In this document: piece by piece, positions 1 to 64,000 of the stretch
How the letters are laid out: each line of letters starts with the position of its first letter
How positions within the stretch are numbered: the stretch's first letter is position 1
Source of the DNA: Pyrinomonadaceae bacterium
GTDB lineage: Bacteria; Acidobacteriota; Blastocatellia; Pyrinomonadales; Pyrinomonadaceae
DNA length: 64,000 nt
Assembly: GCA_021228405.1 (NCBI GenBank)
Contig: JAJQRF010000001.1
Span: 744,001-808,000, forward strand
Direction of reading: 5' to 3'
The notes under the pieces: generated by a model
Told to the model about the DNA's origin: nothing
Databases searched by the model: none
What the model saw: only the letters and a program-made list of their open reading frames with translations
Made by a program: the position numbers and the translations under genes

Positions 1-33
1 TTTTTTTTGAATAATTGGGGCGAGAAAAGATTA

Positions 34-71
34 ACAGAAAAAATAAAAAGGTGAAAACCCCGGTTTCACCT
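34..71 (-). terminator. Rho-independent terminator of the M48 protease gene
   Basis: A 7-bp stem (GGTGAAA / TTTCACC, plus-strand 51-57 and 64-70) is followed on the minus strand by a T-rich run (complement of 36-50). The stem includes the stop codon of the minus-strand protease gene. Confidence 0.75.
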
Positions 72-1985
72 TTGATAAATTTTCGCATTCGGAATTTCGT
101 CCAAATACGGTTTCAGAGATTTGAATTCATTTTCGAGAACGATGAAAAAATGAATGCCGAATTCACCGAAACGCTCGACCATTACGTTCAAAAGATCGTT
201 CGTATTGAGCGTTGTGCTGTCGCCGATCCAGCCTTTCTTTTTCGTATCGAGAAACATCACGTAAAACGGAACTTCCTCGTAATGTTCGACGACCTTTTTG
301 GTCAGGTAAGCCGTTTGGATTTCATCGTAATATTGAATCTTACCGCGAATTTTTTCGAGCACGTCGTCCTTGAAATCGTGTTCGGCAAATTCATCTTCCG
401 GCGACACGGAGGAACGTTCCTGCTGTGCCAGACCAAACGCTTCTTCTTCGTGTTCGATGGCGATAATGTATTTTTTCGCTTCTTCGTCACGACCTTTTCC
501 GCGCAGAAAATAATAGATCGTTTCGCACCCTGAAATCTTCAAAGTGCGGTCGGCTTTCATCGCTTTTTCGATGTAGGCAATACCGTCTTCGTCTTCTTCT
601 GAAAGCAGGATCGAACCGATGCCGAAATTTGCGTCGGCATTTTCAGGTTCGAGCACAATGATTTCACGCAGAATCGGCATAGCTTCATCTTGCCCGTATC
701 TTTCCGAAACAAGTTTTGCTTTTTCAAACAATTCTTCTTTTGAAAGCGGTTCGGTCTGTGCTTTTTCGTTCAATTCGTCGATTCTTTTTTCCGCTTCGAG
801 TAAATATTCGTGACGTTTTTTCCATTCATCGCGGACGCGTTCCTGCCACAGATCGTTAAAAATCCTGACGTATTTTTCTTCCGATCGTCCGAAATATTTT
901 TGCACCGCCGTTTCGGAAGCTTCTTCGGGCAATTCGGGCAGATCGCCGTTTTTCCAGTAGCCGATCGTCCGCAAACGCTCCGACAGGCTCGGATGCGAAT
1001 CCGAATATCCGGTATTGATCGCGACGGCTTTCGATAAGTGCATTAAATCCTGCGGTTTGTTGCTTTCACGAAACGCGGTCGCCATTCGCGTAAAAAATTC
1101 CTTCGGCGGCGTTTGTTCGCGTCCGGCTTCGTCCAAAACGTCCTTCCAGAATTTCTGTGAAAGATTGAGCGTTTTTATTTCGAGATTTATCAATGCTTCG
1201 CCGAGCGGTTTCGCACCGACAAACTGCACGGCATAGTTATCGGCTTCGCGTTCGTGACGGCGGCGCAGAACGAACGAATAAGCACCGAAATAAGGAAAAT
1301 ACCAATTCAGGAATTTTTCGTAGAGAAAAGAAAGTTTATGCCCCTCCGCTTCCTGCGAAGCCAGAAATCTGCTCCAACTTTCCTGTAAACTGTATGCCCA
1401 GGTCGAATAACTTCCGTGTTTCTCAGAAATATGCCCGATCTCGTGAGCCAGAACAGCGCGCAACTGTTCAGGCGAAATCGCCTGGAGCAAAGGCAAACCG
1501 AGGATCAGATAAGTTCTTTTCCCGAACACGCCGTATTTCGGCAAAGTAACGACCGCCGCGTTAAAATCTTCGGTCAGCAAAATATGCTGTGGTCGCGGAG
1601 CTTTGAGATAATCGCTGGTTTCGTCAACCAATTGATATAGTTGCGGGATTTCTTCACGGCTCAACTCAAGCCCTTCGGGAGCGGGAATTTTCGTCCAGAA
1701 TGATTTCAGAAAACTCCAGATAACGCCGAAAAAGGAAGCAAATCCGATCAGGATCAGCCAGATCAATTTTCCGGCGAGTTTGACAACGACCCAGAGAAGC
1801 TGGGGCACGAAAAAGAGCAAAACGACGATCCCGACCGGGATCAGTAAAAGCGTTAACAGCAAGATACCGAAATATGCGTAACCGAGTGCGCCGAGTGCGG
1901 CAACGCGAAATTCGTAACCTTTCGGATTTTGTTCAGCATATTTTTCGAGTTTGGTAATGAGCGAAGTATATTGTTCGTATTTCAT
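66..1985 (-). CDS. M48-family membrane zinc metalloprotease with TPR region
   Basis: A 639-residue protein predicted to be an integral membrane zinc endopeptidase of the HtpX/Ste24 (M48) superfamily. Residues about 28-95 form two or three hydrophobic segments. The zinc motif HEIGH lies near residue 181, and the third-ligand region (ExxxD in RRRHEREAD) follows about 60 residues later. The second half contains TPR-like helices, suggesting protein-protein contacts; the last 100 residues are not recognised. I chose the ATG at 1985 over the in-frame TTG three codons upstream. It lies downstream of the sdh operon but is separated by a strong terminator, so it is probably its own unit. The protease assignment is firm; the substrate is unknown. 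Confidence 0.85.
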   Translation of the reverse strand: MKYEQYTSLITKLEKYAEQNPKGYEFRVAALGALGYAYFGILLLTLLLIPVGIVVLLFFVPQLLWVVVKLAGKLIWLILIGFASFFGVIWSFLKSFWTKIPAPEGLELSREEIPQLYQLVDETSDYLKAPRPQHILLTEDFNAAVVTLPKYGVFGKRTYLILGLPLLQAISPEQLRAVLAHEIGHISEKHGSYSTWAYSLQESWSRFLASQEAEGHKLSFLYEKFLNWYFPYFGAYSFVLRRRHEREADNYAVQFVGAKPLGEALINLEIKTLNLSQKFWKDVLDEAGREQTPPKEFFTRMATAFRESNKPQDLMHLSKAVAINTGYSDSHPSLSERLRTIGYWKNGDLPELPEEASETAVQKYFGRSEEKYVRIFNDLWQERVRDEWKKRHEYLLEAEKRIDELNEKAQTEPLSKEELFEKAKLVSERYGQDEAMPILREIIVLEPENADANFGIGSILLSEEDEDGIAYIEKAMKADRTLKISGCETIYYFLRGKGRDEEAKKYIIAIEHEEEAFGLAQQERSSVSPEDEFAEHDFKDDVLEKIRGKIQYYDEIQTAYLTKKVVEHYEEVPFYVMFLDTKKKGWIGDSTTLNTNDLLNVMVERFGEFGIHFFIVLENEFKSLKPYLDEIPNAKIYQR

Positions 1986-2019
1986 ATTTCGCAAAAGAGA
2001 TTAGCAAAAAAATAAAAAA

Positions 2020-2042
2020 GACGGAAGAAAAACTCTTCCGTC
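2020..2042 (-). terminator. Terminator of the sdhCAB operon
   Basis: Perfect 9-bp stem (GACGGAAGA / TCTTCCGTC) with a 5-nt loop, followed on the minus strand by TTTTTTATTTTTTT. It lies 24 bp after the sdhB stop and separates the operon from the M48 gene. Confidence 0.85.
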
Positions 2043-2065
2043 ACTGATAAAAAAAATTAGAACAA

Positions 2066-2869
2066 TTATTTCTTCAACCAGCCGAACAAAGCATTAACCG
2101 TAATATCGCGGTTCGTTTCATAGATTGCGCGTGTCAAAGGAATCGACATCGGGCAAACCTGCACGCAGTTTTGCGCGTTTCCGCAATTCGTAATGCCGTC
2201 TTCGCCCATCAAACCGTCAAGCCTGTCTTCCATCGTGATCTTGCCGGTCGGGTGCATATTGAAAAGCCGCGCCTGCCCGATCGCCTGCGGTCCGATGTAG
2301 TTGTCGTCGTGATATTGCGGACACGCTTCGAGGCAACAGCCGCACGTCATACAGCGCGAATAAGCGTAACGTTCCTGCGCTTTTTCGTTTGAAAGCGTCG
2401 GTCCCGGACCGAGATCGTGCGAACCGTCGAGTTCGACCCAGGCGTGAACCTGCTTGAGATGCTCGAACATCCGCGAACGGTCAACCTTCAGGTCGCGCAC
2501 GTTCGGAAATTTCGACATCGGCTGAAGCGTGATCGTATTTCCGCCCGAAACCACGAGCAGATCATCGACCAGAGCCGAGCACGATTGACGAACGCGACCG
2601 TTAATGACCATCGTGCAGATGCCGCAAACCTGTTCCAGACACGACATATCCCAAACCGGCGGAGTCGTTTGTTTGCCTTCTACGGTGACGGGATTTTTGC
2701 GGATTTCCATCAAAGCCGAGATCACGTTCAGATTGCGCCGATACGGAATCTCGAAGGTTTCCCAGTATTCGCTCGCCCCCAATTTTTCACGCCGCTGAAT
2801 CTTAAACTGAATCGATGCAGGCGGATTGTCCAATCGCTTTTTTTCTTGATGCACGTTTGCTTCATTCAT
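2066..2869 (-). CDS. sdhB: Succinate dehydrogenase/fumarate reductase iron-sulfur subunit
   Basis: A 267-residue SdhB/FrdB protein that passes electrons from the flavoprotein to the membrane quinone site. The N-terminal 2Fe-2S ferredoxin region contains the CLEQVCGIC cysteine cluster. The C-terminal half has CMTCGCCLEACP for the 4Fe-4S cluster and CGNAQNCVQVCP for the 3Fe-4S cluster and exit to 4Fe-4S. Length is typical. It is the last gene of a C-A-B operon, 12 bp after sdhA. Whether the complex works mainly as succinate dehydrogenase or fumarate reductase cannot be read from sequence alone; with a menaquinone gene (mqnD) nearby, a menaquinone-linked enzyme is likely. Confidence 0.95.
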   Translation of the reverse strand: MNEANVHQEKKRLDNPPASIQFKIQRREKLGASEYWETFEIPYRRNLNVISALMEIRKNPVTVEGKQTTPPVWDMSCLEQVCGICTMVINGRVRQSCSALVDDLLVVSGGNTITLQPMSKFPNVRDLKVDRSRMFEHLKQVHAWVELDGSHDLGPGPTLSNEKAQERYAYSRCMTCGCCLEACPQYHDDNYIGPQAIGQARLFNMHPTGKITMEDRLDGLMGEDGITNCGNAQNCVQVCPMSIPLTRAIYETNRDITVNALFGWLKK

Positions 2870-2881
2870 AAATTTTTATCT

Positions 2882-4798
2882 TTACTCTTTGATAGATTCC
2901 CCTTTCGTGATTTTTTCGCCTTCTCTGACCAGCATTTCTTCGCGTCCTTCGGGTTTAAGTTCGCTTCCCGGTTGCGGAACTTGCGGTGCGCCGCCTTTTT
3001 CGGTTCCGGCGGCTTTCGCTTTGCCTTTTGAATAATCGCGTTTACGCGGTTCGACAAGACTTACGTCAACGGCTTCGTAACTGATGATCGGAGATTCCGC
3101 CGACCATTCGGCGATGGTCGTTTTCATAAACTGCTCATCGTTGCGGTCTGGAAAATCGGGTTTATAATGCGCGCCGCGTGATTCGTCGCGGTTTAGTGCG
3201 CCGAGCGTGATAACCCGTGCGAGTTCAAGCATATTCCACAACTGACGTGCGTGCGGAAGTGCCTGTGTCGCCCACAGATTCGAGTCATTGACCGAGATTT
3301 TTTTGAAACGATCCTGCAATTCGAGAATCTTTTCGTCCGTCGCTTTCAATTTGTCATTGTAACGCACGACGGTGACGTTATCCGTCATCCATTTTCCGAG
3401 TTCATCGTGCAGTTTATACTGGTTTTCCGAACCTTCGTTCTTGATGATCGAATCGTTGATCTCCTGCTGGCGTTTGAGCTCTGCCGCGTGGATTCCGTTC
3501 GTTTCGGTCGATTTGCGTTCGACGTTCTTCGCGTATTCAACCGCCGCCGGACCCGCGACAAAACCGCCGTAAACGCAGGATACGAGCGAATTTGCGCCCA
3601 GACGGTTCGCACCGTGGATCGAATAATCGCATTCGCCCGCCGCGAAAAGTCCGGGAATGTTCGTGCGTTGCTCGAAATCAACCCAGAGTCCGCCCATCGA
3701 ATAATGAACGCCGGGGAAAATGCGCATCGGAACATAACGCGGATCGTCGCCGACGAACATCTCGTAAATTTCCAGAATCGCACCGAGTTTGCGTGTCAAA
3801 GTTTCCGCCGGAACGTGAGTCAGGTCGAGATAAACCTGATTTTCGCCGTTTACACCGTAGCCGTCCAGACAAACCTGAAAAATCTCGCGTGTCGCAATGT
3901 CGCGCGGCACGAGATTTCCGTAAGCCGGATATTTCTCTTCAAGGAAATACCAACGTTCATTTGCCGGAATGTCTTTCGGATTGCGCTTGTCGCCTTGATT
4001 TTTCGGAACCCAGACGCGTCCGCCTTCGCCGCGCGCCGATTCACTCATCAAACGGAGTTTGTCCTCGCCCGGAATCGAAGTCGGGTGAACCTGGATAAAT
4101 TCGCCGTTCGCGTATTTCGCGCCCTGCTGATAGGCGGCGGAAACCGCACTGCCCGTGCAGGTTTGCGAATTAGTCGATTTTCCGAAAATAAGTCCGGGTC
4201 CGCCGGTCGCCATAATCACCGCGTCGGCGTTAAATGCTTTGAGTTCGAGCGTTTGCAGATTCATCGCGATCAAACCGCGGCAAACCTGGTGATCGTCCAG
4301 AACGAGCGAAAGCATTTCCCAACCTTCGTATTTATGAACCGTTCCGGCGGCTTCGTATTTGCGAACCTGCTCGTCAAGCCCGTAAAGAAGCTGTTGCCCG
4401 GTCGAAGCTCCGGCAAACGCGGTGCGGTGATGCAAAGTTCCGCCGAAGCGTCGGAAATCGATCAAACCTTCCTGCGTGCGCGAAAACGGAACGCCCATCC
4501 GGTCAAAAAGATAAATGATTTGCGGAGCCATATCGCACATTTGTTTGACAGGCGTTTGGTTCGCCAGAAAGTCGCCGCCGTAAACCGTGTCGTCCAGATG
4601 TTTCGCGGGCGAATCGCCTTCGCCTTTCGTATTTACCGCGCCGTTGATTCCGCCCTGTGCGCAAACCGAATGCGAACGTTTGACCGGAACGACCGAGATC
4701 AAATCCACTTCGTGTCCCTGTTCGGCAATTTTCATCGCTGCCGCAAGTCCTGCCAATCCGCCGCCGACAATCGCTATTTTTAATCCGTTTGATGCCAT
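2882..4798 (-). CDS. sdhA: Succinate dehydrogenase/fumarate reductase flavoprotein subunit
   Basis: A 638-residue catalytic subunit oxidising succinate to fumarate. The Rossmann motif VGGGLAG is at residues 11-17, and the covalent-FAD histidine is expected at H43 in RSHSVCAQGG. The active-site regions HPTSIPGEDKL, SARGEGG and HYSMGGLWVD are intact. The last ~55 residues form a charged, Lys/Glu/Pro-rich tail beyond the usual family end, probably flexible; its role is unknown. The gene starts 31 bp after sdhC and is followed by sdhB. A 510-codon open frame on the opposite strand is a shadow of its codon bias. Confidence 0.95.
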   Translation of the reverse strand: MASNGLKIAIVGGGLAGLAAAMKIAEQGHEVDLISVVPVKRSHSVCAQGGINGAVNTKGEGDSPAKHLDDTVYGGDFLANQTPVKQMCDMAPQIIYLFDRMGVPFSRTQEGLIDFRRFGGTLHHRTAFAGASTGQQLLYGLDEQVRKYEAAGTVHKYEGWEMLSLVLDDHQVCRGLIAMNLQTLELKAFNADAVIMATGGPGLIFGKSTNSQTCTGSAVSAAYQQGAKYANGEFIQVHPTSIPGEDKLRLMSESARGEGGRVWVPKNQGDKRNPKDIPANERWYFLEEKYPAYGNLVPRDIATREIFQVCLDGYGVNGENQVYLDLTHVPAETLTRKLGAILEIYEMFVGDDPRYVPMRIFPGVHYSMGGLWVDFEQRTNIPGLFAAGECDYSIHGANRLGANSLVSCVYGGFVAGPAAVEYAKNVERKSTETNGIHAAELKRQQEINDSIIKNEGSENQYKLHDELGKWMTDNVTVVRYNDKLKATDEKILELQDRFKKISVNDSNLWATQALPHARQLWNMLELARVITLGALNRDESRGAHYKPDFPDRNDEQFMKTTIAEWSAESPIISYEAVDVSLVEPRKRDYSKGKAKAAGTEKGGAPQVPQPGSELKPEGREEMLVREGEKITKGESIKE

Positions 4799-4829
4799 AA
4801 TTTTATTAACCGAATAGATGATTCAAAAA

Positions 4830-5555
4830 TTAATAGTTCCCTGTTTTGTTAGGTTCGACCACACCTTTTTTCTCTAATTCGCCGCAAAACGCCTGCGGAA
4901 ACAACCCGCAAGGCTTGACGAAGGCGGCGGCGGCATTGATGCCGACCAAGCCGAGAAAAACCGCCAAACCGATACAAGCATAGAGCGCGTATTTCTGCGC
5001 TTTTTCGCCGATCACGATCCCCCAATCGACGGCAAACAGGAAAAATCCGTAACCCAAATGCCACGCCGTCGAAATAATCCCGAAAATATAAACCAGAAAA
5101 ATTCCCGTATTGCTGAATTCCGCCGAAACGATTGAAAACGCTCTGTGAGCATTTCCGGCAACCGGATTTCCATACGATGCGAGTCCCGGAATCACGCCGA
5201 AACGAAGATTGAGAATATGAAACAGAATAAAGAAAAACAGAAAAACGCCCGTGATACGTTGGAAAATGTAAAACCAGTTGCGCCCGTAGCCGTAATTTCC
5301 GATGTTCGGACGCGCCTCGGACGAGATGACGACCCCGTAAACCGAGTGAAACAACAGCGGCAGAAAGATGCCGAAAACTTCGACGAATAAAAGATACGGA
5401 ATATGATGGATGTCTTCGACCGCGTCATTAAAAACGCTTGCTCCGCTCATCGCTTTTGAATTCGTGAACATATGAACGAAGAAAAATATTCCGAGCGGCA
5501 CGATACCCGTGATCTGATGCAATTTTCTTAACAGAAACGTATTGCTGATTTTCAT
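4830..5555 (-). CDS. sdhC: Succinate dehydrogenase cytochrome b558 subunit
   Basis: A 241-residue integral membrane protein with about five hydrophobic helices and several histidines in helices (RKLHQITG, FVHMFTN, LLFHSVYG, LFHILN, AWHLGYG). This pattern matches the diheme b558-type anchor of the Bacillus and Bacteroides succinate:menaquinone oxidoreductases. It replaces separate SdhC and SdhD subunits, consistent with no sdhD in the operon. First gene of sdhCAB, preceded by a good sigma-70-type promoter. Confidence 0.9.
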   Translation of the reverse strand: MKISNTFLLRKLHQITGIVPLGIFFFVHMFTNSKAMSGASVFNDAVEDIHHIPYLLFVEVFGIFLPLLFHSVYGVVISSEARPNIGNYGYGRNWFYIFQRITGVFLFFFILFHILNLRFGVIPGLASYGNPVAGNAHRAFSIVSAEFSNTGIFLVYIFGIISTAWHLGYGFFLFAVDWGIVIGEKAQKYALYACIGLAVFLGLVGINAAAAFVKPCGLFPQAFCGELEKKGVVEPNKTGNY

Positions 5556-5600
5556 GGTTTTTCCTAATGTCTTATTTATGAAAGTTACTGCGGTAAAATC

Positions 5601-5629
5601 ATTATATTTTTGAAAAAATACTAAATCAA
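5601..5629 (-). promoter_or_regulatory. Promoter of sdhCAB
   Basis: On the minus strand: -35 TTGATT (5629-5624), 17-nt spacer, -10 TATAAT (5606-5601). It lies about 45-75 bp before the sdhC start. The LysR-type gene diverges from the same 258-bp region, so it is a candidate regulator of the operon (inference from position). Confidence 0.7.
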
Positions 5630-5813
5630 ACGCTTGAACCGCAATTTTTCATTTTCTGTCGCCTTCAAAAATTTTATTATAAAGACTAAATCTGATAAGA
5701 TAAAATGAATTTTCCTGAATCTATTATTGAGGAAAACTTATTTTCATCCGACTTTCGTTAATTTATTCATTTATCTTGCACTAATTTTACGGTAAATGAA
5801 CCATTACTAAAAT

Positions 5814-6701
5814 ATGCACATTGAAACGTTAAAGGTTTTCTGCGATCTGGTTGATCTGCAAAGCTTTTCTTTGGCGGCGGAGCGAAATTTCATTACCCAA
5901 TCCGCCGTCAGCCAGCAAATTCGCACATTGGAAGAAAAATTCAAACGCCGTTTGCTCGAACGTGTGCGCGGCAGACGCGAAGTTCGTCTGACGGTCGCCG
6001 GAGAAGTTTTCTACCGCGAAGCGAAAAACGTTTTAGACAGCTACGATCAGCTCAATGAGAGTATGCGCGGACTCGTCGGCAAGATCGGCGGAACCGTTAA
6101 AGTTGCTACGGTTTACAGCGTCGGACTGCACGAACTTCCGCCGAAAGTGCGCGAATTTATGTCGAAATTTCCCTCGGCAAAGATCGATCTCGAATATTCA
6201 CGGACGACGCGTGTCGTGCGCGACGTGCTGAACGGAACGGTCGAGCTCGGCGTGGTCGCATTTCCCGAACCGCGCCGCGGGCTGACCATCGTGCAGATGT
6301 TGAGCGACCGGCTCGTGCTCATCTGTTCGCCCGAACACGAATTTTCGCGCAAGGATAAGATCAAGGCAAAAGAGTTGAACGGCAAGGACTTCGTGCTTTT
6401 CGAGCGCGATATTCCGACGCGTAAAGCGACCGATAAAATATTGAAATCGAACGGCGTGGACGTGCGCAAAGTTGCCGAATTCGACAATATCGAAACGATC
6501 AAACGCGCCGTCGAAGTAAATTTCGGGCTGGCGATCGTTCCGCATCCATCGGTAATGGACGAAGAACGCAACGGACAGCTTCACGTCATCAAGCTCGCGG
6601 AAAAGGAATGGGTTCGTCCGGTCGGCGTAATTTACAGGAACGACCGCAACTTATCGCTTGCCGCTAAGAAATTCGTCCAGCTTCTCGAAAATAACGCATA
6701 A
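5814..6701 (+). CDS. LysR-family transcriptional regulator
   Basis: A 295-residue LysR-type regulator. The N-terminal winged helix-turn-helix covers residues about 3-62, with recognition region NFITQSAVSQQIRTLE. A periplasmic-binding-protein-like effector domain covers about 90-290. It is transcribed divergently from sdhCAB across a 258-bp intergenic region, the usual LysR arrangement, so control of sdh is plausible. The effector ligand is not evident; the sequence resembles the CysL/CbbR branch only in general terms. Confidence 0.88.
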   Translation: MHIETLKVFCDLVDLQSFSLAAERNFITQSAVSQQIRTLEEKFKRRLLERVRGRREVRLTVAGEVFYREAKNVLDSYDQLNESMRGLVGKIGGTVKVATVYSVGLHELPPKVREFMSKFPSAKIDLEYSRTTRVVRDVLNGTVELGVVAFPEPRRGLTIVQMLSDRLVLICSPEHEFSRKDKIKAKELNGKDFVLFERDIPTRKATDKILKSNGVDVRKVAEFDNIETIKRAVEVNFGLAIVPHPSVMDEERNGQLHVIKLAEKEWVRPVGVIYRNDRNLSLAAKKFVQLLENNA

Positions 6702-6708
6702 AAAAATA

Positions 6709-6737
6709 TTAACAAAATAACATTTTGCGGTTATAAT
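6709..6737 (+). promoter_or_regulatory. Promoter of the M36 protease gene
   Basis: -35 TTAACA (6709-6714), 17-nt spacer, -10 TATAAT (6732-6737), about 55 bp before the ATG. A strong ribosome binding site AAAGGAG (6781-6787) follows, 5 bp before the start. Confidence 0.8.
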
Positions 6738-6792
6738 TATCCTGCATCTATCAAAAACAATCGTTTAGGAATTATCAGGAAAAGGAGTTTTT

Positions 6793-9700
6793 ATGAAACC
6801 GCAAAATGCTTTTTTTAAAGGCACATTCCCGCTCGCTGTGCTTTTCGTTTTATTTTCAGTTTTTTTCTCCCTTTATTTTTTACCGAAAGCCAAAACTTCG
6901 GCTGAAAAGAAAGAATTTCAATTTCCCATCGATTACGACATTCGCACCGACAAAGATGCGAAGGCTAAAGACGAAATTCAAAATTTTGTTCAGAGTTCTT
7001 CAAAATCTGCGTCTGAGATCGATCTCGACAGAAAAAACGTCATCAAAGCCGAAGCAAACCTGCGTGAAAAAATTCCCGATCTGAAGGTTGAATACAATAA
7101 CGACCTACGCATTCCCGAAATCATTTCTCCAGAAATCAAGGCGAAAAGAAGTTTTCTCACCGCTCCGGGCAGTGAGAAACGTGCCGACATTTTGAAGGAT
7201 TTTATCCGTGAAAACTCCGCGCTTTTCGGCATCGATGAAATCCGGCTGGCAAAATTGAAGAAAACGGCTGATTACACCAACCCGGACGGCGTTCTGTCTT
7301 TTGTTCGATTCGAGCAGGAAATCGGAGGCATTCCCGTCTTTCGCGGCGAAGTCAACGCGGGATTTACGAAACGAAACGAGATCGTTCGCATCATCAACAA
7401 TCTTGCGCCGAACATTGACGAAGAAAGCGTTTCAAATAATTTCGGAAATGCGGAAAATGCCGTCAAAATGGCGGCAAAGCATCTCGGATTTTCTGAAAAC
7501 ACCGACAATCTGCAAAGAAAAAACTCGACCGCCGATGAACTGAAAATCACCTTTGAACGCGGAAATTTCGAGGACGAAACGACGGCGGAAAAAATCTATT
7601 TCCCGATTGATTCGGGCGTTGTCCGTCCGGCTTGGAAAGTGTTTTTATGGACGAAGGAAGCCGCGTTTTATGTGATCGTCGAAGCTGAGAGCGGTGCGAT
7701 TTTGTGGCACAAAAATGTCACTGAAAATCAAACTCAACCTGCAACCTACAATGTTTACGGCAATCAGACGAGTATGATGAAAACGGCGGACAGCACGTCG
7801 CCCTTTTCGCCCGGCTGTCTGTCGCCGATCGGGTGCGCTCAACCGCCGCTCGTTCCGCGCACCGATTTTACCCTGACCGGTAACGAATCGCCGTATCAAT
7901 TTAACAACAACGGTTGGATTCCCGACGGCGAAAACCGCACCATCGGAAACGCCGCCGAAGCCGGGATCGACCGTGACGGGAATAATGGTATCGACACGAA
8001 CGGTTGGGCTTTCGGCGATCCGAACAGAGTTTTCAGCTACACTTACAATCCCGCGCCGGGAAATCCTGCGCCGGGCGAAGAACCGCTTCCAACTACTCAA
8101 ACCTATCCGCCCTCGCAATATCAGCAAGGCGCGGTAACACACGCATTTTATGCCGTTAACCGCTGGCACGACGAAACCTATCTGCTCGGATTCAACGAAC
8201 AATCGCGAAATTTCCAAACAAGCAATTTCGGACGCGGCGGAGTCGAAAACGACAACATTTCCGTTGAAATCCAGGACAGCACCGGCACGAACGCGGCAAA
8301 TTTTGCAACCTCTGCAGACGGCGGTCGCGGACGTTTGCAGATGTATATTTGGACGGGTGCGACACCCGACCGTGACGGCGCATTGGACAGTCAGGTGGTC
8401 ATTCACGAAGCAACTCACGGTCTTTCAAACAGATTACACGGAAACGCTACGGGACTTTCATCAAATATGTCGCGCGGAATGGGCGAAGGCTGGTCTGATT
8501 TCTACGCACTGGCTTTGATGTCCGAACCGGCGGATGATCGACTCGGAACTTATACGACGGGCGGTTATGTCGCCTATCAGATAACTGCCGGATTTGAAAG
8601 CAACTATTATTACGGAATCCGCCGTTTTCCGCTTGCGGTGCTGGCTTCGGTCGGTGCGAATAACAAACCGCATAATCCGCTGACTTTCCGTTATATAAAT
8701 GCAGATTGCAACAATTTAATCGGAACGACTTCGACCAATCCGAACAGCGCATTTCCGCGCGGTCCGATCGGCGTTACAACCTGCGATCAGATTCATAATC
8801 TGGGCGAAATCTGGAGCGCGGCTCTGTGGGAAATGCGCGACAAACTGATCGGCGTTCACGGGGCGGCAGAAGGCAATCGACGCGCTTTGCAGTATGTGAC
8901 GGACGCGATGAAATTTTCGTCGCTTAATCCGACCATGCTTCAATCACGCGACGCGATCATCGCCGCCGCTCTTGCCAGCAATCCGGCTGATGCAACCGTC
9001 GTCTGGCAAGGTTTTGCGCTACGCGGGATGGGATATTCGGCAAGCATTCAAAACACTGGAACGGGCACAAACAATACCGCCGTTACCGAAGCCTTTGACC
9101 TGCCCGGATTGACCGTTCTCGACCCGATCACAGTCACCGAACTTCAAGGCGACGGCGACGGGCAGACCGAAATGGGCGAAACCGTTTCCGTAACGCTCAA
9201 ACTGACAAACAGTTCGGGCATAACCGCAACCAATGTCACGGCTTCGATCGTGAACGGAATGTCGCAAGACTACGGCACGATCTCAAACGGTCAGATCGTT
9301 ATGCGTGACATCACCTACTACATTCCGCGTTACGGAACCTGCGACCCGTTCCACGTCATCACGATCAATATTTCCAGCAATCTCGGCACGATCACCAGAA
9401 CCAAATCCTTCCGCGTCATTCCGGCGCAACCGGGAAGCGTGTTTACAAATAACACTTTAATCAATGTTCCGAACGGTCAGCCGACAACCACATCCGGCGC
9501 GGCATCGCCATATCCATCGATCATCACGGTTTCGGGAATCACGGGTTCGCGGATTCCGAAAGTCGAGCTCACAAACGTTTCGCACGCGTGGTTCGGCGAC
9601 ATCGATGTTATGCTCGAAAGTCCGAGCGGACAAAAATTCACGTTTATGTCCGACATTTACAGCGCAAATAACGGAACTAACACGGTTTCAGGAACTTTCA

Positions 9701-10803
9701 CGTTTAATGACGACGCGACCGCAATTCCTGCAACTTCGACAGTTCCCGTTCCCGGCGAATATAAACCGACAAATTATGCTCCCGCCGATACATTTGTTAC
9801 GCCCGCGCCTGCCGGACCGTATCAAAACCCTGCGCCAACGGGTTCCACGACATTCGCTTCGGTCTTTAATACAGGAAGCACGACTTTTAACGGCGATTGG
9901 AAACTGTGGGTCGTGGACGATACGGTTGCCGATTCAGGAACGATCGGCGGTTGGAAATTATCTTTTGAAACGCCGCTCTGTATCGACATTTTCCCGCAAG
10001 GAATGCCGCCGAGCTTCGACGGCGATCTGCGAACCGATGTTTCGGTTTTTCGACCGTCCGACGGAAATTGGTATATGAATCGTTCGACAGGCGGTTTTTC
10101 GGCAATAAGTTGGGGAATTTCGACCGACAAACCCGTTCCGGGCGATTACGACGGCGATCAAAGAACCGATGTGGCGGTTTTCCGTAACGGAAACTGGCTG
10201 ATTCTTAATTCGGGAAGCAATACATTGACGAATATAAATTGGGGACTGAGTTCGGACATTTTGGTTCAAAGCGACTATGATGCCGACGGCAGAACCGATG
10301 CGGCGGTCTTCCGTAACGGAACTTGGTATATTCGCAGTTCTGCCGGCGGAAACCCGATATTTATCAACTTCGGGCAAAGCGGCGATAAACCCGTTCCGGC
10401 AGATTATGACGGCGATTTCAAAGCCGATGCGGCGGTTTTCCGCAACGGAACTTGGTATATTCTGCAATCGTTTCACGGTTTCAGAGCCGTTTCGTTCGGA
10501 CTTGCGACCGACAAGCTCGTGCCGATGGATTACGACAATGACCGACGCGCCGACATCGCGGTTTTCCGTCCCGAAAACGGAACTTGGTATCGGATAAACA
10601 GCACGAGCGAACAATTTTCGGCAATTTCGTTCGGACAAAACGGCGACATTCCCGTTCCGGGCGATTACGACGGCGATTTCAAAGCCGATCAAGCCGTTTA
10701 CCGCAACGGAGTTTGGTATCTGAACCGTTCGAGAGACGGATTCCAATCCTTCTCCTTCGGAACGGCAAGCGATATTCCGATTCCGGGAATTCATTTGCGC
10801 TGA
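6793..10803 (+). CDS. Secreted M36 (fungalysin-type) metalloprotease with P domain and FG-GAP-like repeats
   Basis: A 1336-residue exported protease. A signal peptide spans residues about 1-37, and an FTP/PepSY-type inhibitory propeptide about 75-310. The M36 catalytic domain lies at about 430-770, with zinc motif HEATH near residue 538 and the distal glutamate in GMGEGWSDFY about 25 residues on. A proprotein-convertase-type P domain follows (about 900-1065; PKVELTNVSHAWFGDIDV). The C-terminus has six repeats of about 43 residues with a DYDGD...TDxAVFRNGTWY core, resembling FG-GAP/VCBS calcium-binding blades. There is a strong SD and promoter. The likely role is extracellular protein degradation; the repeats probably bind surface or matrix. 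No sorting signal is visible after the last repeat. Confidence 0.92.
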   Translation: MKPQNAFFKGTFPLAVLFVLFSVFFSLYFLPKAKTSAEKKEFQFPIDYDIRTDKDAKAKDEIQNFVQSSSKSASEIDLDRKNVIKAEANLREKIPDLKVEYNNDLRIPEIISPEIKAKRSFLTAPGSEKRADILKDFIRENSALFGIDEIRLAKLKKTADYTNPDGVLSFVRFEQEIGGIPVFRGEVNAGFTKRNEIVRIINNLAPNIDEESVSNNFGNAENAVKMAAKHLGFSENTDNLQRKNSTADELKITFERGNFEDETTAEKIYFPIDSGVVRPAWKVFLWTKEAAFYVIVEAESGAILWHKNVTENQTQPATYNVYGNQTSMMKTADSTSPFSPGCLSPIGCAQPPLVPRTDFTLTGNESPYQFNNNGWIPDGENRTIGNAAEAGIDRDGNNGIDTNGWAFGDPNRVFSYTYNPAPGNPAPGEEPLPTTQTYPPSQYQQGAVTHAFYAVNRWHDETYLLGFNEQSRNFQTSNFGRGGVENDNISVEIQDSTGTNAANFATSADGGRGRLQMYIWTGATPDRDGALDSQVVIHEATHGLSNRLHGNATGLSSNMSRGMGEGWSDFYALALMSEPADDRLGTYTTGGYVAYQITAGFESNYYYGIRRFPLAVLASVGANNKPHNPLTFRYINADCNNLIGTTSTNPNSAFPRGPIGVTTCDQIHNLGEIWSAALWEMRDKLIGVHGAAEGNRRALQYVTDAMKFSSLNPTMLQSRDAIIAAALASNPADATVVWQGFALRGMGYSASIQNTGTGTNNTAVTEAFDLPGLTVLDPITVTELQGDGDGQTEMGETVSVTLKLTNSSGITATNVTASIVNGMSQDYGTISNGQIVMRDITYYIPRYGTCDPFHVITINISSNLGTITRTKSFRVIPAQPGSVFTNNTLINVPNGQPTTTSGAASPYPSIITVSGITGSRIPKVELTNVSHAWFGDIDVMLESPSGQKFTFMSDIYSANNGTNTVSGTFTFNDDATAIPATSTVPVPGEYKPTNYAPADTFVTPAPAGPYQNPAPTGSTTFASVFNTGSTTFNGDWKLWVVDDTVADSGTIGGWKLSFETPLCIDIFPQGMPPSFDGDLRTDVSVFRPSDGNWYMNRSTGGFSAISWGISTDKPVPGDYDGDQRTDVAVFRNGNWLILNSGSNTLTNINWGLSSDILVQSDYDADGRTDAAVFRNGTWYIRSSAGGNPIFINFGQSGDKPVPADYDGDFKADAAVFRNGTWYILQSFHGFRAVSFGLATDKLVPMDYDNDRRADIAVFRPENGTWYRINSTSEQFSAISFGQNGDIPVPGDYDGDFKADQAVYRNGVWYLNRSRDGFQSFSFGTASDIPIPGIHLR

Positions 10804-10821
10804 TCTTGTTTGAGCAAAATA

Positions 10822-10856
10822 AAAGAGGCTTGAGTAATTTTTGCTCAAGCCTCTTT
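10822..10856. terminator. Bidirectional terminator between convergent genes
   Basis: Perfect 13-bp stem (10822-10834 / 10844-10856) with a 9-nt loop. The T-run is better on the minus strand (TTTATTTTG). The right arm contains the last codons and the stop of the minus-strand amidohydrolase gene, so the stem is partly coding. Confidence 0.8.
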
Positions 10857-12197
10857 CATTTTGCGGACGATTTCTTTGATCTTTGCCTTGATCTCAATTT
10901 CATCGAGCACCTTCGATCTTCCGTTTCGATAAAGTTCTTCACCCGCAACCATCGTCATTTGCACGTCACGTGCGTTCGAGGCAAAAACGAGCGCGGAATA
11001 AACGTCGTGAACGGGCATTTGCGCGACATTCTCGAGCGAAACGGCGATCAGATCGGCTTGTTTTCCGCTTTCCAGGGTTCCGGTTTCATTTTCCAGTCCC
11101 AATGCTTTCGCGCCGCCGAGCGTTGCGGTTTCGACAGCTTCTTTCGGTTCGATGAAACGTTTTCCGGAAATGAGATTTCGCGCCGAAAGGACGGCAAAAC
11201 GGGATTCTTCCAAGATGTCGCAGACGTTGTTCGAGGCAACCGAATCGCTCCCGAAACCCGTTTTTACTTTTGCGTCGAGAAACTTTTCAAACGGCGCGAT
11301 GCCGTGACCGAATTTGGCGTTAGATTTCGGGCAATGCGCGGCGCGCGAATCGGTTTCACGCATAATTTCGATGTCCGAATCCGAAACTTTTATACAGTGC
11401 GCGAGCAACGGTTTCGCCTGTAAAATCCCTGTTTTTTCGAGAAATTCGATTGGCGAACAAAAAGGCGTTTGCCATTCGACCCCGTATTTTTCATAAACCT
11501 TTGTAAAAAATCCCGTTCCTTTTTCCAGAAGTTCGGCTTCGTCGCCGGATTCGGCGGCGTGAACCGTGATTTTTACGTTTTCGGCAAGCGCGTATTCGGC
11601 GATGTTTTCAAACAATTTTCGGCTGACCGTGTAAGGCGAATGCGGCGAAAGTCCGGCTTTGACGAGTTCGTTTTCCGTTTCGCGCAAAGCCGAAAACCTT
11701 TCCTTTAATTTCTCAAAATCGGCACGGGCAGTTTTGTTGTCGGGCGAAAATTCGGTTTCCTGAAACAAAATCCCGCGAAGCTTGTTTTTCTTCAATGCTT
11801 CAAAGCCGACCGCGCCGAAACGACCGATGTCGCCGAAACAGGTCACGCCCGCCCGAACGCCTTCGAGCGCGCCGAAAATCGCGGCGGTTTTTACGTCTTC
11901 ATCCGTCAAAATTTCGGCGCGGGTTTTCGTTACCTTCAAAAGCCACGCCGTAAAATCGTGTTCGACCGTATCGAGAAATCCGCGCATCGCCGTTAGTTCG
12001 AGATGCGAATGCACATTGACGAAACCGGGCAAAATTGCGGCTTCACCAAAGGATTCGTGTTCGGCTTGCGGGTATTTTTCCTTTAATTCGGAAAAGGCAC
12101 CGACGGCGAGAATTTTGTCTTTTTCGATGACGACCGCGCCGTTTTCGATCGGTTCTGACGAGATCGGCAAAACATATTCGGCGGAAAGAATTTTCAT
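10845..12197 (-). CDS. Amidohydrolase-family deaminase (MTA/SAH or aminofutalosine deaminase type)
   Basis: A 450-residue metal-dependent hydrolase of the cytosine-deaminase/TrzN/MtaD branch. Metal-binding motifs: VHSHLE near residue 54, HAAESG in the middle, AHC followed by CPKSN, and GSDSVASNN. These fit hydrolytic deamination of an adenine nucleoside such as 5'-methylthioadenosine or S-adenosylhomocysteine. Because mqnD of the futalosine menaquinone route is in the same window, aminodeoxyfutalosine deaminase (MqnX) is an alternative. I chose the ATG at 12197 (MKILSAEYV), since the 14 residues encoded upstream look non-coding. A TATAAT box lies only about 10 bp before this ATG, so the mRNA could be leaderless. 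Substrate not determined. Confidence 0.8.
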   Translation of the reverse strand: MKILSAEYVLPISSEPIENGAVVIEKDKILAVGAFSELKEKYPQAEHESFGEAAILPGFVNVHSHLELTAMRGFLDTVEHDFTAWLLKVTKTRAEILTDEDVKTAAIFGALEGVRAGVTCFGDIGRFGAVGFEALKKNKLRGILFQETEFSPDNKTARADFEKLKERFSALRETENELVKAGLSPHSPYTVSRKLFENIAEYALAENVKITVHAAESGDEAELLEKGTGFFTKVYEKYGVEWQTPFCSPIEFLEKTGILQAKPLLAHCIKVSDSDIEIMRETDSRAAHCPKSNAKFGHGIAPFEKFLDAKVKTGFGSDSVASNNVCDILEESRFAVLSARNLISGKRFIEPKEAVETATLGGAKALGLENETGTLESGKQADLIAVSLENVAQMPVHDVYSALVFASNARDVQMTMVAGEELYRNGRSKVLDEIEIKAKIKEIVRKMKEA

Positions 12198-12295
12198 TAT
12201 GAAATTATAGAAAGAAACCACGATTAAAGCGATTCGCACGAATTTTTTCTTTTAATTTAATCGGGTGAAAATCCGCGTCAATCGTTGTTTCAAAT

Positions 12296-12862
12296 TTATC
12301 TTGTCTGTTCCTGATAGCGTTTCAGGATCGAAGAAACGTAGGCTTTGGTCGAGGAAATATTGATGCGTTCGATGAAGTCGTTCTGGCTTAATTTTGAAGC
12401 GTCCGTGTCGCGTGTCCACTCTTCGACGCGACTTGCTCCGGCGTTGTAGGCGGCGAGAGTCATCGCTTTTTCGGCGGGAAAACCGCGATATTTTTGACGC
12501 AGTTTTTCGAGATACCAACAGCCGACCTGAATATTTCTTTCAGGATCGCGTAAAAATTCATTGACGTTTTCGGCGGTTTGCTTTTCAAACTCCTTGAATC
12601 CGGTTTCCTTCGCCCATTCACGTGCAACTAACGGCGTAACCTGCATCAGACCGACTTCGTCCGCGCCGCCGATCTTCCAGGCGCGAAAGAAGGTTTCTTC
12701 ATAGATCACGCTCCAGACCAATTTTTCGTCCAGACGATAAATGCCCGCTTGCCGCACAATTAATTCATCGTAGCGGTGAATCCAGTATTGGTTGAAAAAA
12801 TATGCCCCAAACAGCGACAAAATCAGGATGATGATCGCCGAGGAGAGTAAATAGCGGCGCAT
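12296..12862 (-). CDS. Membrane-anchored lytic transglycosylase (SLT domain)
   Basis: A 188-residue protein with an N-terminal membrane anchor (residues about 5-25) and a soluble lytic transglycosylase fold. The catalytic glutamate is in IYEETFFR, followed by the family motifs GLMQVTP and AAYNAG. It would cleave peptidoglycan glycan strands, forming 1,6-anhydro ends, in the periplasm. Last gene of a close-packed minus-strand run (11 bp after the preceding gene). Length and motifs fit small Slt/MltC-like enzymes. Confidence 0.9.
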   Translation of the reverse strand: MRRYLLSSAIIILILSLFGAYFFNQYWIHRYDELIVRQAGIYRLDEKLVWSVIYEETFFRAWKIGGADEVGLMQVTPLVAREWAKETGFKEFEKQTAENVNEFLRDPERNIQVGCWYLEKLRQKYRGFPAEKAMTLAAYNAGASRVEEWTRDTDASKLSQNDFIERINISSTKAYVSSILKRYQEQTR

Positions 12863-12873
12863 TTTTGTTTAGG

Positions 12874-13662
12874 TTAATTGGGTTTCTTAAATGATTTCCA
12901 GAGATCGACCGTGCGAATCTTGCGGTCAACTCCTTCATATACTTTCCGTTTGGCTCTTTCGTCCAAAATATGTCCCTGCAACCAGATGTCAGCTCGCAAA
13001 AACGCGCCGATCTTTAATTTTTCGCGTTGCAAAGTGCGTTGATTGACCAAAACTTCGAGTTTGAATTCGCCCAGATCGAGATAAATCCAGAAAAGATCGT
13101 TTCCCGAAAACGAATTTTTCAGCGAATCGAAAGCCAGAACCTCGCCGCACAAACTCCAATCGTTTTCTTCGGAGATGACGTTGAGTGCGACTTCGTCAAA
13201 AGCGCGCCAGAATTTTTTATCGGCATTTTCGAGAATTTCGGCGCGATATGCCAAACCGCACAAACCGACCTTCAAAACGCTTTCTTCAAAAATCTTCGTG
13301 CCGACCTCGGTTAAATTCTGCAACTCGAACAAAACTTCGGTTTCGCTGTTTTCCAAAAATCCGTGAATCACGTTTTCGGCTTCCTTGTCGAATTCCGACA
13401 AAACCCACGGCGAAATTTTCTGTGCGTAACGCGCCCGAAAAGCCGGACGGCAATCGTTTGAAAATATCTCGCCCGTTTCCGATTCGTAAAGCACCGACCA
13501 AACTTCGAGTCCCGCGCCGAGCTTTAAGCATCTGCCGTGCAGAGTTCCGCTTTTGCGCGAAAGACGCGAAACCTCGCCGCGCTTGCCGATGTCGGCAGCA
13601 AGGTCGTTCAGAGCGGATTCGTTCCCGATCTCGATTCCGATTGCTTCAAAAGCGATTTCCAT
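12874..13662 (-). CDS. Conserved-looking protein of unknown function
   Basis: A 262-residue soluble protein that I do not recognise. It has no signal peptide, membrane segment or obvious catalytic motif. The composition is acidic/aromatic, with alternating beta-rich stretches (for example FWIYLDLGEFKLEVLVNQ). It starts 3 bp after the small partner of the PIN protein and ends 11 bp before the lytic transglycosylase, so it is probably co-transcribed with both. Codon use matches its neighbours, which supports it being a real gene. Confidence 0.7.
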   Translation of the reverse strand: MEIAFEAIGIEIGNESALNDLAADIGKRGEVSRLSRKSGTLHGRCLKLGAGLEVWSVLYESETGEIFSNDCRPAFRARYAQKISPWVLSEFDKEAENVIHGFLENSETEVLFELQNLTEVGTKIFEESVLKVGLCGLAYRAEILENADKKFWRAFDEVALNVISEENDWSLCGEVLAFDSLKNSFSGNDLFWIYLDLGEFKLEVLVNQRTLQREKLKIGAFLRADIWLQGHILDERAKRKVYEGVDRKIRTVDLWKSFKKPN

Positions 13663-13665
13663 AAC

Positions 13666-13863
13666 TCAGGTTTTGCGTTTCGATTTGGCTTTACTTTTAT
13701 TTGCGACCGTTTCGATTTCCACCGAATGAAGCGATTTTCCTTCGCTTAAAAATTTTCCCGAACGCACCATCTCGGCGAACAGGTCAACGTCATAATCAGC
13801 CTGACGCGCCATTTCCTGGCGAATATCGAGCAAAACTTCTAAAAACTTCGGACGGCGATACAT
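13666..13863 (-). CDS. Small partner of the PIN-domain protein, putative antitoxin
   Basis: A 65-residue protein. The N-terminal 30 residues are an amphipathic helix (FLEVLLDIRQEMARQADYDV) and the C-terminus is a basic tail (KSKAKSKRKT). It lies 65 bp after the PIN gene in the same direction. Short proteins of this helical type commonly follow PIN genes of the YLETS subgroup and are assumed to be their antitoxins. No DNA-binding motif is obvious. The antitoxin role is inferred from size and position. Confidence 0.6.
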   Translation of the reverse strand: MYRRPKFLEVLLDIRQEMARQADYDVDLFAEMVRSGKFLSEGKSLHSVEIETVANKSKAKSKRKT

Positions 13864-13928
13864 AAAAATTTCCAGCCAATCTTAATTGTAAACGTTGGAC
13901 ATAAATTGTTAAAGCGGAATTTTCACTC

Positions 13929-14390
13929 TCAACTGTGAACGAGAAATTCGGGCGTGACGATGACGGGCGAAAAGAAACCGGCGGCAGTATTGAAAAGACG
14001 GATTCGTGCTTGTTTGCGCACATTGGCGAGATGTCCGAAGTTCCACGTGACGAGATAATCTATTTTGTGAACCGAAGCCAGCGCGACGTGAAAAGCGTCC
14101 GCCAGAAACTTGCGGTGAAAGATACCGCGCGAAATATAACCTTCGGCTAAAATGGCGACTTCTTCGAGCATTTCCAGCTTTCCGAGAGGTTTTATCAGTT
14201 TCAAATAGCCCGTCCGATGCGGTTCGGCGACGCATTCGAGTTCGCGCTGAACGAGCAGAGAGGTAAAAGCGCGATATTCCGAAAGTTCGTGCTCCCACCA
14301 ACGAATCGTCAGATCGCGCCGAAAAGGTTCGCCGTTGTCGAGATATGCGCCGACCACGGAAGTTTCAAGATAAAGACTTAATTTCATCAT
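13929..14390 (-). CDS. PIN-domain protein, VapC-like putative toxin
   Basis: A 153-residue PIN-fold ribonuclease candidate. Acidic metal-site residues are in LYLETSVVG (E, D-replaced form), the central QRELE segment, and LADAFHVAL; the motif TWNFGHL is typical of the VapC subgroup that begins KLYLETS. Such proteins cut tRNA or other RNA when free of antitoxin. It is the first gene of the run, with the presumed antitoxin downstream (toxin-first order). The start codon abuts an array of 7-bp repeats. Confidence 0.78.
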   Translation of the reverse strand: MMKLSLYLETSVVGAYLDNGEPFRRDLTIRWWEHELSEYRAFTSLLVQRELECVAEPHRTGYLKLIKPLGKLEMLEEVAILAEGYISRGIFHRKFLADAFHVALASVHKIDYLVTWNFGHLANVRKQARIRLFNTAAGFFSPVIVTPEFLVHS

Positions 14391-14394
14391 TTAT

Positions 14395-14476
14395 AGTCTA
14401 AAGTCCGGAGTCCGAAGTCCAAAGTCTGTATTATAAGTTTTCGATTTTGGACTCAAGACTCAAGACTCAAGACTCA
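14395..14476. repeat. Inverted pair of 7-bp tandem repeats
   Basis: Five AGTCTAA/AGTCCGA-type heptamers (14395-14429) face four GACTCAA-type heptamers (14449-14476) across an AT-rich 19-bp centre. The array fills the whole space between the PIN gene start and the stop of the retropepsin-like gene, whose stop codon lies in the last unit. Confidence 0.8.
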
Positions 14477-16051
14477 TTTTTGAATCGGCACGAAAATTAC
14501 TTTCGAGTTGTCAAAATCGAAGGTTAGCCGATAATTTCTCAAAAAATTACCGCCCAAAATTCCGGCTTGCTCAAAACCCGACGCTTCGTTAATGATGTCC
14601 AGATCGAGCGCGATGGCATTGACGCTTTCGCGCGTGTGCGTTCCGAAAGTGACTCTCGGAAGCAGGAAAGACGGAACGTTTTCCGTCACGCCCGCCGCGC
14701 CGATCACGCGCATCGTTTCGCTTTTCATAAACTGGCTCATTTCCGCCGTTCCCGCAATGTCGTCGGAAATAACCGAAATGCTCGCGCCCGTATCGACGAT
14801 GAAATTGAGCGGAACCTGCACGCCTTCAAGCTGAACTTCGCCGCTCAGAAATCCGCTCGAAGTCAGGCGCAAGGGCAGTGAAAGATCGTCGCCCGTCGCG
14901 GCTTTTTTATGAACCGACTCTTTTTTCGTGAGTGAAAAACTCAAATCGCCGTAATCGATGGTCGTCAAAAACTTGGAGATCAAAGCCAACCCGATATATC
15001 CGTCGATAATTTCATTGTTCGTATGAAATTTTCTGATGTAAACGGGCACGTTTCTGATCTTGACATCGCCGATATTGACCGTTTTCAGAAATCCGTAAAC
15101 GATCTCGAATCTCCCGTCGCCGCCGATTCCTCTCGCGTGACCGCCGCGCGCGACCGTTTTGATCTTTAATTTGCTCGCCGTTTTTTCGGAAATGACCGAA
15201 ATGCCCGAACCTGTATCCAGCACGAAACGTAAAGGTTCTTCGCTGTTGTTGATCCTCAATTCGATAATCGGACGGTTGCCGACCAGCTGAAATTTTACGG
15301 ACGTTTGCTCTTTACCGCTTTGCACGTATAAATATTCCTGATTGCCGAGATAATTCAGAAAATCGATGACACCCTTGATGCGTTCGCGGCGGTCTTTGTC
15401 GGTTTCATTTGAAATCGATAAATATCTCCGGTAGGCTTCGGCGGCTTGCTTGTATTTTTCGGCACGCGCCGCGACCTGTGCAAAGGCGAAAGTGTAATCA
15501 GGTTCGGAAGGGTCGTTGTAAACCGCCTGCCCCAAACGGTCTAAACTGTGGTCGATGCGGTTCTCGTAAAAATCTATCAAACCGAGTCCCGCCCAAGCCA
15601 TCGCCTCGCGCCTGTCCAACTTTAACGAATTAACGACCGCGATCCGCGCCTCGTGAAAATTTCCCGCATACAAATACGTCATTCCGAGAACCGCAAACGC
15701 TTCCGAATTTTTCGGCTCATTTTTGCAGACCTCGAGCGAATGATCGTAGGCTTCGACCAGTTTTCTCTGTTTCAGGAAAACTTTGGCGAGCTTTAGTTTT
15801 GCGCTGGAATCGTTCGGATTGACGCTTAAGACGCGGCGCAGAAGTTTTTCGGCTTCGGGATACTTTCCTTTCTTAAAAAGTTTCTCCGCCTGTTTGGTCA
15901 TTTGCCTCGTGTCTTCGGCGGCGGTTTGCTGAATATCGTCGAAGGCAAACGCCGGGAATGCCGCAAACAGGCAAATCAAGCTTGAGATGATGAAACGTTT
16001 TTTGAGGAAAGGAACAAAAAAAACTCGTGTCCGAAAATAGTTATCTTTCAT
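14474..16051 (-). CDS. Exported TPR protein with two retropepsin-like aspartyl protease domains
   Basis: A 525-residue protein with a signal peptide (residues about 15-37), TPR repeats (about 45-220) and two tandem retropepsin-like domains. The aspartate motifs are FVLDTGSGISVIS and, about 125 residues later, FIVDTGASISVIS. Viral retropepsins act as dimers of one DTG domain; here two domains in one chain could form an internal dimer, as in pepsin (inference). The start is supported by AAAGGAG 10 bp upstream. Probably periplasmic; the substrate is unknown. Confidence 0.88.
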   Translation of the reverse strand: MKDNYFRTRVFFVPFLKKRFIISSLICLFAAFPAFAFDDIQQTAAEDTRQMTKQAEKLFKKGKYPEAEKLLRRVLSVNPNDSSAKLKLAKVFLKQRKLVEAYDHSLEVCKNEPKNSEAFAVLGMTYLYAGNFHEARIAVVNSLKLDRREAMAWAGLGLIDFYENRIDHSLDRLGQAVYNDPSEPDYTFAFAQVAARAEKYKQAAEAYRRYLSISNETDKDRRERIKGVIDFLNYLGNQEYLYVQSGKEQTSVKFQLVGNRPIIELRINNSEEPLRFVLDTGSGISVISEKTASKLKIKTVARGGHARGIGGDGRFEIVYGFLKTVNIGDVKIRNVPVYIRKFHTNNEIIDGYIGLALISKFLTTIDYGDLSFSLTKKESVHKKAATGDDLSLPLRLTSSGFLSGEVQLEGVQVPLNFIVDTGASISVISDDIAGTAEMSQFMKSETMRVIGAAGVTENVPSFLLPRVTFGTHTRESVNAIALDLDIINEASGFEQAGILGGNFLRNYRLTFDFDNSKVIFVPIQK

Positions 16052-16081
16052 AATAGAAACTCCTTTCCCTTCGGTTTAAAA

Positions 16082-16744
16082 TCACTTTAAGATTTCGCCC
16101 GTTTTCATTGACCACAAGACCAAATCCAACTCGTCGAAATCGATTTTTGTTAGTTTTGACAGATTTTTAAGCTTTTGCTCAATCGTTAGATACTTCAAAC
16201 GCGTATTTGGTGGCTTTGGGTCATCAATTATTTTTAATTCCGCCAAGCTCCGCAGAATATGCTTGTCGAGAATCGCGTAGCCCTTTAAGCCGATGTTTCT
16301 TAAATAGTGGCTTGCTTCCTTATAACCCAAGCCTTTAATGCCTTTTTCTTTAACCAGCCAATCGCGCCTTTCGAGCGGATCGGCAAAACTTTCCAGTTTT
16401 TTACGCAGTTCCAGATTGCAGTGTTCCTGCAAAAAATCGCGCGAAGCGACGATGTAACCTGCCCGCGCCCGCGGATAACGATGCCGACCGACGAGTGCGT
16501 TCATCAATTCTTCGTGCGTTCCCGTCAAAAGAAGCGGTCTGACAGCTTCGACCGAACGCAAACCCATTTTTGCCGAACAGCCGCCGGTAAAAAAGCAAAA
16601 AACCATTTCTTCCCAGAGCCGCTCGTCCGCGCCGCTTTTCCAAACTTCTTCAAACTCGGCGATCCGCGCCCGAATTTCTTCGCGTCTTTCTTCGTAAGCG
16701 GCTTTTATTTTTTCGATTGTTAAGGGTTCCGATTCTTTTTTCAC
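16082..16744 (-). CDS. ogg: 8-oxoguanine DNA glycosylase/AP lyase, Ogg2 (archaeal) type
   Basis: A 220-residue base-excision repair enzyme removing 8-oxoguanine and nicking the abasic site. The helix-hairpin-helix region GLGYKEASHYLRNIG contains the catalytic lysine (K142), and the catalytic aspartate is D160 in AILDKHILR, as in the Methanocaldococcus-type Ogg2 group. The start codon is GTG (16744), with a weak AGAGAG site upstream. It ends 30 bp before the retropepsin-like gene. This family is common in archaea and scattered in bacteria. Confidence 0.88.
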   Translation of the reverse strand: MKKESEPLTIEKIKAAYEERREEIRARIAEFEEVWKSGADERLWEEMVFCFFTGGCSAKMGLRSVEAVRPLLLTGTHEELMNALVGRHRYPRARAGYIVASRDFLQEHCNLELRKKLESFADPLERRDWLVKEKGIKGLGYKEASHYLRNIGLKGYAILDKHILRSLAELKIIDDPKPPNTRLKYLTIEQKLKNLSKLTKIDFDELDLVLWSMKTGEILK

Positions 16745-16983
16745 AAATCTCTCTTTTCGGTTAGATAATTTTATGAGCGGTCAAAACTTATGTCAATGAT
16801 TTTTTTCTCAAATTATTCTCAAAAATTTCTAAATTCTCTTCCCTTTTCGTTGTTTTTCAGGTATAAGCAAATAAGATCGTTTCCATAAGCAATCTTTAAT
16901 AATAAAAGCATCCAAATCGTGAACAAATTCATCGAAGATTTCGTCTGAAATCACGGAAGTCAGAAAAAAGTTTCAGAAATTAT
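16745..16983. other. Divergent intergenic region, no gene seen
   Basis: An AT-rich stretch between the ogg start and the PBP4 promoter. I find no open frame with coding character and no clear structured RNA. It probably holds the ogg promoter. Confidence 0.5.
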
Positions 16984-17014
16984 TTGAAAAGACAGGTGGT
17001 TAATGTGTTATAAT
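16984..17014 (+). promoter_or_regulatory. Promoter of the PBP4 gene
   Basis: -35 TTGAAA (16984-16989), 19-nt spacer, -10 TATAAT (17009-17014). Transcription would begin near 17021, so the in-frame ATG at 17003 cannot be the start; this decides for the ATG at 17066. Confidence 0.65.
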
Positions 17015-17065
17015 TTTCTCAGCTTTCCCGAGAAAGCCTACCACAGCAACCAGATAAGAAAAATA

Positions 17066-18475
17066 ATGAATAGATTTACCGAGAAAAAAGCCCTTTGGCT
17101 CAGTGCCGCCTTTTTGCTGATGTTTAGCTGGCTCGCCACCGAAACCTTCGGTCAGCCGGTCTATTCAAAACCTTCGCCGCCGAGTAAACCGTTTTTACAG
17201 GATATTCAGGTAAAATCCGATAATCCTTCGACCGCCGCGCCCGTTGCGTCGTCAACGCCGCTCGTGAAAAAGACCGCTAAGGTTTCGCCGAGCACGGCAT
17301 ATCCGGCTCTGGGCGATGTCGAGATTCCGGGTTACACGGGAATTTTGGTTGAAACGCTGGACGGAAAACCCGTCATCGAAAGCTACTCCGATTATGCCTT
17401 CAATCCGGCTTCAAACGTCAAAGTTGCGACGGCTTACGCGGTTTTGAAAACCTTTGGTCCCGAATACCGTTTTCCGACCAACGTCTGGACGGATGGTTCG
17501 GTCGATCAGGCGACAAACACGCTCTACGGAAATCTTTACGTTTCAGGACGCGACCCGATCTTCAATTACGAACACGCGGTTGCGATCGCCAATGAATTGA
17601 ACCGCTTCGGCATCCGCACGATCAGCGGCGACATCATCGTGACCGACAATTTTGCGATGAACTTTAACGGTTCCGCCGCACGTTCGGCTTCAACGCTGGC
17701 TTCGACGATGGACGCGGCAAAACGTTCTGCCGCCGCGACCAAATCGTGGCTCGAATATCTGACCAATTCGGGCAGATACAATCAGGCGCAGGGCATTGCG
17801 AGCGTTTCGATCACGGGCGGAACCTACGTCCAGCCGATGCCGAGCAACGTGCGTCTGCTTTTCACGCACGAATCCGCGCCGCTCAAAGAAATCGTCAAAG
17901 TGACGATGTGCTATTCCAACAATTTCCTGGCTGAAAAATTAGGCGATATGGTCGGCGGTCCGTATGCGGTCGCGCGTGTCGTCCAATTGAATGCAGGACT
18001 TGCGCCGAACGAATTCATCTTGCAGACTTCGAGCGGACTCGGCATCAACCGCGTCACGCCGAAAGCGCAAATGAAGCTTCTTCGCACTTTTCGCAGTGAA
18101 TTGGCGCGTTACAAAATGACTTTTGCAGACGTGATGCCCGTTGCGGGAATCGACAAAGGAACGCTCGAAAATCGTTTCGACACCGATTTTGCGACCGGCA
18201 GTGTCGTCGGCAAGACCGGAACGCTCGGCAATACCGATGCGGGCGTGAGCAGTCTGACGGGCGAGATCAACACGAAAAACGGAAAACTTCTTTTCGTTAT
18301 CTTTAACCAGAGAGGCAGCGTTCCGCGTTTCCGTTCGTTCCAGAATTCCTACGTTTCGTTGATTCAAGGACAATTCGGCGGACCGGCGCAGATGAATTAC
18401 AACGCCGTCGCGCTCAACGTCAGAATGGCAAAATCGCGCATCACTTATCCCGATTCACGCGCCCGTCTCGATTAA
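17066..18475 (+). CDS. dacB: D-alanyl-D-alanine carboxypeptidase/endopeptidase (PBP4, peptidase S13)
   Basis: A 469-residue penicillin-binding protein acting on peptidoglycan peptides in the periplasm. After a signal peptide (about 1-30) and a Pro/Ser-rich linker come the three penicillin-binding motifs: SNVK (S116-K119), SNN (S284-N286) and KTG (K383-G385). Only about 168 residues separate the first two motifs, clearly fewer than in the E. coli enzyme, so the inserted accessory domains are reduced. The start at 17066 is chosen because the promoter -10 box overlaps the upstream ATG. It is followed by a strong terminator. Confidence 0.9.
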   Translation: MNRFTEKKALWLSAAFLLMFSWLATETFGQPVYSKPSPPSKPFLQDIQVKSDNPSTAAPVASSTPLVKKTAKVSPSTAYPALGDVEIPGYTGILVETLDGKPVIESYSDYAFNPASNVKVATAYAVLKTFGPEYRFPTNVWTDGSVDQATNTLYGNLYVSGRDPIFNYEHAVAIANELNRFGIRTISGDIIVTDNFAMNFNGSAARSASTLASTMDAAKRSAAATKSWLEYLTNSGRYNQAQGIASVSITGGTYVQPMPSNVRLLFTHESAPLKEIVKVTMCYSNNFLAEKLGDMVGGPYAVARVVQLNAGLAPNEFILQTSSGLGINRVTPKAQMKLLRTFRSELARYKMTFADVMPVAGIDKGTLENRFDTDFATGSVVGKTGTLGNTDAGVSSLTGEINTKNGKLLFVIFNQRGSVPRFRSFQNSYVSLIQGQFGGPAQMNYNAVALNVRMAKSRITYPDSRARLD

Positions 18476-18480
18476 AGTCC

Positions 18481-18668
18481 GACAAACTTCAGTTTGTCGC
18501 CAACCCGTAAATTTACGAATGACAAGGAAGTGAGAAATCGCTTCCTTTTTTATTTGGCGGCTTGAGGTCGGAAACGATTTATTGCAAACTTTATCGTTTA
18601 CTGTTTTGAGTCGCTTTGAGTCCCGCCTTCAGGCGGCAAACGTCGAGCGAACAGCCTGCTAAAGCAGG
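18481..18668. repeat. Cluster of three short palindromes
   Basis: Three near-perfect palindromes with 2-nt centres: GACAAACTTCAGTTTGTC (18481-18498), CCGCCTTCAGGCGG (18623-18636) and CCTGCTAAAGCAGG (18655-18668). A related one occurs on the other side of murJ (20424-20441). They resemble REP-type intergenic palindromes. Confidence 0.6.
18524..18551 (+). terminator. Terminator of dacB
   Basis: A 10-bp stem (18524-18533 / 18538-18547, one G-T pair) closed by a GAAA tetraloop and followed by TTTT. It lies about 50 bp after the dacB stop. Confidence 0.88.
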
Positions 18669-18692
18669 GATTCAAAACTCGAAACTGAATTG

Positions 18693-20423
18693 ATGAACGA
18701 AATCGAACAAAAGCAAGCCGACCAAGAAACGCCCGAAAATCTTGCCGAACCCGATGTTTCCGACGAGATAATCGAAGCCGAAGAACCGCCGAAAAAACAA
18801 CAAAGCGTGGCAAAATCTGCCGGAATCGTTTCGATTGCGGTGATGTTTTCGCGTGTTTTGGGCTTGGTGCGCGAGATGGTTTTTGCGAATTATTTCGGTT
18901 CGGGATTTTTGATGGACGCGTATGTCGTCGCTTTCCGCATCCCGAACGTGTTGCGCGATCTGTTTGCCGAGGGCGCGCTTTCCGCCGCGTTCGTCAAGGT
19001 TTTTACCGATTATCAGATCAACAAAAGCGAACAGGAAGCGTGGCGTTTGGCGAGTCTTGTTTTCAACGCTCTAGCCGTCGTTTTGAGCATCATCTGCATC
19101 ATCGGCATTATTTTCTCGAATCAATTCATCAATCTCATCGCGGACGGATTTTCGCCCGAAAAAGCCGCGCTTGCCGTGACGATGACGCAGATAATGTTTC
19201 CGTTCATTTTGCTCGTCGCACTGGCGGCGGTCGCGATGGGCGTTTTGAATACGAAAGGCGTTTTCGGCGTTCCCGCGTCGGCTTCGACGGTTTTTAATAT
19301 CGTTTCGGTCATCGTCGGTCTGGGCTTCGCGTTCTGGCTTGCGGGCGGTGCGTGGGCAAAGTCGATGGACAAAAACGCGATTCCTTCGGACGGCGCGCAG
19401 TGGGCGATCATCGGGATGTCGATCGGCACACTGATCGGCGGCGCGGCACAGCTTTTGATGCAGATTCCGTCGCTTTACAAAGTCGGTTTCCGCTTTCTGC
19501 CCGTCCTCAGTTTTGCCGATGAAGGCGTGAAAAAAGTGATGTATCTGATGGCTCCGGCGATCATCGGAACAAGCGCGGTGCAGGTCAATGTTTTGATAAA
19601 TACGTTCTTCGTTTCGGGCATCGAAGGCGCGCAGGGCTGGCTGACATTTTCGTTTCGCTTGATGCAGTTTCCGATCGGAATTTTCGGCGTGGCAATCGGC
19701 ACGGCATCCGTTCCCGTCCTTTCGCGAATGGCGAGCGAAGGCAAATTTGCCGATTTTCGCAACACGCTTTCTTCCTCGATGAATCTCGTTTTTCTCTTAA
19801 CTCTGCCGTCCGCCTGCGGTCTGATCGTGCTCGGCGAACCGATCATTCGTTTGATCTACGAACGCGGACAATTTGACGCGGAAGACACACGGATGACGGC
19901 TTTTGCGCTTGCGGGATATTCCATCGGGCTGACTGGTTACGCCGCGATAAAAATAATTTCGCCCGCCTTTTACGCGATGAACGATGCGAAAACGCCGATG
20001 GTCATCGCGATCGTTTCGATCGCCGTCAACGCGCTGGCGTGCCTCGGTTTCCGCGAACTTTTCGCGCCTTACGGCTTCGGACACGCCGGAGTCGCGCTTG
20101 CCACGTCGGTCGTCGCACTCGTCAATTTCTTTGCGCTCGCACTGTTGATGCGCCGCAAAATAAAACGTCTGAACGGCAAAGACATCATCGCTTCATTTCT
20201 CAAAATCGCCGTCGCTTCCGCCGTAATGTCGGCGGTCTGCTATGCAAGTTATTACTTTCTGCATCACGCTTTCGGCGCGAAAACATTTATGCTGAAAATG
20301 ATCGAAGTCTTTATCCCGATCGCCCTCGGCGGCGCAATTTTCGTTCTCATCGCCAAACTCATCGGCATCAGCGAAATAAACAAACTCTACAACGCCTTCG
20401 CCCGAAAACTCGGTATAACGTAG
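18693..20423 (+). CDS. murJ: Lipid II flippase MurJ
   Basis: A 576-residue MOP-superfamily membrane protein that flips lipid-linked peptidoglycan precursor across the inner membrane. There is a charged N-terminal cytoplasmic extension of about 45 residues, then about 14 hydrophobic helices. Family signatures include SRVLGLVREMVFANYFG, DAYVVAFRIPNVLRDLFAEGALSAAFV and LIRLIYERGQFD. The ATG at 18693 is preferred to the adjacent TTG. Single-gene unit flanked on both sides by short palindromes. Confidence 0.93.
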   Translation: MNEIEQKQADQETPENLAEPDVSDEIIEAEEPPKKQQSVAKSAGIVSIAVMFSRVLGLVREMVFANYFGSGFLMDAYVVAFRIPNVLRDLFAEGALSAAFVKVFTDYQINKSEQEAWRLASLVFNALAVVLSIICIIGIIFSNQFINLIADGFSPEKAALAVTMTQIMFPFILLVALAAVAMGVLNTKGVFGVPASASTVFNIVSVIVGLGFAFWLAGGAWAKSMDKNAIPSDGAQWAIIGMSIGTLIGGAAQLLMQIPSLYKVGFRFLPVLSFADEGVKKVMYLMAPAIIGTSAVQVNVLINTFFVSGIEGAQGWLTFSFRLMQFPIGIFGVAIGTASVPVLSRMASEGKFADFRNTLSSSMNLVFLLTLPSACGLIVLGEPIIRLIYERGQFDAEDTRMTAFALAGYSIGLTGYAAIKIISPAFYAMNDAKTPMVIAIVSIAVNALACLGFRELFAPYGFGHAGVALATSVVALVNFFALALLMRRKIKRLNGKDIIASFLKIAVASAVMSAVCYASYYFLHHAFGAKTFMLKMIEVFIPIALGGAIFVLIAKLIGISEINKLYNAFARKLGIT

Positions 20424-20723
20424 AACGAGCTTCAGTTTGTTCATTTCCACAAGCGAAGTCACATCCTGTTTTTCATTGATTTATCGGTCAAGAGCGGCAA
20501 TTGATCTCAAATCTGCGTTAAATCAATCGTCGCTGAGGCGATGTAAGCAATGATGAAGTCTTACCGTATAGTTTAACACACGTCTAAAATCAAACGATGC
20601 GCACGCGGCAGAAGAAATATCTTCGCTTAAGCACGTTTTAGGTAAAGCCGTGCAAATCCCGAACATACATTTGCGAAAACTGTAAGGTTAGTTGTGCGAT
20701 GTGTAAAACTGACTTTTACTGTG
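20424..20723. other. Intergenic region with one short palindrome
   Basis: A 300-bp convergent gap. It opens with an imperfect palindrome AACGAGCTTCAGTTTGTT (20424-20441, two G-T pairs), related to the one before murJ. I see no gene or clear terminator in the rest. Confidence 0.5.
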
Positions 20724-21167
20724 TTAACTTTCGAGCGCGGTTATCTTTTCGACACGTTTCTCGTGGCGACCGCCTTCAAAATCGGCTGAAAACCAGGCTT
20801 TGACGATGTTCGGAATCTCCGCTTCGGGGATAACTCGCGCGCCGATGGTCAAAACGTTGGCATCGTTGTGCTGACGCGCAAGTTTTGCCGTTTCTTCATT
20901 CCAAGCCTGTGCCGCACGCACACCGTGAACCTTGTTTGCCGCGATCGCCACACCGATGCCCGAACCGCACACGATGATTCCCTGTTCCGCCTCGCCTTTT
21001 GCAACCGCTTCGCCGACTTTCCGTGCAAAATCCGGATAATCGACCGAATCCGTCGAATAAGTACCGACATCTTCATACGCAATGCCGATCTCGTCCAGCG
21101 TTTTCTTCAATCTTTCCTTCTCTTCAAAGCCCGCGTGGTCTGAACCGAGCGCGATTTTCTTAACCAT
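20724..21167 (-). CDS. rpiB: Ribose-5-phosphate isomerase B
   Basis: A 147-residue RpiB/LacAB-family isomerase interconverting ribose 5-phosphate and ribulose 5-phosphate. Motifs: GSDHAGFEEK at the N-terminus, the CGSGIG loop with the catalytic cysteine, and NDANVLTIGAR near the C-terminus. I start at the ATG at 21167 (MVKKIALGSDHAG), because the 15 residues upstream are not part of the family and this start places the first strand correctly. It follows a small membrane protein gene by 63 bp and may be co-transcribed. Confidence 0.93.
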   Translation of the reverse strand: MVKKIALGSDHAGFEEKERLKKTLDEIGIAYEDVGTYSTDSVDYPDFARKVGEAVAKGEAEQGIIVCGSGIGVAIAANKVHGVRAAQAWNEETAKLARQHNDANVLTIGARVIPEAEIPNIVKAWFSADFEGGRHEKRVEKITALES

Positions 21168-21230
21168 TTTCTCTCGTCCGTCCTTTATTGAATTGTAAAC
21201 ATTCAAACCCAAAGCGCAAATGACGGGAAA

Positions 21231-21671
21231 CTAAATCCTGACCGTCCGCCACAGCAAATAAAACATCAAACCGCCGCGCAGAGTCCACGCAAACGTGCGA
21301 ATCCAGTTTGTATTGACAAGCGACCGATACGCGATTTTGTCGAATCCGCCCGCGAGCTTTTCGTGCAGAGGAACTTGCAGAAAAAAGGTCGAAACCCAAA
21401 CCGCAACGACCAATACCAACCCCAAGATCAGCAGATTATAGTTAATTTCATCGGGTGGAAAGAGCAGAATAAGGATTGCCGTGAAAAGTTCGACCAACAT
21501 CATCGGCGCAACCACGGGCGTGATCCAAAACCTGTAATCGTCGTGATATTTCGTGAAATCCGAGTTTTGAAAATAAGAAAAAAAAGGATACTGCACAAGC
21601 TGAATCGTCCAGATCAATCCCGTCAGATAAAACGTCGAAACGATTTGCAGAATGAGTAAGAGTTTCGCCAT
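21231..21671 (-). CDS. Small integral membrane protein of unknown function
   Basis: A 146-residue protein with four predicted hydrophobic helices (about 3-25, 50-70, 78-100, 125-142). It contains several tryptophans and histidines (YHDDYRFWITP, PLHEKLAGGF). It loosely recalls small DUF1772-like membrane proteins, but I cannot assign it. No signal peptide cleavage site. It lies just after the fasciclin-gene terminator and upstream of rpiB. Confidence 0.7.
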   Translation of the reverse strand: MAKLLLILQIVSTFYLTGLIWTIQLVQYPFFSYFQNSDFTKYHDDYRFWITPVVAPMMLVELFTAILILLFPPDEINYNLLILGLVLVVAVWVSTFFLQVPLHEKLAGGFDKIAYRSLVNTNWIRTFAWTLRGGLMFYLLWRTVRI

Positions 21672-21690
21672 AAAGCCTCTTTAAAATAAA

Positions 21691-21732
21691 AAAGAGCCGC
21701 CGTTACGTTCTCTCAAATAACGGCGGCTCTTT
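21691..21732 (-). terminator. Terminator of the fasciclin gene
   Basis: A perfect 15-bp stem (21691-21705 / 21718-21732), followed on the minus strand by TTTATTTTA. This is the strongest hairpin in the window, 45 bp after the fasciclin stop. Confidence 0.9.
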
Positions 21733-21777
21733 GCTCCCGATTTCCTACTTGCCCGTTGGTCTGTTACGGTTCGGCGG

Positions 21778-22290
21778 TTATTCGGGAATCAAAACCGTAT
21801 CAATCACATGAATAATCCCGTTTTTAGCTTTGATGTCGGTTTTTACTACTGTCGAACTATTTACCTTAACGCCGTTGCTCGTATCGACCTTAAGCATTCC
21901 GCCCTGAACGGTTTTAACTTCCTTACCGTTCAAACCTGCAACTTTTGAAGCCGGAACTTTGCCGCTGACAACGTGGTAAAGCAAGATCGCCTTCAATTTT
22001 TCCTTATTTTCCGGTTTCAAAAGATTTTCAACCGTTCCTGCCGGAAGTTTTGCAAACGCTTCATCTGTCGGTGCGAAAACCGTAAAAGGACCGTCGCCCT
22101 TCAACGTCGAGATCAGATCAGCCGCCGTCAAAGCCGCCGCCAAGGTTTTGAATTGTCCCGCGGCTACCGCCGTGTCAACAATGTCCGCCTTCCCCTTTTT
22201 CTTCATATCCTGCGCTGAAACCGTCATTGCCGAAAATATGAACAGTCCCACCGCCGCCAACATAAAAAATTTATTACTAAAATTTCTCAT
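21778..22290 (-). CDS. Secreted fasciclin-domain protein
   Basis: A 170-residue protein: signal peptide (about 1-26) and a single fasciclin (FAS1) domain with the usual motifs ([40 protein letters not shown]). FAS1 domains mediate adhesion or ligand binding; single-domain bacterial forms are often stress-induced. It diverges from a CarH-like light/B12 regulator and has its own promoter, with a tandem 9-bp repeat at the transcription start, suggesting it is a target of that regulator. Confidence 0.92.
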
Positions 22291-22346
22291 TATTTTATCT
22301 TCCCTCTTTTCAAAGTATTAAGTTTATTCTAAAACCCGCCCCGCGT

Positions 22347-22364
22347 GAGCGGTTTGAGCGATTT
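22347..22364. promoter_or_regulatory. Candidate operator 1 (tandem 9-bp repeat) at the fasciclin promoter
   Basis: Two adjacent 9-bp units, GAGCGGTTT and GAGCGATTT, lie just downstream of the fasciclin -10 box, over the expected transcription start. The same arrangement recurs at 22457-22474. Confidence 0.55.
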
Positions 22365-22366
22365 CT

Positions 22367-22396
22367 ATCTTACTTAATCAAAATTACGCCTGTCAA
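22367..22396 (-). promoter_or_regulatory. Promoter of the fasciclin gene
   Basis: On the minus strand: -35 TTGACA (22396-22391), 18-nt spacer, -10 TAAGAT (22372-22367). It is followed by candidate operator 1 and, near the ATG, a GAGGGAAG ribosome binding site. Confidence 0.7.
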
Positions 22397-22454
22397 GAGC
22401 GGAATTAATTTTATTTAGATTACTAAAAAGTGTGGCGAATATGGACAATTCCAT

Positions 22455-22483
22455 TTGAACGTTTTGAGCGTTTTCGCTACAAT
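22455..22483 (+). promoter_or_regulatory. Promoter of the CarH-like gene, with operator in its spacer
   Basis: -35 TTGAAC (22455-22460), 17-nt spacer, -10 TACAAT (22478-22483). The tandem units GAACGTTTT and GAGCGTTTT (22457-22474) overlap the -35 and fill the spacer, where a bound tetramer would block polymerase. A leader of about 115 nt follows. Confidence 0.7.
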
Positions 22484-22603
22484 ATTTTTAACGCAAGAAT
22501 AATTCATTTGCGTTTTCGGGAAGAAACTTTGAAAATTGGTAATATCGAAGTATCTCGAAAAACAAACTCTCTCATAATTTAATTTATTGTTTTCATAAAA
22601 TAA

Positions 22604-23491
22604 ATGCCTAATGTAAGCCATTTAACAACCAAAGAAGTAGCGCGGCTCTTTCACGTCAGCGATGCGACGGTCAAGCGTTGGGAAGACGCGGGAATGCTCA
22701 CTTCGGAAAGAACGGGCGGCGGACACCGACGTTTTCGTGCCGAAGAAGTTGCGCGTTTTCAACGTTCGCAGGGCATCGGCTTGAACAAATGCAAAAATGA
22801 CGACGCGGTTTTGCGGACGGTCGTGCGTCAGCGCGAAAATAAAACGTCGTCAGATTCGCCGCTTTTCAACGCATTAGTCGAAGGTTGTGAGGAAAAAGCG
22901 AATAATCTCATCATCGGCGAATATCTGAAAGGAACTTCGCTGACCGAGCTTTTCGACCAAACGATCAGCGCGGCGATGCGGGAGATCGGCGATCTCTGGT
23001 ATTCGGGTGAGATCACGATCACGCAGGAACATCTGGCGACACGCATCGTTTATAACTCGATTCATAAGCTCCGCAACACGATCGCGCTTCCCGAACCGAA
23101 CGGAAAACTTGCGCTTTGCTGTACTGCCGAAGGCGATCTGCACGAGCTTCCATCGCATCTCGCGCAAATAATACTCGAAAATTTGGGTTGGGAAGTAGTC
23201 AATTTCGGAGCAAACACGCCGCTTTATTGCCTGAGCGACGAGGTTGTGCAGTATAAACCCGATCTGATCTGTATCACGGCGAAGACGATTCCCGATGCGG
23301 AAAGATTTTCGCGCGAATACAAGGCTTTTCGTGACCAGACGCAAAAAATGAAAGTTCCGGTCGTGCTCGGCGGGCAAATCTTTCGTGATGCGCGTTTCAG
23401 CGATCGTTTTGAAGCCGAACTGATCGCGGAAGGCTTTGCCGATTTTGAAAATTTTGTCATGGGTTTAAGTGAAAAAAATAAAAACTCTTAA
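22604..23491 (+). CDS. CarH/LitR-like MerR-family B12-dependent (light-sensing) regulator
   Basis: A 295-residue regulator. The MerR helix-turn-helix covers residues 5-55 (VSDATVKRWEDAGML). A four-helix cap domain (about 85-160) contains W132 followed nine residues later by E142-H143, the W-x9-EH signature of adenosylcobalamin photoreceptors CarH/LitR. A B12-binding Rossmann domain (about 166-290) has the cobalt-ligand histidine H180 in GDLHELP, where the usual DxHxxG glycine is a proline, and VVLGGQIF near the end. Known CarH proteins repress in the dark as AdoB12 tetramers and release DNA in light. No carotenoid gene is nearby; the divergent target is fasciclin. Confidence 0.85.
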   Translation: MPNVSHLTTKEVARLFHVSDATVKRWEDAGMLTSERTGGGHRRFRAEEVARFQRSQGIGLNKCKNDDAVLRTVVRQRENKTSSDSPLFNALVEGCEEKANNLIIGEYLKGTSLTELFDQTISAAMREIGDLWYSGEITITQEHLATRIVYNSIHKLRNTIALPEPNGKLALCCTAEGDLHELPSHLAQIILENLGWEVVNFGANTPLYCLSDEVVQYKPDLICITAKTIPDAERFSREYKAFRDQTQKMKVPVVLGGQIFRDARFSDRFEAELIAEGFADFENFVMGLSEKNKNS

Positions 23492-23516
23492 CTCCTTATT
23501 CATTCATCAATCCTTC

Positions 23517-23541
23517 GCCGGTTTTACGACCGGCTTTTTTT
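23517..23541 (+). terminator. Terminator of the CarH-like gene
   Basis: GCCGGT / ACCGGC 6-bp stem (23517-23522 / 23529-23534) with a 6-nt loop and seven T residues, 26 bp after the stop codon. Confidence 0.85.
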
Positions 23542-23683
23542 CGCCGCTTGAAATAAAAATCAACGTCAATAAATTTTCCAACGGTTTTGCAAAAATCAGG
23601 CATCTGATTTAGCGAAACCTTTTTAATTTTGCTTTGAGTTTGTTTGATTCGGGCAAAAATCTTATAATTCCGAAAGTTTGCTG

Positions 23684-25108
23684 ATGAAATCCGCCATTAC
23701 GACAGTTTTATTTTTGATCGTTTTTGCCTTGCAAGTTTCCGCGCAGGATTTTCTGCCCGAACTCGTCAAACGCATCAAACCTTCCGCCGTCGCGATCGAA
23801 ACGTTCGACGTGCGCGGAAACTCGCTTTCACGCGGCAGCGGATTTTTCGTGGCGGCGGATAAAGTCATTACAAATCGCCACGTCATCGAAAAATCGAGCC
23901 GCGTCGAAGTTCACCTGATGAACGGCAAAAAGTTTTCGGCAAAAGGACTTCTGGCGGTTGACGGAGAAGGCGATCTGGCAATCTTGCAGGTTGACGTTCC
24001 GCCGAATTCGGCGGTTCCGCTCCAAATCGTCCAACGCGTTCCGCAGGAAGGCGAATCGATCGTGGTCATCGGAAACCCGTTCGGGCTTGAAGGTTCGGTG
24101 TCGAACGGAATCGTTTCCGCCGTCCGTGAAATTTCGGGTTACGGAAAAATTATTCAAATTACCGCGCCGATCTCGCCCGGTTCGTCGGGTTCGCCCGTCG
24201 TCAATATGGCGGGTCAGGTCATCGGCGTGGCAACTTTGCAGGCGGCGGAAGGGCAAAGTTTGAATTTTGCGGTTCCGAGCGAACGGATTTTGCAATTAAA
24301 GGTCGGCGAACTGCAAACTTTTGCATCATTTACGACCGCGACACAGCAAAATAAACGTTCGTCGGCACAGAGTTTGTATTCGCAGGGTTTGGGAATCTTG
24401 TCGCGTGACGATTATGCGCGCGCCGTCACGTTTTTTGAAAAAGCGGCGGAGATCGATCCGAATTATGCCGAAGCGTGGTATCAGACGGGCTTTTGCTACG
24501 GGATGCTCGGCAAGCATAACGAAGCCCTGAAAGCCTCGAAACAAGCCGCCAAACTCCGCCCGAACTGGACGGAAACTTTTATCAATATCGGCGCATCTTC
24601 GTTCGCGCTCGGGCAATTCAAAGACGCGGCGGAAGCGTATCGGACGGCGATAAAACTGGACGAATCAAACGCCGACACGCAATACGCGCTCGGTCTGACG
24701 CTCGGAAAACTGAACCGCACAGACGAAGAAATTCTCGCTTACAAGCGTGCCGTGGCAATCAAACCCGACCACGCCAACGCCATCGAAAAACTCGGTTTGG
24801 CGTATTTCAAACAGAAACGTTATGCCGAAGCACTGCAATCCTTCGAGCAGTTGAAAACCTACAAACCCGACGGAAAAACTTACAATTATCTCGGCGAATG
24901 CTACTTTGAAACGGGCAAATTCGAGGAAAGCCTCGACGCATTCAACAACGCCGTCAGCTATAATCCCGACCTCGAAAAAGCACGCTACAATCTCGGTCGC
25001 GCCTATCTGAAATTAGGCGACAAAGATTCGGCAAACGTTCAATACGAAATTCTCCGCAACGCCAAATCCGATTGGGCGGACAGACTCTACGTTTTAATAA
25101 ATCCTTAA
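23684..25108 (+). CDS. Exported HtrA-like serine protease with C-terminal TPR domain
   Basis: A 474-residue protein: signal peptide (1-20), trypsin-like domain (about 25-210) and six or seven TPR units (about 225-470). The catalytic triad is visible: H66 in TNRHVIE, D97 in GEGDLAIL and S168 in PGSSGSP. TPRs replace the PDZ domains of DegP-type proteases, so substrate recognition probably differs. The ATG at 23684 is used; TTG and CTG codons directly upstream are in frame but lie close to the -10 element TATAAT (23662-23667), leaving a very short leader. Confidence 0.9.
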   Translation: MKSAITTVLFLIVFALQVSAQDFLPELVKRIKPSAVAIETFDVRGNSLSRGSGFFVAADKVITNRHVIEKSSRVEVHLMNGKKFSAKGLLAVDGEGDLAILQVDVPPNSAVPLQIVQRVPQEGESIVVIGNPFGLEGSVSNGIVSAVREISGYGKIIQITAPISPGSSGSPVVNMAGQVIGVATLQAAEGQSLNFAVPSERILQLKVGELQTFASFTTATQQNKRSSAQSLYSQGLGILSRDDYARAVTFFEKAAEIDPNYAEAWYQTGFCYGMLGKHNEALKASKQAAKLRPNWTETFINIGASSFALGQFKDAAEAYRTAIKLDESNADTQYALGLTLGKLNRTDEEILAYKRAVAIKPDHANAIEKLGLAYFKQKRYAEALQSFEQLKTYKPDGKTYNYLGECYFETGKFEESLDAFNNAVSYNPDLEKARYNLGRAYLKLGDKDSANVQYEILRNAKSDWADRLYVLINP

Positions 25109-25212
25109 AATAAGTGTCGCAGATTAACAAAGAAAATCGTGTCGAAATGGGGCTGTAAAGAGTTGCTTTCGGCTTGAAAGACGATCTTTATTAGTCTTCT
25201 CAGTCAAATATT

Positions 25213-25338
25213 CATTCGCAAAGACCATTTTTGAGGTTCGACAAAGGAAATTTGAGGCTCGAAGGCTCATTTTTGAGCCTCGGAGCCTCATTTTTGGGGT
25301 CTTGAGCCTCAAATTTGAGGCTTGGAGGCTCATTTTTG
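25213..25338. repeat. 21-bp tandem repeat array
   Basis: Six consecutive 21-bp units, read on the minus strand as CAAAAATGAGCCTCCAAGCCT and variants. Units begin at 25338, 25317, 25296, 25275, 25254 and 25233 going down; the last two are degenerate. The A5 and ATTT forms alternate within units. It lies in the convergent gap between the HtrA-like gene and larB. Confidence 0.85.
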
Positions 25339-25360
25339 ATGTTCATAACCTCATTACTCG

Positions 25361-26122
25361 CTATTTTTTCTCTTCCCAACGGCGGTTTATCAAACTCGCC
25401 GAGAAACCTGCGCCGAAACCGTTGTCGATATTGACTACACTCACGTTTGAAGCGCACGAATTGAGCATTCCAAGCAATGCCGCGATGCCGCCGAAGCTTG
25501 CGCCGTAGCCGATGGAAGTCGGCACGGCGATGACGGGAACTTTCACTAAACCGCCGACGACCGACGGCAACGCGCCCTCCATTCCGGCGGCGACGATCAC
25601 GACGCGCGCATCCTGCAAAGTTTCTTTTTCCGACAAAATGCGATGCACTCCGGCAACGCCTGCATCCCAGATTCTTTTGACGCGGTTGCCCATCGTTTCC
25701 GCCGTCAGCGCGGCTTCTTCGGCAACGGGAATGTCGCTCGTTCCGGCGGTCACGACGGCGATTTCGCCAACGCCGAGTTCGGTTTTATCGCGAAAAAGAC
25801 GAATCACTTTCGCGGATTCGTGCCATTCGGAATCGGTGTAAATATTGCGGATTTCGCCGAAAACTTCCGCCGTCGTGCGCGTTATCAAAACATTCGGCGC
25901 ACGTGCCGCGAGCTTTTCAAAAATGCCGACGATTTGTTCCTTCGTTTTTCCCAGCCCGAAGATGACTTCGGGAAAACCTTGCCGCTCGGCGCGGGCGTGA
26001 TCGACCCGTGCATAGCCGATATTTTCAAAAGACAGGTTTCGCAGAGTTTGCGCCGCTTCGTCCGTCGAGATTTTGCCTTCCGTGTGAGCATTTAAAATCT
26101 CTTCGATTCTTTGTTGATTCAT
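25361..26122 (-). CDS. larB: LarB, nickel-pincer cofactor biosynthesis carboxylase/hydrolase
   Basis: A 253-residue LarB/PurE-like enzyme. In lactate-racemase maturation LarB carboxylates and hydrolyses nicotinic acid adenine dinucleotide, the first step to the nickel-pincer nucleotide. Signatures: [21 protein letters not shown] near the N-terminus, [28 protein letters not shown] and [13 protein letters not shown]. No larC or larE lies in this window, so the gene is an orphan here. A strong hairpin terminator lies 35 bp upstream of its start. Confidence 0.9.
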
Positions 26123-26156
26123 AAATTTTATTTTAGCCGTCCGAATTTAAAAACAA

Positions 26157-26184
26157 AAAACGGTGAACCTGAATTCACCGTTTT
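26157..26184 (-). terminator. Terminator hairpin upstream of larB
   Basis: A perfect 11-bp stem AAAACGGTGAA / TTCACCGTTTT (26157-26167 / 26174-26184) with a 6-nt loop and, on the minus strand, TTTTTTGTTTTT. No recognised gene precedes it on that strand, so it either ends a small transcript or attenuates larB. Confidence 0.75.
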
Positions 26185-26588
26185 CCGCTTTGAAGTAACA
26201 GGAGCAAAATAAATCTAAACAAACAAACCGACGTATTTACAAGACGAATAAATCTTTACCAGAGTCCATGCCACCACATCACGGCTGATAAAATTAAGGA
26301 CTATTTCATTTTCTAAAATGTTCGATTTGCTTACCATTTTCTAATTCACTATTCCCAAATTCATCTCTCAGCAATTCCGGTGCCGCAAATTCATAACTTT
26401 GAAAATCCCTTAAAACACTCGGTTTCTATTAACTAACGCGCAAATCTGTAAAGTTTTGTGTCATCTCGCCAGAATCATTTTTCGTTCACATTGACAAATC
26501 TCCGACGCGAATCGTTTTAATTTGATACATAAGTTTTTTTTGACAGACACTCTTGGCGGAAAATGTTAAAGTTTAATAGATTGAAAAT
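26185..26588. other. Gene-poor region; possible short peptide and ubiX promoters
   Basis: About 400 AT-rich bases. On the minus strand a seven-codon frame MWWHGLW (26279-26256) lies about 70 nt before the terminator at 26157. Upstream of it a 39-codon minus-strand frame without start looks mildly protein-like. On the plus strand two TTGACA boxes (26491-26496, 26540-26545) could be -35 elements for ubiX, with only weak -10 boxes. Confidence 0.4.
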
Positions 26589-27209
26589 ATGGAATTAACA
26601 GTTGCCATTACGGGCGCATCGGGCACGATCTATGCCGAAAGGGTTTTACAGCTTCTCGCCGCAAGCGGTGCGGTCAAAACGATCAATTTAATAATGTCGG
26701 GCGTGGTGCCGACCGTCGCACAGGTCGAACTCGGCGTTAATTTGAAGGAACCGACGCAGGAAAAAATAAACGTCTGGCTCGGATTGGAAAAAGATTCAAA
26801 ATTGATTCGCTATTGGCGGCTTGATAATCTAGCCGCGAAACCTTCGTCGGGTTCAAATAAACAAGCCGGAATGATAATCGTGCCGTGTTCGATGGGAACG
26901 CTCGGTGCGATCGCGAGCGGGGCGGGAACGAATCTGATCCATCGCGCGGCGGACGTTTGTATGAAGGAACAAAGAAAGCTCATCATCGTTCCGCGCGAAA
27001 CGCCTTTTAATGCGATTCATCTCGAAAATATGCTGAAGCTGTCGCGGCTCGGCGTTTGCATTCTGCCCGCCAGTCCGTCGTTTTATCATCGCCCGAAAAC
27101 GATCGACGATATGGTTAATCATTTGTGCTACAGGATTTTAGACCAATTCGATATTCCGCATTCGCGTAAAACGCAATGGACGGGCGAGGAAGTAAGTGAT
27201 AACGAATAA
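26589..27209 (+). CDS. ubiX: Flavin prenyltransferase UbiX/Pad1 family
   Basis: A 206-residue enzyme making prenylated FMN, the cofactor of UbiD-type decarboxylases. Motifs: AITGASGTIYAERVL (FMN/phosphate site) near residue 6, PCSMGTLGAIASG in the centre and PRETPFNAIHLENMLKLSRLG near the end. With mqnD about 850 bp downstream on the same strand, the likely client is the UbiD-like decarboxylase of futalosine-route menaquinone synthesis (inference). Confidence 0.92.
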   Translation: MELTVAITGASGTIYAERVLQLLAASGAVKTINLIMSGVVPTVAQVELGVNLKEPTQEKINVWLGLEKDSKLIRYWRLDNLAAKPSSGSNKQAGMIIVPCSMGTLGAIASGAGTNLIHRAADVCMKEQRKLIIVPRETPFNAIHLENMLKLSRLGVCILPASPSFYHRPKTIDDMVNHLCYRILDQFDIPHSRKTQWTGEEVSDNE

Positions 27210-27211
27210 CT

Positions 27212-27258
27212 GATAAGTGATAAAGGATATGAAAAACTGTTTTCCGTTATCACTTATC
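27212..27258. repeat. Inverted 7-bp repeat array before the methyltransferase gene
   Basis: GATAAGTGATAA (27212-27223) and its exact inverse TTATCACTTATC (27247-27258) belong to heptamer runs of GATAACG/GATAAGT type and GTTATCA/CTTATCC type. The right run ends 12 bp before the ATG at 27271. Confidence 0.7.
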
Positions 27259-27270
27259 CACTATCAATCT

Positions 27271-28026
27271 ATGTCTGATACAGTCGAAAGATTTTCAAAT
27301 CGCGTTGAGAATTACGTAAAATATCGTCCGTCGTATCCGCCTGAAGTTTTGGATTTGTTTCATAACGAAATGTTTCTGCAAACGGATTCGGTCATTGCCG
27401 ATGTCGGTTCGGGAACTGGAATTTCAGCGAAGATTTTTCTCGAAAACGGCAATAAAGTTTACGGTGTCGAACCGAACAAAGCGATGCGCGAAGCGGCGGA
27501 AGTTTTTTTGCAGGATTTTTCGCAGTTTGAAAGCGTTGAAGGAACTTCGGAAAATACGAATCTGCCCGATAAATCGGTTAATTTCATCGTCGCGGCACAG
27601 GCTTTTCACTGGTTCGATCCTGAAAAAACGCGCCCCGAGTTTCGGCGCATTTTGCGCGGTAACGGTTTTGTCGCGTTGATCTGGAACGAACGCCAACTTG
27701 ATACGACTCCGTTTTTGCGCGGATATGAAGAAATTCTGAAAAAATACGGCACGGATTACGAAAAAGTCCGTCACGATCATTTGGACGAAAAAATATTTGA
27801 AGTTTTTTTTCAAACCGAATTTTCGCACAAATCTTTCCTGAACGTTCAAACCGTTGATTTTGAAGGATTAAAAGGCAGAATGCTGTCGTCGTCGTATATG
27901 CCCGGCGAAGACGATAAAGTTTTTGAGCCGATGATTGCTGAACTTCGTGACCTCTTTGAGAAATACGCCGAAAACGGTAAAATAGAGATTTTATATAATA
28001 CGAATATCTACTACACCCGATTTTAA
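27271..28026 (+). CDS. Class I SAM-dependent methyltransferase
   Basis: A 251-residue methyltransferase. The SAM-binding motif I is [15 protein letters not shown] near residue 45, an acidic motif II is in [12 protein letters not shown], and the [12 protein letters not shown] motif is typical of a broad group of small-molecule methyltransferases. I start at [12 protein letters not shown] (27271), because the longer frame begins inside a heptamer repeat array. It lies between ubiX and mqnD, but lacks clear UbiE/MenG signatures, so a role in menaquinone methylation is only possible. Confidence 0.82.
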
Positions 28027-28027
28027 G

Positions 28028-28054
28028 TTTTTTAGTTTTTACATTTTACATTTT
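28028..28054 (+). repeat. 7-bp repeat run abutting the mqnD start
   Basis: TTTTTAG, TTTTTAC, ATTTTAC and ATTTT follow one another directly up to the ATG. The inverted partner is not evident, so this is a half array. Confidence 0.5.
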
Positions 28055-28915
28055 ATGGAAGCAACATCTGAAACAAAACCTGCCGTGAGAACAATTACCG
28101 TCGCGCATTCGCCCGATTCCGACGATGCTTTTATGTTCTACGGTTTGGCAACCAACAAACTCGAAACCGAAGGATTAAAGTTTGAACACACTTTAAAGGA
28201 CATTCAAACTCTCAACGAAGACGCAAAGAACGGCGTTTTCGATGTGACGGCGATCAGTTTTCACGCTTACGCATATCTCTCGGATAAATACGCGCTGTTG
28301 CCGCACGGCGCAAGCATCGGCGACAAATACGGTCCGATCGTCGTCGCCAAGGAGCAATATAAACCCGAAGACATTCCGAATCTGAAAATCGCCGTTCCGG
28401 GCGAATTGACGAGCGCGTTTCTGGCTCTGAAAATCTACAATCAGGATTTTGAATACGACGTGGTTCCGTTCGACGAGATAATCGATTACGTCTTGAAAGG
28501 AAAAGCCGACGCGGGACTTCTGATTCACGAAGGACAGCTTTTTTACAAGCAAATGGGCTTGAACAAAGTTCTCGATCTCGGCGAATGGTGGTTTGATAAG
28601 ACAGGTCTGCCGTTGCCGATGGGCGGAAATGCGATCAAGCGCGAGCTTGGTGAAGATTTGATGAAACAGGTTTCAAAACATCTGCACCGAAGCATCGTTT
28701 ATTCGATGGAAAACCGCGAGGACGCACTTGCCTACGCAATGCAGTTTGCCCGCGATATGCCGCCCGAACTGGCTGATCGTTTCGTCGCAATGTGGGTTAA
28801 TGATCTGACGCTCGATTACGGCGAACGCGGAAAGGAAGGTGTGAAACGGCTTTTGCAGGAAGGTTATGAAAAAGGAATTATCCCGCACAAGGTCGAAGTC
28901 GAATTTGTGGATTAA
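28055..28915 (+). CDS. mqnD: 1,4-dihydroxy-6-naphthoate synthase (futalosine menaquinone pathway)
   Basis: A 286-residue MqnA/MqnD-family protein with a periplasmic-binding-protein fold. The opening [14 protein letters not shown], the central [21 protein letters not shown] and GLLIHEGQL are characteristic of MqnD, which converts cyclic dehypoxanthine futalosine to 1,4-dihydroxy-6-naphthoate. No signal peptide, consistent with a cytoplasmic enzyme rather than a transporter component. ubiX lies upstream on the same strand. The other mqn genes are outside the window, apart from a possible mqnX-like deaminase at 10.8-12.2 kb. Confidence 0.9.
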
Positions 28916-28943
28916 TTTCTGCAAAACTAAATTTATAAAAAAA

Positions 28944-28978
28944 GGCGCGGAAATTATTCGGTTTCGCGTCTTTTTTTT
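28944..28978 (+). terminator. Terminator of mqnD
   Basis: GGCGCGGAAA / TTTCGCGTC stem with one bulged G and one G-T pair (28944-28953 / 28962-28970), followed by eight T residues, 28 bp after the stop. Confidence 0.78.
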
Positions 28979-29047
28979 CGATAAGATTTGTCAACTTTTC
29001 CCCAATTTCCGGCATCTATTCACTAGCTTTCAGAAAAAGGTAAAAAG

Positions 29048-29875
29048 ATGAAAAGAATAATTGCTTTCGGTTTATTTATTTTTTGTATTTCGATCTTTTC
29101 CGCTTCGGCGCAGACTTCGACCATTTCAAAAGTAGAACTCAGCCAGACGGATATTGATAAGATCATCAAAAAATTTACGGCAAATGAGGCGGAATTTCGC
29201 GCCGCTCTGACGAATTACGTTTTTAATCGTTATGCGGTCGTGCAAACGGTCGGAATGGGCGGACAGATCACCGGATCGTTCGAGCGCGATTCGTTTATGA
29301 GCCTCACGCCGGACGGACAAAGATTTGAAAAAATTCTTCGTGCCCCGGTTGCGACAACTCCGCCGGGATTTATCACGCCTGAAGATTTGGAAGATTTGGG
29401 CGGCGTAAATCCGTTTGCGATCGAGCCTTCACGGGTTAATGAATACAATTTCGTTTATCTCGGCAAAGAGAAGATCGACGAATTGAATCTGCACGTTTTT
29501 GAAGTCACGCCGAAAGTAATTCCGAATCCGAAAAAGACCCCGCTTCGTCTTTTCACGGGCAGAATCTGGGTTGACGATACGGATTTTATGATCGTCAAAT
29601 CGAAAGGCAAAGCCGTTCCCGAAACAAAGGAAAACAAATTTCCCGTCGTCGAAACGTGGCGCGAAAACGTTGATGACAAATACTGGTTTCCATCTTATGC
29701 TTCGTCAAATGACGAATTGGTTTTCGACGACGGTTCGACGGTCAAGCTCAGGATGCGCATCAAATTCAAAGATTACAAACAAGGCAGAAGCGACGTGAAG
29801 ATTTTGGATGACGATGTAGTTGTCGAAGACGAAAAACCCGCGGCAACGCCGGCACCGGCACCGAAAAAACCTTAA
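29048..29875 (+). CDS. Secreted protein, outer-membrane-lipoprotein-sorting-like fold
   Basis: A 275-residue exported protein with a signal peptide (about 1-21, ending SASAQ). The body is beta-rich, and statements such as LFTGRIWVDDTDFMIVKSKGKA and FPVVETWRENVDDKYWFPSY recall the LolA/LolB-like periplasmic fold that contacts lipids. The C-terminal 15 residues are Pro/Ala-rich (TPAPAPKKP). No cysteine lipobox. The assignment to the LolA-like superfamily is tentative. Confidence 0.75.
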   Translation: MKRIIAFGLFIFCISIFSASAQTSTISKVELSQTDIDKIIKKFTANEAEFRAALTNYVFNRYAVVQTVGMGGQITGSFERDSFMSLTPDGQRFEKILRAPVATTPPGFITPEDLEDLGGVNPFAIEPSRVNEYNFVYLGKEKIDELNLHVFEVTPKVIPNPKKTPLRLFTGRIWVDDTDFMIVKSKGKAVPETKENKFPVVETWRENVDDKYWFPSYASSNDELVFDDGSTVKLRMRIKFKDYKQGRSDVKILDDDVVVEDEKPAATPAPAPKKP

Positions 29876-29878
29876 TTA

Positions 29879-29973
29879 ACGGATAACGAAAAACGGATAG
29901 TCGGCAGATTAAAGTGCTGACTATCCGTTTTGATATAAAAACAAAACTCCGTTATCAGTTATCCGTTATAAGT
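29879..29973. repeat. 7-bp repeat arrays and hairpin after the secreted-protein gene
   Basis: GATAACG-type heptamers are followed by GTTATCA, GTTATCC, GTTATAA and GTTATTC units. A 13-bp perfect stem (29890-29902 / 29919-29931) ending in TTTT lies within and probably serves as terminator for the gene ending at 29875. Confidence 0.7.
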
Positions 29974-29979
29974 TATTCA

Positions 29980-30723
29980 CTATTTTCCGAGTTCTTCCGC
30001 AATGGCTCCACGAGTTTTACTTAATAATTCCGACAGGTCATTTTCCGATAAACCTTTCGTTTCGACCGCCGGAAGCAAAACGATCTCCATTGTTCCCGCA
30101 TTTGCCACGCCCGTTTTTTTGCCCATCAGGTAATCGGTATTTTTGATCGCGACGGGAATGATCGCCGCACCGGTTTGCAAGGCAACGTGAAACGCGCCTT
30201 TTTTGAACGGGAGAAGCTCGCCCGGCATCGCCCGGGTGCCTTCGGCAAACAGACCGAAGGAATAACCGCTTGCGACCGTTTCGCGCATTTTTTCCATCGT
30301 TTCGAGTGCGCGTTGCGGATTTGAACGGTCGATTGCCAGAAATTTGATGAACTGCATTCCGCGTCCCAGCACGGGAACTTTCAAAACTTCTTTTTTTGCG
30401 ATCAGCCCGATGCGCGTTCCGGCATAGGCAAAAAGCGCGGTCGTGTCGATATAAGAACGATGATTGGCGACAAAAATATAAGATTTGCCGTCTTCCAGAT
30501 TTTCCCTGCCCGAAACTTTCACCTTTACGCCCGAGCCGCGAATCCACGTCTTCGCGCCCCAAACGCATAGACGGTAGAGTTTCATCCGGCGGTTAATCAA
30601 CTGCAAAAAGGTCATCGCGGGCAAAGCAATAAAAAGCAGTAAAAATCCGGCAAACGCCAAACTCCACCAGTAACGAAGTTTGCCGATGATGCTCGATTTG
30701 TTAGAATCCTTGACAGGAAACAT
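29980..30723 (-). CDS. plsC: 1-acyl-sn-glycerol-3-phosphate acyltransferase
   Basis: A 247-residue membrane acyltransferase forming phosphatidic acid. One or two N-terminal hydrophobic helices (about 15-40) precede the NHxxxxD catalytic motif (ANHRSYID) and the FAEGTR substrate motif. I start at 30723 (MFPVKDS). The longer frame, starting at 30768 or 30795, would overlap the divergent M14 gene, whose start is supported by a ribosome binding site. If 30768 were used, the two start codons would share the palindrome GCATGC. Confidence 0.88.
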   Translation of the reverse strand: MFPVKDSNKSSIIGKLRYWWSLAFAGFLLLFIALPAMTFLQLINRRMKLYRLCVWGAKTWIRGSGVKVKVSGRENLEDGKSYIFVANHRSYIDTTALFAYAGTRIGLIAKKEVLKVPVLGRGMQFIKFLAIDRSNPQRALETMEKMRETVASGYSFGLFAEGTRAMPGELLPFKKGAFHVALQTGAAIIPVAIKNTDYLMGKKTGVANAGTMEIVLLPAVETKGLSENDLSELLSKTRGAIAEELGK

Positions 30724-30766
30724 CAATTTTTTATTATCTCGAATTGCTTCAAGGGAAACATTTTGC

Positions 30767-33208
30767 ATGCACAATAGTCTAAAGTCTAAAGTCAAAAGTT
30801 CAAAGTCAGTGGTCAGTGGTCAGTGGTCAGTGGTCAGTTTGTTTTTACTGATTTTCTTCTTGCTGACCACCGACCACAGTCCACTGACCACTGTAAAAGC
30901 GCAAGTTCCGTCGCCGAAATCCGTTTTAGGTTTTCAACCGACCGACGATAAAACCATCGCCGACTGGACACAGATCACGAATTATTTCGGCAAACTGGAC
31001 GCGGCGAGCGGGAAGATTTCAGTTAAAGAGATCGGCAAAACGACGCTCGGAAAACCAATGATCGTAGCATTCATTTCTTCGGCGGAAAATCTCAAAAATC
31101 TCGAAAAATATCGACAGATAAACGCGAAATTGGCGAATCCGCAAACAGTAGGTCAGAATGAACTGGAAAATCTCGTCAAGACAGGAAAAACCATTGTTTC
31201 GATTTCGTGTTCGATTCATTCGACCGAGATCGTCGCGTCGCAAATGTCGATGAATCTTGCGTTTGAGCTTGCAACGGCGACCGACGAAGGCACTAAGGAA
31301 ATTTTAGACAACACGATTCTTTTGCTGATTCCGTCATCGAATCCTGACGGCATCGACATCGTGACAAACTGGTATCGCAAAACTCTGGGCACAAAATCGG
31401 AAGGCTCTGCGCCGCCCGAACTTTATCATCACTACGCCGGACACGATAACAACCGCGATTGGTTTATGCTCAATCTACAGGAAACGCGGAACATTACGAA
31501 ACTTTACTGGCAGGAATGGTTTCCGCAGTTCGTTTACGACGTTCATCAAATGGGACAAACGGGCGCGAGATTTATCATTCCGCCGTTTTTCGATCCGCCG
31601 AATCCGCGCATTTCACCGCTCGTTTTGCGCGAAGTCGGGCTGGTCGGCTACAAAATGGCGGCTGATCTGCAAGCGAAAAACATCGCGGGCGTAGCGACGA
31701 ATACGACTTTCGATACGTGGTGGCACGGCGGTTTTCGTTCCGCGCCTTATTATCACAATTCGATCGGCATTTTGTCCGAAGCCGCGAGTGCCGATCTGAT
31801 GTCGCCCGTGACGATCACAAAAGAACAGATGCAGAAATCGCGCGGCGGACGCGGACTTGCATCCGCGCTCGAAACGGCGACGAATCATCCCGACGTGTGG
31901 CAGGGCGGTTTGTGGCGACCGCGCGATATTGCCGAAATTGAAATGACGGCTTCGCGTGGGCTTCTCGAAGTTGCGGCGAAATTTCGTCCGCGCTATCTGC
32001 GTAATTTTTACGAACTCGGACGCGCCAATCTCGAACCTAAACAAAACGAACCCCAAGCATTCGTGATCGCGGGCGGACAGCCGAACGGCGAAGCGGTTTC
32101 GCGTCTGCTCGAAATTTTAATGTGGCAAGGCATCGAAATCTACCGGATGACCGAAGAAGGTTATTTTGCAATGGAAGCCGCCAAACGCAACGATTTTCAC
32201 GAAATGCCGCTCGGTTCGTTCCTGATTTTCGTCAATCAGGCGCAGAAAAATAATATTTTGAGTCTTTTTGAACGGCAGGTTTACCCGAACAGATTGAACG
32301 CGAACGGCGAAGCCGAAGTGCCGTATGACGTGGCGGGCTGGACTTTGCCTTTGCAGATGGGCGTTGAATCGGACGCGGTTTGGAATACGCGTGATTTGGA
32401 AAAATTCAAAAAAACGCTGAAAAAACTGGAAAACATCAACCAGGCACGTGACGTTTTGAACATCGCGCCGGCGAAGGAATCATTCGCAAAAATTACGAAT
32501 CCGCTGAAAACGAATCCGAAAATAGGACTTTATAAACCTTTTACTTCTTCGATGGATGAAGGTTGGACGCGGCTTGTTTTCGATAATTTTCAGATTCCTT
32601 TTTCGTCCGTTTCAAACAATGATTTCCGCACTAACAACTTAAATTTCGATGCGCTCATCTTACCTGCTGACGGTGAAAATACGATTCTTAACGGATTCAG
32701 CGCGACGCGTTATCCCGAAGAATTTGCGGGCGGAATCGGTGAAGCGGGCGTTGAAAATTTGAAGAAATTCGTCGAAAACGGCGGAAAACTTATTTGTTTC
32801 GACGATTCGTGCGAACTCGTTATCAAACGTTTCGGGCTTCCGGTGAAAAATGCTTTGAAGGATTTGAAACGCAGTGAATTTTACAATCCGGGTTCGATCG
32901 TAAGTTTGGAAACCGACACGAAAAATCCGCTTGCAAAAGGAGTTTGGGAAGACACGCCGGCATATTTTACGAACAGTTCGGCGTTTGAGATAACGGACGA
33001 AACAAAGTTCAAAAGCGTCGCGAAATATGCCGCGAAAGACGCGCTTTTATCAGGTTGGATGCTCGGCGAAAAATTCGTCAACGGGAAAACCGCCGTCGCC
33101 GAAACCGCTTACGGCAAAGGGAAAATCATTCTTTTCGCCTTCCGCCCGCAACATCGCGGACAATCCTGGGCGACGTTTCCGTTCATCTTTAACTCGTTGG
33201 AAAAATAG
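30767..33208 (+). CDS. Secreted M14-type zinc carboxypeptidase
   Basis: An 813-residue exported protease. Zinc ligands: H and E in IHSTEIV, and the later H in VYDVHQMGQTG. The substrate-binding region PSSNPDG and NNRDWF are present, and the general-base glutamate is probably in GILSEAAS. A C-terminal region from about residue 590 resembles a glutamine-amidotransferase-like fold (NGGKLICFDDS). The start ATG has AAGGGA 10 bp upstream. The signal peptide is unusual: its n-region and c-region are encoded by inverted 7-bp repeats (30775-30838 and 30862-30895), with the hydrophobic core LFLLIFFLL between them. Confidence 0.85.
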   Translation: MHNSLKSKVKSSKSVVSGQWSVVSLFLLIFFLLTTDHSPLTTVKAQVPSPKSVLGFQPTDDKTIADWTQITNYFGKLDAASGKISVKEIGKTTLGKPMIVAFISSAENLKNLEKYRQINAKLANPQTVGQNELENLVKTGKTIVSISCSIHSTEIVASQMSMNLAFELATATDEGTKEILDNTILLLIPSSNPDGIDIVTNWYRKTLGTKSEGSAPPELYHHYAGHDNNRDWFMLNLQETRNITKLYWQEWFPQFVYDVHQMGQTGARFIIPPFFDPPNPRISPLVLREVGLVGYKMAADLQAKNIAGVATNTTFDTWWHGGFRSAPYYHNSIGILSEAASADLMSPVTITKEQMQKSRGGRGLASALETATNHPDVWQGGLWRPRDIAEIEMTASRGLLEVAAKFRPRYLRNFYELGRANLEPKQNEPQAFVIAGGQPNGEAVSRLLEILMWQGIEIYRMTEEGYFAMEAAKRNDFHEMPLGSFLIFVNQAQKNNILSLFERQVYPNRLNANGEAEVPYDVAGWTLPLQMGVESDAVWNTRDLEKFKKTLKKLENINQARDVLNIAPAKESFAKITNPLKTNPKIGLYKPFTSSMDEGWTRLVFDNFQIPFSSVSNNDFRTNNLNFDALILPADGENTILNGFSATRYPEEFAGGIGEAGVENLKKFVENGGKLICFDDSCELVIKRFGLPVKNALKDLKRSEFYNPGSIVSLETDTKNPLAKGVWEDTPAYFTNSSAFEITDETKFKSVAKYAAKDALLSGWMLGEKFVNGKTAVAETAYGKGKIILFAFRPQHRGQSWATFPFIFNSLEK
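30775..30895. repeat. 7-bp inverted repeat array forming the M14 signal-peptide codons
   Basis: AGTCTAA-type heptamers grade into four exact GGTCAGT units (30811-30838). These face CTGACCA/CCGACCA/CAGTCCA units (30863-30890). The whole array is open in the M14 reading frame. Confidence 0.85.
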
Positions 33209-33229
33209 AGTTTCGGGCAAGGGGAATTT

Positions 33230-34135
33230 ATGAAAACACAGACGCAATGCGTTAAAAACAATCTTGGTTTGGTGTGCATCACGCATTCGGAAGACGTGCG
33301 TTACAAAACGACGACGCGGAAAAATCTGCTCTCACTCGATGAATCGGCGCAGAAGGAGAAGCTTCGCACGATCTATACTGAAAACATTGCGCGTTTGAAA
33401 AAAGCGATCGAATTTTGTCTGGCAAACGACATAAATCTGTATCGGATGACTTCCGCGCTTTTTCCTTTTTCCGACGAAAAAATGGGTGCGGAAATATTGG
33501 AAGATTTTACCGACGATTTATCAGACATCGGGACAAATGCGCTCGCAAAAGGCTTGCGGCTCGTTTTGCATCCCGATCAGTTCGTCGTTTTGAGTTCCGA
33601 TTCGGAAAACGTCATCGCCAACAGCGTGAAGATTTTGAAAATGCACGCGAAAACGATGGATTTGCTCAAACAGCCGCGTTCGGAATGGGCGGCGATGAAT
33701 ATTCACGGCGGAAAAAGCGGCAGAATCGATAAACTGGTTTCGGAGATCGGAAAACTTCCTGAAGAAATCCGTTCGCGCATCACGTTTGAAAACGACGAAT
33801 ACGCTTATTCTTCGGCGGAAATTCTCGAAGTTTGCCGCCGCGCAAATGTTCCGATGGTTTTCGACGCGCATCATCACATTTGCCGCGAAAATCTTGAAAA
33901 TTACAATGATCCGTCGGTCGAAGCAACATTCTGGGCGGCGCGGGAAACGTGGAAAAAGCCGGAAAATCAAATGGTTCACATTTCAAACGGGCGCGAAAAA
34001 TTCGGCGACCGTGCCCACAGCGACCTGATCTTTACGATGCCCGAAGTTTTCCGTTTCGCGCCTTGGATCGAAGTCGAAGCCAAGCACAAGGAGCTTGCAA
34101 TCGCCAAATTGCAAACCGAATGGCTTCAAAAATAA
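33230..34135 (+). CDS. uvsE: UV-damage endonuclease UvsE
   Basis: A 301-residue TIM-barrel endonuclease (UVDE family) nicking DNA 5' of UV photoproducts. Family motifs: GLVCITHSEDVRYKT, YRMTSALFPF, VLHPDQFVVLSS, NIHGGKSGRID, FENDE and DAHHH, with many metal-binding His/Glu/Asp. AAGGGGA lies 5 bp before the ATG. It follows the M14 gene by 21 bp and may be co-transcribed with it. It offers repair independent of UvrABC. Confidence 0.95.
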   Translation: MKTQTQCVKNNLGLVCITHSEDVRYKTTTRKNLLSLDESAQKEKLRTIYTENIARLKKAIEFCLANDINLYRMTSALFPFSDEKMGAEILEDFTDDLSDIGTNALAKGLRLVLHPDQFVVLSSDSENVIANSVKILKMHAKTMDLLKQPRSEWAAMNIHGGKSGRIDKLVSEIGKLPEEIRSRITFENDEYAYSSAEILEVCRRANVPMVFDAHHHICRENLENYNDPSVEATFWAARETWKKPENQMVHISNGREKFGDRAHSDLIFTMPEVFRFAPWIEVEAKHKELAIAKLQTEWLQK

Positions 34136-34239
34136 AAAGCAAACGGCTTGATTTGAATAACTTTGCCATTTTTGGACAAGTTTCCAGATCGAGCTTTCCA
34201 TATTCAGAAAACTCCCGTTAGGTGTTACTATTTATTGCT

Positions 34240-36564
34240 ATGTTTTCCCGATTTATCTACGCCCAAATCGTCCTGTTTTTTTTAATTTCAAGCATTTCAG
34301 CGTTTGATAGCGAATATTTTCGTTTAGCCAAAGAACCGACCGTGCGCATCGGTTTGGCGACGAATGCTCGTTCCGTTTCGATCACGACGACCGATTCGGG
34401 TCTGGTCGCCATCAGCCCCGACGAACCGAACAGGATTTTAACGACCAATAAGATCACGGTCGCGGCGCGTTCGTATCGTCCGCCCGAAGTCGAGTTTTAC
34501 AATTTCGAGATTCAAAACATCGAAACACAAGCTGAAGCCGAAGATTTAGCGAAAGAAATCCGCGAAGCAACAGGCGAAAAAGCCGTTGCAAGTCTGAATT
34601 TGACGACAAATTTATGGCGCGTTTCAGTTGGTGAAACGAAGGAAACGCCCGAAGATGCGAACGAATTCAAATCGGCGATGATCGAAAAAGGTTTTGAAGA
34701 TATTGCCATCGTCATCGAAAAACGCGTGATTCCTTCGGAAGATGCCGTCGCGCTTTCACAGCAATTGAAGGAAGGCGGAAAATCGGAAGTCCGCAGTTTG
34801 GTCAAACCGACGGGTTCGAGCCAACCGACAAATGCCGACGCGGTCAATCCCAACTTGCGCGAAGTGATCGTTTCCGGCGCAACGCCCGAATCGAAATATT
34901 CTTCGCTCAAATCGGTCGCTTTCGGTTCGCTCAACGAACGTGCCGTTCCCGTCCGTCTGAACGGCAAAGCGTATCGCGGAAAACTGGAAGTTTTCGTCAA
35001 TTCGCGCGGAACTTTAACGGTCGTGAACGTCGTGCCGATGGAAGATTATCTGCTCGGCGTTGTGCCGAACGAATTGGGTTTGCCGTCGCTCGAAGCGCAA
35101 AAAGCGCAGGCGGTCGCGGCGCGGACTTACGCGGTTGCAAACGTCGGCGGCTACGCTTCGCAAGGCTTCGATATGCTCCCGACCGTTTGGTCGCAGGTTT
35201 ACCGCGGCGTTTCATCGGAAAATTCACGCGCCACGCAAGCCGTCCGCGAAACGAGCGGCATCGTCGCAACTTATAAAGGCAAACCGATAAATGCTCTTTA
35301 CACTTCAACTTGCGGCGGTCGCACGGAAAATTCGGGAAACATTTTCGATTTCGACGAACCTTACTTGCGCGGTGTCGAATGTTCGCTTGAAGGTCACAAA
35401 CATTTCGAGTCTTTTTTGATAAAAAGTTCGCGCGAACTGCCGAAAATTAACGATGAGAATCAGCTTGAACTGGTCAGACTGACTTCGCAATTCGCCGTTA
35501 ATAATTTCCTGATGGCGACGAATCGTTTTTCGGATGAATGGTTCAATCTGCCGCCGAATGAAACGGAATTGCGAAGCTGGACTAATCAATTAGCCTTAAA
35601 ATTCGGCAAACCCGCGCCCGTTTTTTCATACGATCTGGTCAAATCGCAGGAATTTGCCGATATGCTGGCGAAAATGATCTACGCGCCCGAACAAGCCGAC
35701 ACGCTTTTGAGCGATTCGGACATTAATTATCAGCTTTCTTTTGCCGATAGCGGCGACATCGACAAGGAAAAACGCGCCAATATTGCGATGCTTTTCCGCG
35801 ACGGCTGGCTTTCGCTTTATCCCGACTTCAATTTTCATCCGCATCGTCCGCTCACGCGTGAACGAATGATTCGTTTGATAAATAACATTTATACCAAGAA
35901 AAAATGGCTTCCCGCGATGCAGACAGGCGTGACGAAACCGACCGCCGACGGTAAATTGGTCTTGAAAAGCGGAAAGAGCGAAAAACAGGTCGTCGTCAAT
36001 CCGAACGTCTTTCTGTTTCGTCAATTCGGCGATCAATATTTTCAGGTCAAGGAAGTCGCGCTCGTCGGCGGCGAATCGGTCGCATATCAAACGAACGGCT
36101 TGGGCGAAGTGATCTATATGGAAGTAAAACCGACGGACGAACCGACCGTCGCGGAAAATATGTCGCCTTTTACGATGTGGAACGTCAATCTTTCGGCTTC
36201 GGCGGTGCAATCGCGCCTTTCGCGTTACGTTCGCGGCATCGGAACTTTGCTTGACGTAAATATCAAGCAAAAAGGTTATTCGCGCCGCGCCACGGAGCTT
36301 GAATTAATCACGAGCAACGGCATCAAAACCTTAAAAGGCGGCAAAATCCGCTCGGCTTTCCGCTTCAAGGAACAACTTTTCGTGATGAACAAACGCTACG
36401 ACGGCAACGGTCGCGCCGTTTCTTATTCCTTCACCGGACGCGGTTGGGGACACGGTGTCGGAATGTGTCAATACGGTGCTTACGGACTTGGAAAAATGGG
36501 CGTGAAATACGACGCGATTCTCAAACATTACTACACCGGAATCACTTTATCGAAGGCATATTAA
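34240..36564 (+). CDS. Exported SpoIID/LytB-domain protein
   Basis: A 774-residue protein with a signal peptide (about 1-21), an N-terminal SPOR-like segment (about 90-165) and a large SpoIID/LytB domain. Hallmarks are VVPMEDYLLGVVPNE, QKAQAVAARTYAV, YTSTCGGRTEN and the terminal GRGWGHGVGMCQYGAYGL. SpoIID-type enzymes are lytic transglycosylases acting on stem-less glycan strands; a sporulation role is not implied here. ATG at 34240 chosen; a GTG six codons upstream is possible. Confidence 0.87.
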   Translation: MFSRFIYAQIVLFFLISSISAFDSEYFRLAKEPTVRIGLATNARSVSITTTDSGLVAISPDEPNRILTTNKITVAARSYRPPEVEFYNFEIQNIETQAEAEDLAKEIREATGEKAVASLNLTTNLWRVSVGETKETPEDANEFKSAMIEKGFEDIAIVIEKRVIPSEDAVALSQQLKEGGKSEVRSLVKPTGSSQPTNADAVNPNLREVIVSGATPESKYSSLKSVAFGSLNERAVPVRLNGKAYRGKLEVFVNSRGTLTVVNVVPMEDYLLGVVPNELGLPSLEAQKAQAVAARTYAVANVGGYASQGFDMLPTVWSQVYRGVSSENSRATQAVRETSGIVATYKGKPINALYTSTCGGRTENSGNIFDFDEPYLRGVECSLEGHKHFESFLIKSSRELPKINDENQLELVRLTSQFAVNNFLMATNRFSDEWFNLPPNETELRSWTNQLALKFGKPAPVFSYDLVKSQEFADMLAKMIYAPEQADTLLSDSDINYQLSFADSGDIDKEKRANIAMLFRDGWLSLYPDFNFHPHRPLTRERMIRLINNIYTKKKWLPAMQTGVTKPTADGKLVLKSGKSEKQVVVNPNVFLFRQFGDQYFQVKEVALVGGESVAYQTNGLGEVIYMEVKPTDEPTVAENMSPFTMWNVNLSASAVQSRLSRYVRGIGTLLDVNIKQKGYSRRATELELITSNGIKTLKGGKIRSAFRFKEQLFVMNKRYDGNGRAVSYSFTGRGWGHGVGMCQYGAYGLGKMGVKYDAILKHYYTGITLSKAY

Positions 36565-36572
36565 GAATTTCT

Positions 36573-36652
36573 GCCCACGAAATAGCACGAAAGAAACGAA
36601 ATAAAAAAGCTAATTTAAAAACTTTTCCGTGATTTTCGTGTATTTCGTGGGC
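36573..36652. repeat. Inverted repeat of CACGAAA-type words
   Basis: GCCCACGAAATA (36573-36584) and its exact inverse TATTTCGTGGGC (36641-36652), with internal CACGAAAG and TTTTCGTG words spaced 9-10 bp. It lies between the SpoIID-like gene and rpsU. Confidence 0.65.
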
Positions 36653-36750
36653 AAAATCTTTCTTTATTTGCTATTTCAAGAGAAAAAGTGTCTAATATTG
36701 GTTTGCTCGGTCAACAGTTTATCCGGGCAAAGGGAGGTGACAAAAACCGA

Positions 36751-36999
36751 ATGGCTTTTGTATCAGTTAATAATAACGAATCAATCGAAAGTGCGCTGCG
36801 CCGCTTTAAGCGTAAAGTTATCAGCGAAGAAATCATCAAAGATTTGAAAAAGCACGCGCATTTTATTCCGCCCGGACAAAAGGCGAAATTGAAATCGGCA
36901 AATGCACGTAAACGCAATCGCAGACGTTTCCGCCAAATGCGCCCGAATAACAATACCAATCAACAAAGACCGATGGGTCAAGGCAATAACAACCGATAA
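36751..36999 (+). CDS. rpsU: Small ribosomal subunit protein bS21
   Basis: An 82-residue basic protein of the 30S subunit. The core (SIESALRRFKRKV and KLKSANARKRNRRR) matches bS21; the C-terminal 20 residues form an Asn/Gln/Arg-rich tail. The start is fixed by an excellent ribosome binding site AGGGAGGTGA (36731-36740), 10 bp upstream, and by MAFVSV being the conserved beginning. The 21 residues encoded upstream in the same frame are leader RNA. A strong terminator follows. Confidence 0.93.
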   Translation: MAFVSVNNNESIESALRRFKRKVISEEIIKDLKKHAHFIPPGQKAKLKSANARKRNRRRFRQMRPNNNTNQQRPMGQGNNNR

Positions 37000-37022
37000 A
37001 AGTTGTGTAAAATTGTGAAATT

Positions 37023-37080
37023 AAGATGCGTGAAGCGTTTGTGTTTTCGGACATTCGCACTTCACGCATCTTTTATTTTT
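37023..37080 (+). terminator. Terminator of rpsU
   Basis: A 13-bp perfect stem (37023-37035 / 37060-37072) with a 24-nt loop, followed by TTTTATTTTT. Confidence 0.85.
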
Positions 37081-37091
37081 GGCAGAATATT

Positions 37092-37175
37092 ATCCACAGA
37101 TGAACACGGATGGACACGGATAATTTTTTGGTTTGATAAAATCTTCCTTTGAATCCGAGTTTATCTGTGGATGAA
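37092..37175. repeat. Inverted repeat of CACAGAT/CACGGAT words
   Basis: TTATCCACAGAT with roughly 10-bp spaced CACGGAT words on the left is mirrored by TTATCTGTGGATGAA at 37161-37175, directly before surE. Such words recur between genes of many bacteria; function unknown. Confidence 0.6.
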
Positions 37176-37187
37176 AAATTTTAATCA

Positions 37188-37940
37188 ATGGCTTCGGAAA
37201 AAGTTCGCATTCTAATCACCAACGACGACGGTTATCATTCGGAAGGAATCATCGCGCTCGAAAACGCGCTTTCGGAAATCGGCGATTGCTATGTTGTCGC
37301 GCCGGCTTCGGAAATGTCGGGCGCGTCGCACAGTCTGACACTGGCGCGACCTTTGCGAATCCGCCAGATCGACGCGCGGCACTGGACGGTTGACGGAACG
37401 CCGACCGATTGCGTGACGCTTGCGCTGAATCAAATTCTTTCCGCCGAAGAACGTCCGCATATCTGCGTTTCGGGCATCAATCACGGTGCCAATCTCGGCG
37501 ACGACGCGACTTATTCGGGCACGGTCGCGGGCGCGATGGAAGCGACGATTCTCGGCGTTTCGGGTTTGGCGTTCAGCCTTGTCGCCAACCGCAACCACGA
37601 TTTTACGGAATCGGCAAAGATCGCCAAGGAAATTACGGAAATGGCTTTGCAGGAAGGTTTGCCGCCGAAAACGCTTTTGAACGTGAATGTGCCGAAAGGC
37701 ATTCCGATCGGTATAAAAGTTACGAAACAAGGCTTTAAAGATGCGCGTCCGGTCATTTCGGAACACATCGACCCGCGCGGAAAACCGTATTACTGGATTG
37801 GCGAAGTGCGGACGGGTTTTCACGCCGAGGGCGGAACGGATTTTGAAGCGATCGATGAAGGTTTCGTTTCCGTCACGCCGATGCGAAGCGATCTGACAAA
37901 TCATCTGGCGATCGAAATGATGCAGAATTGGGAAAGGTAG
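37188..37940 (+). CDS. surE: 5'/3'-nucleotidase SurE
   Basis: A 250-residue metal-dependent nucleoside monophosphate phosphatase. The metal-site aspartates are in ILITNDDGY at the start; other family motifs are VVAPASEMSGASHSLTL, DGTPTDCV and CVSGINHGANLGDDATYSGTVAGA. It is followed by pcm, an association found in many bacteria and linked to stress survival. Confidence 0.95.
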   Translation: MASEKVRILITNDDGYHSEGIIALENALSEIGDCYVVAPASEMSGASHSLTLARPLRIRQIDARHWTVDGTPTDCVTLALNQILSAEERPHICVSGINHGANLGDDATYSGTVAGAMEATILGVSGLAFSLVANRNHDFTESAKIAKEITEMALQEGLPPKTLLNVNVPKGIPIGIKVTKQGFKDARPVISEHIDPRGKPYYWIGEVRTGFHAEGGTDFEAIDEGFVSVTPMRSDLTNHLAIEMMQNWER

Positions 37941-37944
37941 ATTT

Positions 37945-38019
37945 AAGATTCAAGGTTCAGGATTCAAGATTTGATCGGCTTCAAAATCTTGAATCCTGAA
38001 TCTTGAATTTTGAATTTTT
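37945..38019. repeat. Inverted 7-bp repeat array between surE and pcm
   Basis: Four AAGATTC-type units (37945-37972) face five AATCTTG-type units (37985-38019). The last unit, AATTTTT, directly abuts the pcm ATG, leaving no Shine-Dalgarno sequence. Confidence 0.85.
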
Positions 38020-38664
38020 ATGAACGAATATCAGATTCCGAGAGAAAGAATGGTTCAGCGTTTGCGCGAGCATTACCAGATACGCGACGAACGGGTTTTG
38101 GATGTGATGGCAAAACTTCCGCGCCATCTTTTTGTCGCCGAAGCCTTGAAAGTTCAGGCTTACAAGGACAACGCTCTGCCGATCTCGTCGAATCAAACGA
38201 TCTCTCAACCGTTTATCGTGGCGCGAATGACCGAGCTTCTGGAATTAACGCCGCAAGCGAGAATTTTGGAGATCGGCGCGGGGTCGGGCTATCAAACGGC
38301 AATCTTAGGAAGTCTGGCAGGTCAGGTTTTTGCTATCGAAAGAATCCCGGTTCTGGCAAAAGAAGCGCAGGAACGCATTCAGAAATTGAATTTTCACAAT
38401 GTCACTCTGCGTTGTGCGGACGGCACGAACGGTTGGGAAGTTTACGCGCCGTTTGACGGAATTCTGGTGGCGGCGGGCGGTCCTTCGATTCCCGAACCGC
38501 TCGTCCGGCAATTAAAGATCGGCGGGCGATTAGTGATCCCGATCGGGAACGATCAAAAAACGCAAAAGCTGATTCGCGTCATGCGCACGGCAAAAGGCAT
38601 TCAAACCGAAGATTTCGGCGCGTGTGCTTTCGTTCCGCTGATCGGCGAACACGGTTGGAAGTAA
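38020..38664 (+). CDS. pcm: Protein-L-isoaspartate O-methyltransferase
   Basis: A 214-residue repair enzyme methylating isoaspartyl residues in aged proteins. Motifs: NQTISQPFIVARMTELL, the SAM-binding ILEIGAGSGYQTAILG, and a C-terminal VPLIGEHGWK. Second gene of a surE-pcm pair. The start codon directly follows a 7-bp repeat array, so translation probably depends on an unstructured or leaderless-like context. Confidence 0.95.
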   Translation: MNEYQIPRERMVQRLREHYQIRDERVLDVMAKLPRHLFVAEALKVQAYKDNALPISSNQTISQPFIVARMTELLELTPQARILEIGAGSGYQTAILGSLAGQVFAIERIPVLAKEAQERIQKLNFHNVTLRCADGTNGWEVYAPFDGILVAAGGPSIPEPLVRQLKIGGRLVIPIGNDQKTQKLIRVMRTAKGIQTEDFGACAFVPLIGEHGWK

Positions 38665-38697
38665 TTTATGCGATTTTAGAAGTAAAATTTTTAATTT

Positions 38698-39414
38698 ATG
38701 AAATTTTTGGCATTATTTTTAGGCGTTTTTGAAGACATCAAAAAAACCTTCTGGTTTCTCGACCCAAATGTTTTGATTAACACTCTGCTCGATTGGTTCG
38801 GCATTTATGCTTACCTCGGTTTGTTTTTTATCGTTTTCGCGGAAACGGGTTTAGCCGTCGGTTTCTTTCTGCCCGGCGATTCCCTGCTCGTCGTAACCGG
38901 GCTTTTTGCCAAAACCTATCCCGAAAAACTCAATGTTATCATCGTTTTAATTTCATTCTTTCTCGGTTCCGTGATCGGCGATTCGACCGGATACTGGACA
39001 GGCAGAATAATGGGACAGAAACTTTTCAGCAACGAAAAGTCACGCATTTTCAAACCTTCGCGCGTTGCCAAAGCGCACGCATTTTTTGAAAAATACGGAC
39101 CGAAAACCGTTTTGCTGGCGCGTTTCGTGCCGATCGTCCGGACGTTTGCACCGATCGTTGTCGGCGCGGCGGAAATGCCTTACAAAACGTTTCTGGCTTA
39201 CAGTTTGGCAGGTGGAGCTTTATGGATTTCGAGTATGGTTTTAGCCGGATATTTCTTCGGCACGATGGTCGAAAACGCGCTCGGCATCAAACTTCAGGAT
39301 CACATCGAAAAGGTCGTGATCGTGGTCGTTTTCCTGTCGCTTTTGCCGCCGATCATCGAATTGTTAAAAGTCAAATTCGGCAAGAAAGAGATCAACGCAG
39401 AAAATCAGGCGTAA
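38698..39414 (+). CDS. DedA-family membrane protein
   Basis: A 238-residue inner membrane protein of the DedA/SNARE-associated (VTT) family, thought to scramble or recycle membrane lipid carriers. Signatures: FAETGLAVGFFLPGDSLL, GSVIGDSTGYWTGR, the conserved FARFVPIVRTFAP-like segment (LLARFVPIVRTFAPIVVG) and a C-terminal membrane pair. It follows pcm by 33 bp. Confidence 0.92.
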   Translation: MKFLALFLGVFEDIKKTFWFLDPNVLINTLLDWFGIYAYLGLFFIVFAETGLAVGFFLPGDSLLVVTGLFAKTYPEKLNVIIVLISFFLGSVIGDSTGYWTGRIMGQKLFSNEKSRIFKPSRVAKAHAFFEKYGPKTVLLARFVPIVRTFAPIVVGAAEMPYKTFLAYSLAGGALWISSMVLAGYFFGTMVENALGIKLQDHIEKVVIVVVFLSLLPPIIELLKVKFGKKEINAENQA

Positions 39415-39440
39415 AGATTTAGTTTAAGTCGATTTCCCGT

Positions 39441-39469
39441 TTGACTTAAATCATCTCGTTGCTTAAAAT
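39441..39469 (+). promoter_or_regulatory. Promoter of tRNA-Pro
   Basis: -35 TTGACT (39441-39446), 17-nt spacer, -10 TAAAAT (39464-39469), 16 bp before the mature tRNA. Confidence 0.8.
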
Positions 39470-39485
39470 CTAATACTTGCCTTAA

Positions 39486-39562
39486 CGGGGCGTGGCTCAG
39501 CCTGGTAGAGCGCACGGTTCGGGACCGTGAGGTCGGATGTTCAAATCATCTCGCCCCGACCA
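39486..39562 (+). tRNA. tRNA-Pro (anticodon CGG)
   Basis: A 77-nt cloverleaf. The acceptor stem CGGGGCG pairs with CGCCCCG; the anticodon stem CACGG/CCGTG encloses loop TTCGGGA with anticodon CGG; the T arm is GGATG-TTCAAAT-CATCT. CCA is encoded (39560-39562). It has its own promoter and terminator. Confidence 0.95.
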
Positions 39563-39571
39563 TTTAGAGAA

Positions 39572-39606
39572 AAAACAGCAAATCGTAAAGGTTTGCTGTT
39601 TTTTTA
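39572..39606 (+). terminator. Terminator of tRNA-Pro
   Basis: AAAACAGCAAA / TTTGCTGTTTT stem (39572-39582 / 39592-39602) followed by T residues. Confidence 0.85.
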
Positions 39607-39618
39607 TTTTCGATAAAA

Positions 39619-40146
39619 ATGATTTCACCGAAAAACGTAAAAATCCGCCAAGCCGTTCTCGACGACGCAAAGCTGATTTCCGTCTTGGCGACGGTCACGT
39701 TTTATGAAGCATATTTTGAACAGGACGAAGCAAACGATCTGGCAAATTATGTGTTGGATTCGTTCGCGGCTGAAAAGATTCGTGCCGAAATTGCGAATTC
39801 CGATTTCACGTTTTTTATCGTTTACAGGAATGAAAAAGCGGTCGGTTATGCCAAGCTTCGCCGCAATTCGCCGCTCGATTGCGTGACGGACGAAAACTCT
39901 ATCGAGCTTCAAAGAATTTATATTTTAGAACGCGTTTACGGCAAAGGAATCGGTGAAATTTTGCTTGCTCATTGTTTGAAAACCGCGAGAGAAGAAGGTT
40001 TTTCGACGCTTTGGCTCGGAGTTTGGGAAAGAAATGCGCGGGCGCAGAGATTTTACGAAAAACACGGCTTCGTGCGCGTCGGTTCGCTCACTTTTCCATA
40101 CGGCGACACGGTCGGAATAAATTTCGTCTTAGAAACCGCACTCTAA
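39619..40146 (+). CDS. GNAT-family N-acetyltransferase
   Basis: A 175-residue acetyl-CoA-dependent acetyltransferase. The acetyl-CoA loop appears as ERVYGKGIGEILLAHCLKTA, and the C-terminal WLGVWERNARAQRFYEKHGF is the common motif of this subgroup (including spermidine/ribosomal acetyltransferase-like proteins). The substrate is unknown. It is convergent with queD, two bases apart. Confidence 0.88.
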   Translation: MISPKNVKIRQAVLDDAKLISVLATVTFYEAYFEQDEANDLANYVLDSFAAEKIRAEIANSDFTFFIVYRNEKAVGYAKLRRNSPLDCVTDENSIELQRIYILERVYGKGIGEILLAHCLKTAREEGFSTLWLGVWERNARAQRFYEKHGFVRVGSLTFPYGDTVGINFVLETAL

Positions 40147-40148
40147 TT

Positions 40149-40532
40149 TTAATCGATCTGATAAGTTGCGATGCTGGTCGGCGTTTCATAACAGCGAACC
40201 TTCCAAACCTTTACTCTTTCGTCCTGAATGCGTGAATTCATATATTCGCAGATGTAGCAGGCGAGATTTTCCGCCGAAGGATTCAATTCTTCGTCAAACG
40301 GCGGCAATTCGTTGAGATTGCGATGGTCTAAATATTTCACGATCTCGTCCGCCGCTTTTTTCAAATCACCGAAATCGATCAAAAGTCCGATGTTGTTAAG
40401 TTCCGCGCCCTTGGCGTAGATTTCGATCTTGTAGTTGTGTCCGTGCAGGTTTTCGCATTTTCCCTTGTAACCGCGCAGTTGGTGTGCGCTCGAAAAATTA
40501 CGCTCGATCATTACTTCGTAAAAAGATGCCAT
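40149..40532 (-). CDS. queD: 6-carboxy-5,6,7,8-tetrahydropterin synthase
   Basis: A 127-residue QueD/PTPS-family enzyme of queuosine (7-deazaguanine) synthesis. Zinc histidines are H17, H30 and H32 (SSAHQL, ENLHGHNY) and the catalytic cysteine is C26, only four residues before H30. The C-terminal WKVRCYETPTSIATY fits the substrate site with its glutamate. No other que gene is in the window. Confidence 0.92.
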   Translation of the reverse strand: MASFYEVMIERNFSSAHQLRGYKGKCENLHGHNYKIEIYAKGAELNNIGLLIDFGDLKKAADEIVKYLDHRNLNELPPFDEELNPSAENLACYICEYMNSRIQDERVKVWKVRCYETPTSIATYQID

Positions 40533-40900
40533 AAATTAATATTTTACAAATCGGGGTTGTTCATTCAACTCACAAATCTTGATTTTTCAAATTCAAACGG
40601 GATTTCCGGCTTTAAGCGACAATGCTGAATCTCATTGTTTAATAACCGTTTATTGTTTTATCAAGCGGATTAAATTATCTTTCACAATCTCTTGACAGTC
40701 TAAAAGATTATGTTTTAACATTGTGCTGTTATTTTACATAACCGATCCGAATAACTCTCGGCATTATCTTATAGGAGTATCCGGTGTATTTAACAGGTAA
40801 AATTCCCACTTGCCATTCGTTGTCAGTTTTTGTTTGCAGCTCTGCAATTACAAAAACGCAAATGTAAATTGAAAGAAGATTTACGAATAAGGGGGTATAG

Positions 40901-41095
40901 ATGCCATGTACTCACACATTTTTCCGTCACGAAGTTTACCGTGATAACGGTAATTTAAAGATTTTTCTGCCTTTATTTTTGGACAATCAGGATAATTTGA
41001 ATGTGCGGAAAAACATTTTCTCAAATGTGTTCAGTAGCCGTTTGACGACTGAATTTTTAAAAGTATGGGTGAATATTATGTCAGACACTGATTAA
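40901..41095 (+). CDS. Possible small protein, unknown
   Basis: A 64-codon frame with AAGGGGG five bases before the ATG. The product (hydrophobic/aromatic middle, acidic end MSDTD) resembles nothing I know and has no signal peptide or clear helix. Support is the ribosome binding site and the structured stretch after it; codon use is AT-rich and unlike neighbouring genes, so it may not be real. Confidence 0.3.
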   Translation: MPCTHTFFRHEVYRDNGNLKIFLPLFLDNQDNLNVRKNIFSNVFSSRLTTEFLKVWVNIMSDTD

Positions 41096-41110
41096 GGATT
41101 TGGATTTGGA

Positions 41111-41228
41111 AAAGCCCGAAAAGTTGCTGATAACAACCTTTCAGGCTTTCTAATCTAATAAACGGCAATAAAATCGCCGTTGATGTTTAGATCGAACACT
41201 CTGCATCATACTGTATTTTATTGCCGTT
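41111..41228 (+). ncRNA. Candidate structured RNA or terminator region
   Basis: Stem AAAGCC-GAAA-GTTG / CAAC-TTTC-GGCTTT with two single mismatches and loop CTGATAA (41111-41149). A 14-bp perfect inverted repeat with a 40-nt loop follows, ending in TTTTC. It might terminate the small ORF or be an independent RNA. Confidence 0.35.
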
Positions 41229-41522
41229 TTCAATCAACTTTAATCAATCAAAAACCGGATTTCGATTTTTTTGGGTGAACTTATAACTTACCTGCCGCTT
41301 CAGCTTTGTCTATTTGCGCGCCAAATTCGGAATCGTTACGAGGAAAGTTATGAAAGAACGGCGTTCATTGAAATAGCTCCGAAGTCGCGAGAATGCACGC
41401 CATTTGCAGTAAAAAAGTCATTTCTTTTCAATTTCAAAACGCTCTGAAAAGAATCTTCGTCCGTGAAAAAGACTTTGATTTTTTTTCATACAAACCAATT
41501 CAGACTAAGGAGATATTTTGAT

Positions 41523-44500
41523 ATGTTAGAGTCAAAATCAAAAGACCATTATTTATTTTCACGACCAACTCCCTTTATTAGTCGTCCATTAAAGATCAGA
41601 TTTACTACATTTTTATCGATTGCATTATTAACTTTTTTTTCATTTAATCTGCCAAGCCCGGCGCAGGAAAAAGAAGAAAGTTTCTTTTCTTCGCTCGCCG
41701 ATAACGTCATCGCCTTTGTCAAAGGCGATAAAACAAGCAAAGACAACACCGAATCTTTCACGTCAACGACCGTAAATTTTGAAACTTTCACGGCGGGAAC
41801 GGTGAACGGGCAAAGCGGGTGGAGCAGTTTGGGCGCGGCTGGTTCGGGCTGTGCGGTTTACGATCACGCGATTGCCAACAACATTTCCGCTCCGGCTTCC
41901 TTCGGAGCAAAAAGCCTGAGAATGTCCAACGCCGTCACGAGCGGATGTTTTCAAGATCACACTTTTTCGGTTTCGCTTCCCAACGAAGCGGGCGAAACTT
42001 CCGCCCAGAATAACGGGCTTTCGGGCGGCACCAGACAAAAGAAATTTTATGCCGAATGGGAATTTATTTCGGCAGACGCGAACAACGTGCAGGACGGCTT
42101 ATCGGTCGTCGCCAGCCCCGACCGCGGCGACGGTGCGCGGATGAGTTGGGTGCAGATGCTCGACACGACGGGCGGAATCAATATTAACTTTAACGATTTC
42201 AATCATTCTGCCAACAGTTTCGTGCAAACTACCATCGCTTCGGGACTTAGCCGCACCGTTCCGCACACGATCCGTATCGAAATGGAATTCGTTGACGGAA
42301 TCGCCAATGACATCGTGAAAGTTTATGTCGACGGCGCACTTCGTCATACGGGAACGAGCTGGGAAGATTATTTCAGAGATGTCGAAGGAAATCCGACCAA
42401 AACGGTCGATTCAATTCTTTTCCGAACAGGCGGAGCCGCCGTTCCGTCAACGCTCGGCAAAGGTTTTCTGATCGATAATTTCACCTTCGGAACTTCGACA
42501 CCGACGACAACGGTCGTAAACCCCGCATCTCTGCAAGGTTGGGCATTCTTCAACGAAGGTCTGAACGGAAGCGGAAGTTTCGTGACGGGTCCGGCAACCG
42601 CGCCGCTCGGCAACGGCAGTGCCAGATTGACGGTTGACAGCAACGGCAGACAATCGTTCGGCACTTTGGCTTATGCCGGAACGCGCCTCGACCAGATCAC
42701 GCAACTCAGTTACAGTTCTTATCAAAACAACAACATCGTCAGCCCCGTGGTCGCCATTTCCCTGCAATTCGGGATGGATTTCGATTTGACCGACGGAGAT
42801 ACGTCTTTTCAGGGCAGATTGGTTTTTGAACCTTACCAAAATGCGACGGTTCAGCAAAACGTCTGGCAAACCTGGAGTCCTTTAGCCGGAAAATTCTGGG
42901 CGACACGCGCACCTTTCAATTCAACCTGTCCGCAATCGAATCCCTGCACCTGGTCGCAAATCCTGACAGCATATCCGAATGCCGGAATTCACGCCAACAC
43001 GTCAAGCGGTTTGGGCATTTTATTGTTCCGCGCCGGCGGTCCGGTCGCGGGCGGCTTTGACGGAAACGTGGACAATTTTACGTTCGGCGTAAATTCAACC
43101 GCGACGACATTCAATTTTGAACCGACTGCGACCGTCGTGGTTGACGAGGACGGACAGGCAAGCGCAACCGATTGCGATGCTTCAACGCCTGCTTCATCGA
43201 CCATTCAAGGCGGAATCAATGCGGCAAACGTCGGCGATACGGTCAAAGTTTGTCCGGGAACGTATAACGAAGATGTCACCGTCAATAAAGCTCTTTCATT
43301 GAACGGAGCGGGCGTTGATATTTCAACTATCGTCGGTTTGAAGACAGGCTCGAACAGCAATACTTTGACGATTGCGGCGAGCGGCGTGACGGTTGACGGA
43401 TTTACGATCACGCGTGACGGAAACAACCCGACGGACTGGAACACGAACGTTAAAAATCAAGGCGTTTTATTCAATCAAGGCATCAGCGGTTCGACCCTGC
43501 AAAATTCAAAAGTTACGGGAAACCGCAACGGCGTTTACATCAACAACGCGCAGGGCAACTCGATCCGCCGCAACGTAATCGATTTCAACCGCACCGGAAT
43601 CCAGTTTGCCAACGATGTCAGCAACACGCTGGTCGAAGAAAATTTTATTACCAACAACTGGACGCTCGGAATTTTGTTCAATTTCGATTCGCCGACGCTC
43701 CTGACAAACGGCGTAACGATTCGCAACAACAGCATTGCGGGAAACTGGTATGGCGAAATTATCAACCGCTACGCGAACAGCACTGCCAATCTCAACCTTT
43801 CAGGAAACTGGTTCGGCACGGCAAACGTCACAACGACAACTTCAAACAGCAGTGAACCGGGTTATGCCGCGCTGATTCCGACGGCTTACGGCGGCACGGC
43901 TTCGGCTCCCGGCGGTCAAATAATCATCGGCGGCGCATCTTCGGCAAAGATCGATTTTTCGCCGTATCTGAACATCGGCACGGATACGAACGGCACAACT
44001 GCGGGATTTCAGGGTGATTATTCGATTCTTCACACGAGCGCGGCAAGTCCGCAAGCGGTTGCAGGTGTCGGTTCGATCGAGGAAGCGGTCAACAGCGTGA
44101 CGGCAAACGGAAGCGTTCGCGTTCACGCCGGAACTTATCCGATGCTTTCGACCGCAAACGTCAATAAATCGAACGTTACGATCATCGGTGTCGATGCAGC
44201 GCGTCCGGTCATTCAAATTCCGACATCGGTCGGCTACGGCTTTAATGTCGGTGCGCCGAATGTCACGTTCGACAATCTCGAAATTCAAAAAACCGATCTC
44301 GGTTCGCCGCATAATATGATCTTAGTGCTCGGAAATAGTTTCACGGCACAGAACAATCTTATTTACGGTCCGAATCCGGGCAGTGAATGGAGCGTCAACG
44401 GTTTGGTCAGCCGTGCCTTTGAAGTCGGCGGCGGATTGACTGGTTTACTGCTTCAAAACAACACGATTCACACCCTGCGCCAACCTGCATATATCAACGC

Positions 44501-47500
44501 GAGTTCGGGACAGGTTTTGAACAATAACGTTTCGGGAACGCGCGGTTGGGTGATCGACGGCGGAAATATTACCTTTAACGGCAATACTTTCGGCGAACCG
44601 CAAAACCAAGGTTGCGACATCGCACTTTTTGCTTCGGTCAATCCGGCAAATTATCCGAATCTGTTAGCATTGAGCCAAAATAACGATAACGGATTTATCT
44701 GTGCGCAATTTGCGGGCGGTGCAAACGGACGTGCGACGGCTTATGTCGATGCCACGCCGAGTGCCGGAAACGGAAGCGATAATTCAAACTACACGACCAT
44801 TACCGAAGGTGCGAACGGCGCACTTCCGGGCGGAACGGTGCAGGTCGCGGCGGGCGTTTATCCCGAAAATGTTCCGAGCAATAAACCTCTGAACTTTGTC
44901 GGACCGCAAGCCGGAGTAGATGCCAGAACAGGCAGAACGAATACGGCAAACGAAGCGGTCGTCGGCATTTCGTCGGGCGCGTTTACGCTTACGCCGACGA
45001 GCGGAACGGTGAAGATCGACGGATTTACGCTGACGGGCGCAACCGCCAATACCGATACGCCTGCGCTTTATCTCGTTGGCAGTTCAAATCATCAAGTTAT
45101 CAATAACATCATCGTCGGAAACAGCCGCGGTGCGTATCACGGAAGCCCGGGAACTTTGTTCAAACATAATCGTTTGAACAACACGCTCGACGGATTTTTC
45201 GGCGGGGTCGATAACGTCACCATCGAAGAAAATCTCTTTACGGGCGGACATTCGAGCGGCGCGGTCAACACGACCGTCAGTTCGGGCGATCCGACCATCG
45301 ACAATTTCCGAATCATCAACAATTCATCGCTCGGAAGCGGAAACTTTGCCGTTGTTTTCGCAACTTCGGGCGGAGTTATTTCGGGAAATACGGTTGCCAA
45401 CACGACCGGAACGGCGATGTTTATCGGCGGCGGAAATACCAACCTGACCATTCAAAACAACACGATGACGGGAATTCAGTTTGCCGCCTTCAACGTCAAC
45501 GATGCCGGGTTCGGTTACGGCAACAACAGCAACATCACGATCAGCGGAAACACGGTCACGCGGTCGATCACGGCGGCATCGAATCTTTTTTCGACTATCG
45601 ATCTGCGCGGTGTGGCGGGAAACAACCAGATCACGAACAACCGTCTGACGCTCGGACTCGCTTCGGGCGCGCCGGCGGGAACTTCGGGTTACGCACTTCG
45701 TTTGCGCGGAAGCGGAAGCGGAAGCTTTACGATCAGCGGAAACTATTTCGACGGAATCGGTTTGGTTGCCACGCCCGTCACGAATTCGCCGCCAACCGCC
45801 GGAATTTATATCACTTCCAACGTGGCGGGAAGCGGCACGAACTTCGGTCAATTCCCTGCAACTTCGGTCATCAACGCCAACTGCAACACGTTTACCAATT
45901 TTCAGGAAGGAATCACGGTCTTTAACAACGTCGCAAACACGGCGGGCGGATTATTGACCGGAACGGACGTTAATGTAAACAACAATAACTTCCTGAACAA
46001 TTCCGTCTATGGAATCAACAACAACGGCGCGAGCGAAACGATCGACGGGGAAAATAATTTCTGGAGAACGGCAAACGGTCCGTCGGGCGCAGGTCCGGGA
46101 AGCGGCGATGCGGTCAGTAACAATGTCGATTTCACGCCATTCTTAACGGCGGCGACGAATTGCGCTCCGGCTACTCCGTTGTCGATTTCGGGAAATATCG
46201 TTTCAAACAGTCTGCCGTTAAATGGCGTAACGGTCACGCTGAACGGTTCGCAAACCGCGACGACGACGACCGATGCAAGCGGTAATTTCACGTTCCCGAA
46301 TCTGAGTTCGGGCGGAAATTATCTGGTCACGCCGACTTTGAGCGGTTACACGTTCGAGCCGACCTATCGCAGTTATTCAAATCTTTCGACGAGCGTTACG
46401 AATGCAAACTTCGTCGGTTTGACTTCGGCTTCACCGAGAGTTTTGAGCATCGGCACGGCAAACGTCACGCCGGGACAAAACGTGACCGTTCCCGTTACCA
46501 TCGTGAGCCAGGGAAATGAGAACAGCATCGGATTTTCGGTTAACTACAATTCCGCGATCCTGTTCAATCCCGTTGCATCTCTCGGCAACGACGCGGGCGG
46601 CGGTTCGATCATTTACAACAGTTCGACCGCCGGACAATTGGGCGTGATAATGGCACTTGCACCCGGTCAGACGTTTACCGCCGGAACACGGCAAGCCGTC
46701 AAACTCACGTTCAGCACGATGGCGACGACCGCCAACAGTACGCCGCTGACATTCAGCGACGCGCCTGTTTTGCGTCAGGTTGCCAACGACAATTCAGACC
46801 CGCTTCCGGCTTCTTACACGAACGGTTCGATCACCTTTGCACAAGGTTATGAATCCGACGTTGCGCCGCGTCCGAACGGCAGCGGAACGGGTGTTATCAC
46901 GGTTGCGGATTACACGCAGACGGGCAGATTCGCCGCCGCACTCGACACGGCTGATTCAAATTCGTCCAACGAATTTCAGCGTGCCGATGCCGCTCCGCGC
47001 GGAACGAAAGGCGACGGATTGATTACCGTAACCGATTACACGCAGGCAGGACGCTACGCCGCCGGACTCGATGCCGTGCAAACGGCGGGCGGACCGCTCG
47101 TGGCGAATCTGTTTGAATACGCGGTTCGATTCGAGCAGAAACAAGACGCGATGAAGGAACAGCTTCTGCCGCGTATTTTGCGGGTTGTCAGTCAACAGGC
47201 AAGCCGCGGACAGCAGGTTGTCGTGCCGATCTCGATCGATGCGGAAGGCGATGAAAACGGTTTCGGATTCACGCTCAGCTACGATCCGGCGGTGCTTTCC
47301 AATCCGTCGGTTCAACTCGGCATCGATCTTCCGGGCGGAACATTCTTCCAGAACACGAACCTGCCGGGCAAGGTCGGCGTGATCGCCGCCGCGCCGATCG
47401 GTCAGGCGGTCTTGGCGGGAACGCGTCAGATCGTGACGATTCGCTTCGATGTCGCGCCGAACGCGCCGGGCGGCGGAACTCCGCTTGTGATGGTCGGTCA

Positions 47501-47849
47501 TCCGCCGGTCGTCAATGAAGTTTCGAGCGTCAACGCCGACGTTCTGCCGACGACGTTCACGGGCGGATTCGTCAACATCCTGATTCCGACCGCATCGAAC
47601 GCCGCCGTCAGCGGTCGCGTCGCGGATGCGAACGGAACACCGATTCCGCGTGTCCGTGTTCTTTTGACCGACAGCAACGGCGCAAGCCGCACGGCTGTCA
47701 CCAATAACTTCGGAATGTTCGTCATCGAAGACGTTCCGACCGGAGCAACCTACGTTCTCAACGCCGTTGCGAAAGGCTATACATTTACGCCGCAAGCCGT
47801 CGATGTAAGTCAGGACATCAGCGATCTGAACCTGATCGGCGAACAATAA
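41523..47849 (+). CDS. Giant secreted beta-helix protein with cohesin-like and dockerin-like modules
   Basis: A 2108-residue exported protein. After a signal peptide (about 20-48) come two laminin-G/lectin-like regions (about 75-530), then long right-handed parallel beta-helix arrays rich in NN/GN turns (about 555-1545). Next are a carboxypeptidase-regulatory-like domain (about 1553-1633), a cohesin-like domain (about 1638-1769), two dockerin-like motifs (NGSGTGVITVADYTQTGR and KGDGLITVTDYTQAGR, about 1785-1850), a second cohesin-like domain (about 1883-2016) and a second regulatory-like domain to the end. The start at 41523 is fixed by TAAGGAGAT 10 bp upstream, rather than the GTG at 41463. 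Probably an adhesin or polysaccharide-binding protein. Confidence 0.85.
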   Translation: MLESKSKDHYLFSRPTPFISRPLKIRFTTFLSIALLTFFSFNLPSPAQEKEESFFSSLADNVIAFVKGDKTSKDNTESFTSTTVNFETFTAGTVNGQSGWSSLGAAGSGCAVYDHAIANNISAPASFGAKSLRMSNAVTSGCFQDHTFSVSLPNEAGETSAQNNGLSGGTRQKKFYAEWEFISADANNVQDGLSVVASPDRGDGARMSWVQMLDTTGGININFNDFNHSANSFVQTTIASGLSRTVPHTIRIEMEFVDGIANDIVKVYVDGALRHTGTSWEDYFRDVEGNPTKTVDSILFRTGGAAVPSTLGKGFLIDNFTFGTSTPTTTVVNPASLQGWAFFNEGLNGSGSFVTGPATAPLGNGSARLTVDSNGRQSFGTLAYAGTRLDQITQLSYSSYQNNNIVSPVVAISLQFGMDFDLTDGDTSFQGRLVFEPYQNATVQQNVWQTWSPLAGKFWATRAPFNSTCPQSNPCTWSQILTAYPNAGIHANTSSGLGILLFRAGGPVAGGFDGNVDNFTFGVNSTATTFNFEPTATVVVDEDGQASATDCDASTPASSTIQGGINAANVGDTVKVCPGTYNEDVTVNKALSLNGAGVDISTIVGLKTGSNSNTLTIAASGVTVDGFTITRDGNNPTDWNTNVKNQGVLFNQGISGSTLQNSKVTGNRNGVYINNAQGNSIRRNVIDFNRTGIQFANDVSNTLVEENFITNNWTLGILFNFDSPTLLTNGVTIRNNSIAGNWYGEIINRYANSTANLNLSGNWFGTANVTTTTSNSSEPGYAALIPTAYGGTASAPGGQIIIGGASSAKIDFSPYLNIGTDTNGTTAGFQGDYSILHTSAASPQAVAGVGSIEEAVNSVTANGSVRVHAGTYPMLSTANVNKSNVTIIGVDAARPVIQIPTSVGYGFNVGAPNVTFDNLEIQKTDLGSPHNMILVLGNSFTAQNNLIYGPNPGSEWSVNGLVSRAFEVGGGLTGLLLQNNTIHTLRQPAYINASSGQVLNNNVSGTRGWVIDGGNITFNGNTFGEPQNQGCDIALFASVNPANYPNLLALSQNNDNGFICAQFAGGANGRATAYVDATPSAGNGSDNSNYTTITEGANGALPGGTVQVAAGVYPENVPSNKPLNFVGPQAGVDARTGRTNTANEAVVGISSGAFTLTPTSGTVKIDGFTLTGATANTDTPALYLVGSSNHQVINNIIVGNSRGAYHGSPGTLFKHNRLNNTLDGFFGGVDNVTIEENLFTGGHSSGAVNTTVSSGDPTIDNFRIINNSSLGSGNFAVVFATSGGVISGNTVANTTGTAMFIGGGNTNLTIQNNTMTGIQFAAFNVNDAGFGYGNNSNITISGNTVTRSITAASNLFSTIDLRGVAGNNQITNNRLTLGLASGAPAGTSGYALRLRGSGSGSFTISGNYFDGIGLVATPVTNSPPTAGIYITSNVAGSGTNFGQFPATSVINANCNTFTNFQEGITVFNNVANTAGGLLTGTDVNVNNNNFLNNSVYGINNNGASETIDGENNFWRTANGPSGAGPGSGDAVSNNVDFTPFLTAATNCAPATPLSISGNIVSNSLPLNGVTVTLNGSQTATTTTDASGNFTFPNLSSGGNYLVTPTLSGYTFEPTYRSYSNLSTSVTNANFVGLTSASPRVLSIGTANVTPGQNVTVPVTIVSQGNENSIGFSVNYNSAILFNPVASLGNDAGGGSIIYNSSTAGQLGVIMALAPGQTFTAGTRQAVKLTFSTMATTANSTPLTFSDAPVLRQVANDNSDPLPASYTNGSITFAQGYESDVAPRPNGSGTGVITVADYTQTGRFAAALDTADSNSSNEFQRADAAPRGTKGDGLITVTDYTQAGRYAAGLDAVQTAGGPLVANLFEYAVRFEQKQDAMKEQLLPRILRVVSQQASRGQQVVVPISIDAEGDENGFGFTLSYDPAVLSNPSVQLGIDLPGGTFFQNTNLPGKVGVIAAAPIGQAVLAGTRQIVTIRFDVAPNAPGGGTPLVMVGHPPVVNEVSSVNADVLPTTFTGGFVNILIPTASNAAVSGRVADANGTPIPRVRVLLTDSNGASRTAVTNNFGMFVIEDVPTGATYVLNAVAKGYTFTPQAVDVSQDISDLNLIGEQ

Positions 47850-47870
47850 AACGTTTGTCGCTTAAATCCG

Positions 47871-47906
47871 AAAAGGCGAAACCGAAAGGTTTCGCCTTTT
47901 TTGTTG
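47871..47906 (+). terminator. Terminator of the giant beta-helix gene
   Basis: A perfect 13-bp stem (47871-47883 / 47888-47900) with a GAAA tetraloop and six T residues. Confidence 0.92.
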
Positions 47907-47963
47907 ATTAACGAATTTTCAGCAATTGTACCGAAATTTCTAACGGCTTCTTTGCAAAAAAGA

Positions 47964-47981
47964 AGCGGTAGTTTTACCGCT
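47964..47981. terminator. Terminator of asd (T-rich on both sides)
   Basis: AGCGGTA / TACCGCT stem with a 4-nt loop. The minus strand continues TTCTTTTTT and the plus strand CTTTTT, so it may act in both directions. Confidence 0.7.
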
Positions 47982-48012
47982 CTTTTTACGAATTCGAGTT
48001 TAGAATTTTTCT

Positions 48013-49053
48013 CTAGATAATTCCCTTGCTGATTAAGAGTTCCGCGTTTAAAACCGCTGAACCTGCCGCGCCGCGCACGGTGTTGTGTGAGAGCGAAACG
48101 AAACGGTAATCGAAAACATTGTCGGGAAACAAACGTCCGACGGTGATCGTCATCCCGTTTCCACTGTCGCGGTCGAGCCGCGGTTGCGGGCGCGAAGGCT
48201 CGTCGCAATATTCCATAAAACGTTTCGGCGAAGAATAAAGATCGAGCGACGGGAAAGTGTTGATCGCTTCGATGACTTCTTCCATCGTCGCCGTCTGATT
48301 CAGGTTGACGCGCACCGAAGCCGTGTGACCGTCGATGACGTGAACGCGGAAACATTGCGCCGACACGGTAAAATCTGCTTTTTCGATTCCGCCGTCGGTA
48401 AATTTCCCGAGAATTTTCTGCGCTTCGGTTTCGACCTTCGGTTCTTCGCCCGCGATATACGGCACGACGTTATCGGTAATATCCAAACTCGGAACGCCCG
48501 GATAACCCGCGCCCGAAATCGCTTGCAATGTCGTGACGATCACTTCTTCAACGCCGAATTTACGATGCAGAGCGGCAAGCGGCGGCGCAAAACTGACGAC
48601 CGCGCAATTCGGATTAGTGACGATGAAACCCTTGCCGAATCCGCGTTTCTGTTTTTGTTTTTCGATCAGTCCGACGTGTTCGTGATTGATTTCTGCGATC
48701 AGCAGCGGCACGTCTTCGTCCATTCGGTAGCTCGAAGAATTGCTGATGACGGGATAACCCGCACGCGCAAAGGCTTCTTCGGTTTCACGCGCCACGGATG
48801 ACGGCAGACTCGAAAAAACGAGGTCGCAATCGAGCGGCGGTTCGATCGGCTGAACCGTAATATTTTTGACGAAATCTGGCATTTTTCCCGCCAGTTTCCA
48901 CGCACACGCTTCGACATACGGTTTGCCCGTCGAACGATCCGAAGCCGCGAGCGCAGTAATTTCAAACTGCGGATGATTTTCCAAAAGCTGTACAAAACGC
49001 TGTCCGACCGTGCCGGTCGCGCCCAAAATTCCTACGCGGTATTTTCTGCTCAT
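48013..49053 (-). CDS. asd: Aspartate-semialdehyde dehydrogenase, archaeal/fungal type
   Basis: A 346-residue enzyme reducing aspartyl phosphate to aspartate semialdehyde for lysine, threonine and methionine synthesis. NADP site ILGATGTVGQRFVQLL at the start; catalytic cysteine in TNPNCAVV; substrate-site QAISGAGYPG; catalytic histidine region HVIDGHTASV. The sequence follows the archaeal/yeast subgroup rather than the E. coli one. Single gene, with its own terminator. Confidence 0.94.
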   Translation of the reverse strand: MSRKYRVGILGATGTVGQRFVQLLENHPQFEITALAASDRSTGKPYVEACAWKLAGKMPDFVKNITVQPIEPPLDCDLVFSSLPSSVARETEEAFARAGYPVISNSSSYRMDEDVPLLIAEINHEHVGLIEKQKQKRGFGKGFIVTNPNCAVVSFAPPLAALHRKFGVEEVIVTTLQAISGAGYPGVPSLDITDNVVPYIAGEEPKVETEAQKILGKFTDGGIEKADFTVSAQCFRVHVIDGHTASVRVNLNQTATMEEVIEAINTFPSLDLYSSPKRFMEYCDEPSRPQPRLDRDSGNGMTITVGRLFPDNVFDYRFVSLSHNTVRGAAGSAVLNAELLISKGII

Positions 49054-49134
49054 ATTTACTGAATGAATTGCTAAAAGAGAAAAGTTTAAATTAGCAGTAA
49101 GAAAAAGAAAAGTCCTGCCTCAATAAAAATAAAA

Positions 49135-49160
49135 AAGCCGCGTTTATGATAACGCGGCTT
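49135..49160 (-). terminator. Terminator of the zinc-ribbon protein gene
   Basis: A 10-bp perfect stem AAGCCGCGTT / AACGCGGCTT with a 6-nt loop. The minus strand continues into TTTTATTTTTA, 20 bp after the stop. Confidence 0.85.
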
Positions 49161-49180
49161 ACAAACAAGCTCAAATCTTT

Positions 49181-50227
49181 TTACTTTGTTCCGGCGTAAC
49201 TCTGGAAAAACGCACGCAAAGCGTCGCGGTTGTTTGAATGAATGCGGTTGCAGTAGTTGTTGGTGTTGCAGTATTCGGCAAAATAATAGCCGCCTTTTTC
49301 GTAGATCGCGGAAATCGTGCCGTCCGAAGCCGTATTTTGATACGTCACCTTTCCGCCGTTTGCCTTGACACCTCTGATCTGATCTTCAAAATTCGCCTTC
49401 GCCTCGTCCATCGAATCGAACTTTCCGACCGTCAGATAAACGTATTTCGAGCCGCTCGCGTATGAAGCTTGCGCCGCGCCGTTTCCTTTCGGGAAATAAT
49501 CGCCGACGACGACGGTTTTCGCATCGGTCTGATTGTATGCGCCGACCTGTTTGCGCGATTCGAGAATGGATAAAAGCAAGCTCGAATCGGAATCGTTCCC
49601 CGTCGAAGTCGTGTTCGATCCGAACGGCGTGGTTGAAGGCGAGCCTTTCGTGTTTGCCGTCGAAGTGTTGCTCGTGTAGGGTGTCGGACTCGGATAATTG
49701 TTCTTTTTCCCGATCAAACCGTCACCAAAAACGAGCGCGGCGATGCCCAACCCGACAACCGATAAAACCAAAAGCCCGAGACAGCCGATCGCGCCGAAAA
49801 TCAAACCTTTATTACTCTTTTTCGGCGGTTGCGGCGGAGTTGCCGCAGGCGTATTAAACGCCGGATTCGGCACATTCGGCGTAAACGGCGGCGTGTTTGC
49901 CTGATTTTGCCCGAACGGATTATTTTCCGGCGGTTTTGCCGTTTGCCCGAACGGATTATTCGGCGGCTGACCGAACGGCGAATTCGGAGCCGGCGGCGTA
50001 TTAAAAGGATTGTTCGGCGGATTTGACGACCCCGAACCGCCCGATTGACCGAACGGCGAGTCGCTCGGTTTCGGCGGAGATTGTCCCATAAAAACGGTTG
50101 GCGGCGGGTCTTCCGTGTATTTTGAAGTATCCGCCGGCGGCGCATTTAAAGGGTTTCCGCAATTTGAACAAAAACTCATTTGCGCGGAATTGTCTTTTCC
50201 GCATTTAGCACATATCTTGCTGCTCAT
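49181..50227 (-). CDS. Zinc-ribbon membrane protein with Pro-rich linker
   Basis: A 348-residue protein with an N-terminal zinc ribbon (CAKCGKDN...CSNCGNPL, residues 5-26). A Pro/Asn/Phe-rich linker with PFGQ repeats (about 45-130) leads to one membrane helix (about 140-168), a Ser/Thr-rich stretch and an extracytoplasmic domain (about 220-348) containing KYVYLTVGKFDSMDEAKANF, of the kind seen in SPOR-like folds. Topology suggests a sensor or scaffold with a cytoplasmic zinc finger. Function unknown. Confidence 0.78.
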   Translation of the reverse strand: MSSKICAKCGKDNSAQMSFCSNCGNPLNAPPADTSKYTEDPPPTVFMGQSPPKPSDSPFGQSGGSGSSNPPNNPFNTPPAPNSPFGQPPNNPFGQTAKPPENNPFGQNQANTPPFTPNVPNPAFNTPAATPPQPPKKSNKGLIFGAIGCLGLLVLSVVGLGIAALVFGDGLIGKKNNYPSPTPYTSNTSTANTKGSPSTTPFGSNTTSTGNDSDSSLLLSILESRKQVGAYNQTDAKTVVVGDYFPKGNGAAQASYASGSKYVYLTVGKFDSMDEAKANFEDQIRGVKANGGKVTYQNTASDGTISAIYEKGGYYFAEYCNTNNYCNRIHSNNRDALRAFFQSYAGTK

Positions 50228-50493
50228 TTTACTAATCTCCGCTTCAATTTTGGGGTAATTCCCGATTTCGTCTTAAATCTAGCATTATTCCCCGATTTTT
50301 CCAATTGTTTTTCAATAATTTTGACGGCAAAATTTCTGTTTTTGCCGAATAATTTTCGACACCCGACATTTACGCGGAAATTGAGGAAGAAAAATATCAG
50401 CCGGATCGAATCTTTAAATGAGAAAAACGGGTGATTTTGACTTTTCAAAACCCGCTTGTTTTTCTGCTTCTAACGCCTGTTGCAAATTTTTCG
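50228..50493. other. Intergenic region
   Basis: Holds the terminator of the CHAT/C39 operon (50428-50454) and probably the promoter of the zinc-ribbon gene. I see no gene. Confidence 0.5.
50428..50454 (-). terminator. Terminator of the CHAT/C39-like operon
   Basis: CGGG(TGA)TTTTGA / TCAAAACCCG stem with a 3-nt bulge, followed on the minus strand by TTTTTCTC. Confidence 0.6.
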
Positions 50494-51333
50494 CTAAATC
50501 CATCCTGCCAGTAAAGGATGGTGCATTTTGCTGTCGGGCAAGCTCCACGCCTTCATAAAAGTTTCCCAATCATTTGCCCAACCGCCGACTTTTTTATAGT
50601 TCCAGTTAGTCAGAAAAATATGTGTGTCCGTGTAGGCAAAAGCGACCGTAAAATGTCCGAGAGTTCCCGTTCCGCTCTGGCGCATCGGGATTTTCATATC
50701 AAGCAGAACGATGCACGGAAAGCCCTGCGAAATCCAGGTTTTAAGTTTTTCGGTCAAAACCTGTTCGCTCATATCGTTACTGTTTCCAGCCCAGACTTTT
50801 AAGCCGTATTCGCTCAAAATCTTCTGGGCAAAACCGAAGGAAGTTCCGCGCTCGCCGCCGTTTGGCGGGTGTGTGCGGAGAATTTCGTTCGTGATCGCAT
50901 CGCCCGTAAATCCTGCCGGAGCTTTTTTGTGAAAATTCAAAAGCGTCGCACACGCGGCTTGCGCACAGGAATTAAGCGGCGACGCGGGCGAATTGGTAAA
51001 CTGCAAAAGCCCGACTCCGACCGAATTGCTCGGTTTATCGAACCACGAAGTATCGCGTTTTCGCGGCTTCGGCATTCCGTTTTTCTGAAAGTTCTTTGAA
51101 TCGAAGGCGGCTTCTTCAAAACTTTGAAATTTCGCAATGTCGCGAAAAGGGGTTCCGCCGACTTCCTTTGGCGGCGCGAGAATATCGCTAACCCGGGACT
51201 GCGCATTAACCAAACGACTCAATCCCGAATTTCCAAATCCAAAAGCGAGCCCCGAAACCGCCAGGTTTCGCAACATCTCGCGCCGCGTGATCTTTCCCCA
51301 CACGCTCGTCACGATCTCATTTTTATTTTTCAT
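50494..51333 (-). CDS. Tat-exported C39/papain-like cysteine peptidase
   Basis: A 279-residue protein. The N-terminus carries a twin-arginine motif (ITRREMLRNLAVSGLAFG), implying folded export. The body has a papain-like triad pattern: cysteine in LNSCAQAACATLLNFH (about residue 125), histidine in LGHFTVAF (about 226) and asparagine in LTNWN. This fits the peptidase_C39-like superfamily. It follows the CHAT protease gene by 40 bp, so the two are probably co-expressed. The substrate is unknown. Confidence 0.78.
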   Translation of the reverse strand: MKNKNEIVTSVWGKITRREMLRNLAVSGLAFGFGNSGLSRLVNAQSRVSDILAPPKEVGGTPFRDIAKFQSFEEAAFDSKNFQKNGMPKPRKRDTSWFDKPSNSVGVGLLQFTNSPASPLNSCAQAACATLLNFHKKAPAGFTGDAITNEILRTHPPNGGERGTSFGFAQKILSEYGLKVWAGNSNDMSEQVLTEKLKTWISQGFPCIVLLDMKIPMRQSGTGTLGHFTVAFAYTDTHIFLTNWNYKKVGGWANDWETFMKAWSLPDSKMHHPLLAGWI

Positions 51334-51373
51334 AAAATAAACTCCCGTTTTTTTACTTTTTAATTTTCACCTT

Positions 51374-54300
51374 TTAATTCAATTTTCCGCCGTTTCCATA
51401 AAGCACGAACGCCGCCCAGAAAAAAGGATTTTTCATTTTCCCGTCGCGCAAAAGTTTCAACTGCGCGTTTCGCAAAGAAGCGGCGCGGGTTTCGCCTTTC
51501 GCCAGATTTCGATAAAATCCGGTCATTAATTCCCTCGTCGCGGCATCGTCCACCGACCAGAGGCTTGCGGCGACGGTTTCCGTCTTCGTCCGAAAAGCTT
51601 CGATAAACACGCCGACTTCGGTTCCCGAAGCGGTTCCCAAAGCGGTCTGACACGCCGATAGAACGACCATTTCGCTCGCTTCGAGCGGCATTGCGTAGAT
51701 TTCGCCGTAAGTCAGATCGGGCGCGGAAAGATTCGGCAAATGCGCCATTTGAATACTGCTGTTTTCGAGCGGCGAACGAATGTGTCCGTGCGTTGCGAAA
51801 TGCAGAATTTTGGCGGAAGTGATCTTGAAAAGCTGTTCTTTGGTCGCTTTATTCTCGGTAAAAAGCGTCGAATTCGGAAAAACGTTCCTGATCGCTCTGA
51901 CTTCTTCCAACGCGCCGTCCAAACCCGCTTCGGTCGGATTTCCGAAGGCGATCAGCGAACCGCTCGAACGTTTGTTTGAAACCGTTATCAAATCTCCGGC
52001 GGTCAGAAAAACGAGATCGAATCTTTCCAGCAAATAACTGCTGTCGGACTGAATCAGAGCGGCAAACGGCACGAAGAAAAGCGCGTCGTTCGGAATAATT
52101 TTCAAGGTCGCCGTTCCCGTCAATAAATCTTCGACCGGCGCGATCAAAACCTCATTTAGTTTAGTCAGGGATTTTTTCAGCGGCTGTAGCGTTTTTTGGT
52201 AATATTCCGATTTATCGTCCGTTCGTAAGTCAGGGCGCGTTTTTTCGACCGCAAAACCTTCGTCCGCATTGCTGGAAAGCGCGTAAAACTCATCGGAAAA
52301 ACCGCTCAATCCCTCCCGCGCCTGAGCCACCCGAGCAAGCAGATCGCTCTGTTCTATTTCGACCGTCCGCACAGCAACCGTGCCCTTTTTAACGACGAAA
52401 ATATAAAGTTTTTCGGTCGTGACAAGATAAGAGAGCAGGGTTTCGTTCGGTGTCAGCGAGTTTTGGAGTTTCAGCAAATCGGTCGGGCGAACCGTAAAAC
52501 GCAGATTAGGATTTTCGGTTTCGAGTTTTTTGATAGCCAAAGCATAATCCTGACGCGCCGCGCCGAGTTGATTCGCGTATGAATTCTGTTTGTTTGAAGC
52601 CTTCCCGTAAACGTCTTCCAAATTGCTTTGCACAGCATCTTTGCGCTGTTTCGCGATTTCCACCGTCTTTAGAGTTTCGGCGGATTTTCCTGTCAGTTTT
52701 AATTGCGAAAGCGGCAAAGCTTCGACCAGATCGCGCCTTTGCGAACGCGTCGCGTATTGCAAAGCGTCTTCGGAACGACCTTGCGACGTGAGCAGATCGA
52801 CCATTTGACGGTAAACCGATAAAATATCGCGCCGATTCAAAAATGACGCGGATGATTCGGAATCGGAAAAACTCGTCTGCATCGTTTCGATCAGTTCGAT
52901 CGCTTCCTTGAACGCGGCTTCGGCTTCCTTCAAACGATTGGCGCGTTTGCAGGCAATTCCCAAACTGTTCAAACTTCGTGCGAGAAGCGGACGCAATTCC
53001 AGTTTCCGGTAAACTTCAATCGCCGATTTATAACCGACGACGATCTGCTCAAGTTTTAATGAATCTCCGTCCGCAAGCTTCGCCGACAGCGCGTCGGCTT
53101 CCGTTTCGCTCGCCTCGGCGGAAATATCTTCGAGCGACAATTGCAAAGCCGCCGCTTTTGCTTGCCGGGCAAATTTTAATGCCGCGTCGGGCTGTTTGGC
53201 GGCGATCTCGATGCGGCTTGCCTGCATCAGCGCAAACGCCAGACCGTTTTGCTGTTGCAAGCGCGAACGAATCCGCATTGCCTCGCGAATATTGGCGCGG
53301 GCTTTTTCAAAATCGTTGCGGTCGCTGTAGATCAACGCCAGACGCGAACGCAATCCGGCAAGCGTTCCCGAAGGTTCGCCGCTCGAGATTCGGCTGTAAA
53401 TATCCGCCGCCGTTTCATATTCCTGCGCCGCCTTCGTTTCGTCGCCCTTCGCTTCAAACAAACGTCCGCGCAAACGGGCGGTCAAACCTTCGACGGCAAA
53501 GCGCGTCAATTTCGCAACGCTTGCAACAAGTTCGTCCGAATTATTTTCTTCGCCTCTGAGCTGTTCGATAATTTTCTGAACTTCAACGATCTTCGATTCC
53601 GCCGCGCCGAATTTTCCCTGCAAAGCATTGATCTGCGCGATCGCAACCAAAGCCGTCGCCAGATGCGTCCGCATATTCGCTTTTTCCAATTCGAGAGCCT
53701 GTTTCAACGCCGCCGAAGCATTCGGATTTTCAGCCGAATTTTTAGCGAGATTTTCGCGGATCACTTCAATTTTCTTTTCAAAAAATTCGACGGCTTTATC
53801 GTAATTTCCCAGATAATAATGAGCGTCGGCGATATAATTGAGCGTCAGAAACTCTTTCCTGCCGTCCTTTTTCCGCAGTTCGAGAGCCTTTTCAAAAAGC
53901 GCGAACGATTCCTGCGGAGTTTCGACATCGAGCAGAAGAAGTCCGAGTTTTTCGAGCGATTCGGCTTCGCCGTTCAAGTCTTTCGCTTCGCGCGAAACCT
54001 GCCCGAGCCTTTCGAGAAAGTTTTTCTGCGCCGTTTCATCCTGCAAATATTCCGCTTCGGAAATCAATGTTTTCAAATGTGCGATAACCAGAATTTGCCC
54101 GACCTTTAAAAGCATTTCGCGCTTTTCGGCACTCGTTTCCCTCACGGCATTTTGCAGACTTTTTTCGGCTTCGGTCAGATCGTTTTTGGTGCGTTCGTAG
54201 AAACTTTGGTGATACTTTTTCAGTTCCGAATCGGCTTCGAGCGATTTTTTTGTCGCCGATTCGTAATCGCCTTTCGAGAAATGAATTTCGCTGATCTGAT

Positions 54301-54484
54301 TGAACAATGAAGCGATTTTTTGAAGAAACTTTTCGCGTTCGTCGGCTTTTGAAACTTCGCTCAATTGAGCACGAAGCGTGGAAATTTCGTTTTCCAATTT
54401 ATTAATGTCGGCAGATTCCTGCGCCAAAACGCAGGTTGCACCGACCAAAATAATCAGAAACAGAATTTTCGTCAAACTTTTCAT
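51374..54484 (-). CDS. Exported TPR-CHAT caspase-like protease
   Basis: A 1036-residue protein: signal peptide (about 1-21), about a dozen TPR units (about 60-560), a helical linker and a C-terminal CHAT domain (about 700-1033). The catalytic dyad is intact: histidine in LHFATHGH (about 894) and cysteine in VVLSACQTALG (about 943). CHAT proteases are caspase relatives; some act in defence (gRAMP/TPR-CHAT), but many secreted bacterial forms have unknown roles. Here the signal peptide points to the cell envelope. It precedes a Tat-exported cysteine peptidase. Confidence 0.9.
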   Translation of the reverse strand: MKSLTKILFLIILVGATCVLAQESADINKLENEISTLRAQLSEVSKADEREKFLQKIASLFNQISEIHFSKGDYESATKKSLEADSELKKYHQSFYERTKNDLTEAEKSLQNAVRETSAEKREMLLKVGQILVIAHLKTLISEAEYLQDETAQKNFLERLGQVSREAKDLNGEAESLEKLGLLLLDVETPQESFALFEKALELRKKDGRKEFLTLNYIADAHYYLGNYDKAVEFFEKKIEVIRENLAKNSAENPNASAALKQALELEKANMRTHLATALVAIAQINALQGKFGAAESKIVEVQKIIEQLRGEENNSDELVASVAKLTRFAVEGLTARLRGRLFEAKGDETKAAQEYETAADIYSRISSGEPSGTLAGLRSRLALIYSDRNDFEKARANIREAMRIRSRLQQQNGLAFALMQASRIEIAAKQPDAALKFARQAKAAALQLSLEDISAEASETEADALSAKLADGDSLKLEQIVVGYKSAIEVYRKLELRPLLARSLNSLGIACKRANRLKEAEAAFKEAIELIETMQTSFSDSESSASFLNRRDILSVYRQMVDLLTSQGRSEDALQYATRSQRRDLVEALPLSQLKLTGKSAETLKTVEIAKQRKDAVQSNLEDVYGKASNKQNSYANQLGAARQDYALAIKKLETENPNLRFTVRPTDLLKLQNSLTPNETLLSYLVTTEKLYIFVVKKGTVAVRTVEIEQSDLLARVAQAREGLSGFSDEFYALSSNADEGFAVEKTRPDLRTDDKSEYYQKTLQPLKKSLTKLNEVLIAPVEDLLTGTATLKIIPNDALFFVPFAALIQSDSSYLLERFDLVFLTAGDLITVSNKRSSGSLIAFGNPTEAGLDGALEEVRAIRNVFPNSTLFTENKATKEQLFKITSAKILHFATHGHIRSPLENSSIQMAHLPNLSAPDLTYGEIYAMPLEASEMVVLSACQTALGTASGTEVGVFIEAFRTKTETVAASLWSVDDAATRELMTGFYRNLAKGETRAASLRNAQLKLLRDGKMKNPFFWAAFVLYGNGGKLN

Positions 54485-54496
54485 TTACATAAAAAA

Positions 54497-54529
54497 GGCA
54501 AAAGTTTCCCTTTTGCAGAAACTTTTGCC
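54497..54529 (-). terminator. Terminator of the GGGN-repeat protein gene
   Basis: A perfect 12-bp stem (54497-54508 / 54518-54529) with a 9-nt loop, followed on the minus strand by TTTTTTATG. The T-run ends near the CHAT gene start. Confidence 0.85.
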
Positions 54530-54542
54530 TCGACTTTTTCGG

Positions 54543-55160
54543 TTATTTTTTGATAACCAAATAAGTGTTTTTACCGATCTTGATTCGTTTCTTCTCGCCG
54601 GATTGTAATTGGTAACTGCCGCCTCCGGTCGGAACGACATTGCCGCCGCCTGCCGCAACAAGATTTCCGCCGCCGGCTGCCACTAAACTCGCACCGTCAT
54701 TGCCGACTAAATTTCCGCCGCCCGCCGCGACCAGATTTCCGCCGCCGGCTGCCACTAACTTACCGTTTTTAATTTCAAGACCTTTGCCGATCAATCCATA
54801 CTTTTCGCCGTCAACCGTCATGTAGAAAGCGATTGTCTTGTCGGGTTGCACAACTCTCTGCCAATTGATTCCCGCCGATCGCAGACTGTTTCGGTATTCT
54901 TTGACGGCATTATAAAGTTCCGTGTAATTTGTCCAACTGCCGTTGTTATACAGCTTCGGATTGCATTCACCATAATCGCCGAAACCGACAGCATCATAAA
55001 TTGATGCGCTCGCATCAAGGTGCGCCCAGGTTATCCACGGGTCGCGGCACGGACCTCTCTGTTTCATTTCTTCGGTTCTTTTGGCATCCGGTTGGATCTG
55101 TGCAAAAGCCGCTCCCGAACCGATGATGATAAACGCAAATACTAATAAAATTTTCTTCAT
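54543..55160 (-). CDS. Secreted protein with octapeptide LVAAGGGN repeats
   Basis: A 205-residue exported protein with a signal peptide (about 1-20, ending AAFAQ). The middle (about 25-125) is soluble and not recognised. Then come five or six repeats of an 8-residue LVAAGGGN/LVGNDGAS unit (about 134-180) and a basic tail KRIKIGKNTYLVIKK. The repeats would form a stacked beta structure. The gene has a TGAGCC-N15-GTCGCA promoter-like motif upstream, shared with two neighbours. Function unknown. Confidence 0.75.
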   Translation of the reverse strand: MKKILLVFAFIIIGSGAAFAQIQPDAKRTEEMKQRGPCRDPWITWAHLDASASIYDAVGFGDYGECNPKLYNNGSWTNYTELYNAVKEYRNSLRSAGINWQRVVQPDKTIAFYMTVDGEKYGLIGKGLEIKNGKLVAAGGGNLVAAGGGNLVGNDGASLVAAGGGNLVAAGGGNVVPTGGGSYQLQSGEKKRIKIGKNTYLVIKK

Positions 55161-55225
55161 TTTTGTTCTCCGATTTCTTAATTTTCTCGACTGAATTAAT
55201 TCCGAATGTCGCTTTCAATGACTAA

Positions 55226-55252
55226 TGCGACGAAATAAAAAAAAGCGGCTCA
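55226..55252 (-). promoter_or_regulatory. ECF-type promoter motif, copy 3
   Basis: On the minus strand TGAGCC (55252-55247), 15-nt T-rich spacer, GTCGCA (55231-55226) and then TTAGT. It lies about 65 bp before the GGGN-repeat gene. Confidence 0.6.
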
Positions 55253-55263
55253 AAAAATTATTT

Positions 55264-56142
55264 TTAGTTGTAATGACCACATTGCGCCTGACTTCCGACC
55301 GTGAACCAGTTGTCCTTTAAATCTCTGCCCGTTATTCCGTTCAAATGCCCGCCGCGAAACGTTATCTTTCCGCCTGAGATGGTAAAAGTCCCGCTTCTTT
55401 TGCCGTCGAGATCGGTGTAGCGGTTGGCGGATGTGATTTTGAATCCGAGTCCGATCATCATTCTTCCGCCCGCGCCGGTGCAGGCGTATTCGCCGATTTT
55501 CAACCGAGTCGAATTGCCTTGATTGGTCGTTCTGATGTTTTGCGGATTCGTTGTGGTTTTGGCGTTTACATTAACTTGAAACTCCGAAACTATATTGACC
55601 CCGGCTTTCCATTGCTTAAAATTTCCGCATTTGGCACGCATCACGGATTCCGGTTCGTTTTCCGTGACAACACAGGTTTGCAAATCTTCCGCTTTGCCTG
55701 AAATACTCATTTTGATTTTGTCGCCGACCTTAAAACTGCTTCGCCATTCGTCAATGACGCTCCATTCGGCTGAATTGTTCGGCGTTTCGGCGGGAGCTGT
55801 TTCAGTTTGGTCGTTAGTCGGTTGATTATTTGCCTTTTGTAACGGACGAAAGGATTTTTCCGTTGAGCCGTAGTAGATGCCCGCCTTCCAATATTTAAAA
55901 TCGTCGCATTTGACGCGCAGCAAATCGGTAGGAGCGTTTTCCGTCACCGTGCAAATTTGAAAATCCGCTTCGCTGCCGGAAACGGTATATTTTACCTTGT
56001 CACCGATTTTATATTGACCGCGCCATTCTTCACCCTTCGCCCAGTTTTCCTGCGCGAAAGCCGAAAAATTTGCGGCAAGCAATAAAACTATTGCCGTAAT
56101 GAATGCTATTGTCTGCCGATTGGATTTTGTTTGATTATTCAT
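55264..56142 (-). CDS. Secreted protein with an internal duplication
   Basis: A 292-residue exported protein (signal peptide about 1-30). Two copies of a ~55-residue module follow (about 36-93 and 123-183), each with a W/EWR...KIGDKVK start, a TVTENAP-like turn and a C-x(n)-KxWKAG end. Both contain two cysteines that may pair. The C-terminal third has a YACTGAGGRM segment and ends in a beta-rich domain. Function unknown. Promoter-like motif copy 2 lies directly upstream. Confidence 0.75.
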   Translation of the reverse strand: MNNQTKSNRQTIAFITAIVLLLAANFSAFAQENWAKGEEWRGQYKIGDKVKYTVSGSEADFQICTVTENAPTDLLRVKCDDFKYWKAGIYYGSTEKSFRPLQKANNQPTNDQTETAPAETPNNSAEWSVIDEWRSSFKVGDKIKMSISGKAEDLQTCVVTENEPESVMRAKCGNFKQWKAGVNIVSEFQVNVNAKTTTNPQNIRTTNQGNSTRLKIGEYACTGAGGRMMIGLGFKITSANRYTDLDGKRSGTFTISGGKITFRGGHLNGITGRDLKDNWFTVGSQAQCGHYN

Positions 56143-56166
56143 ATTAATTTTTCCTTTTGAAACTAA

Positions 56167-56193
56167 TGCGCCGTAATGAAAAAAAGCGGCTTA
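56167..56193 (-). promoter_or_regulatory. ECF-type promoter motif, copy 2
   Basis: On the minus strand TAAGCC (56193-56188), 15-nt spacer, GGCGCA (56172-56167) and then TTAGT, about 25 bp before the start codon at 56142. Confidence 0.55.
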
Positions 56194-56207
56194 AGGATTT
56201 TTCTCAG

Positions 56208-56978
56208 CTAAAAACGGCGGTAAATATGTTTCAATAATTTGTTGTGCTCATTGAAGTTCCGCTTTGCGATGTTCAAAAGTTCCAAATCCTGCAAATTGCT
56301 TCCTTTCATAAATTGTCGAATTTTCGGTTCCAGTTTTCGGTCGAAGATCGCGGCTTCTTTTTTGGTTAAAATGTGATCGGTCACGTTTAGCCAAATGTAT
56401 CCGACGATCGGCGAAATTATCGGAATACCGAATACCAAAGCATTTTTAAAGTTCATCGATGGCAGGAAAAAATAAACTGCCGCCGCGCCGGTCAAAGCCA
56501 ACAGAGGAATTAAAAAGCATCCTAATCTTAATTGTTCGTGAGAAGCCGGAATTATCAGATCGAAATCTTTGTCCAAATTATGCAGAAAGATCGAAGTTTG
56601 TTCTTCGAGAGATTTCCGGCTCGAATGAGTTCCGCAAAATTGGCAGAAAGCGATTTCCTTCGACAAAGCCGCCCCGCAATTTTCGCAATTGTTCGGCGTG
56701 TCGATTTGCTTTTCGATGTTTGTTTCGACAGTTTGCAAATTTTGAATTGTTTCTTTTTGAGGTTTTACAACTTTCTTTTCGTTTTTCGGAATCGAAACGT
56801 TTTCGGGTTTAATTTTCTTTCTTCTATCTTCTTTTTGTTCAGCTTCGATCCACGAATTGAGCGAAACGAGTTCGTGGTCATCAACCTCGCGCCCGAGCTT
56901 TCCGCTTAGTTCGCGTTTTTGTGCGTATTTTACCAATCCTGCAATAATGACACCGATAAAAATTATTATGTAAAGCAT
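56208..56978 (-). CDS. Membrane protein with cytoplasmic zinc ribbon
   Basis: A 256-residue protein: one N-terminal hydrophobic helix (about 2-16), a Lys/Glu-rich segment, a zinc ribbon (CENCGAALSKEIAFCQFCG, about 98-116), two central membrane helices (about 150-190) and a charged C-terminal domain. I cannot assign a role. It is the third gene of a minus-strand run beginning at the DUF3592 gene. Confidence 0.7.
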   Translation of the reverse strand: MLYIIIFIGVIIAGLVKYAQKRELSGKLGREVDDHELVSLNSWIEAEQKEDRRKKIKPENVSIPKNEKKVVKPQKETIQNLQTVETNIEKQIDTPNNCENCGAALSKEIAFCQFCGTHSSRKSLEEQTSIFLHNLDKDFDLIIPASHEQLRLGCFLIPLLALTGAAAVYFFLPSMNFKNALVFGIPIISPIVGYIWLNVTDHILTKKEAAIFDRKLEPKIRQFMKGSNLQDLELLNIAKRNFNEHNKLLKHIYRRF

Positions 56979-57018
56979 TTATTTCGTTTTCCTGGAATGA
57001 ATAAATTCCGTATCGCTG

Positions 57019-57369
57019 TTAATTCAAAAAAACTATTAAGGCAGTAGCACCGAAAACTATAAAAGACATCAATACAAAGATGACGAAAACGGTTATTGAC
57101 GGATTGCGCAGGGCTTTTGTTACAAAAGGATGATGCTCCATTCTTTGAGTGTAATAAATGTTGTAAGCTCCGGCGGCAAGCAAAAGCGGCATAATAAGAA
57201 CTAAAACACCTGCAACGATCAGCCAATCCGAATTCCGTTTTGAAAACCAAACGCCGACTCCAAACAAAGAGCCTAAAGCAAATAAAACCCCTAAAATAAA
57301 AAGAACATTCGCCGCTTCTTTAACTTCCGATTTTGTTTCGGGACCTTTGAAAGGGTCGAAGTCAGACAT
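57019..57369 (-). CDS. Small membrane protein, three predicted helices
   Basis: A 116-residue protein with hydrophobic segments at about 20-42, 48-70 and 88-114. No recognised motif. It lies 16 bp after the DUF3592 gene and probably shares its transcript. Confidence 0.68.
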   Translation of the reverse strand: MSDFDPFKGPETKSEVKEAANVLFILGVLFALGSLFGVGVWFSKRNSDWLIVAGVLVLIMPLLLAAGAYNIYYTQRMEHHPFVTKALRNPSITVFVIFVLMSFIVFGATALIVFLN

Positions 57370-57385
57370 AATTTTTCACCTTGCT

Positions 57386-57832
57386 TCAATGCGAAAAGCT
57401 AAAACTCAGCATTACGAAAAACGTTCCGACAAAAGCGAACAATCCGCCAACGAAAGCAAAAATCAGATAAGAGAAAACAACGCGTGAGATCGTCCCGATA
57501 TGAACTTCTTGCGGAAATTGCGGATTATAGTAAACCGTCACATTTTCCCCAACCGAATAATTGTCCAAACTGCTCGAAATTTTCGATTGATAATCAATCA
57601 AACGCCCGTCCGCTGTCTGAAAACGAACTTTCGGTTTGTATAAAGTATTTCTCGGGGAAGAATGATTTTGCCGCATACCTTGACGAATTTCGACATCAAT
57701 TACCACACCCGTCGTTTTCGTTGAACTCTTTATTTTCCAAACTTTTATCAATAACAAAACGAGCGTAATGCCGAAAAGCAGGAAACCGAGTAAAACTGCC
57801 AAAATGCCGATGAACGCAAACGTTCGATCCAT
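57386..57832 (-). CDS. DUF3592-type membrane protein
   Basis: A 148-residue protein with an N-terminal membrane helix, an extracytoplasmic beta domain (TTGVVIDVEIRQG ... PKVRFQTADGRLIDY ... SVGENVTVYYNPQFP) and a C-terminal membrane helix, the layout of DUF3592. The start at 57832 has an excellent AGGAGG ribosome binding site and lies just after promoter-like motif copy 1. Divergent from the ECF sigma gene. Role unknown. Confidence 0.82.
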   Translation of the reverse strand: MDRTFAFIGILAVLLGFLLFGITLVLLLIKVWKIKSSTKTTGVVIDVEIRQGMRQNHSSPRNTLYKPKVRFQTADGRLIDYQSKISSSLDNYSVGENVTVYYNPQFPQEVHIGTISRVVFSYLIFAFVGGLFAFVGTFFVMLSFSFSH

Positions 57833-57851
57833 ATTTTCCTCCTGTTTCAAG

Positions 57852-57878
57852 TGCGACAAAAATAAAAAAAGCGGCTCA
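57852..57878 (-). promoter_or_regulatory. ECF-type promoter motif, copy 1
   Basis: On the minus strand TGAGCC (57878-57873), 15-nt A/T-tract spacer, GTCGCA (57857-57852). Transcription would start a few bases before the AGGAGG of the DUF3592 gene. Confidence 0.6.
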
Positions 57879-57903
57879 AAATAATTTTTAATCCCCGAAA
57901 ATC

Positions 57904-57932
57904 TTGCAGTGAAGGAAAATTCCAACTATTCT
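57904..57932 (+). promoter_or_regulatory. Promoter of the ECF sigma factor gene
   Basis: -35 TTGCAG (57904-57909), 17-nt spacer, -10 TATTCT (57927-57932), 17 bp before the ATG at 57950. Confidence 0.6.
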
Positions 57933-57949
57933 TACTTTGTTTAAGTCGA

Positions 57950-58510
57950 ATGTCTGAAAAACCGATCACACAATTGCTTCAGGAATTGCGAAAAGGAGAG
58001 CGTCAAACTCTGGATGAAATACTGCCTTTGGTTTATGACGAGCTTCGCAGATTGGCTAAAAATTATCTGAACCGCGAAAGGTCGAATCACACTTTGCAAC
58101 CGACCGCATTAGTTCACGAAGCATATTTGAGATTGATCGGGCAGAAAGAGATCGAATGGCAAAACCGCGCACATTTTTTCGGTGTTTCGGCGCGGTTGAT
58201 GCGCGAGATTTTGATCGAACACGCGCGCGGACGAAACCGCCAGAAACGCGGCGGCGAATTCAAAACGCAGATCGCGCTCGACGAAAACATCAGCTTTGCC
58301 CAACAAAACCAACTCGATGTCGTCGCGGTTGACGACGCGCTCTCAAAACTCGAAAAACTCGATGAAAGACAAGCACGAATCGTTGAAATGAAATTTTTCG
58401 GCGGTTTGACGATTGAAGAAATCAGCGAAGTCCTGAGCATTTCTCCCGCCACCGTCAAACGCGAATGGTCAAGCGCGAAACTCTTTCTCTATAAAACTTT
58501 AGAAGATTAA
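57950..58510 (+). CDS. ECF-subfamily RNA polymerase sigma factor
   Basis: A 186-residue sigma factor of the acidobacterial/planctomycete ECF type. Region 2 is at about 20-95 (LVYDELRRLAKNYL, HTLQPTALVHEAYLRL) and region 4 at about 130-185 (ARIVEMKFFGGLTIEEIS, SPATVKREWSSAKLFL). It is separated by 3 bp from a TPR Ser/Thr kinase gene, a pairing typical of these phyla, where phosphorylation may replace an anti-sigma factor (inference). Candidate target promoters lie directly upstream on the other strand. Confidence 0.92.
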   Translation: MSEKPITQLLQELRKGERQTLDEILPLVYDELRRLAKNYLNRERSNHTLQPTALVHEAYLRLIGQKEIEWQNRAHFFGVSARLMREILIEHARGRNRQKRGGEFKTQIALDENISFAQQNQLDVVAVDDALSKLEKLDERQARIVEMKFFGGLTIEEISEVLSISPATVKREWSSAKLFLYKTLED

Positions 58511-58513
58511 TTT

Positions 58514-61213
58514 ATGGACGCGGAACGCTGGCATAAAATAAAAAACATTCTCGAAACCGTCCTCGAAACTGCGCCCGAATCGCGTTTTGTTTATCTGGAT
58601 GAGGTCTGCGGAACCGATAAAGATTTACGAAATGAAGTCGAGAAACTGCTCGAATTTGAAAAACCGGACGAAGACATTCTCGAACAGAATCCGGTTTCCG
58701 CTCTTCTGAAAAACGGAAATCTCTCAAGAAACAATATCGGCAGACAGATCGGAAATTACAAAATAATCGGCGAGCTCGGCGCGGGCGGAATGGGGGCGGT
58801 CTTTCTGGCAGAACGCGCCGACGGCGAATTTTCACGGCAGGTCGCGGTAAAACTTATCAAACGCGGAATGGATTCGGACGCGGTTTTGCGCCGTTTTTAC
58901 AATGAACGGCAAATTCTTGCGTCTTTGGAACACCCGAACATCGCACGCCTGATCGACGGCGGAACGACCGGTGACGGGTTGCCGTTTTTCGTTCTGGAAT
59001 ATGTCGAAGGCGCGCCGCTTCCCGAATATTCCGAGGCGGAAAATCTCGATCTCGAAGCGCGTCTGAAACTTTTCCGCGAAGTTTGCGCCGTCGTCAGCTT
59101 CGCCCATCAAAATCTCGTCATTCACCGCGACCTGAAACCGTCGAATATTCTGGTTACAAAAGACGGCAAAGTAAAACTTCTCGATTTCGGGATCGCAAAA
59201 CTTTTAAAATCGAGCGAAACTGACCAAACGGCGACGCAATTGCAAATTTTCACGCCCGAATACGCATCGCCCGAACAAGTGCGCGGCGAAAATCTGACGA
59301 CTGCTTCGGACGTTTATTCTTTAGGTGTTATTCTTTACGAACTCTTAACAGGTAATCGTCCATATAAAACCGAAAATCGAAATATCAGCGAAATTATCAG
59401 ATCCGTCTGCGAAACGGAACCGAAACCGCCTTCGGCAACCATTCGGAATTTGGGATTTGGGATTTCGGATTTGAAAAAAACTCTTTCGGGTAATAAAAAA
59501 ACGGATCGCCTGAAGTTGGAAACAAATCCCAAATCCCAAATCCCAAATCCCAAATCCTTAAAGGGCGATCTGGATAATATTATTTTAAAGGCTCTGCGGA
59601 AAGAACCCGAACGGCGTTATTCATCGGTCGAACAATTCAGCGAAGACATTCGCCGTCATCTGGTCGGTTTACCCGTTACGGCGAGCCGTGATACCTGGAA
59701 CTACCGCGCATCTAAATTTTTGCAGAGAAACAAGATCGCAACCGCCGCCGCGTTTTTGATCCTGATTTCACTGTTCGGCGGAATTGCCGCGACCGCCTAT
59801 CAAGCCCGCATCGCCAAACGCGAACGCGAACGTGCCGAACAGCGTTTCAATGATGTTCGGCGGCTCGCCAATTCGTTTATGTTCGAGATCAACGAGCAGA
59901 TCGTCAAAAGTCCGATCAAAGCACGCGAATTGCTTGTCCAGAGAGCCGTCGAATATCTCGACAGCCTCGCTTCGGAAGCCGAAAGCGACATTGCTCTACA
60001 GAGCGAACTGGCGACCGCCTATGAAAAAATCGGCGACGTGCAGGCGGAAATCTTCAAACCGAATCTCGGAAAAACGTCCGACGCGCTTTTAAGTCATCAG
60101 AAAGCCTTACAACTCAGGGAAAAAATCTTTGCCGCCGAGCCGAACTCCGAACGCGGATTGAACGTTGCCAGAAGTCATATACTTATCGGCGATCTTTTGA
60201 TGATGAGCGGACAGATCGAGGAAACTCGCGCAAATTACCGCAAAGCGATTCAGATTCTCGATTCGCTCCTCGTGTCCGATCCGACCAATTTTGCCGTCCG
60301 CCGCAAACTTGCCAGCAGCTACGCCGTTCTCGGACAGGCGATCTTACGGAGCGGTTCGCTCAAACAGGCACTTGAAAATTATGAAATGTCGCTTGAGAGT
60401 TTTCAAAAACTTCGCGCCGAAAATCCGCAGGATTCATCGCTCGAACGTTCCGTCGGAATCGTTTTTTCATACATCGGTTTCGTTAAAATGGAAACCGACG
60501 AGAAAGATAAAGCTGTCGAATTTTACGGGAAATGGCTGGAAACCGAAAAAAAATTGTCGTCTGTCGACCAAAATGATCTCGCTTCGCGCGGTCATCTGGC
60601 GACGGCAAATACCTGGTATGGAATCGCGCTGAACGAAAACGGAAGATCGCGCGAAGCAATTTCTTATTTGAAAGAAGGCTTGAAAATTCAGGAAGAAATT
60701 TACAGATCGGACACGGAAAATTTTGGTGAAAGAACCGCGCTTGCCGATGCCAATCTCGAACTCGGCAAGGTTTTGTTAAAGAATAATCTGACCGGTGAGG
60801 CGACAAAAACGCTCGAACAAGCGATCTCTCACTATGAAGCGATTTGGCAAACCGACCGCGAAAATCTGTGGAATCGGCGGCGCATTCCCGTTTCGCAGAG
60901 ATTTCTTGCCGACGCTTTTTTGCAGAAAAATGATTTGAGAAAAGCTTCGGAAATCTACCGTCAATCGTTTGCCGTCACCAAAGAACTGACCGATGCTTAT
61001 TCTGATTATTCCGAATGGCAACTCGATCTGGCAATGATCCATCGGCAGTTAGGAAAGTTTTATTTAATGACTAACGACAAAGCTACCGCTCTAAAAAATT
61101 TCGAGCAATCCTTACCGATATTTCAAAGATTATCGGCAGAATCGCCCGAAAATGCGAACCGTAAACGCGATCTGGAAACGGTTAAAGCTGAGATCGCAAA
61201 ATTAACCGACTAA
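58514..61213 (+). CDS. Membrane Ser/Thr protein kinase with TPR sensor domain
   Basis: An 899-residue Hanks-type kinase (about 82-370), with GELGAGGMGAV, VAVKLIK, HRDLKPSN (about 203) and LLDFGIAK intact. A membrane helix (about 405-430) follows, then an extracytoplasmic TPR domain to the end. In the kinase C-lobe, between KPPSATIR and KGDLDNIILKAL, about 35 residues are encoded by an inverted array of 7-bp repeats (59445-59558). It follows the ECF sigma gene by 3 bp. The stop codon overlaps that of an aminotransferase remnant on the other strand. Confidence 0.93.
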   Translation: MDAERWHKIKNILETVLETAPESRFVYLDEVCGTDKDLRNEVEKLLEFEKPDEDILEQNPVSALLKNGNLSRNNIGRQIGNYKIIGELGAGGMGAVFLAERADGEFSRQVAVKLIKRGMDSDAVLRRFYNERQILASLEHPNIARLIDGGTTGDGLPFFVLEYVEGAPLPEYSEAENLDLEARLKLFREVCAVVSFAHQNLVIHRDLKPSNILVTKDGKVKLLDFGIAKLLKSSETDQTATQLQIFTPEYASPEQVRGENLTTASDVYSLGVILYELLTGNRPYKTENRNISEIIRSVCETEPKPPSATIRNLGFGISDLKKTLSGNKKTDRLKLETNPKSQIPNPKSLKGDLDNIILKALRKEPERRYSSVEQFSEDIRRHLVGLPVTASRDTWNYRASKFLQRNKIATAAAFLILISLFGGIAATAYQARIAKRERERAEQRFNDVRRLANSFMFEINEQIVKSPIKARELLVQRAVEYLDSLASEAESDIALQSELATAYEKIGDVQAEIFKPNLGKTSDALLSHQKALQLREKIFAAEPNSERGLNVARSHILIGDLLMMSGQIEETRANYRKAIQILDSLLVSDPTNFAVRRKLASSYAVLGQAILRSGSLKQALENYEMSLESFQKLRAENPQDSSLERSVGIVFSYIGFVKMETDEKDKAVEFYGKWLETEKKLSSVDQNDLASRGHLATANTWYGIALNENGRSREAISYLKEGLKIQEEIYRSDTENFGERTALADANLELGKVLLKNNLTGEATKTLEQAISHYEAIWQTDRENLWNRRRIPVSQRFLADAFLQKNDLRKASEIYRQSFAVTKELTDAYSDYSEWQLDLAMIHRQLGKFYLMTNDKATALKNFEQSLPIFQRLSAESPENANRKRDLETVKAEIAKLTD
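59445..59558. repeat. 7-bp inverted repeat array inside the kinase gene
   Basis: GGAATTT, GGGATTT, GGGATTT and CGGATTT (59445-59472) face four AAATCCC units and AAATCCT (59524-59558). The array is in frame and translates to NPKSQIPNPKS-type residues. Confidence 0.88.
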
Positions 61214-61267
61214 CAATTTAGAGCTCCTTTCATCCGCCGAATGCCTTCTGCCATTCTCTCTTCCGTA
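61210..61267 (-). pseudogene. Remnant of the aminotransferase 3' end
   Basis: The minus strand reads TEERMAEGIRRMKGALNC-stop, nearly the same as the C-terminus of the intact aminotransferase (TEERMAEGIRRMKEALMI). 61227-61267 is identical over 41 bases to 62930-62970. It lies 5 bp from the stop codon of the SecB-like gene and marks the left edge of the inserted cassette. Confidence 0.85.
61227..61267. repeat. Left 41-bp direct repeat flanking the TAC cassette
   Basis: Identical to 62930-62970. A 10-bp word ATTTAGAGCT occurs on either side of it (61216-61225 and 61275-61284), the second within the end of the SecB-like gene. Confidence 0.9.
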
Positions 61268-61272
61268 AAGTT

Positions 61273-61758
61273 TTATTTAGAGCTTTTTTTTGTGCGAATA
61301 GCTTTGCCTTTTGTTATTTTTGAACTTTCACTCTTCTGGTGTTCTGTATCAACTTCGAGAAATGTCACCGAAGGAATCAAAACAGGTGCGAAAGGGCTTC
61401 TTCGCACAACCGTCACCAACATTTCCCTCGCCGTCGAGTAAAGAACTGCCGGACAATTGGTTTTTGCCAATAATTCAACCATATCTTTTGGATAATCTTT
61501 TGAAATAAAAAAGAACCCGACTAAAATCAAATGAAAAGTATAAGCTTCCGTAGCCTTATCTTTTGGTTTTAAGTCAAGTGTCAATTCACAACGCCAACGA
61601 CGTTTTCGCTTATCAATACATTCTACCGAAGTGGAAACCTCAACTCCGAGATTCTCTGATTTTTTTAACTCGGTCGGCTTTTCAGTAATTTCTTCGTTTA
61701 GTGAAAAAGAAACTTCTTTTAGGAAATACCCCTCAAGCTGTAGTGATGAAAATTGCAT
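61273..61758 (-). CDS. SecB-like chaperone of a toxin-antitoxin-chaperone system
   Basis: A 161-residue protein with the SecB fold pattern: an N-terminal strand LEGYFLKEVSFSL, a central strand pair with LTLDLKPKDK, and the SecB-typical C-terminal stretch KTNCPAVLYSTAREM...RRSPFAPVLIPSVTF. The C-terminus is basic (KAIRTKKSSK). It lies 6 bp after an MqsA-type antitoxin gene, so it is taken as the TAC chaperone that protects the antitoxin, rather than a general export SecB. AT-rich compared with the neighbouring kinase. Confidence 0.82.
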   Translation of the reverse strand: MQFSSLQLEGYFLKEVSFSLNEEITEKPTELKKSENLGVEVSTSVECIDKRKRRWRCELTLDLKPKDKATEAYTFHLILVGFFFISKDYPKDMVELLAKTNCPAVLYSTAREMLVTVVRRSPFAPVLIPSVTFLEVDTEHQKSESSKITKGKAIRTKKSSK

Positions 61759-61764
61759 ATAAAA

Positions 61765-62448
61765 TTAAGCAGCAAGAGCCAACTCTTGATTATTAACTCT
61801 TGCTGTTAAAGATCGAAACGGTTGACCGTTCTTTTCTTCAAATGGCATCAATTTTTCGATTTCACTTAAAAATGAACTAGATGAATCTAATTCAAAATCG
61901 AATGTTTCAGTCTTCCAATTTTGACTTTCTGCCAGATGCAGTGCTTTGGTAAAAGCCATATAAGCATAATTTTCAATCTGCTCAACATCAATAACTATCG
62001 CCATATTTTCTTCTGTCATCTCAGACAGATTTTCAGCAACTTTTTTCTCGATTCGCAATTCTTTCCTTTCTTCCAACAAACGAAGATAAAGATAGCGAAT
62101 GAGCAAATCGGACTGCGGACTAATGCGTTGAGAATCATTTTCCCAACGCGAATACACACTTTTGTCAGTGCGAAGAAGTTTTGCCCAATCCTGCGATTTA
62201 ATTCTTAAATTCTTTCTCAAAAACTTAATTTCTGCTCCGTTTAATAAGCTATTTTTACAGACGAGCGCAAATCCAATCGTATTGTGCAGTTTTAAAATTT
62301 TTGGAATAATTGGAATCTGTATTCCACATTCTATACAAGAAAACACCTCGATATTGTCCAAAAAGATATTTCCTAACCCTGATTCAATGTATTGATATTT
62401 CTGAGCTTTATTTACCGTCATTTCCTTCAGGCAGTTTTCACACTTCAT
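61765..62448 (-). CDS. MqsA-type antitoxin with zinc finger and HTH
   Basis: A 227-residue antitoxin. An N-terminal YgiT-type zinc finger has CENC at 3-6 and CIEC about 33 residues later. A Cro/XRE-type helix-turn-helix follows at about 78-115 (KSQDWAKLLRTDKSVYSRWEN). The long C-terminal region (about 130-227) ends in a hydrophobic-alanine tail (NNQELALAA) and may be the chaperone-dependent (ChAD) segment. The ribosome binding site AAAGGA overlaps the toxin stop. It probably binds the toxin and autoregulates through the palindrome upstream. Confidence 0.85.
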   Translation of the reverse strand: MKCENCLKEMTVNKAQKYQYIESGLGNIFLDNIEVFSCIECGIQIPIIPKILKLHNTIGFALVCKNSLLNGAEIKFLRKNLRIKSQDWAKLLRTDKSVYSRWENDSQRISPQSDLLIRYLYLRLLEERKELRIEKKVAENLSEMTEENMAIVIDVEQIENYAYMAFTKALHLAESQNWKTETFDFELDSSSSFLSEIEKLMPFEEKNGQPFRSLTARVNNQELALAA

Positions 62449-62454
62449 ATATAT

Positions 62455-62766
62455 TCATCCTTTTACGGTAATTATTTTTAATTGCCAGTCTTTCTCTATT
62501 ATTGCCGTGACGACTATTAATTTCTCGTCCTCAATATCGAACCCTTCAACATTACATACCCAATTTTGATGATCTTCACTCCATTCAGGGATGCGTTTTA
62601 TTTCACCGTTTTCCAAAACTTCAATTACATCTGTCATTGGCGCGTTTCTTAGGTTTCTTCGGTCACTGTTGTAGTGATAGGTCGGTATAATATCACCGTC
62701 ATTATGAAGAATCTTTAAAATTTTTTCTTTCGCATCTTCAGGGGAAAGTTGCGGAGGTTGTGCCAT
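62455..62766 (-). CDS. Putative toxin, MqsR/DUF4258-like
   Basis: A 103-residue protein with the sequence pattern of RelE-superfamily DUF4258/MqsR proteins: an N-terminal helix (DAKEKILKIL), RRNLRNAPMTDVIEVLENGEI in the centre, and a C-terminal strand pair LIVVTAIIEKDWQLKIITV. First gene of the three-gene operon, in toxin-antitoxin-chaperone order. The likely activity is mRNA cleavage, inferred from family and context; the fold match is distant. Confidence 0.7.
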   Translation of the reverse strand: MAQPPQLSPEDAKEKILKILHNDGDIIPTYHYNSDRRNLRNAPMTDVIEVLENGEIKRIPEWSEDHQNWVCNVEGFDIEDEKLIVVTAIIEKDWQLKIITVKG

Positions 62767-62833
62767 AAAATTATGTTTCCTTCAAATTTACGGTTTCTCT
62801 TCGAGCGGAAAGTCATAGCAGAATTTTCTCCCA

Positions 62834-62889
62834 ATTATAAATTGCCATTTGTGTAAACATATTGTCAACATAAATTGACAATATGTCAA
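62834..62889 (-). promoter_or_regulatory. Promoter and palindromic operator of the TAC operon
   Basis: An 11-bp perfect inverted repeat CATATTGTCAA / TTGACAATATG (62858-62868 / 62875-62885), plus a third TGTCAA at 62884-62889. On the minus strand two TTGACA boxes occur inside it and a TATAAT lies at 62839-62834. The array fits autoregulation by the antitoxin; the exact -35 is unclear. Confidence 0.65.
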
Positions 62890-62912
62890 CTTTTCTCCGA
62901 AAATCTTCTACT

Positions 62913-64000
62913 TTAAATCATCAAAGCTTCTTTCATCCGCCGAATGCCTTCTGCCATTCTCTCTTCCGTATTGCAGAATGAAACGCGCAAAAAGCCTTTT
63001 GCTTCCGAGCCGAATGCAACGCCGGGAACGGTGATAATGCGGTTTTGCAGGAATTTTTCGGCAATTTCGAGATCGTCGCCAAGCGGACGCACATCGACCA
63101 TCGTATAAAATGCGCCTTCGGGCGATGTGGCGTGTAAGCCTAATTCCGTTTTGAACAACCCGACCAGATATTCGCCGCGTTTTTTATAGATTTCACGCGC
63201 CTCGGCTTTCGCTTTTTCGGCTTCGTCCGTCCAACCCAAAAGCGCGGCTTTTTGTGAGATCGTCGAAGTGCAAACCGTCAAAAATCCGTGCAGTGTCAGG
63301 CACGCTTTGATAACTTCCGTCTGCGAGCTTGCCACCCAACCGACGCGCCAACCCGTCATACTCAAAGATTTCGACAACCCCGAAACGATCACGGTTCTAT
63401 CGTAAAACTCCGAAGCCGAATGCGGTTTTCCGGTAAAATAAAGATCGCTGTAAATTTCATCGGAGATCAGGTAAATTCCCGTATCCTTCAAAACTTCGGC
63501 AATCGCAGTTAAATCTTTTTCCGTAAATATTTTACCGGTCGGATTTGACGGTGAAATGACGACTGCAACTTTTGTTTTCGGCGTTATTTTCGATTTGAAT
63601 TCCTCAATATCGAACGCAAAACCCTTGTCAGCCGGAAGCCTGTAGAAAACAGGTTCGCCGCCGGAAAGCCTGACACAATTTTCATATGCCGGAAACGAAG
63701 GATTCGGAATCAAAACCTCGTCGCCTTCGTCAACTAGAGCCAGAAAAGCCGCCGTCATCGCTTCCTGTGAACCGACGGTCACGCAGACCTGATTCACGTT
63801 TAAATTCAAATGCGGATAACTCGCCGCGATCTTTTCGCGAAGAGCTAAAAGTCCGGCGTGAGAGGTGTAGCCGTTTTGTTCTTCGACGGCGACACGCGCC
63901 GCCTCTTCGCGCATAAATTGCGGTGTCGGGAGATCAGGTTCGCCGAGTCCGAAATTGATCGATTCGGGCAGAGCACGTTCAAAAATCTGCCGAATCAGCG
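62913..64000 (-). CDS. Class I/II pyridoxal-phosphate aminotransferase (5' end outside window)
   Basis: At least 362 residues of an aspartate/aromatic-type aminotransferase. The PLP lysine is in SGLSKSLSMTGWRVGW; other motifs are SPSNPTGKIF and GLGEPDLPTPQF at the incoming end. The reading frame continues past 64000, so the start is not seen. Its last ~19 codons lie in a 41-bp repeat shared with a remnant at 61.2 kb, so the present 3' end (KEALMI) was probably supplied by the inserted cassette. Substrate not determined. Confidence 0.9.
   Translation of the reverse strand, partial: LIRQIFERALPESINFGLGEPDLPTPQFMREEAARVAVEEQNGYTSHAGLLALREKIAASYPHLNLNVNQVCVTVGSQEAMTAAFLALVDEGDEVLIPNPSFPAYENCVRLSGGEPVFYRLPADKGFAFDIEEFKSKITPKTKVAVVISPSNPTGKIFTEKDLTAIAEVLKDTGIYLISDEIYSDLYFTGKPHSASEFYDRTVIVSGLSKSLSMTGWRVGWVASSQTEVIKACLTLHGFLTVCTSTISQKAALLGWTDEAEKAKAEAREIYKKRGEYLVGLFKTELGLHATSPEGAFYTMVDVRPLGDDLEIAEKFLQNRIITVPGVAFGSEAKGFLRVSFCNTEERMAEGIRRMKEALMI
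62930..62970. repeat. Right 41-bp direct repeat flanking the TAC cassette
   Basis: Lies within the 3' coding end of the intact aminotransferase and is identical to 61227-61267. The DNA between the two copies (61268-62929) holds only the TAC operon and its control region. Confidence 0.9.

Follow-up and report, generated by a model that had tools for sequence, protein, structure and literature searches.

How did a three-gene toxin-antitoxin-chaperone (TAC) operon of a Pyrinomonadaceae bacterium come to lie between two copies of an aminotransferase gene end, with no visible vehicle beside it? The window analysed is a 64,000-nucleotide stretch of the chromosome (contig JAJQRF010000001.1, positions 744,001 to 808,000). 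Close to its end, a gene for a class I/II aminotransferase (AAT; 62913–63998, minus strand, 5′ end beyond the window; Aminotran_1_2 E 9.2e-66), the orthologues of which are 86–88% identical, converges with a gene for a Ser/Thr kinase with TPR repeats (58514–61213, plus strand). The kinase gene is preceded by a gene for an ECF-like sigma factor (57950–58510, plus strand), which is a conserved partner in genomes with an empty site (L058/L084 and L088). The end of the kinase resembles the kinase ends of relatives, which marks the DNA to the left of the insert as native.

The insert is bounded by direct repeats of 46 bp with one mismatch (61222–61267 and 62925–62970, both read as minus-strand AAT sequence). 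The 41-bp identity between 61227–61267 and 62930–62970 recorded by the first-pass annotation holds as the exact core of these longer repeats. The repeat consists of AAT coding sequence, the two copies share one orientation, and the left, distal copy abuts the end of the convergent kinase gene. The right, gene-proximal copy is the present C-terminus of the aminotransferase, as had been proposed, and reads RRMKEALMI*. The minus strand of the left copy reads RRMKGALNC*, and its TAG stop codon (61210–61212) overlaps the TAA of the kinase (61211–61213) by 2 nt. It belongs to no second, unrelated aminotransferase gene.

The copies part abruptly. Directly after the core they read GAAGCTTTGATGATTTAA and GGAGCTCTAAATTGTTAG, in which three of nine coding bases differ while both still encode [E/G]-A-L; beyond this point they diverge into unrelated short tails, each of which stops after two further codons. 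Since the tails differ directly after the core, the repeats represent a shared core that links two different gene ends; they are not an evenly decayed duplication. Simple duplication followed by drift was rejected, because it would scatter the differences evenly. The probability of a 41-bp match by chance is negligible, and constraint on the protein does not explain the identity at 41 of 41 positions, because the AAT ends of relatives match the core at only 28–34 of them; constraint would thus not have kept an AAT end acquired from elsewhere in the distant past fully identical. A 26-bp core, searched with up to three mismatches, occurs at two places in the entire 5.72-Mb assembly, both at the TAC locus, with no third copy. 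The complete 1.19-Mb contig was also scanned for direct repeat pairs of at least 24 bp spaced 0.3–15 kb apart, and 29 pairs were found. The only other pair with the look of a gene end (1089633/1092786) proved on inspection to be a tandem paralogue; the remaining pairs were classed from the listing alone as intragenic repeats, tandem paralogues, and simple or dispersed repeats.

The site without the insert can be read in relatives. In three Pyrinomonadaceae genomes (L047, L084, and L088; L058 and L084 are one genome), AAT and the orthologous kinase gene converge with no TAC between them, at stop-to-stop distances of 144, 84, and 360 nt, respectively, which is the outcome sought by the comparison that the first-pass annotation had proposed. 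In two further relatives (G023 and G019), AAT and kinase are separated by approximately 8 kb that hold other genes, with no copy of the AAT end around these larger inserts. The distances of 84–360 nt at the empty sites also bear on the claim that the left copy is the old C-terminus of the aminotransferase. That it reads as a second C-terminus with a stop overlapping that of the kinase stands, but because the two stops overlap instead of being separated as at the empty sites, it may not be the untouched old end.

The expectation that other cargo would be found between the same repeats was not borne out. The neighbour of AAT in most of 54 loci is asd or the kinase, and in none of the 54 does a stretch of the AAT end of at least 15 bp recur downstream. 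A DNA search with the region of the left copy in 118 genomes of the family returned only single places outside the source genome. The AAT 3′ end is therefore not otherwise known as an attachment site, and it is the site of a single known event, with no demonstrated hotspot.

The TAC is a foreign insertion, as judged from its composition, its distribution, and the empty sites. The GC content of the cassette is 35.3%, compared with 49.5% for AAT and 47.8% for the kinase, and the change occurs at sharp edges. The DUF4258 toxin was found in two of 119 genomes of the family, including the source genome, and in five of 396 genomes of the phylum sample, where the best relative is 38% identical; SecB is present in six of 162 genomes of the class. 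The low GC content, the rarity of the toxin, and the empty sites together bear out the central proposal of the first-pass annotation, that a TAC cassette was inserted at the AAT 3′ end. The combination of a DUF4258 toxin with a TAC is not unique, as a second one is present in G013 (L064). Plasmid and phage records contained no match to the toxin, and matched the antitoxin only in its helix-turn-helix (HTH) region, at 33–35%. Viral contigs yielded nothing useful for the toxin, antitoxin, or chaperone, and no copy of the repeat core. In the class, five further loci linked to SecB were searched, and none has TAC-bracketing repeats like those of the source locus. Longer repeats occur at L078 and short ones elsewhere.

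Between the repeats lie 1.66 kb with three minus-strand genes in the order toxin, antitoxin, chaperone, together with a promoter and operator region, which agrees with the earlier description of a TAC operon and its operator and nothing else. The first gene (62455–62766, minus strand) encodes a 103-residue DUF4258 toxin (PF14076 E 4.2e-8, over the cut-off), and all five aligned members fit the DUF4258 family. A single-sequence structure prediction of the toxin had a mean pLDDT of 41.7 and was set aside, and a search of its profile against PDB sequences gave no credible match. The second gene (61765–62448, minus strand) encodes an MqsA/YgiT-type antitoxin of 227 residues, the profile scores of which fall below the cut-offs, slightly so for TIGR03830 (E 2.3e-15; 56.5 versus the curated 61.8 bits) and also for Pfam MqsA_antitoxin (E 1.8e-5). 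The antitoxin is composed of a zinc finger, an HTH, and a C-terminal extension ending in NNQELALAA, and is longer than the homologues without SecB, which have 166–179 residues. DUF4258 and MqsA-family genes occur as a pair without SecB in L221–L223. The third gene (61273–61758, minus strand) encodes a SecB-like chaperone of 161 residues (Pfam SecB E 5.7e-12, 46.2 bits versus a cut-off of 26; PADLOC PD-T4-9_C E 2.3e-6), the sole SecB found in its own genome. The gene appears complete, since the C-terminus of the chaperone is rich in lysine, like those of other SecB-like genes of the class. Its stop codon lies 5 nt from the left copy. At the other end of the operon, an inverted repeat (ACATATTGTCAA / TTGACAATATGT, 62857–62886) is a putative operator for the antitoxin and overlaps a minus-strand, sigma-70-like promoter (TTGACA at 62889; the second hexamer ends at 62861), recognised by match to a consensus.

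The operon shares a three-gene layout and a SecB-like chaperone with HigBAC of Mycobacterium tuberculosis, MqsRA-type TACs, and CmdTAC (PD-T4-9). It also has the toxin-antitoxin-chaperone order and the C-terminal extension of the antitoxin, which in the insert ends in LAA. It differs from these systems in its DUF4258 toxin. CmdA shares with other TAC antitoxins a terminal LAA, which ClpXP recognises; it is degraded via ClpP when not shielded by its SecB-like chaperone, from which a phage capsid protein can displace it by taking the chaperone's place at risk of proteolysis (PMC11618068). Chaperone addiction acts through the C-terminal region of the antitoxin, including in MqsRA systems (PMC5105189). 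By this analogy, the extension ending in NNQELALAA is likely a region of chaperone addiction whose terminal LAA is of the ClpXP type, and the insert probably serves in anti-phage defence. The chaperone would shield the antitoxin from proteolysis, and the antitoxin would silence both the toxin and the operon. Capture of the chaperone by a phage protein would then release the toxin, which is probably an RNase. A survey lists DUF4258 among the type II toxin families with a BECR fold, notes that such toxins are still undescribed, and records DUF4258-MqsA fusions (PMC11980606). An RNase toxin released upon infection is thus expected from the analogies to CmdTAC, MqsRA, and the BECR fold of DUF4258. 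The insert is a TAC whose toxin family is undescribed for TACs in the literature searched.

No integrase is encoded between the repeats, where the three TAC genes are the only ones. The nearest tyrosine recombinase on the contig is approximately 62 kb away, and the genome contains 11 matches to PF00589. Two integrase elements on contig C19 are located at tRNA-Lys and tRNA-Arg genes, have repeats of 49 and 46 bp, and span 6.4 and 11.4 kb, respectively. Like the AAT insert, they have 46–49-bp direct repeats at gene ends, but they differ in their size, their tRNA-gene sites, and the possession of their own integrase. Integrases leaving repeats of 46–49 bp have worked in this genome, which is not evidence that one of them acted at AAT. 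The absence of a third copy of the core argues against a resident helper that uses this att sequence. For integrase arm sites, only 5 nt remain at one edge of the insert, and at the other edge only the promoter region of approximately 160 nt. As a recombinase site within the core, the best inverted repeat (GAATGGC/GGCATTC, six of seven pairs) was rejected as too weak, since nine of 200 shuffled sequences reach the same score. The 10-bp word ATTTAGAGCT does occur on both sides of the left copy (61216–61225 and 61275–61284), where it had been suggested to record the junction; it is weak evidence for this, because a shared word of at least 10 bp was found in 185 of 20,000 neighbouring windows of equal size, approximately 1% by chance.

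Site-specific integration by an integrase that is absent or was lost is the best, although unproven, reading of the locus, with transformation-type recombination as its main rival. The first-pass annotation had offered site-specific or homology-driven integration without an integrase; the insertion and the missing integrase stand, and site-specific integration, decay of a larger element, and transformation-type recombination are the candidate mechanisms. In its specific form, we hold by a slight balance of probability that the TAC was inserted through a single reciprocal exchange between the AAT end and an att-like sequence, with the integrase supplied in trans or with a larger element subsequently trimmed to a CIME-like relic. 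Horizontally acquired DNA carrying the TAC would have borne an att-like sequence near-identical to the AAT gene end, and a Campbell-type exchange at the AAT 3′ end, of the kind performed by integrases, would have joined the two. The aminotransferase would now take its C-terminus from the incoming copy (EALMI*), and the displaced end (GALNC*) would adjoin the kinase. An attB × attP exchange fits the repeats, because their core is common to two sites with different outer parts, and the empty junctions in the three relatives also favour it, as do the identity of the copies over 41 bp, the sharp-edged low GC content, the TAC profile matches with the LALAA end of the antitoxin, and the tRNA-gene elements of this genome, the repeats of which are of similar size. 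Against it stand the lack of an integrase in the unit, of a repeated AAT end in the 54 loci, and of a third copy of the core, the little room for arm sites, and the weak inverted repeat; moreover, the kinase-AAT spacing of the empty sites is not kept at the source locus.

That loss of spacing leaves room for transformation, in which a joint inside the recipient gene end can leave the same pattern of core and tails. Homology-facilitated illegitimate recombination would start from the uptake of a fragment of a relative's DNA carrying AAT and TAC. A homologous joint would form within AAT, and the far end would be joined with little or no homology to a point 46 bp short of where the conserved part of the recipient AAT ends, so that the left copy would be the leftover end. 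No integrase is required, the 54 AAT loci hold no other element at the site, and the repeat ends where AAT tails vary among relatives. The left copy begins 5 nt past the SecB stop, and no clear recombinase-like motif marks this junction. However, the explanation needs a donor that already carried a TAC at its AAT end, which merely shifts the problem, and none was found; it also makes the match in length to the repeats of the genome's integrase elements a coincidence. We regard it as unlikely.

The reciprocal exchange has a branch in which the insert is a decayed integrase-bearing island, a CIME in the strict sense, with a deletion that left the TAC between attL and attR. CIMEs lose their integration and transfer genes and keep attL and attR (PMC5704250), and the small elements with 46–49-bp repeats provide a precedent in this genome. 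The insert resembles CIMEs in the gene-end repeats, candidates for attL and attR, around cargo without integration or transfer genes (PMC5704250), but it is only 1.66 kb long, shows no trace of a former integrase, and has no related integrative element known at its site; no ancestral ICE or IME was found. No remnant of other genes is present, and one endpoint of the deletion would need to fall 5 nt from the SecB stop codon. The branch is rather doubtful, and the present data do not distinguish it from integration in trans.

Integration in trans would make the insert what the first-pass annotation called a minimal defence cargo, and this is possible. Hitcher elements depend on the enzymes of another element, as the insert would, and differ from it in that here no helper was identified and the core occurs nowhere else in the genome (PMC11389934). 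The more specific proposal, that the insert is a very small defence hitcher with a DUF4258 TAC, in which a promoter and three-gene unit of 1.7 kb carries only an att-like host gene end and is inserted at protein-coding genes by the integrases of other elements, is improbable.

Two explanations fare worse. A 46-bp target-site duplication from a transposition-like insertion would account for copies that differ by one mismatch in 46 bp, but duplications of this length are unusual, the TAC unit has no transposase, and past the repeat the right copy continues to encode an AAT-like end, all of which makes it very improbable. An assembly artefact is hardly credible, since the locus, judged from assembled sequence, is embedded in a contig of 1.19 Mb, its open reading frames are intact, its GC content is coherent, and it is flanked left and right by natural gene ends.

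The locus is a clean case of a single defence module entering a chromosome without a visible vehicle, with a legible record of the two junctions, the empty site, and the displaced gene end. Proof of integration in trans would help to explain the scatter of isolated TACs and other small defence modules between genomes. By analogy to the known TACs, the locus would also place DUF4258, for which no toxin activity has been described, in a directly testable chaperone-controlled system.

The interval between the aminotransferase gene, the 3' end of which is duplicated in the window, and the convergent Ser/Thr kinase gene is variable among relatives. In two relatives, approximately 8 kb of other genes, encoding a sigma factor, kinases, and other proteins, separate the aminotransferase and kinase genes (L059, 2158–10465; L060, 2743–10659), and no repeats of the aminotransferase gene end were found within these two gaps. 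The kinase gene of the window contains a 33-nt inverted repeat with arms at 59441–59473 and 59523–59555, which are 91% complementary and built of the heptamer repeats GGGATTT and AAATCCC. The heptamer repeat is translated in frame as SQIPNPKS, and it looks like a dispersed repeat inserted into the kinase domain region.

The SecB-linked locus L078, from another family, could be a second repeat-bounded toxin-antitoxin-chaperone (TAC) operon. Its TAC-like genes (~3462–4713) are enclosed by a 26-bp direct repeat at 1175 and 5408 and by a neighbouring 23-bp pair with equal spacing, and 43-bp direct repeats are located nearby, at 5312 and 8447.

Contig C19 of the source genome carries two integrase-bearing elements at tRNA genes. 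The 6.4-kb element (L215, 147–6652) sits at a tRNA-Lys gene with a repeat of 49 bp, and the 11.4-kb element (L217, 491–11939) at tRNA-Arg with one of 46 bp. The latter contains two large ORFs of 880 and 632 residues, candidates for a restriction-modification system; the shorter has a methyltransferase-like DPPF motif.

Antitoxin-like genes adjoin SecB-like genes in L078 and three further SecB-linked loci (L064, L075, and L076), the partners being otherwise different. The C-termini of these antitoxin-like proteins are LAA-like (LALAA, LAVAA, and SVAA; that of L064 is LAPCA), in keeping with what would be expected of antitoxins sensitive to ClpXP. Loci L221–L223 encode DUF4258 and MqsA-family pairs without SecB, the antitoxins of which are shorter, at 166–179 residues; these pairs are the natural two-component counterpart of the TAC operon in the window.

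Follow-up and report, generated by a model that had tools for sequence, protein, structure and literature searches.

How a SecB-family chaperone comes to be encoded behind a toxin-antitoxin pair in an acidobacterium, and what ties the antitoxin to it, are the questions raised by a compact locus of a Pyrinomonadaceae bacterium (Acidobacteriota) with a 5.72-Mb genome. Within the analyzed stretch of DNA, referred to here as the window (64 kb), the locus consists of three genes:

62455..62766, minus strand, toxin gene of the DUF4258 family (103 aa; Pfam PF14076)
61765..62448, minus strand, antitoxin gene with an MqsA-family CxxC zinc finger and an XRE helix-turn-helix (227 aa)
61273..61758, minus strand, SecB-family chaperone gene (161 aa; Pfam PF02556)

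The neighboring genes are separated by exactly 6 nt and follow the order toxin, antitoxin, SecB. A sequence-only reading of this DNA had described three open reading frames with this spacing and order, and the description is borne out by the coordinates and by an operon from another genus of the same family (L003, the same locus as L010), in which the DUF4258-MqsA-SecB order is the same. The products of the two operons share 38% (toxin), 33% (antitoxin) and 41% (SecB) identity. Since the order recurs in another genus with unrelated flanks, a chance arrangement is ruled out. Genome-wide, SecB and DUF4258 gave a single match each, both within the operon. Judged by its gene content, the operon is a toxin-antitoxin-chaperone (TAC) module.

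The profile searches assign the three products as follows. The chaperone scores 46.2 bits against Pfam SecB (cut-off 26) and matches PD-T4-9_C (CmdC) in PADLOC with an E value of 2.3e-6. The toxin scores 33.8 bits against Pfam DUF4258 (cut-off 25), and the L010 toxin reaches 40 bits. The MqsR profile (PF15723), which had been named along with the other two in the sequence-only reading, gave no match for the toxin up to E = 10. The antitoxin matches NCBIfam TIGR03830 (MqsA family) over its full length with an E value of 2.3e-15 and 56.5 bits, which is below the cut-off of 61.8; its score against Pfam PF15731 (MqsA_antitoxin), 25.3 bits (E 1.8e-5), is also below the cut-off of 30. The CxxC zinc finger and the XRE helix-turn-helix are present in this order, and residues 1-127 match MqsA 3gn5_A in VIA with Z 5.7, 19% identity and an rmsd of 11.7. 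Solved structures searched by sequence gave nothing significant for the toxin or the antitoxin. The operon is not an MqsRAC in the strict sense because its toxin belongs to DUF4258 and not to MqsR. The earlier label "MqsRAC-like" therefore applies to the antitoxin and perhaps to the fold of the toxin, but not for the toxin family. The proposal of a TAC in an acidobacterium, with a SecB-family protein and a C-terminally extended MqsA-family antitoxin in one toxin-antitoxin operon, is supported by the profile matches and by the alignment of relatives.

The C-terminal part of the antitoxin contains three nested features:

61765..61953, minus strand, C-terminal extension of the antitoxin, missing in 16 SecB-less relatives and present in L003
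61765..61791, minus strand, codons for NQELALAA and the stop, identical to the tmRNA apart from synonymous changes and the stop
61761..61792, minus strand, tmRNA-like DNA stretch, 28 of 32 nt identical without gaps

The extension was delimited by aligning the antitoxins of the window (227 aa) and of L003 (220 aa) with the 16 SecB-less relatives, which are 160-197 aa long. It starts at about residue 165-172 and comprises about 55-60 residues, and not the approximately 95 residues assumed initially; the residues preceding it are common to SecB-less homologs. The closest of these, L045 and L029, align up to residues 173 and 164, respectively, and then end. In the predicted model the pLDDT of the extension is mostly below 50, a value that comes from a shallow alignment and is too thin a basis to call disorder. 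TAC antitoxins carry a chaperone-addiction segment (PMC5105189), and by analogy the extension of the window antitoxin fits this segment. In the tree of the antitoxin core, the SecB-linked forms do not constitute one clade, and the window antitoxin groups with the SecB-less L045 (95/92), the closest relative of its core (46% over 134 columns). The L045 gene (L045:1498-2031) immediately follows hsdS and encodes a lone MqsA-like protein (177 aa), with neither a toxin nor SecB.

The antitoxin ends in RVNNQELALAA. Its last eight residues, NQELALAA, are identical to the tag of the host tmRNA, ANQELALAA, without the first alanine. The host tmRNA was identified with RF00023 (148 bits), and its tag was read by ARAGORN. 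The back-translated pattern NQELALAA* has one match in the window, where 0 are expected, and no match in viral contigs. The similarity is also present at the DNA level. Local alignment to the tmRNA gives a score of 22.0 for the window antitoxin and 24.0 for the antitoxin of L003, whereas pieces drawn at random from the window average 8.0 (sd 1.1). The 16 SecB-less antitoxins score 6.0-11.5 at their 3′ ends, and none of them shows tmRNA similarity above background. A tmRNA-like tail was found in only two antitoxins, those of the window and of L003. The sequence-only reading had overlooked this tail, the most notable feature of the operon.

The tmRNA of the L003 genome likewise encodes the tag ANQELALAA, and the L003 antitoxin ends in ANVNQELAPCA. 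Its score of 24.0 was obtained against the tmRNA of the window genome over 47 alignment columns; against its own tmRNA the score is 17.5. The match begins 9 nt upstream of the tag codons, and two compensating 1-nt indels turn LAA into PCA. Both antitoxin genes have GTT in place of the GCT of the tmRNA. As this change is common to both, a single capture is suggested, after which everything except the tail diverged over a long time. The antitoxin tail was apparently copied from the segment of a tmRNA gene that encodes the tag. The replacement of LAA by PCA in L003 should weaken a ClpX signal, so the role of the retained NQELA residues may instead be in contacts with SecB or an adaptor. In a literature search that covered few subscription papers, no report of a tmRNA tag in an antitoxin was found.

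Shorter similarities to the tag were considered separately. A C-terminal -AA was rejected as a signature of TAC antitoxins, as 10 of the 16 SecB-less MqsA-like antitoxins (L018-L037, mostly accompanied by DUF4258-like toxins) also end in this way, compared with 3 of 209 long background open reading frames; the rows are related to one another, so the p-value of this comparison is a guide only. The frequency of such ends suggests that two-gene systems also carry protease signals at the antitoxin C-terminus. A general mimicry of the host tag by TAC antitoxins was likewise rejected. The xAA ends in L004, L006, L108 and L109 result from an overlap with the start of SecB and are not derived from a tmRNA, and the tail of L108 has almost no similarity to the tmRNA DNA (score 10.5). 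The overlap between the antitoxin stop and the SecB start is exactly 26 nt in all four operons (L108:1489-1514, L109:1402-1427, L004:1396-1421 and L006:1423-1448), whose antitoxins are unrelated. The SecB N-terminal codons for SPLQLE, or a similar sequence, read xAA-stop in the other frame, and the overlap is possibly a dual-coded degron. The antitoxin and SecB genes of the window and of L003 do not overlap and are separated by 6 and 7 nt, respectively. A Mann-Whitney comparison of tails with their own tags was set aside, since it mixes in the cases of SecB overlap. Because endings as short as -AA are common and can arise in other ways, only a long match with support at the DNA level was counted.

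The operon is located on a stretch of low GC content:

61268..62924, inserted cassette of 1657 bp with 35.3% GC, containing the three genes and no integrase
61222..61267, left direct repeat, whose sequence reads as the 3′ end that an aminotransferase gene originally had (...EERMAEGIRRMKGALNC*)
62925..62970, right direct repeat, located in what is now the 3′ end of the aminotransferase gene (...EERMAEGIRRMKEALMI*)
62854..62889, probable operator, a palindrome pair upstream of the toxin gene

The GC content of the cassette is the lowest of all 1657-bp stretches in the window (47.8% GC). The direct repeats are 46 bp long with 41 bp exact; they form the sole exact repeat of at least 30 bp in the 64-kb window and occur in two copies genome-wide. 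When the left repeat is joined to the interior of the gene, an aminotransferase ending in KGALNC* is obtained, whose stop overlaps the stop of a convergent kinase gene; one ortholog ends in KEALNK*. The right repeat supplies the present end, KEALMI*. Since the left-copy junction restores an ortholog-like end and the right copy is the present one, the insertion is placed in the 3′ end of the aminotransferase gene. Read from these junctions, the cassette is a recent insertion that duplicated approximately 41-46 bp. No genes other than the three, and thus no integrase, were found between the repeats. The exact empty site was not found in relatives, as different genes follow the aminotransferase in other genomes, and there was no second genome of the host genus among the relatives searched. 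The operon of L010 is not surrounded by direct repeats, so the insertion signature is not general. Relatives of the three proteins were not found in viral contigs, and plasmids and phages gave weak SecB or helix-turn-helix matches and nothing stronger.

The probable operator comprises a perfect palindrome TTGACA-N3-TGTCAA (62875-62889) and an imperfect copy (62854-62868). On the coding strand, 21 bp separate the TTGACA motifs, a spacing also found in front of the L010 operon, where the flanks are unrelated. The whole genome contains three TTGACAN3TGTCA sites. Such an operator would suit autorepression by the helix-turn-helix antitoxin.

The toxin had no match in PADLOC. As a DUF4258 protein without such a match, it does not have the identity of the ADP-ribosyltransferase CmdT. 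The AlphaFold model of the toxin, built from a two-sequence alignment, has a mean pLDDT of 76.8 and a helix-strand-helix-strands topology. Its best match in VIA is Escherichia coli MqsR (3hi2_D, Z 6.9, rmsd 3.3, 85 aligned residues), followed by a Salmonella toxin (7vd7_A, Z 5.9) and unrelated NTF2-like folds (Z about 5); these values are middling, and the model rests on an alignment of two rows. The residue H31 (window numbering) is kept in all 12 aligned toxins. In PMC11980606, the numerous and uncharacterized DUF4258 proteins are listed among the BECR-fold toxin families with an unknown target, and 17 fusions of DUF4258 with MqsA are given. The structural matches of the toxin agree with this listing. 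DUF4258 is present in 80 of 396 genomes of the phylum, usually without SecB. No published TAC with a DUF4258 toxin was found in the literature search; PMC11980606, the one paper found to mention both DUF4258 and SecB, does not place them together in one operon in the passages considered. New here is an unusual and well-supported antitoxin tail taken from a tmRNA gene, which is probably a degron.

In the chaperone-addiction model, TAC antitoxins are unstable by design; to our knowledge, the origin of their degradation signals is hardly known. ClpXP is the usual reader of ssrA tags, and a LALAA ending is typical of ssrA degrons. Owing to this role of ssrA tags and to two TAC precedents, the captured tag is probably a ClpXP degron that is shielded by SecB. 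In Mycobacterium tuberculosis HigA1, a ClpX degron lies within the SecB-bound extension (PMC8165232), and CmdA is degraded by ClpP once the T4 capsid protein captures the SecB-like CmdC (PMC11618068). The toxin of the window probably stays inhibited only for as long as its dedicated chaperone covers the tag. The probable degradation signal of the antitoxin thus has an identifiable origin in a tmRNA gene, and the controls show no tmRNA similarity. We regard it as likely that the operon as a whole is best explained as a mobile TAC module in which the antitoxin carries the tmRNA-derived tail as a SecB-shielded degron.

We propose the following course of events. The DUF4258 protein would act as an RNase-type (BECR/RelE-MqsR-like) translation toxin, and the MqsA-like antitoxin would neutralize it and, by way of the TTGACA-N3-TGTCAA operator, repress the operon. 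With the ssrA tag of its own host at the C-terminus, the antitoxin would be destroyed by ClpXP unless the tag is hidden by SecB bound to the extension. Unfolded or phage proteins would draw SecB off, the antitoxin would be degraded, and the released toxin would halt translation, most likely as abortive anti-phage defense. A feedback is also possible: cleavage of mRNA by the toxin would increase tmRNA tagging, the tagged proteins would compete for the protease, and the antitoxin would be spared. The finding suggests a link between ribosome rescue and toxin release. That the degron was gained by capturing the tmRNA tag segment, and that the toxin-antitoxin pair was thereby wired into ribosome-rescue proteolysis with feedback through protease competition, has in our estimation somewhat more in its favor than against it.

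The tail could be read in two other ways. The operon might be an ordinary TAC whose antitoxin C-terminus converged on -LALAA, the match to the host tag being a coincidence or the product of selection at the protein level only. The frequent -AA ends of the SecB-less MqsA-like antitoxins of the phylum and the xAA ends produced by overlap with the SecB start agree with such convergence, but eight residues and not two match the host's own tag. The DNA similarity, moreover, covers 32 nt in the window and 47 columns in L003 including non-tag nucleotides, while the 16 SecB-less relatives stay at background, and we consider convergence quite improbable. Somewhat less improbable, yet still unlikely, is a tail that serves as a decoy or as a SecB-binding peptide holding the antitoxin-chaperone complex together, with degradation proceeding through another site. 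This would account for the retention of NQELA in L003 after the loss of LAA. Against it, the window form retains the full LALAA ending of ssrA degrons, and in M. tuberculosis HigA1 the signals for SecB binding and for ClpX coincide (PMC8165232). The SecB-shielded degron derived from tmRNA is the preferred reading of the tail.

Other readings were also weighed for the chaperone and for the role of the cassette. SecB might be the general export chaperone of the organism, located in a toxin-antitoxin operon by chance: it is the sole SecB of the genome, and overexpressed TAC chaperones can replace E. coli SecB (PMC5105189). However, SecB is present in only 7 of 396 genomes of the phylum and 5 of 119 genomes of Pyrinomonadaceae, a housekeeping SecB did not appear among the phylum genomes sampled, and an antitoxin gene directly precedes SecB in every locus read. 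As the gene also arrived on a low-GC cassette, we find this explanation hardly credible. A dedicated TAC chaperone could still belong to a selfish addiction cassette or a stress module without an anti-phage role. The window copy is a lone 1.66-kb unit between direct repeats and no defense gene adjoins it in the window. On the other side, the L010 operon is flanked by a type IIG restriction-methylation enzyme on one side and a GmrSD type IV nuclease on the other, the solitary antitoxin homolog L045 adjoins hsdS, and another TAC, L011, is located beside ThsB. We regard the selfish or stress reading as a serious possibility that is nevertheless somewhat doubtful. Anti-phage defense is the most likely role, with about even chances or slightly better, based on these neighbors in relatives and on the action against phages that MqsRAC and CmdTAC have shown in tests (PMC9519451, PMC11618068).

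Of the known systems, MqsRAC of E. coli C496_10 (PMC9519451) and the MqsRA-SecB TAC of Vibrio cholerae RC385 (PMC5105189) have in common with the window operon the gene order, the extended MqsA-family antitoxin and the SecB-like chaperone. The shallow model of the window toxin is also closest to MqsR in the PDB matching. Both systems differ in the toxin, which is MqsR (PF15723) there and DUF4258 (PF14076) here, and their antitoxins do not end in the host tmRNA tag. The HigBAC system of M. tuberculosis (HigB1-HigA1-SecBTA) has toxin and antitoxin families other than those of the window, and its degron is described as ending in Val-Ala and not as a copy of the tmRNA tag. CmdTAC, or PD-T4-9 (PMC11618068), shares the SecB-like third component. 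Its toxin CmdT, however, is an mRNA ADP-ribosyltransferase and not a DUF4258 protein, and CmdA is described as two N-terminal helices with an unstructured tail and lacks the zinc finger and helix-turn-helix of the window antitoxin. The two-gene DUF4258-MqsA pairs match the window operon in both families and in having the toxin gene upstream, but they lack SecB, and their antitoxins of 160-197 aa have neither the extension nor tmRNA similarity.

The chaperones of the phylum accompany several types of toxin-antitoxin pairs. The genes preceding SecB are of the DUF4258-MqsA (window, L003), HigB/Gp49-HigA (L002, L006, L109 and L110), DUF2442 (L004, L108) and HicB (L005, L007) types. In the SecB tree, the two DUF4258-linked chaperones group together weakly (71/52). 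A Gp49-HigA-SecB operon was also found in Riflebacteria (L011:2200-5471). Its neighbors are ThsB TIR genes and the gene of an 8xMP membrane protein, and its antitoxin has the C-terminus VKWGQ, which does not resemble a degron. In L108:563-1968 and L004:678-1905, a DUF2442-type antitoxin is encoded directly before SecB, and in L108 it is preceded by a DUF4160 gene. The DUF4160-DUF2442-SecB operon of L108 looks like a further type of TAC.
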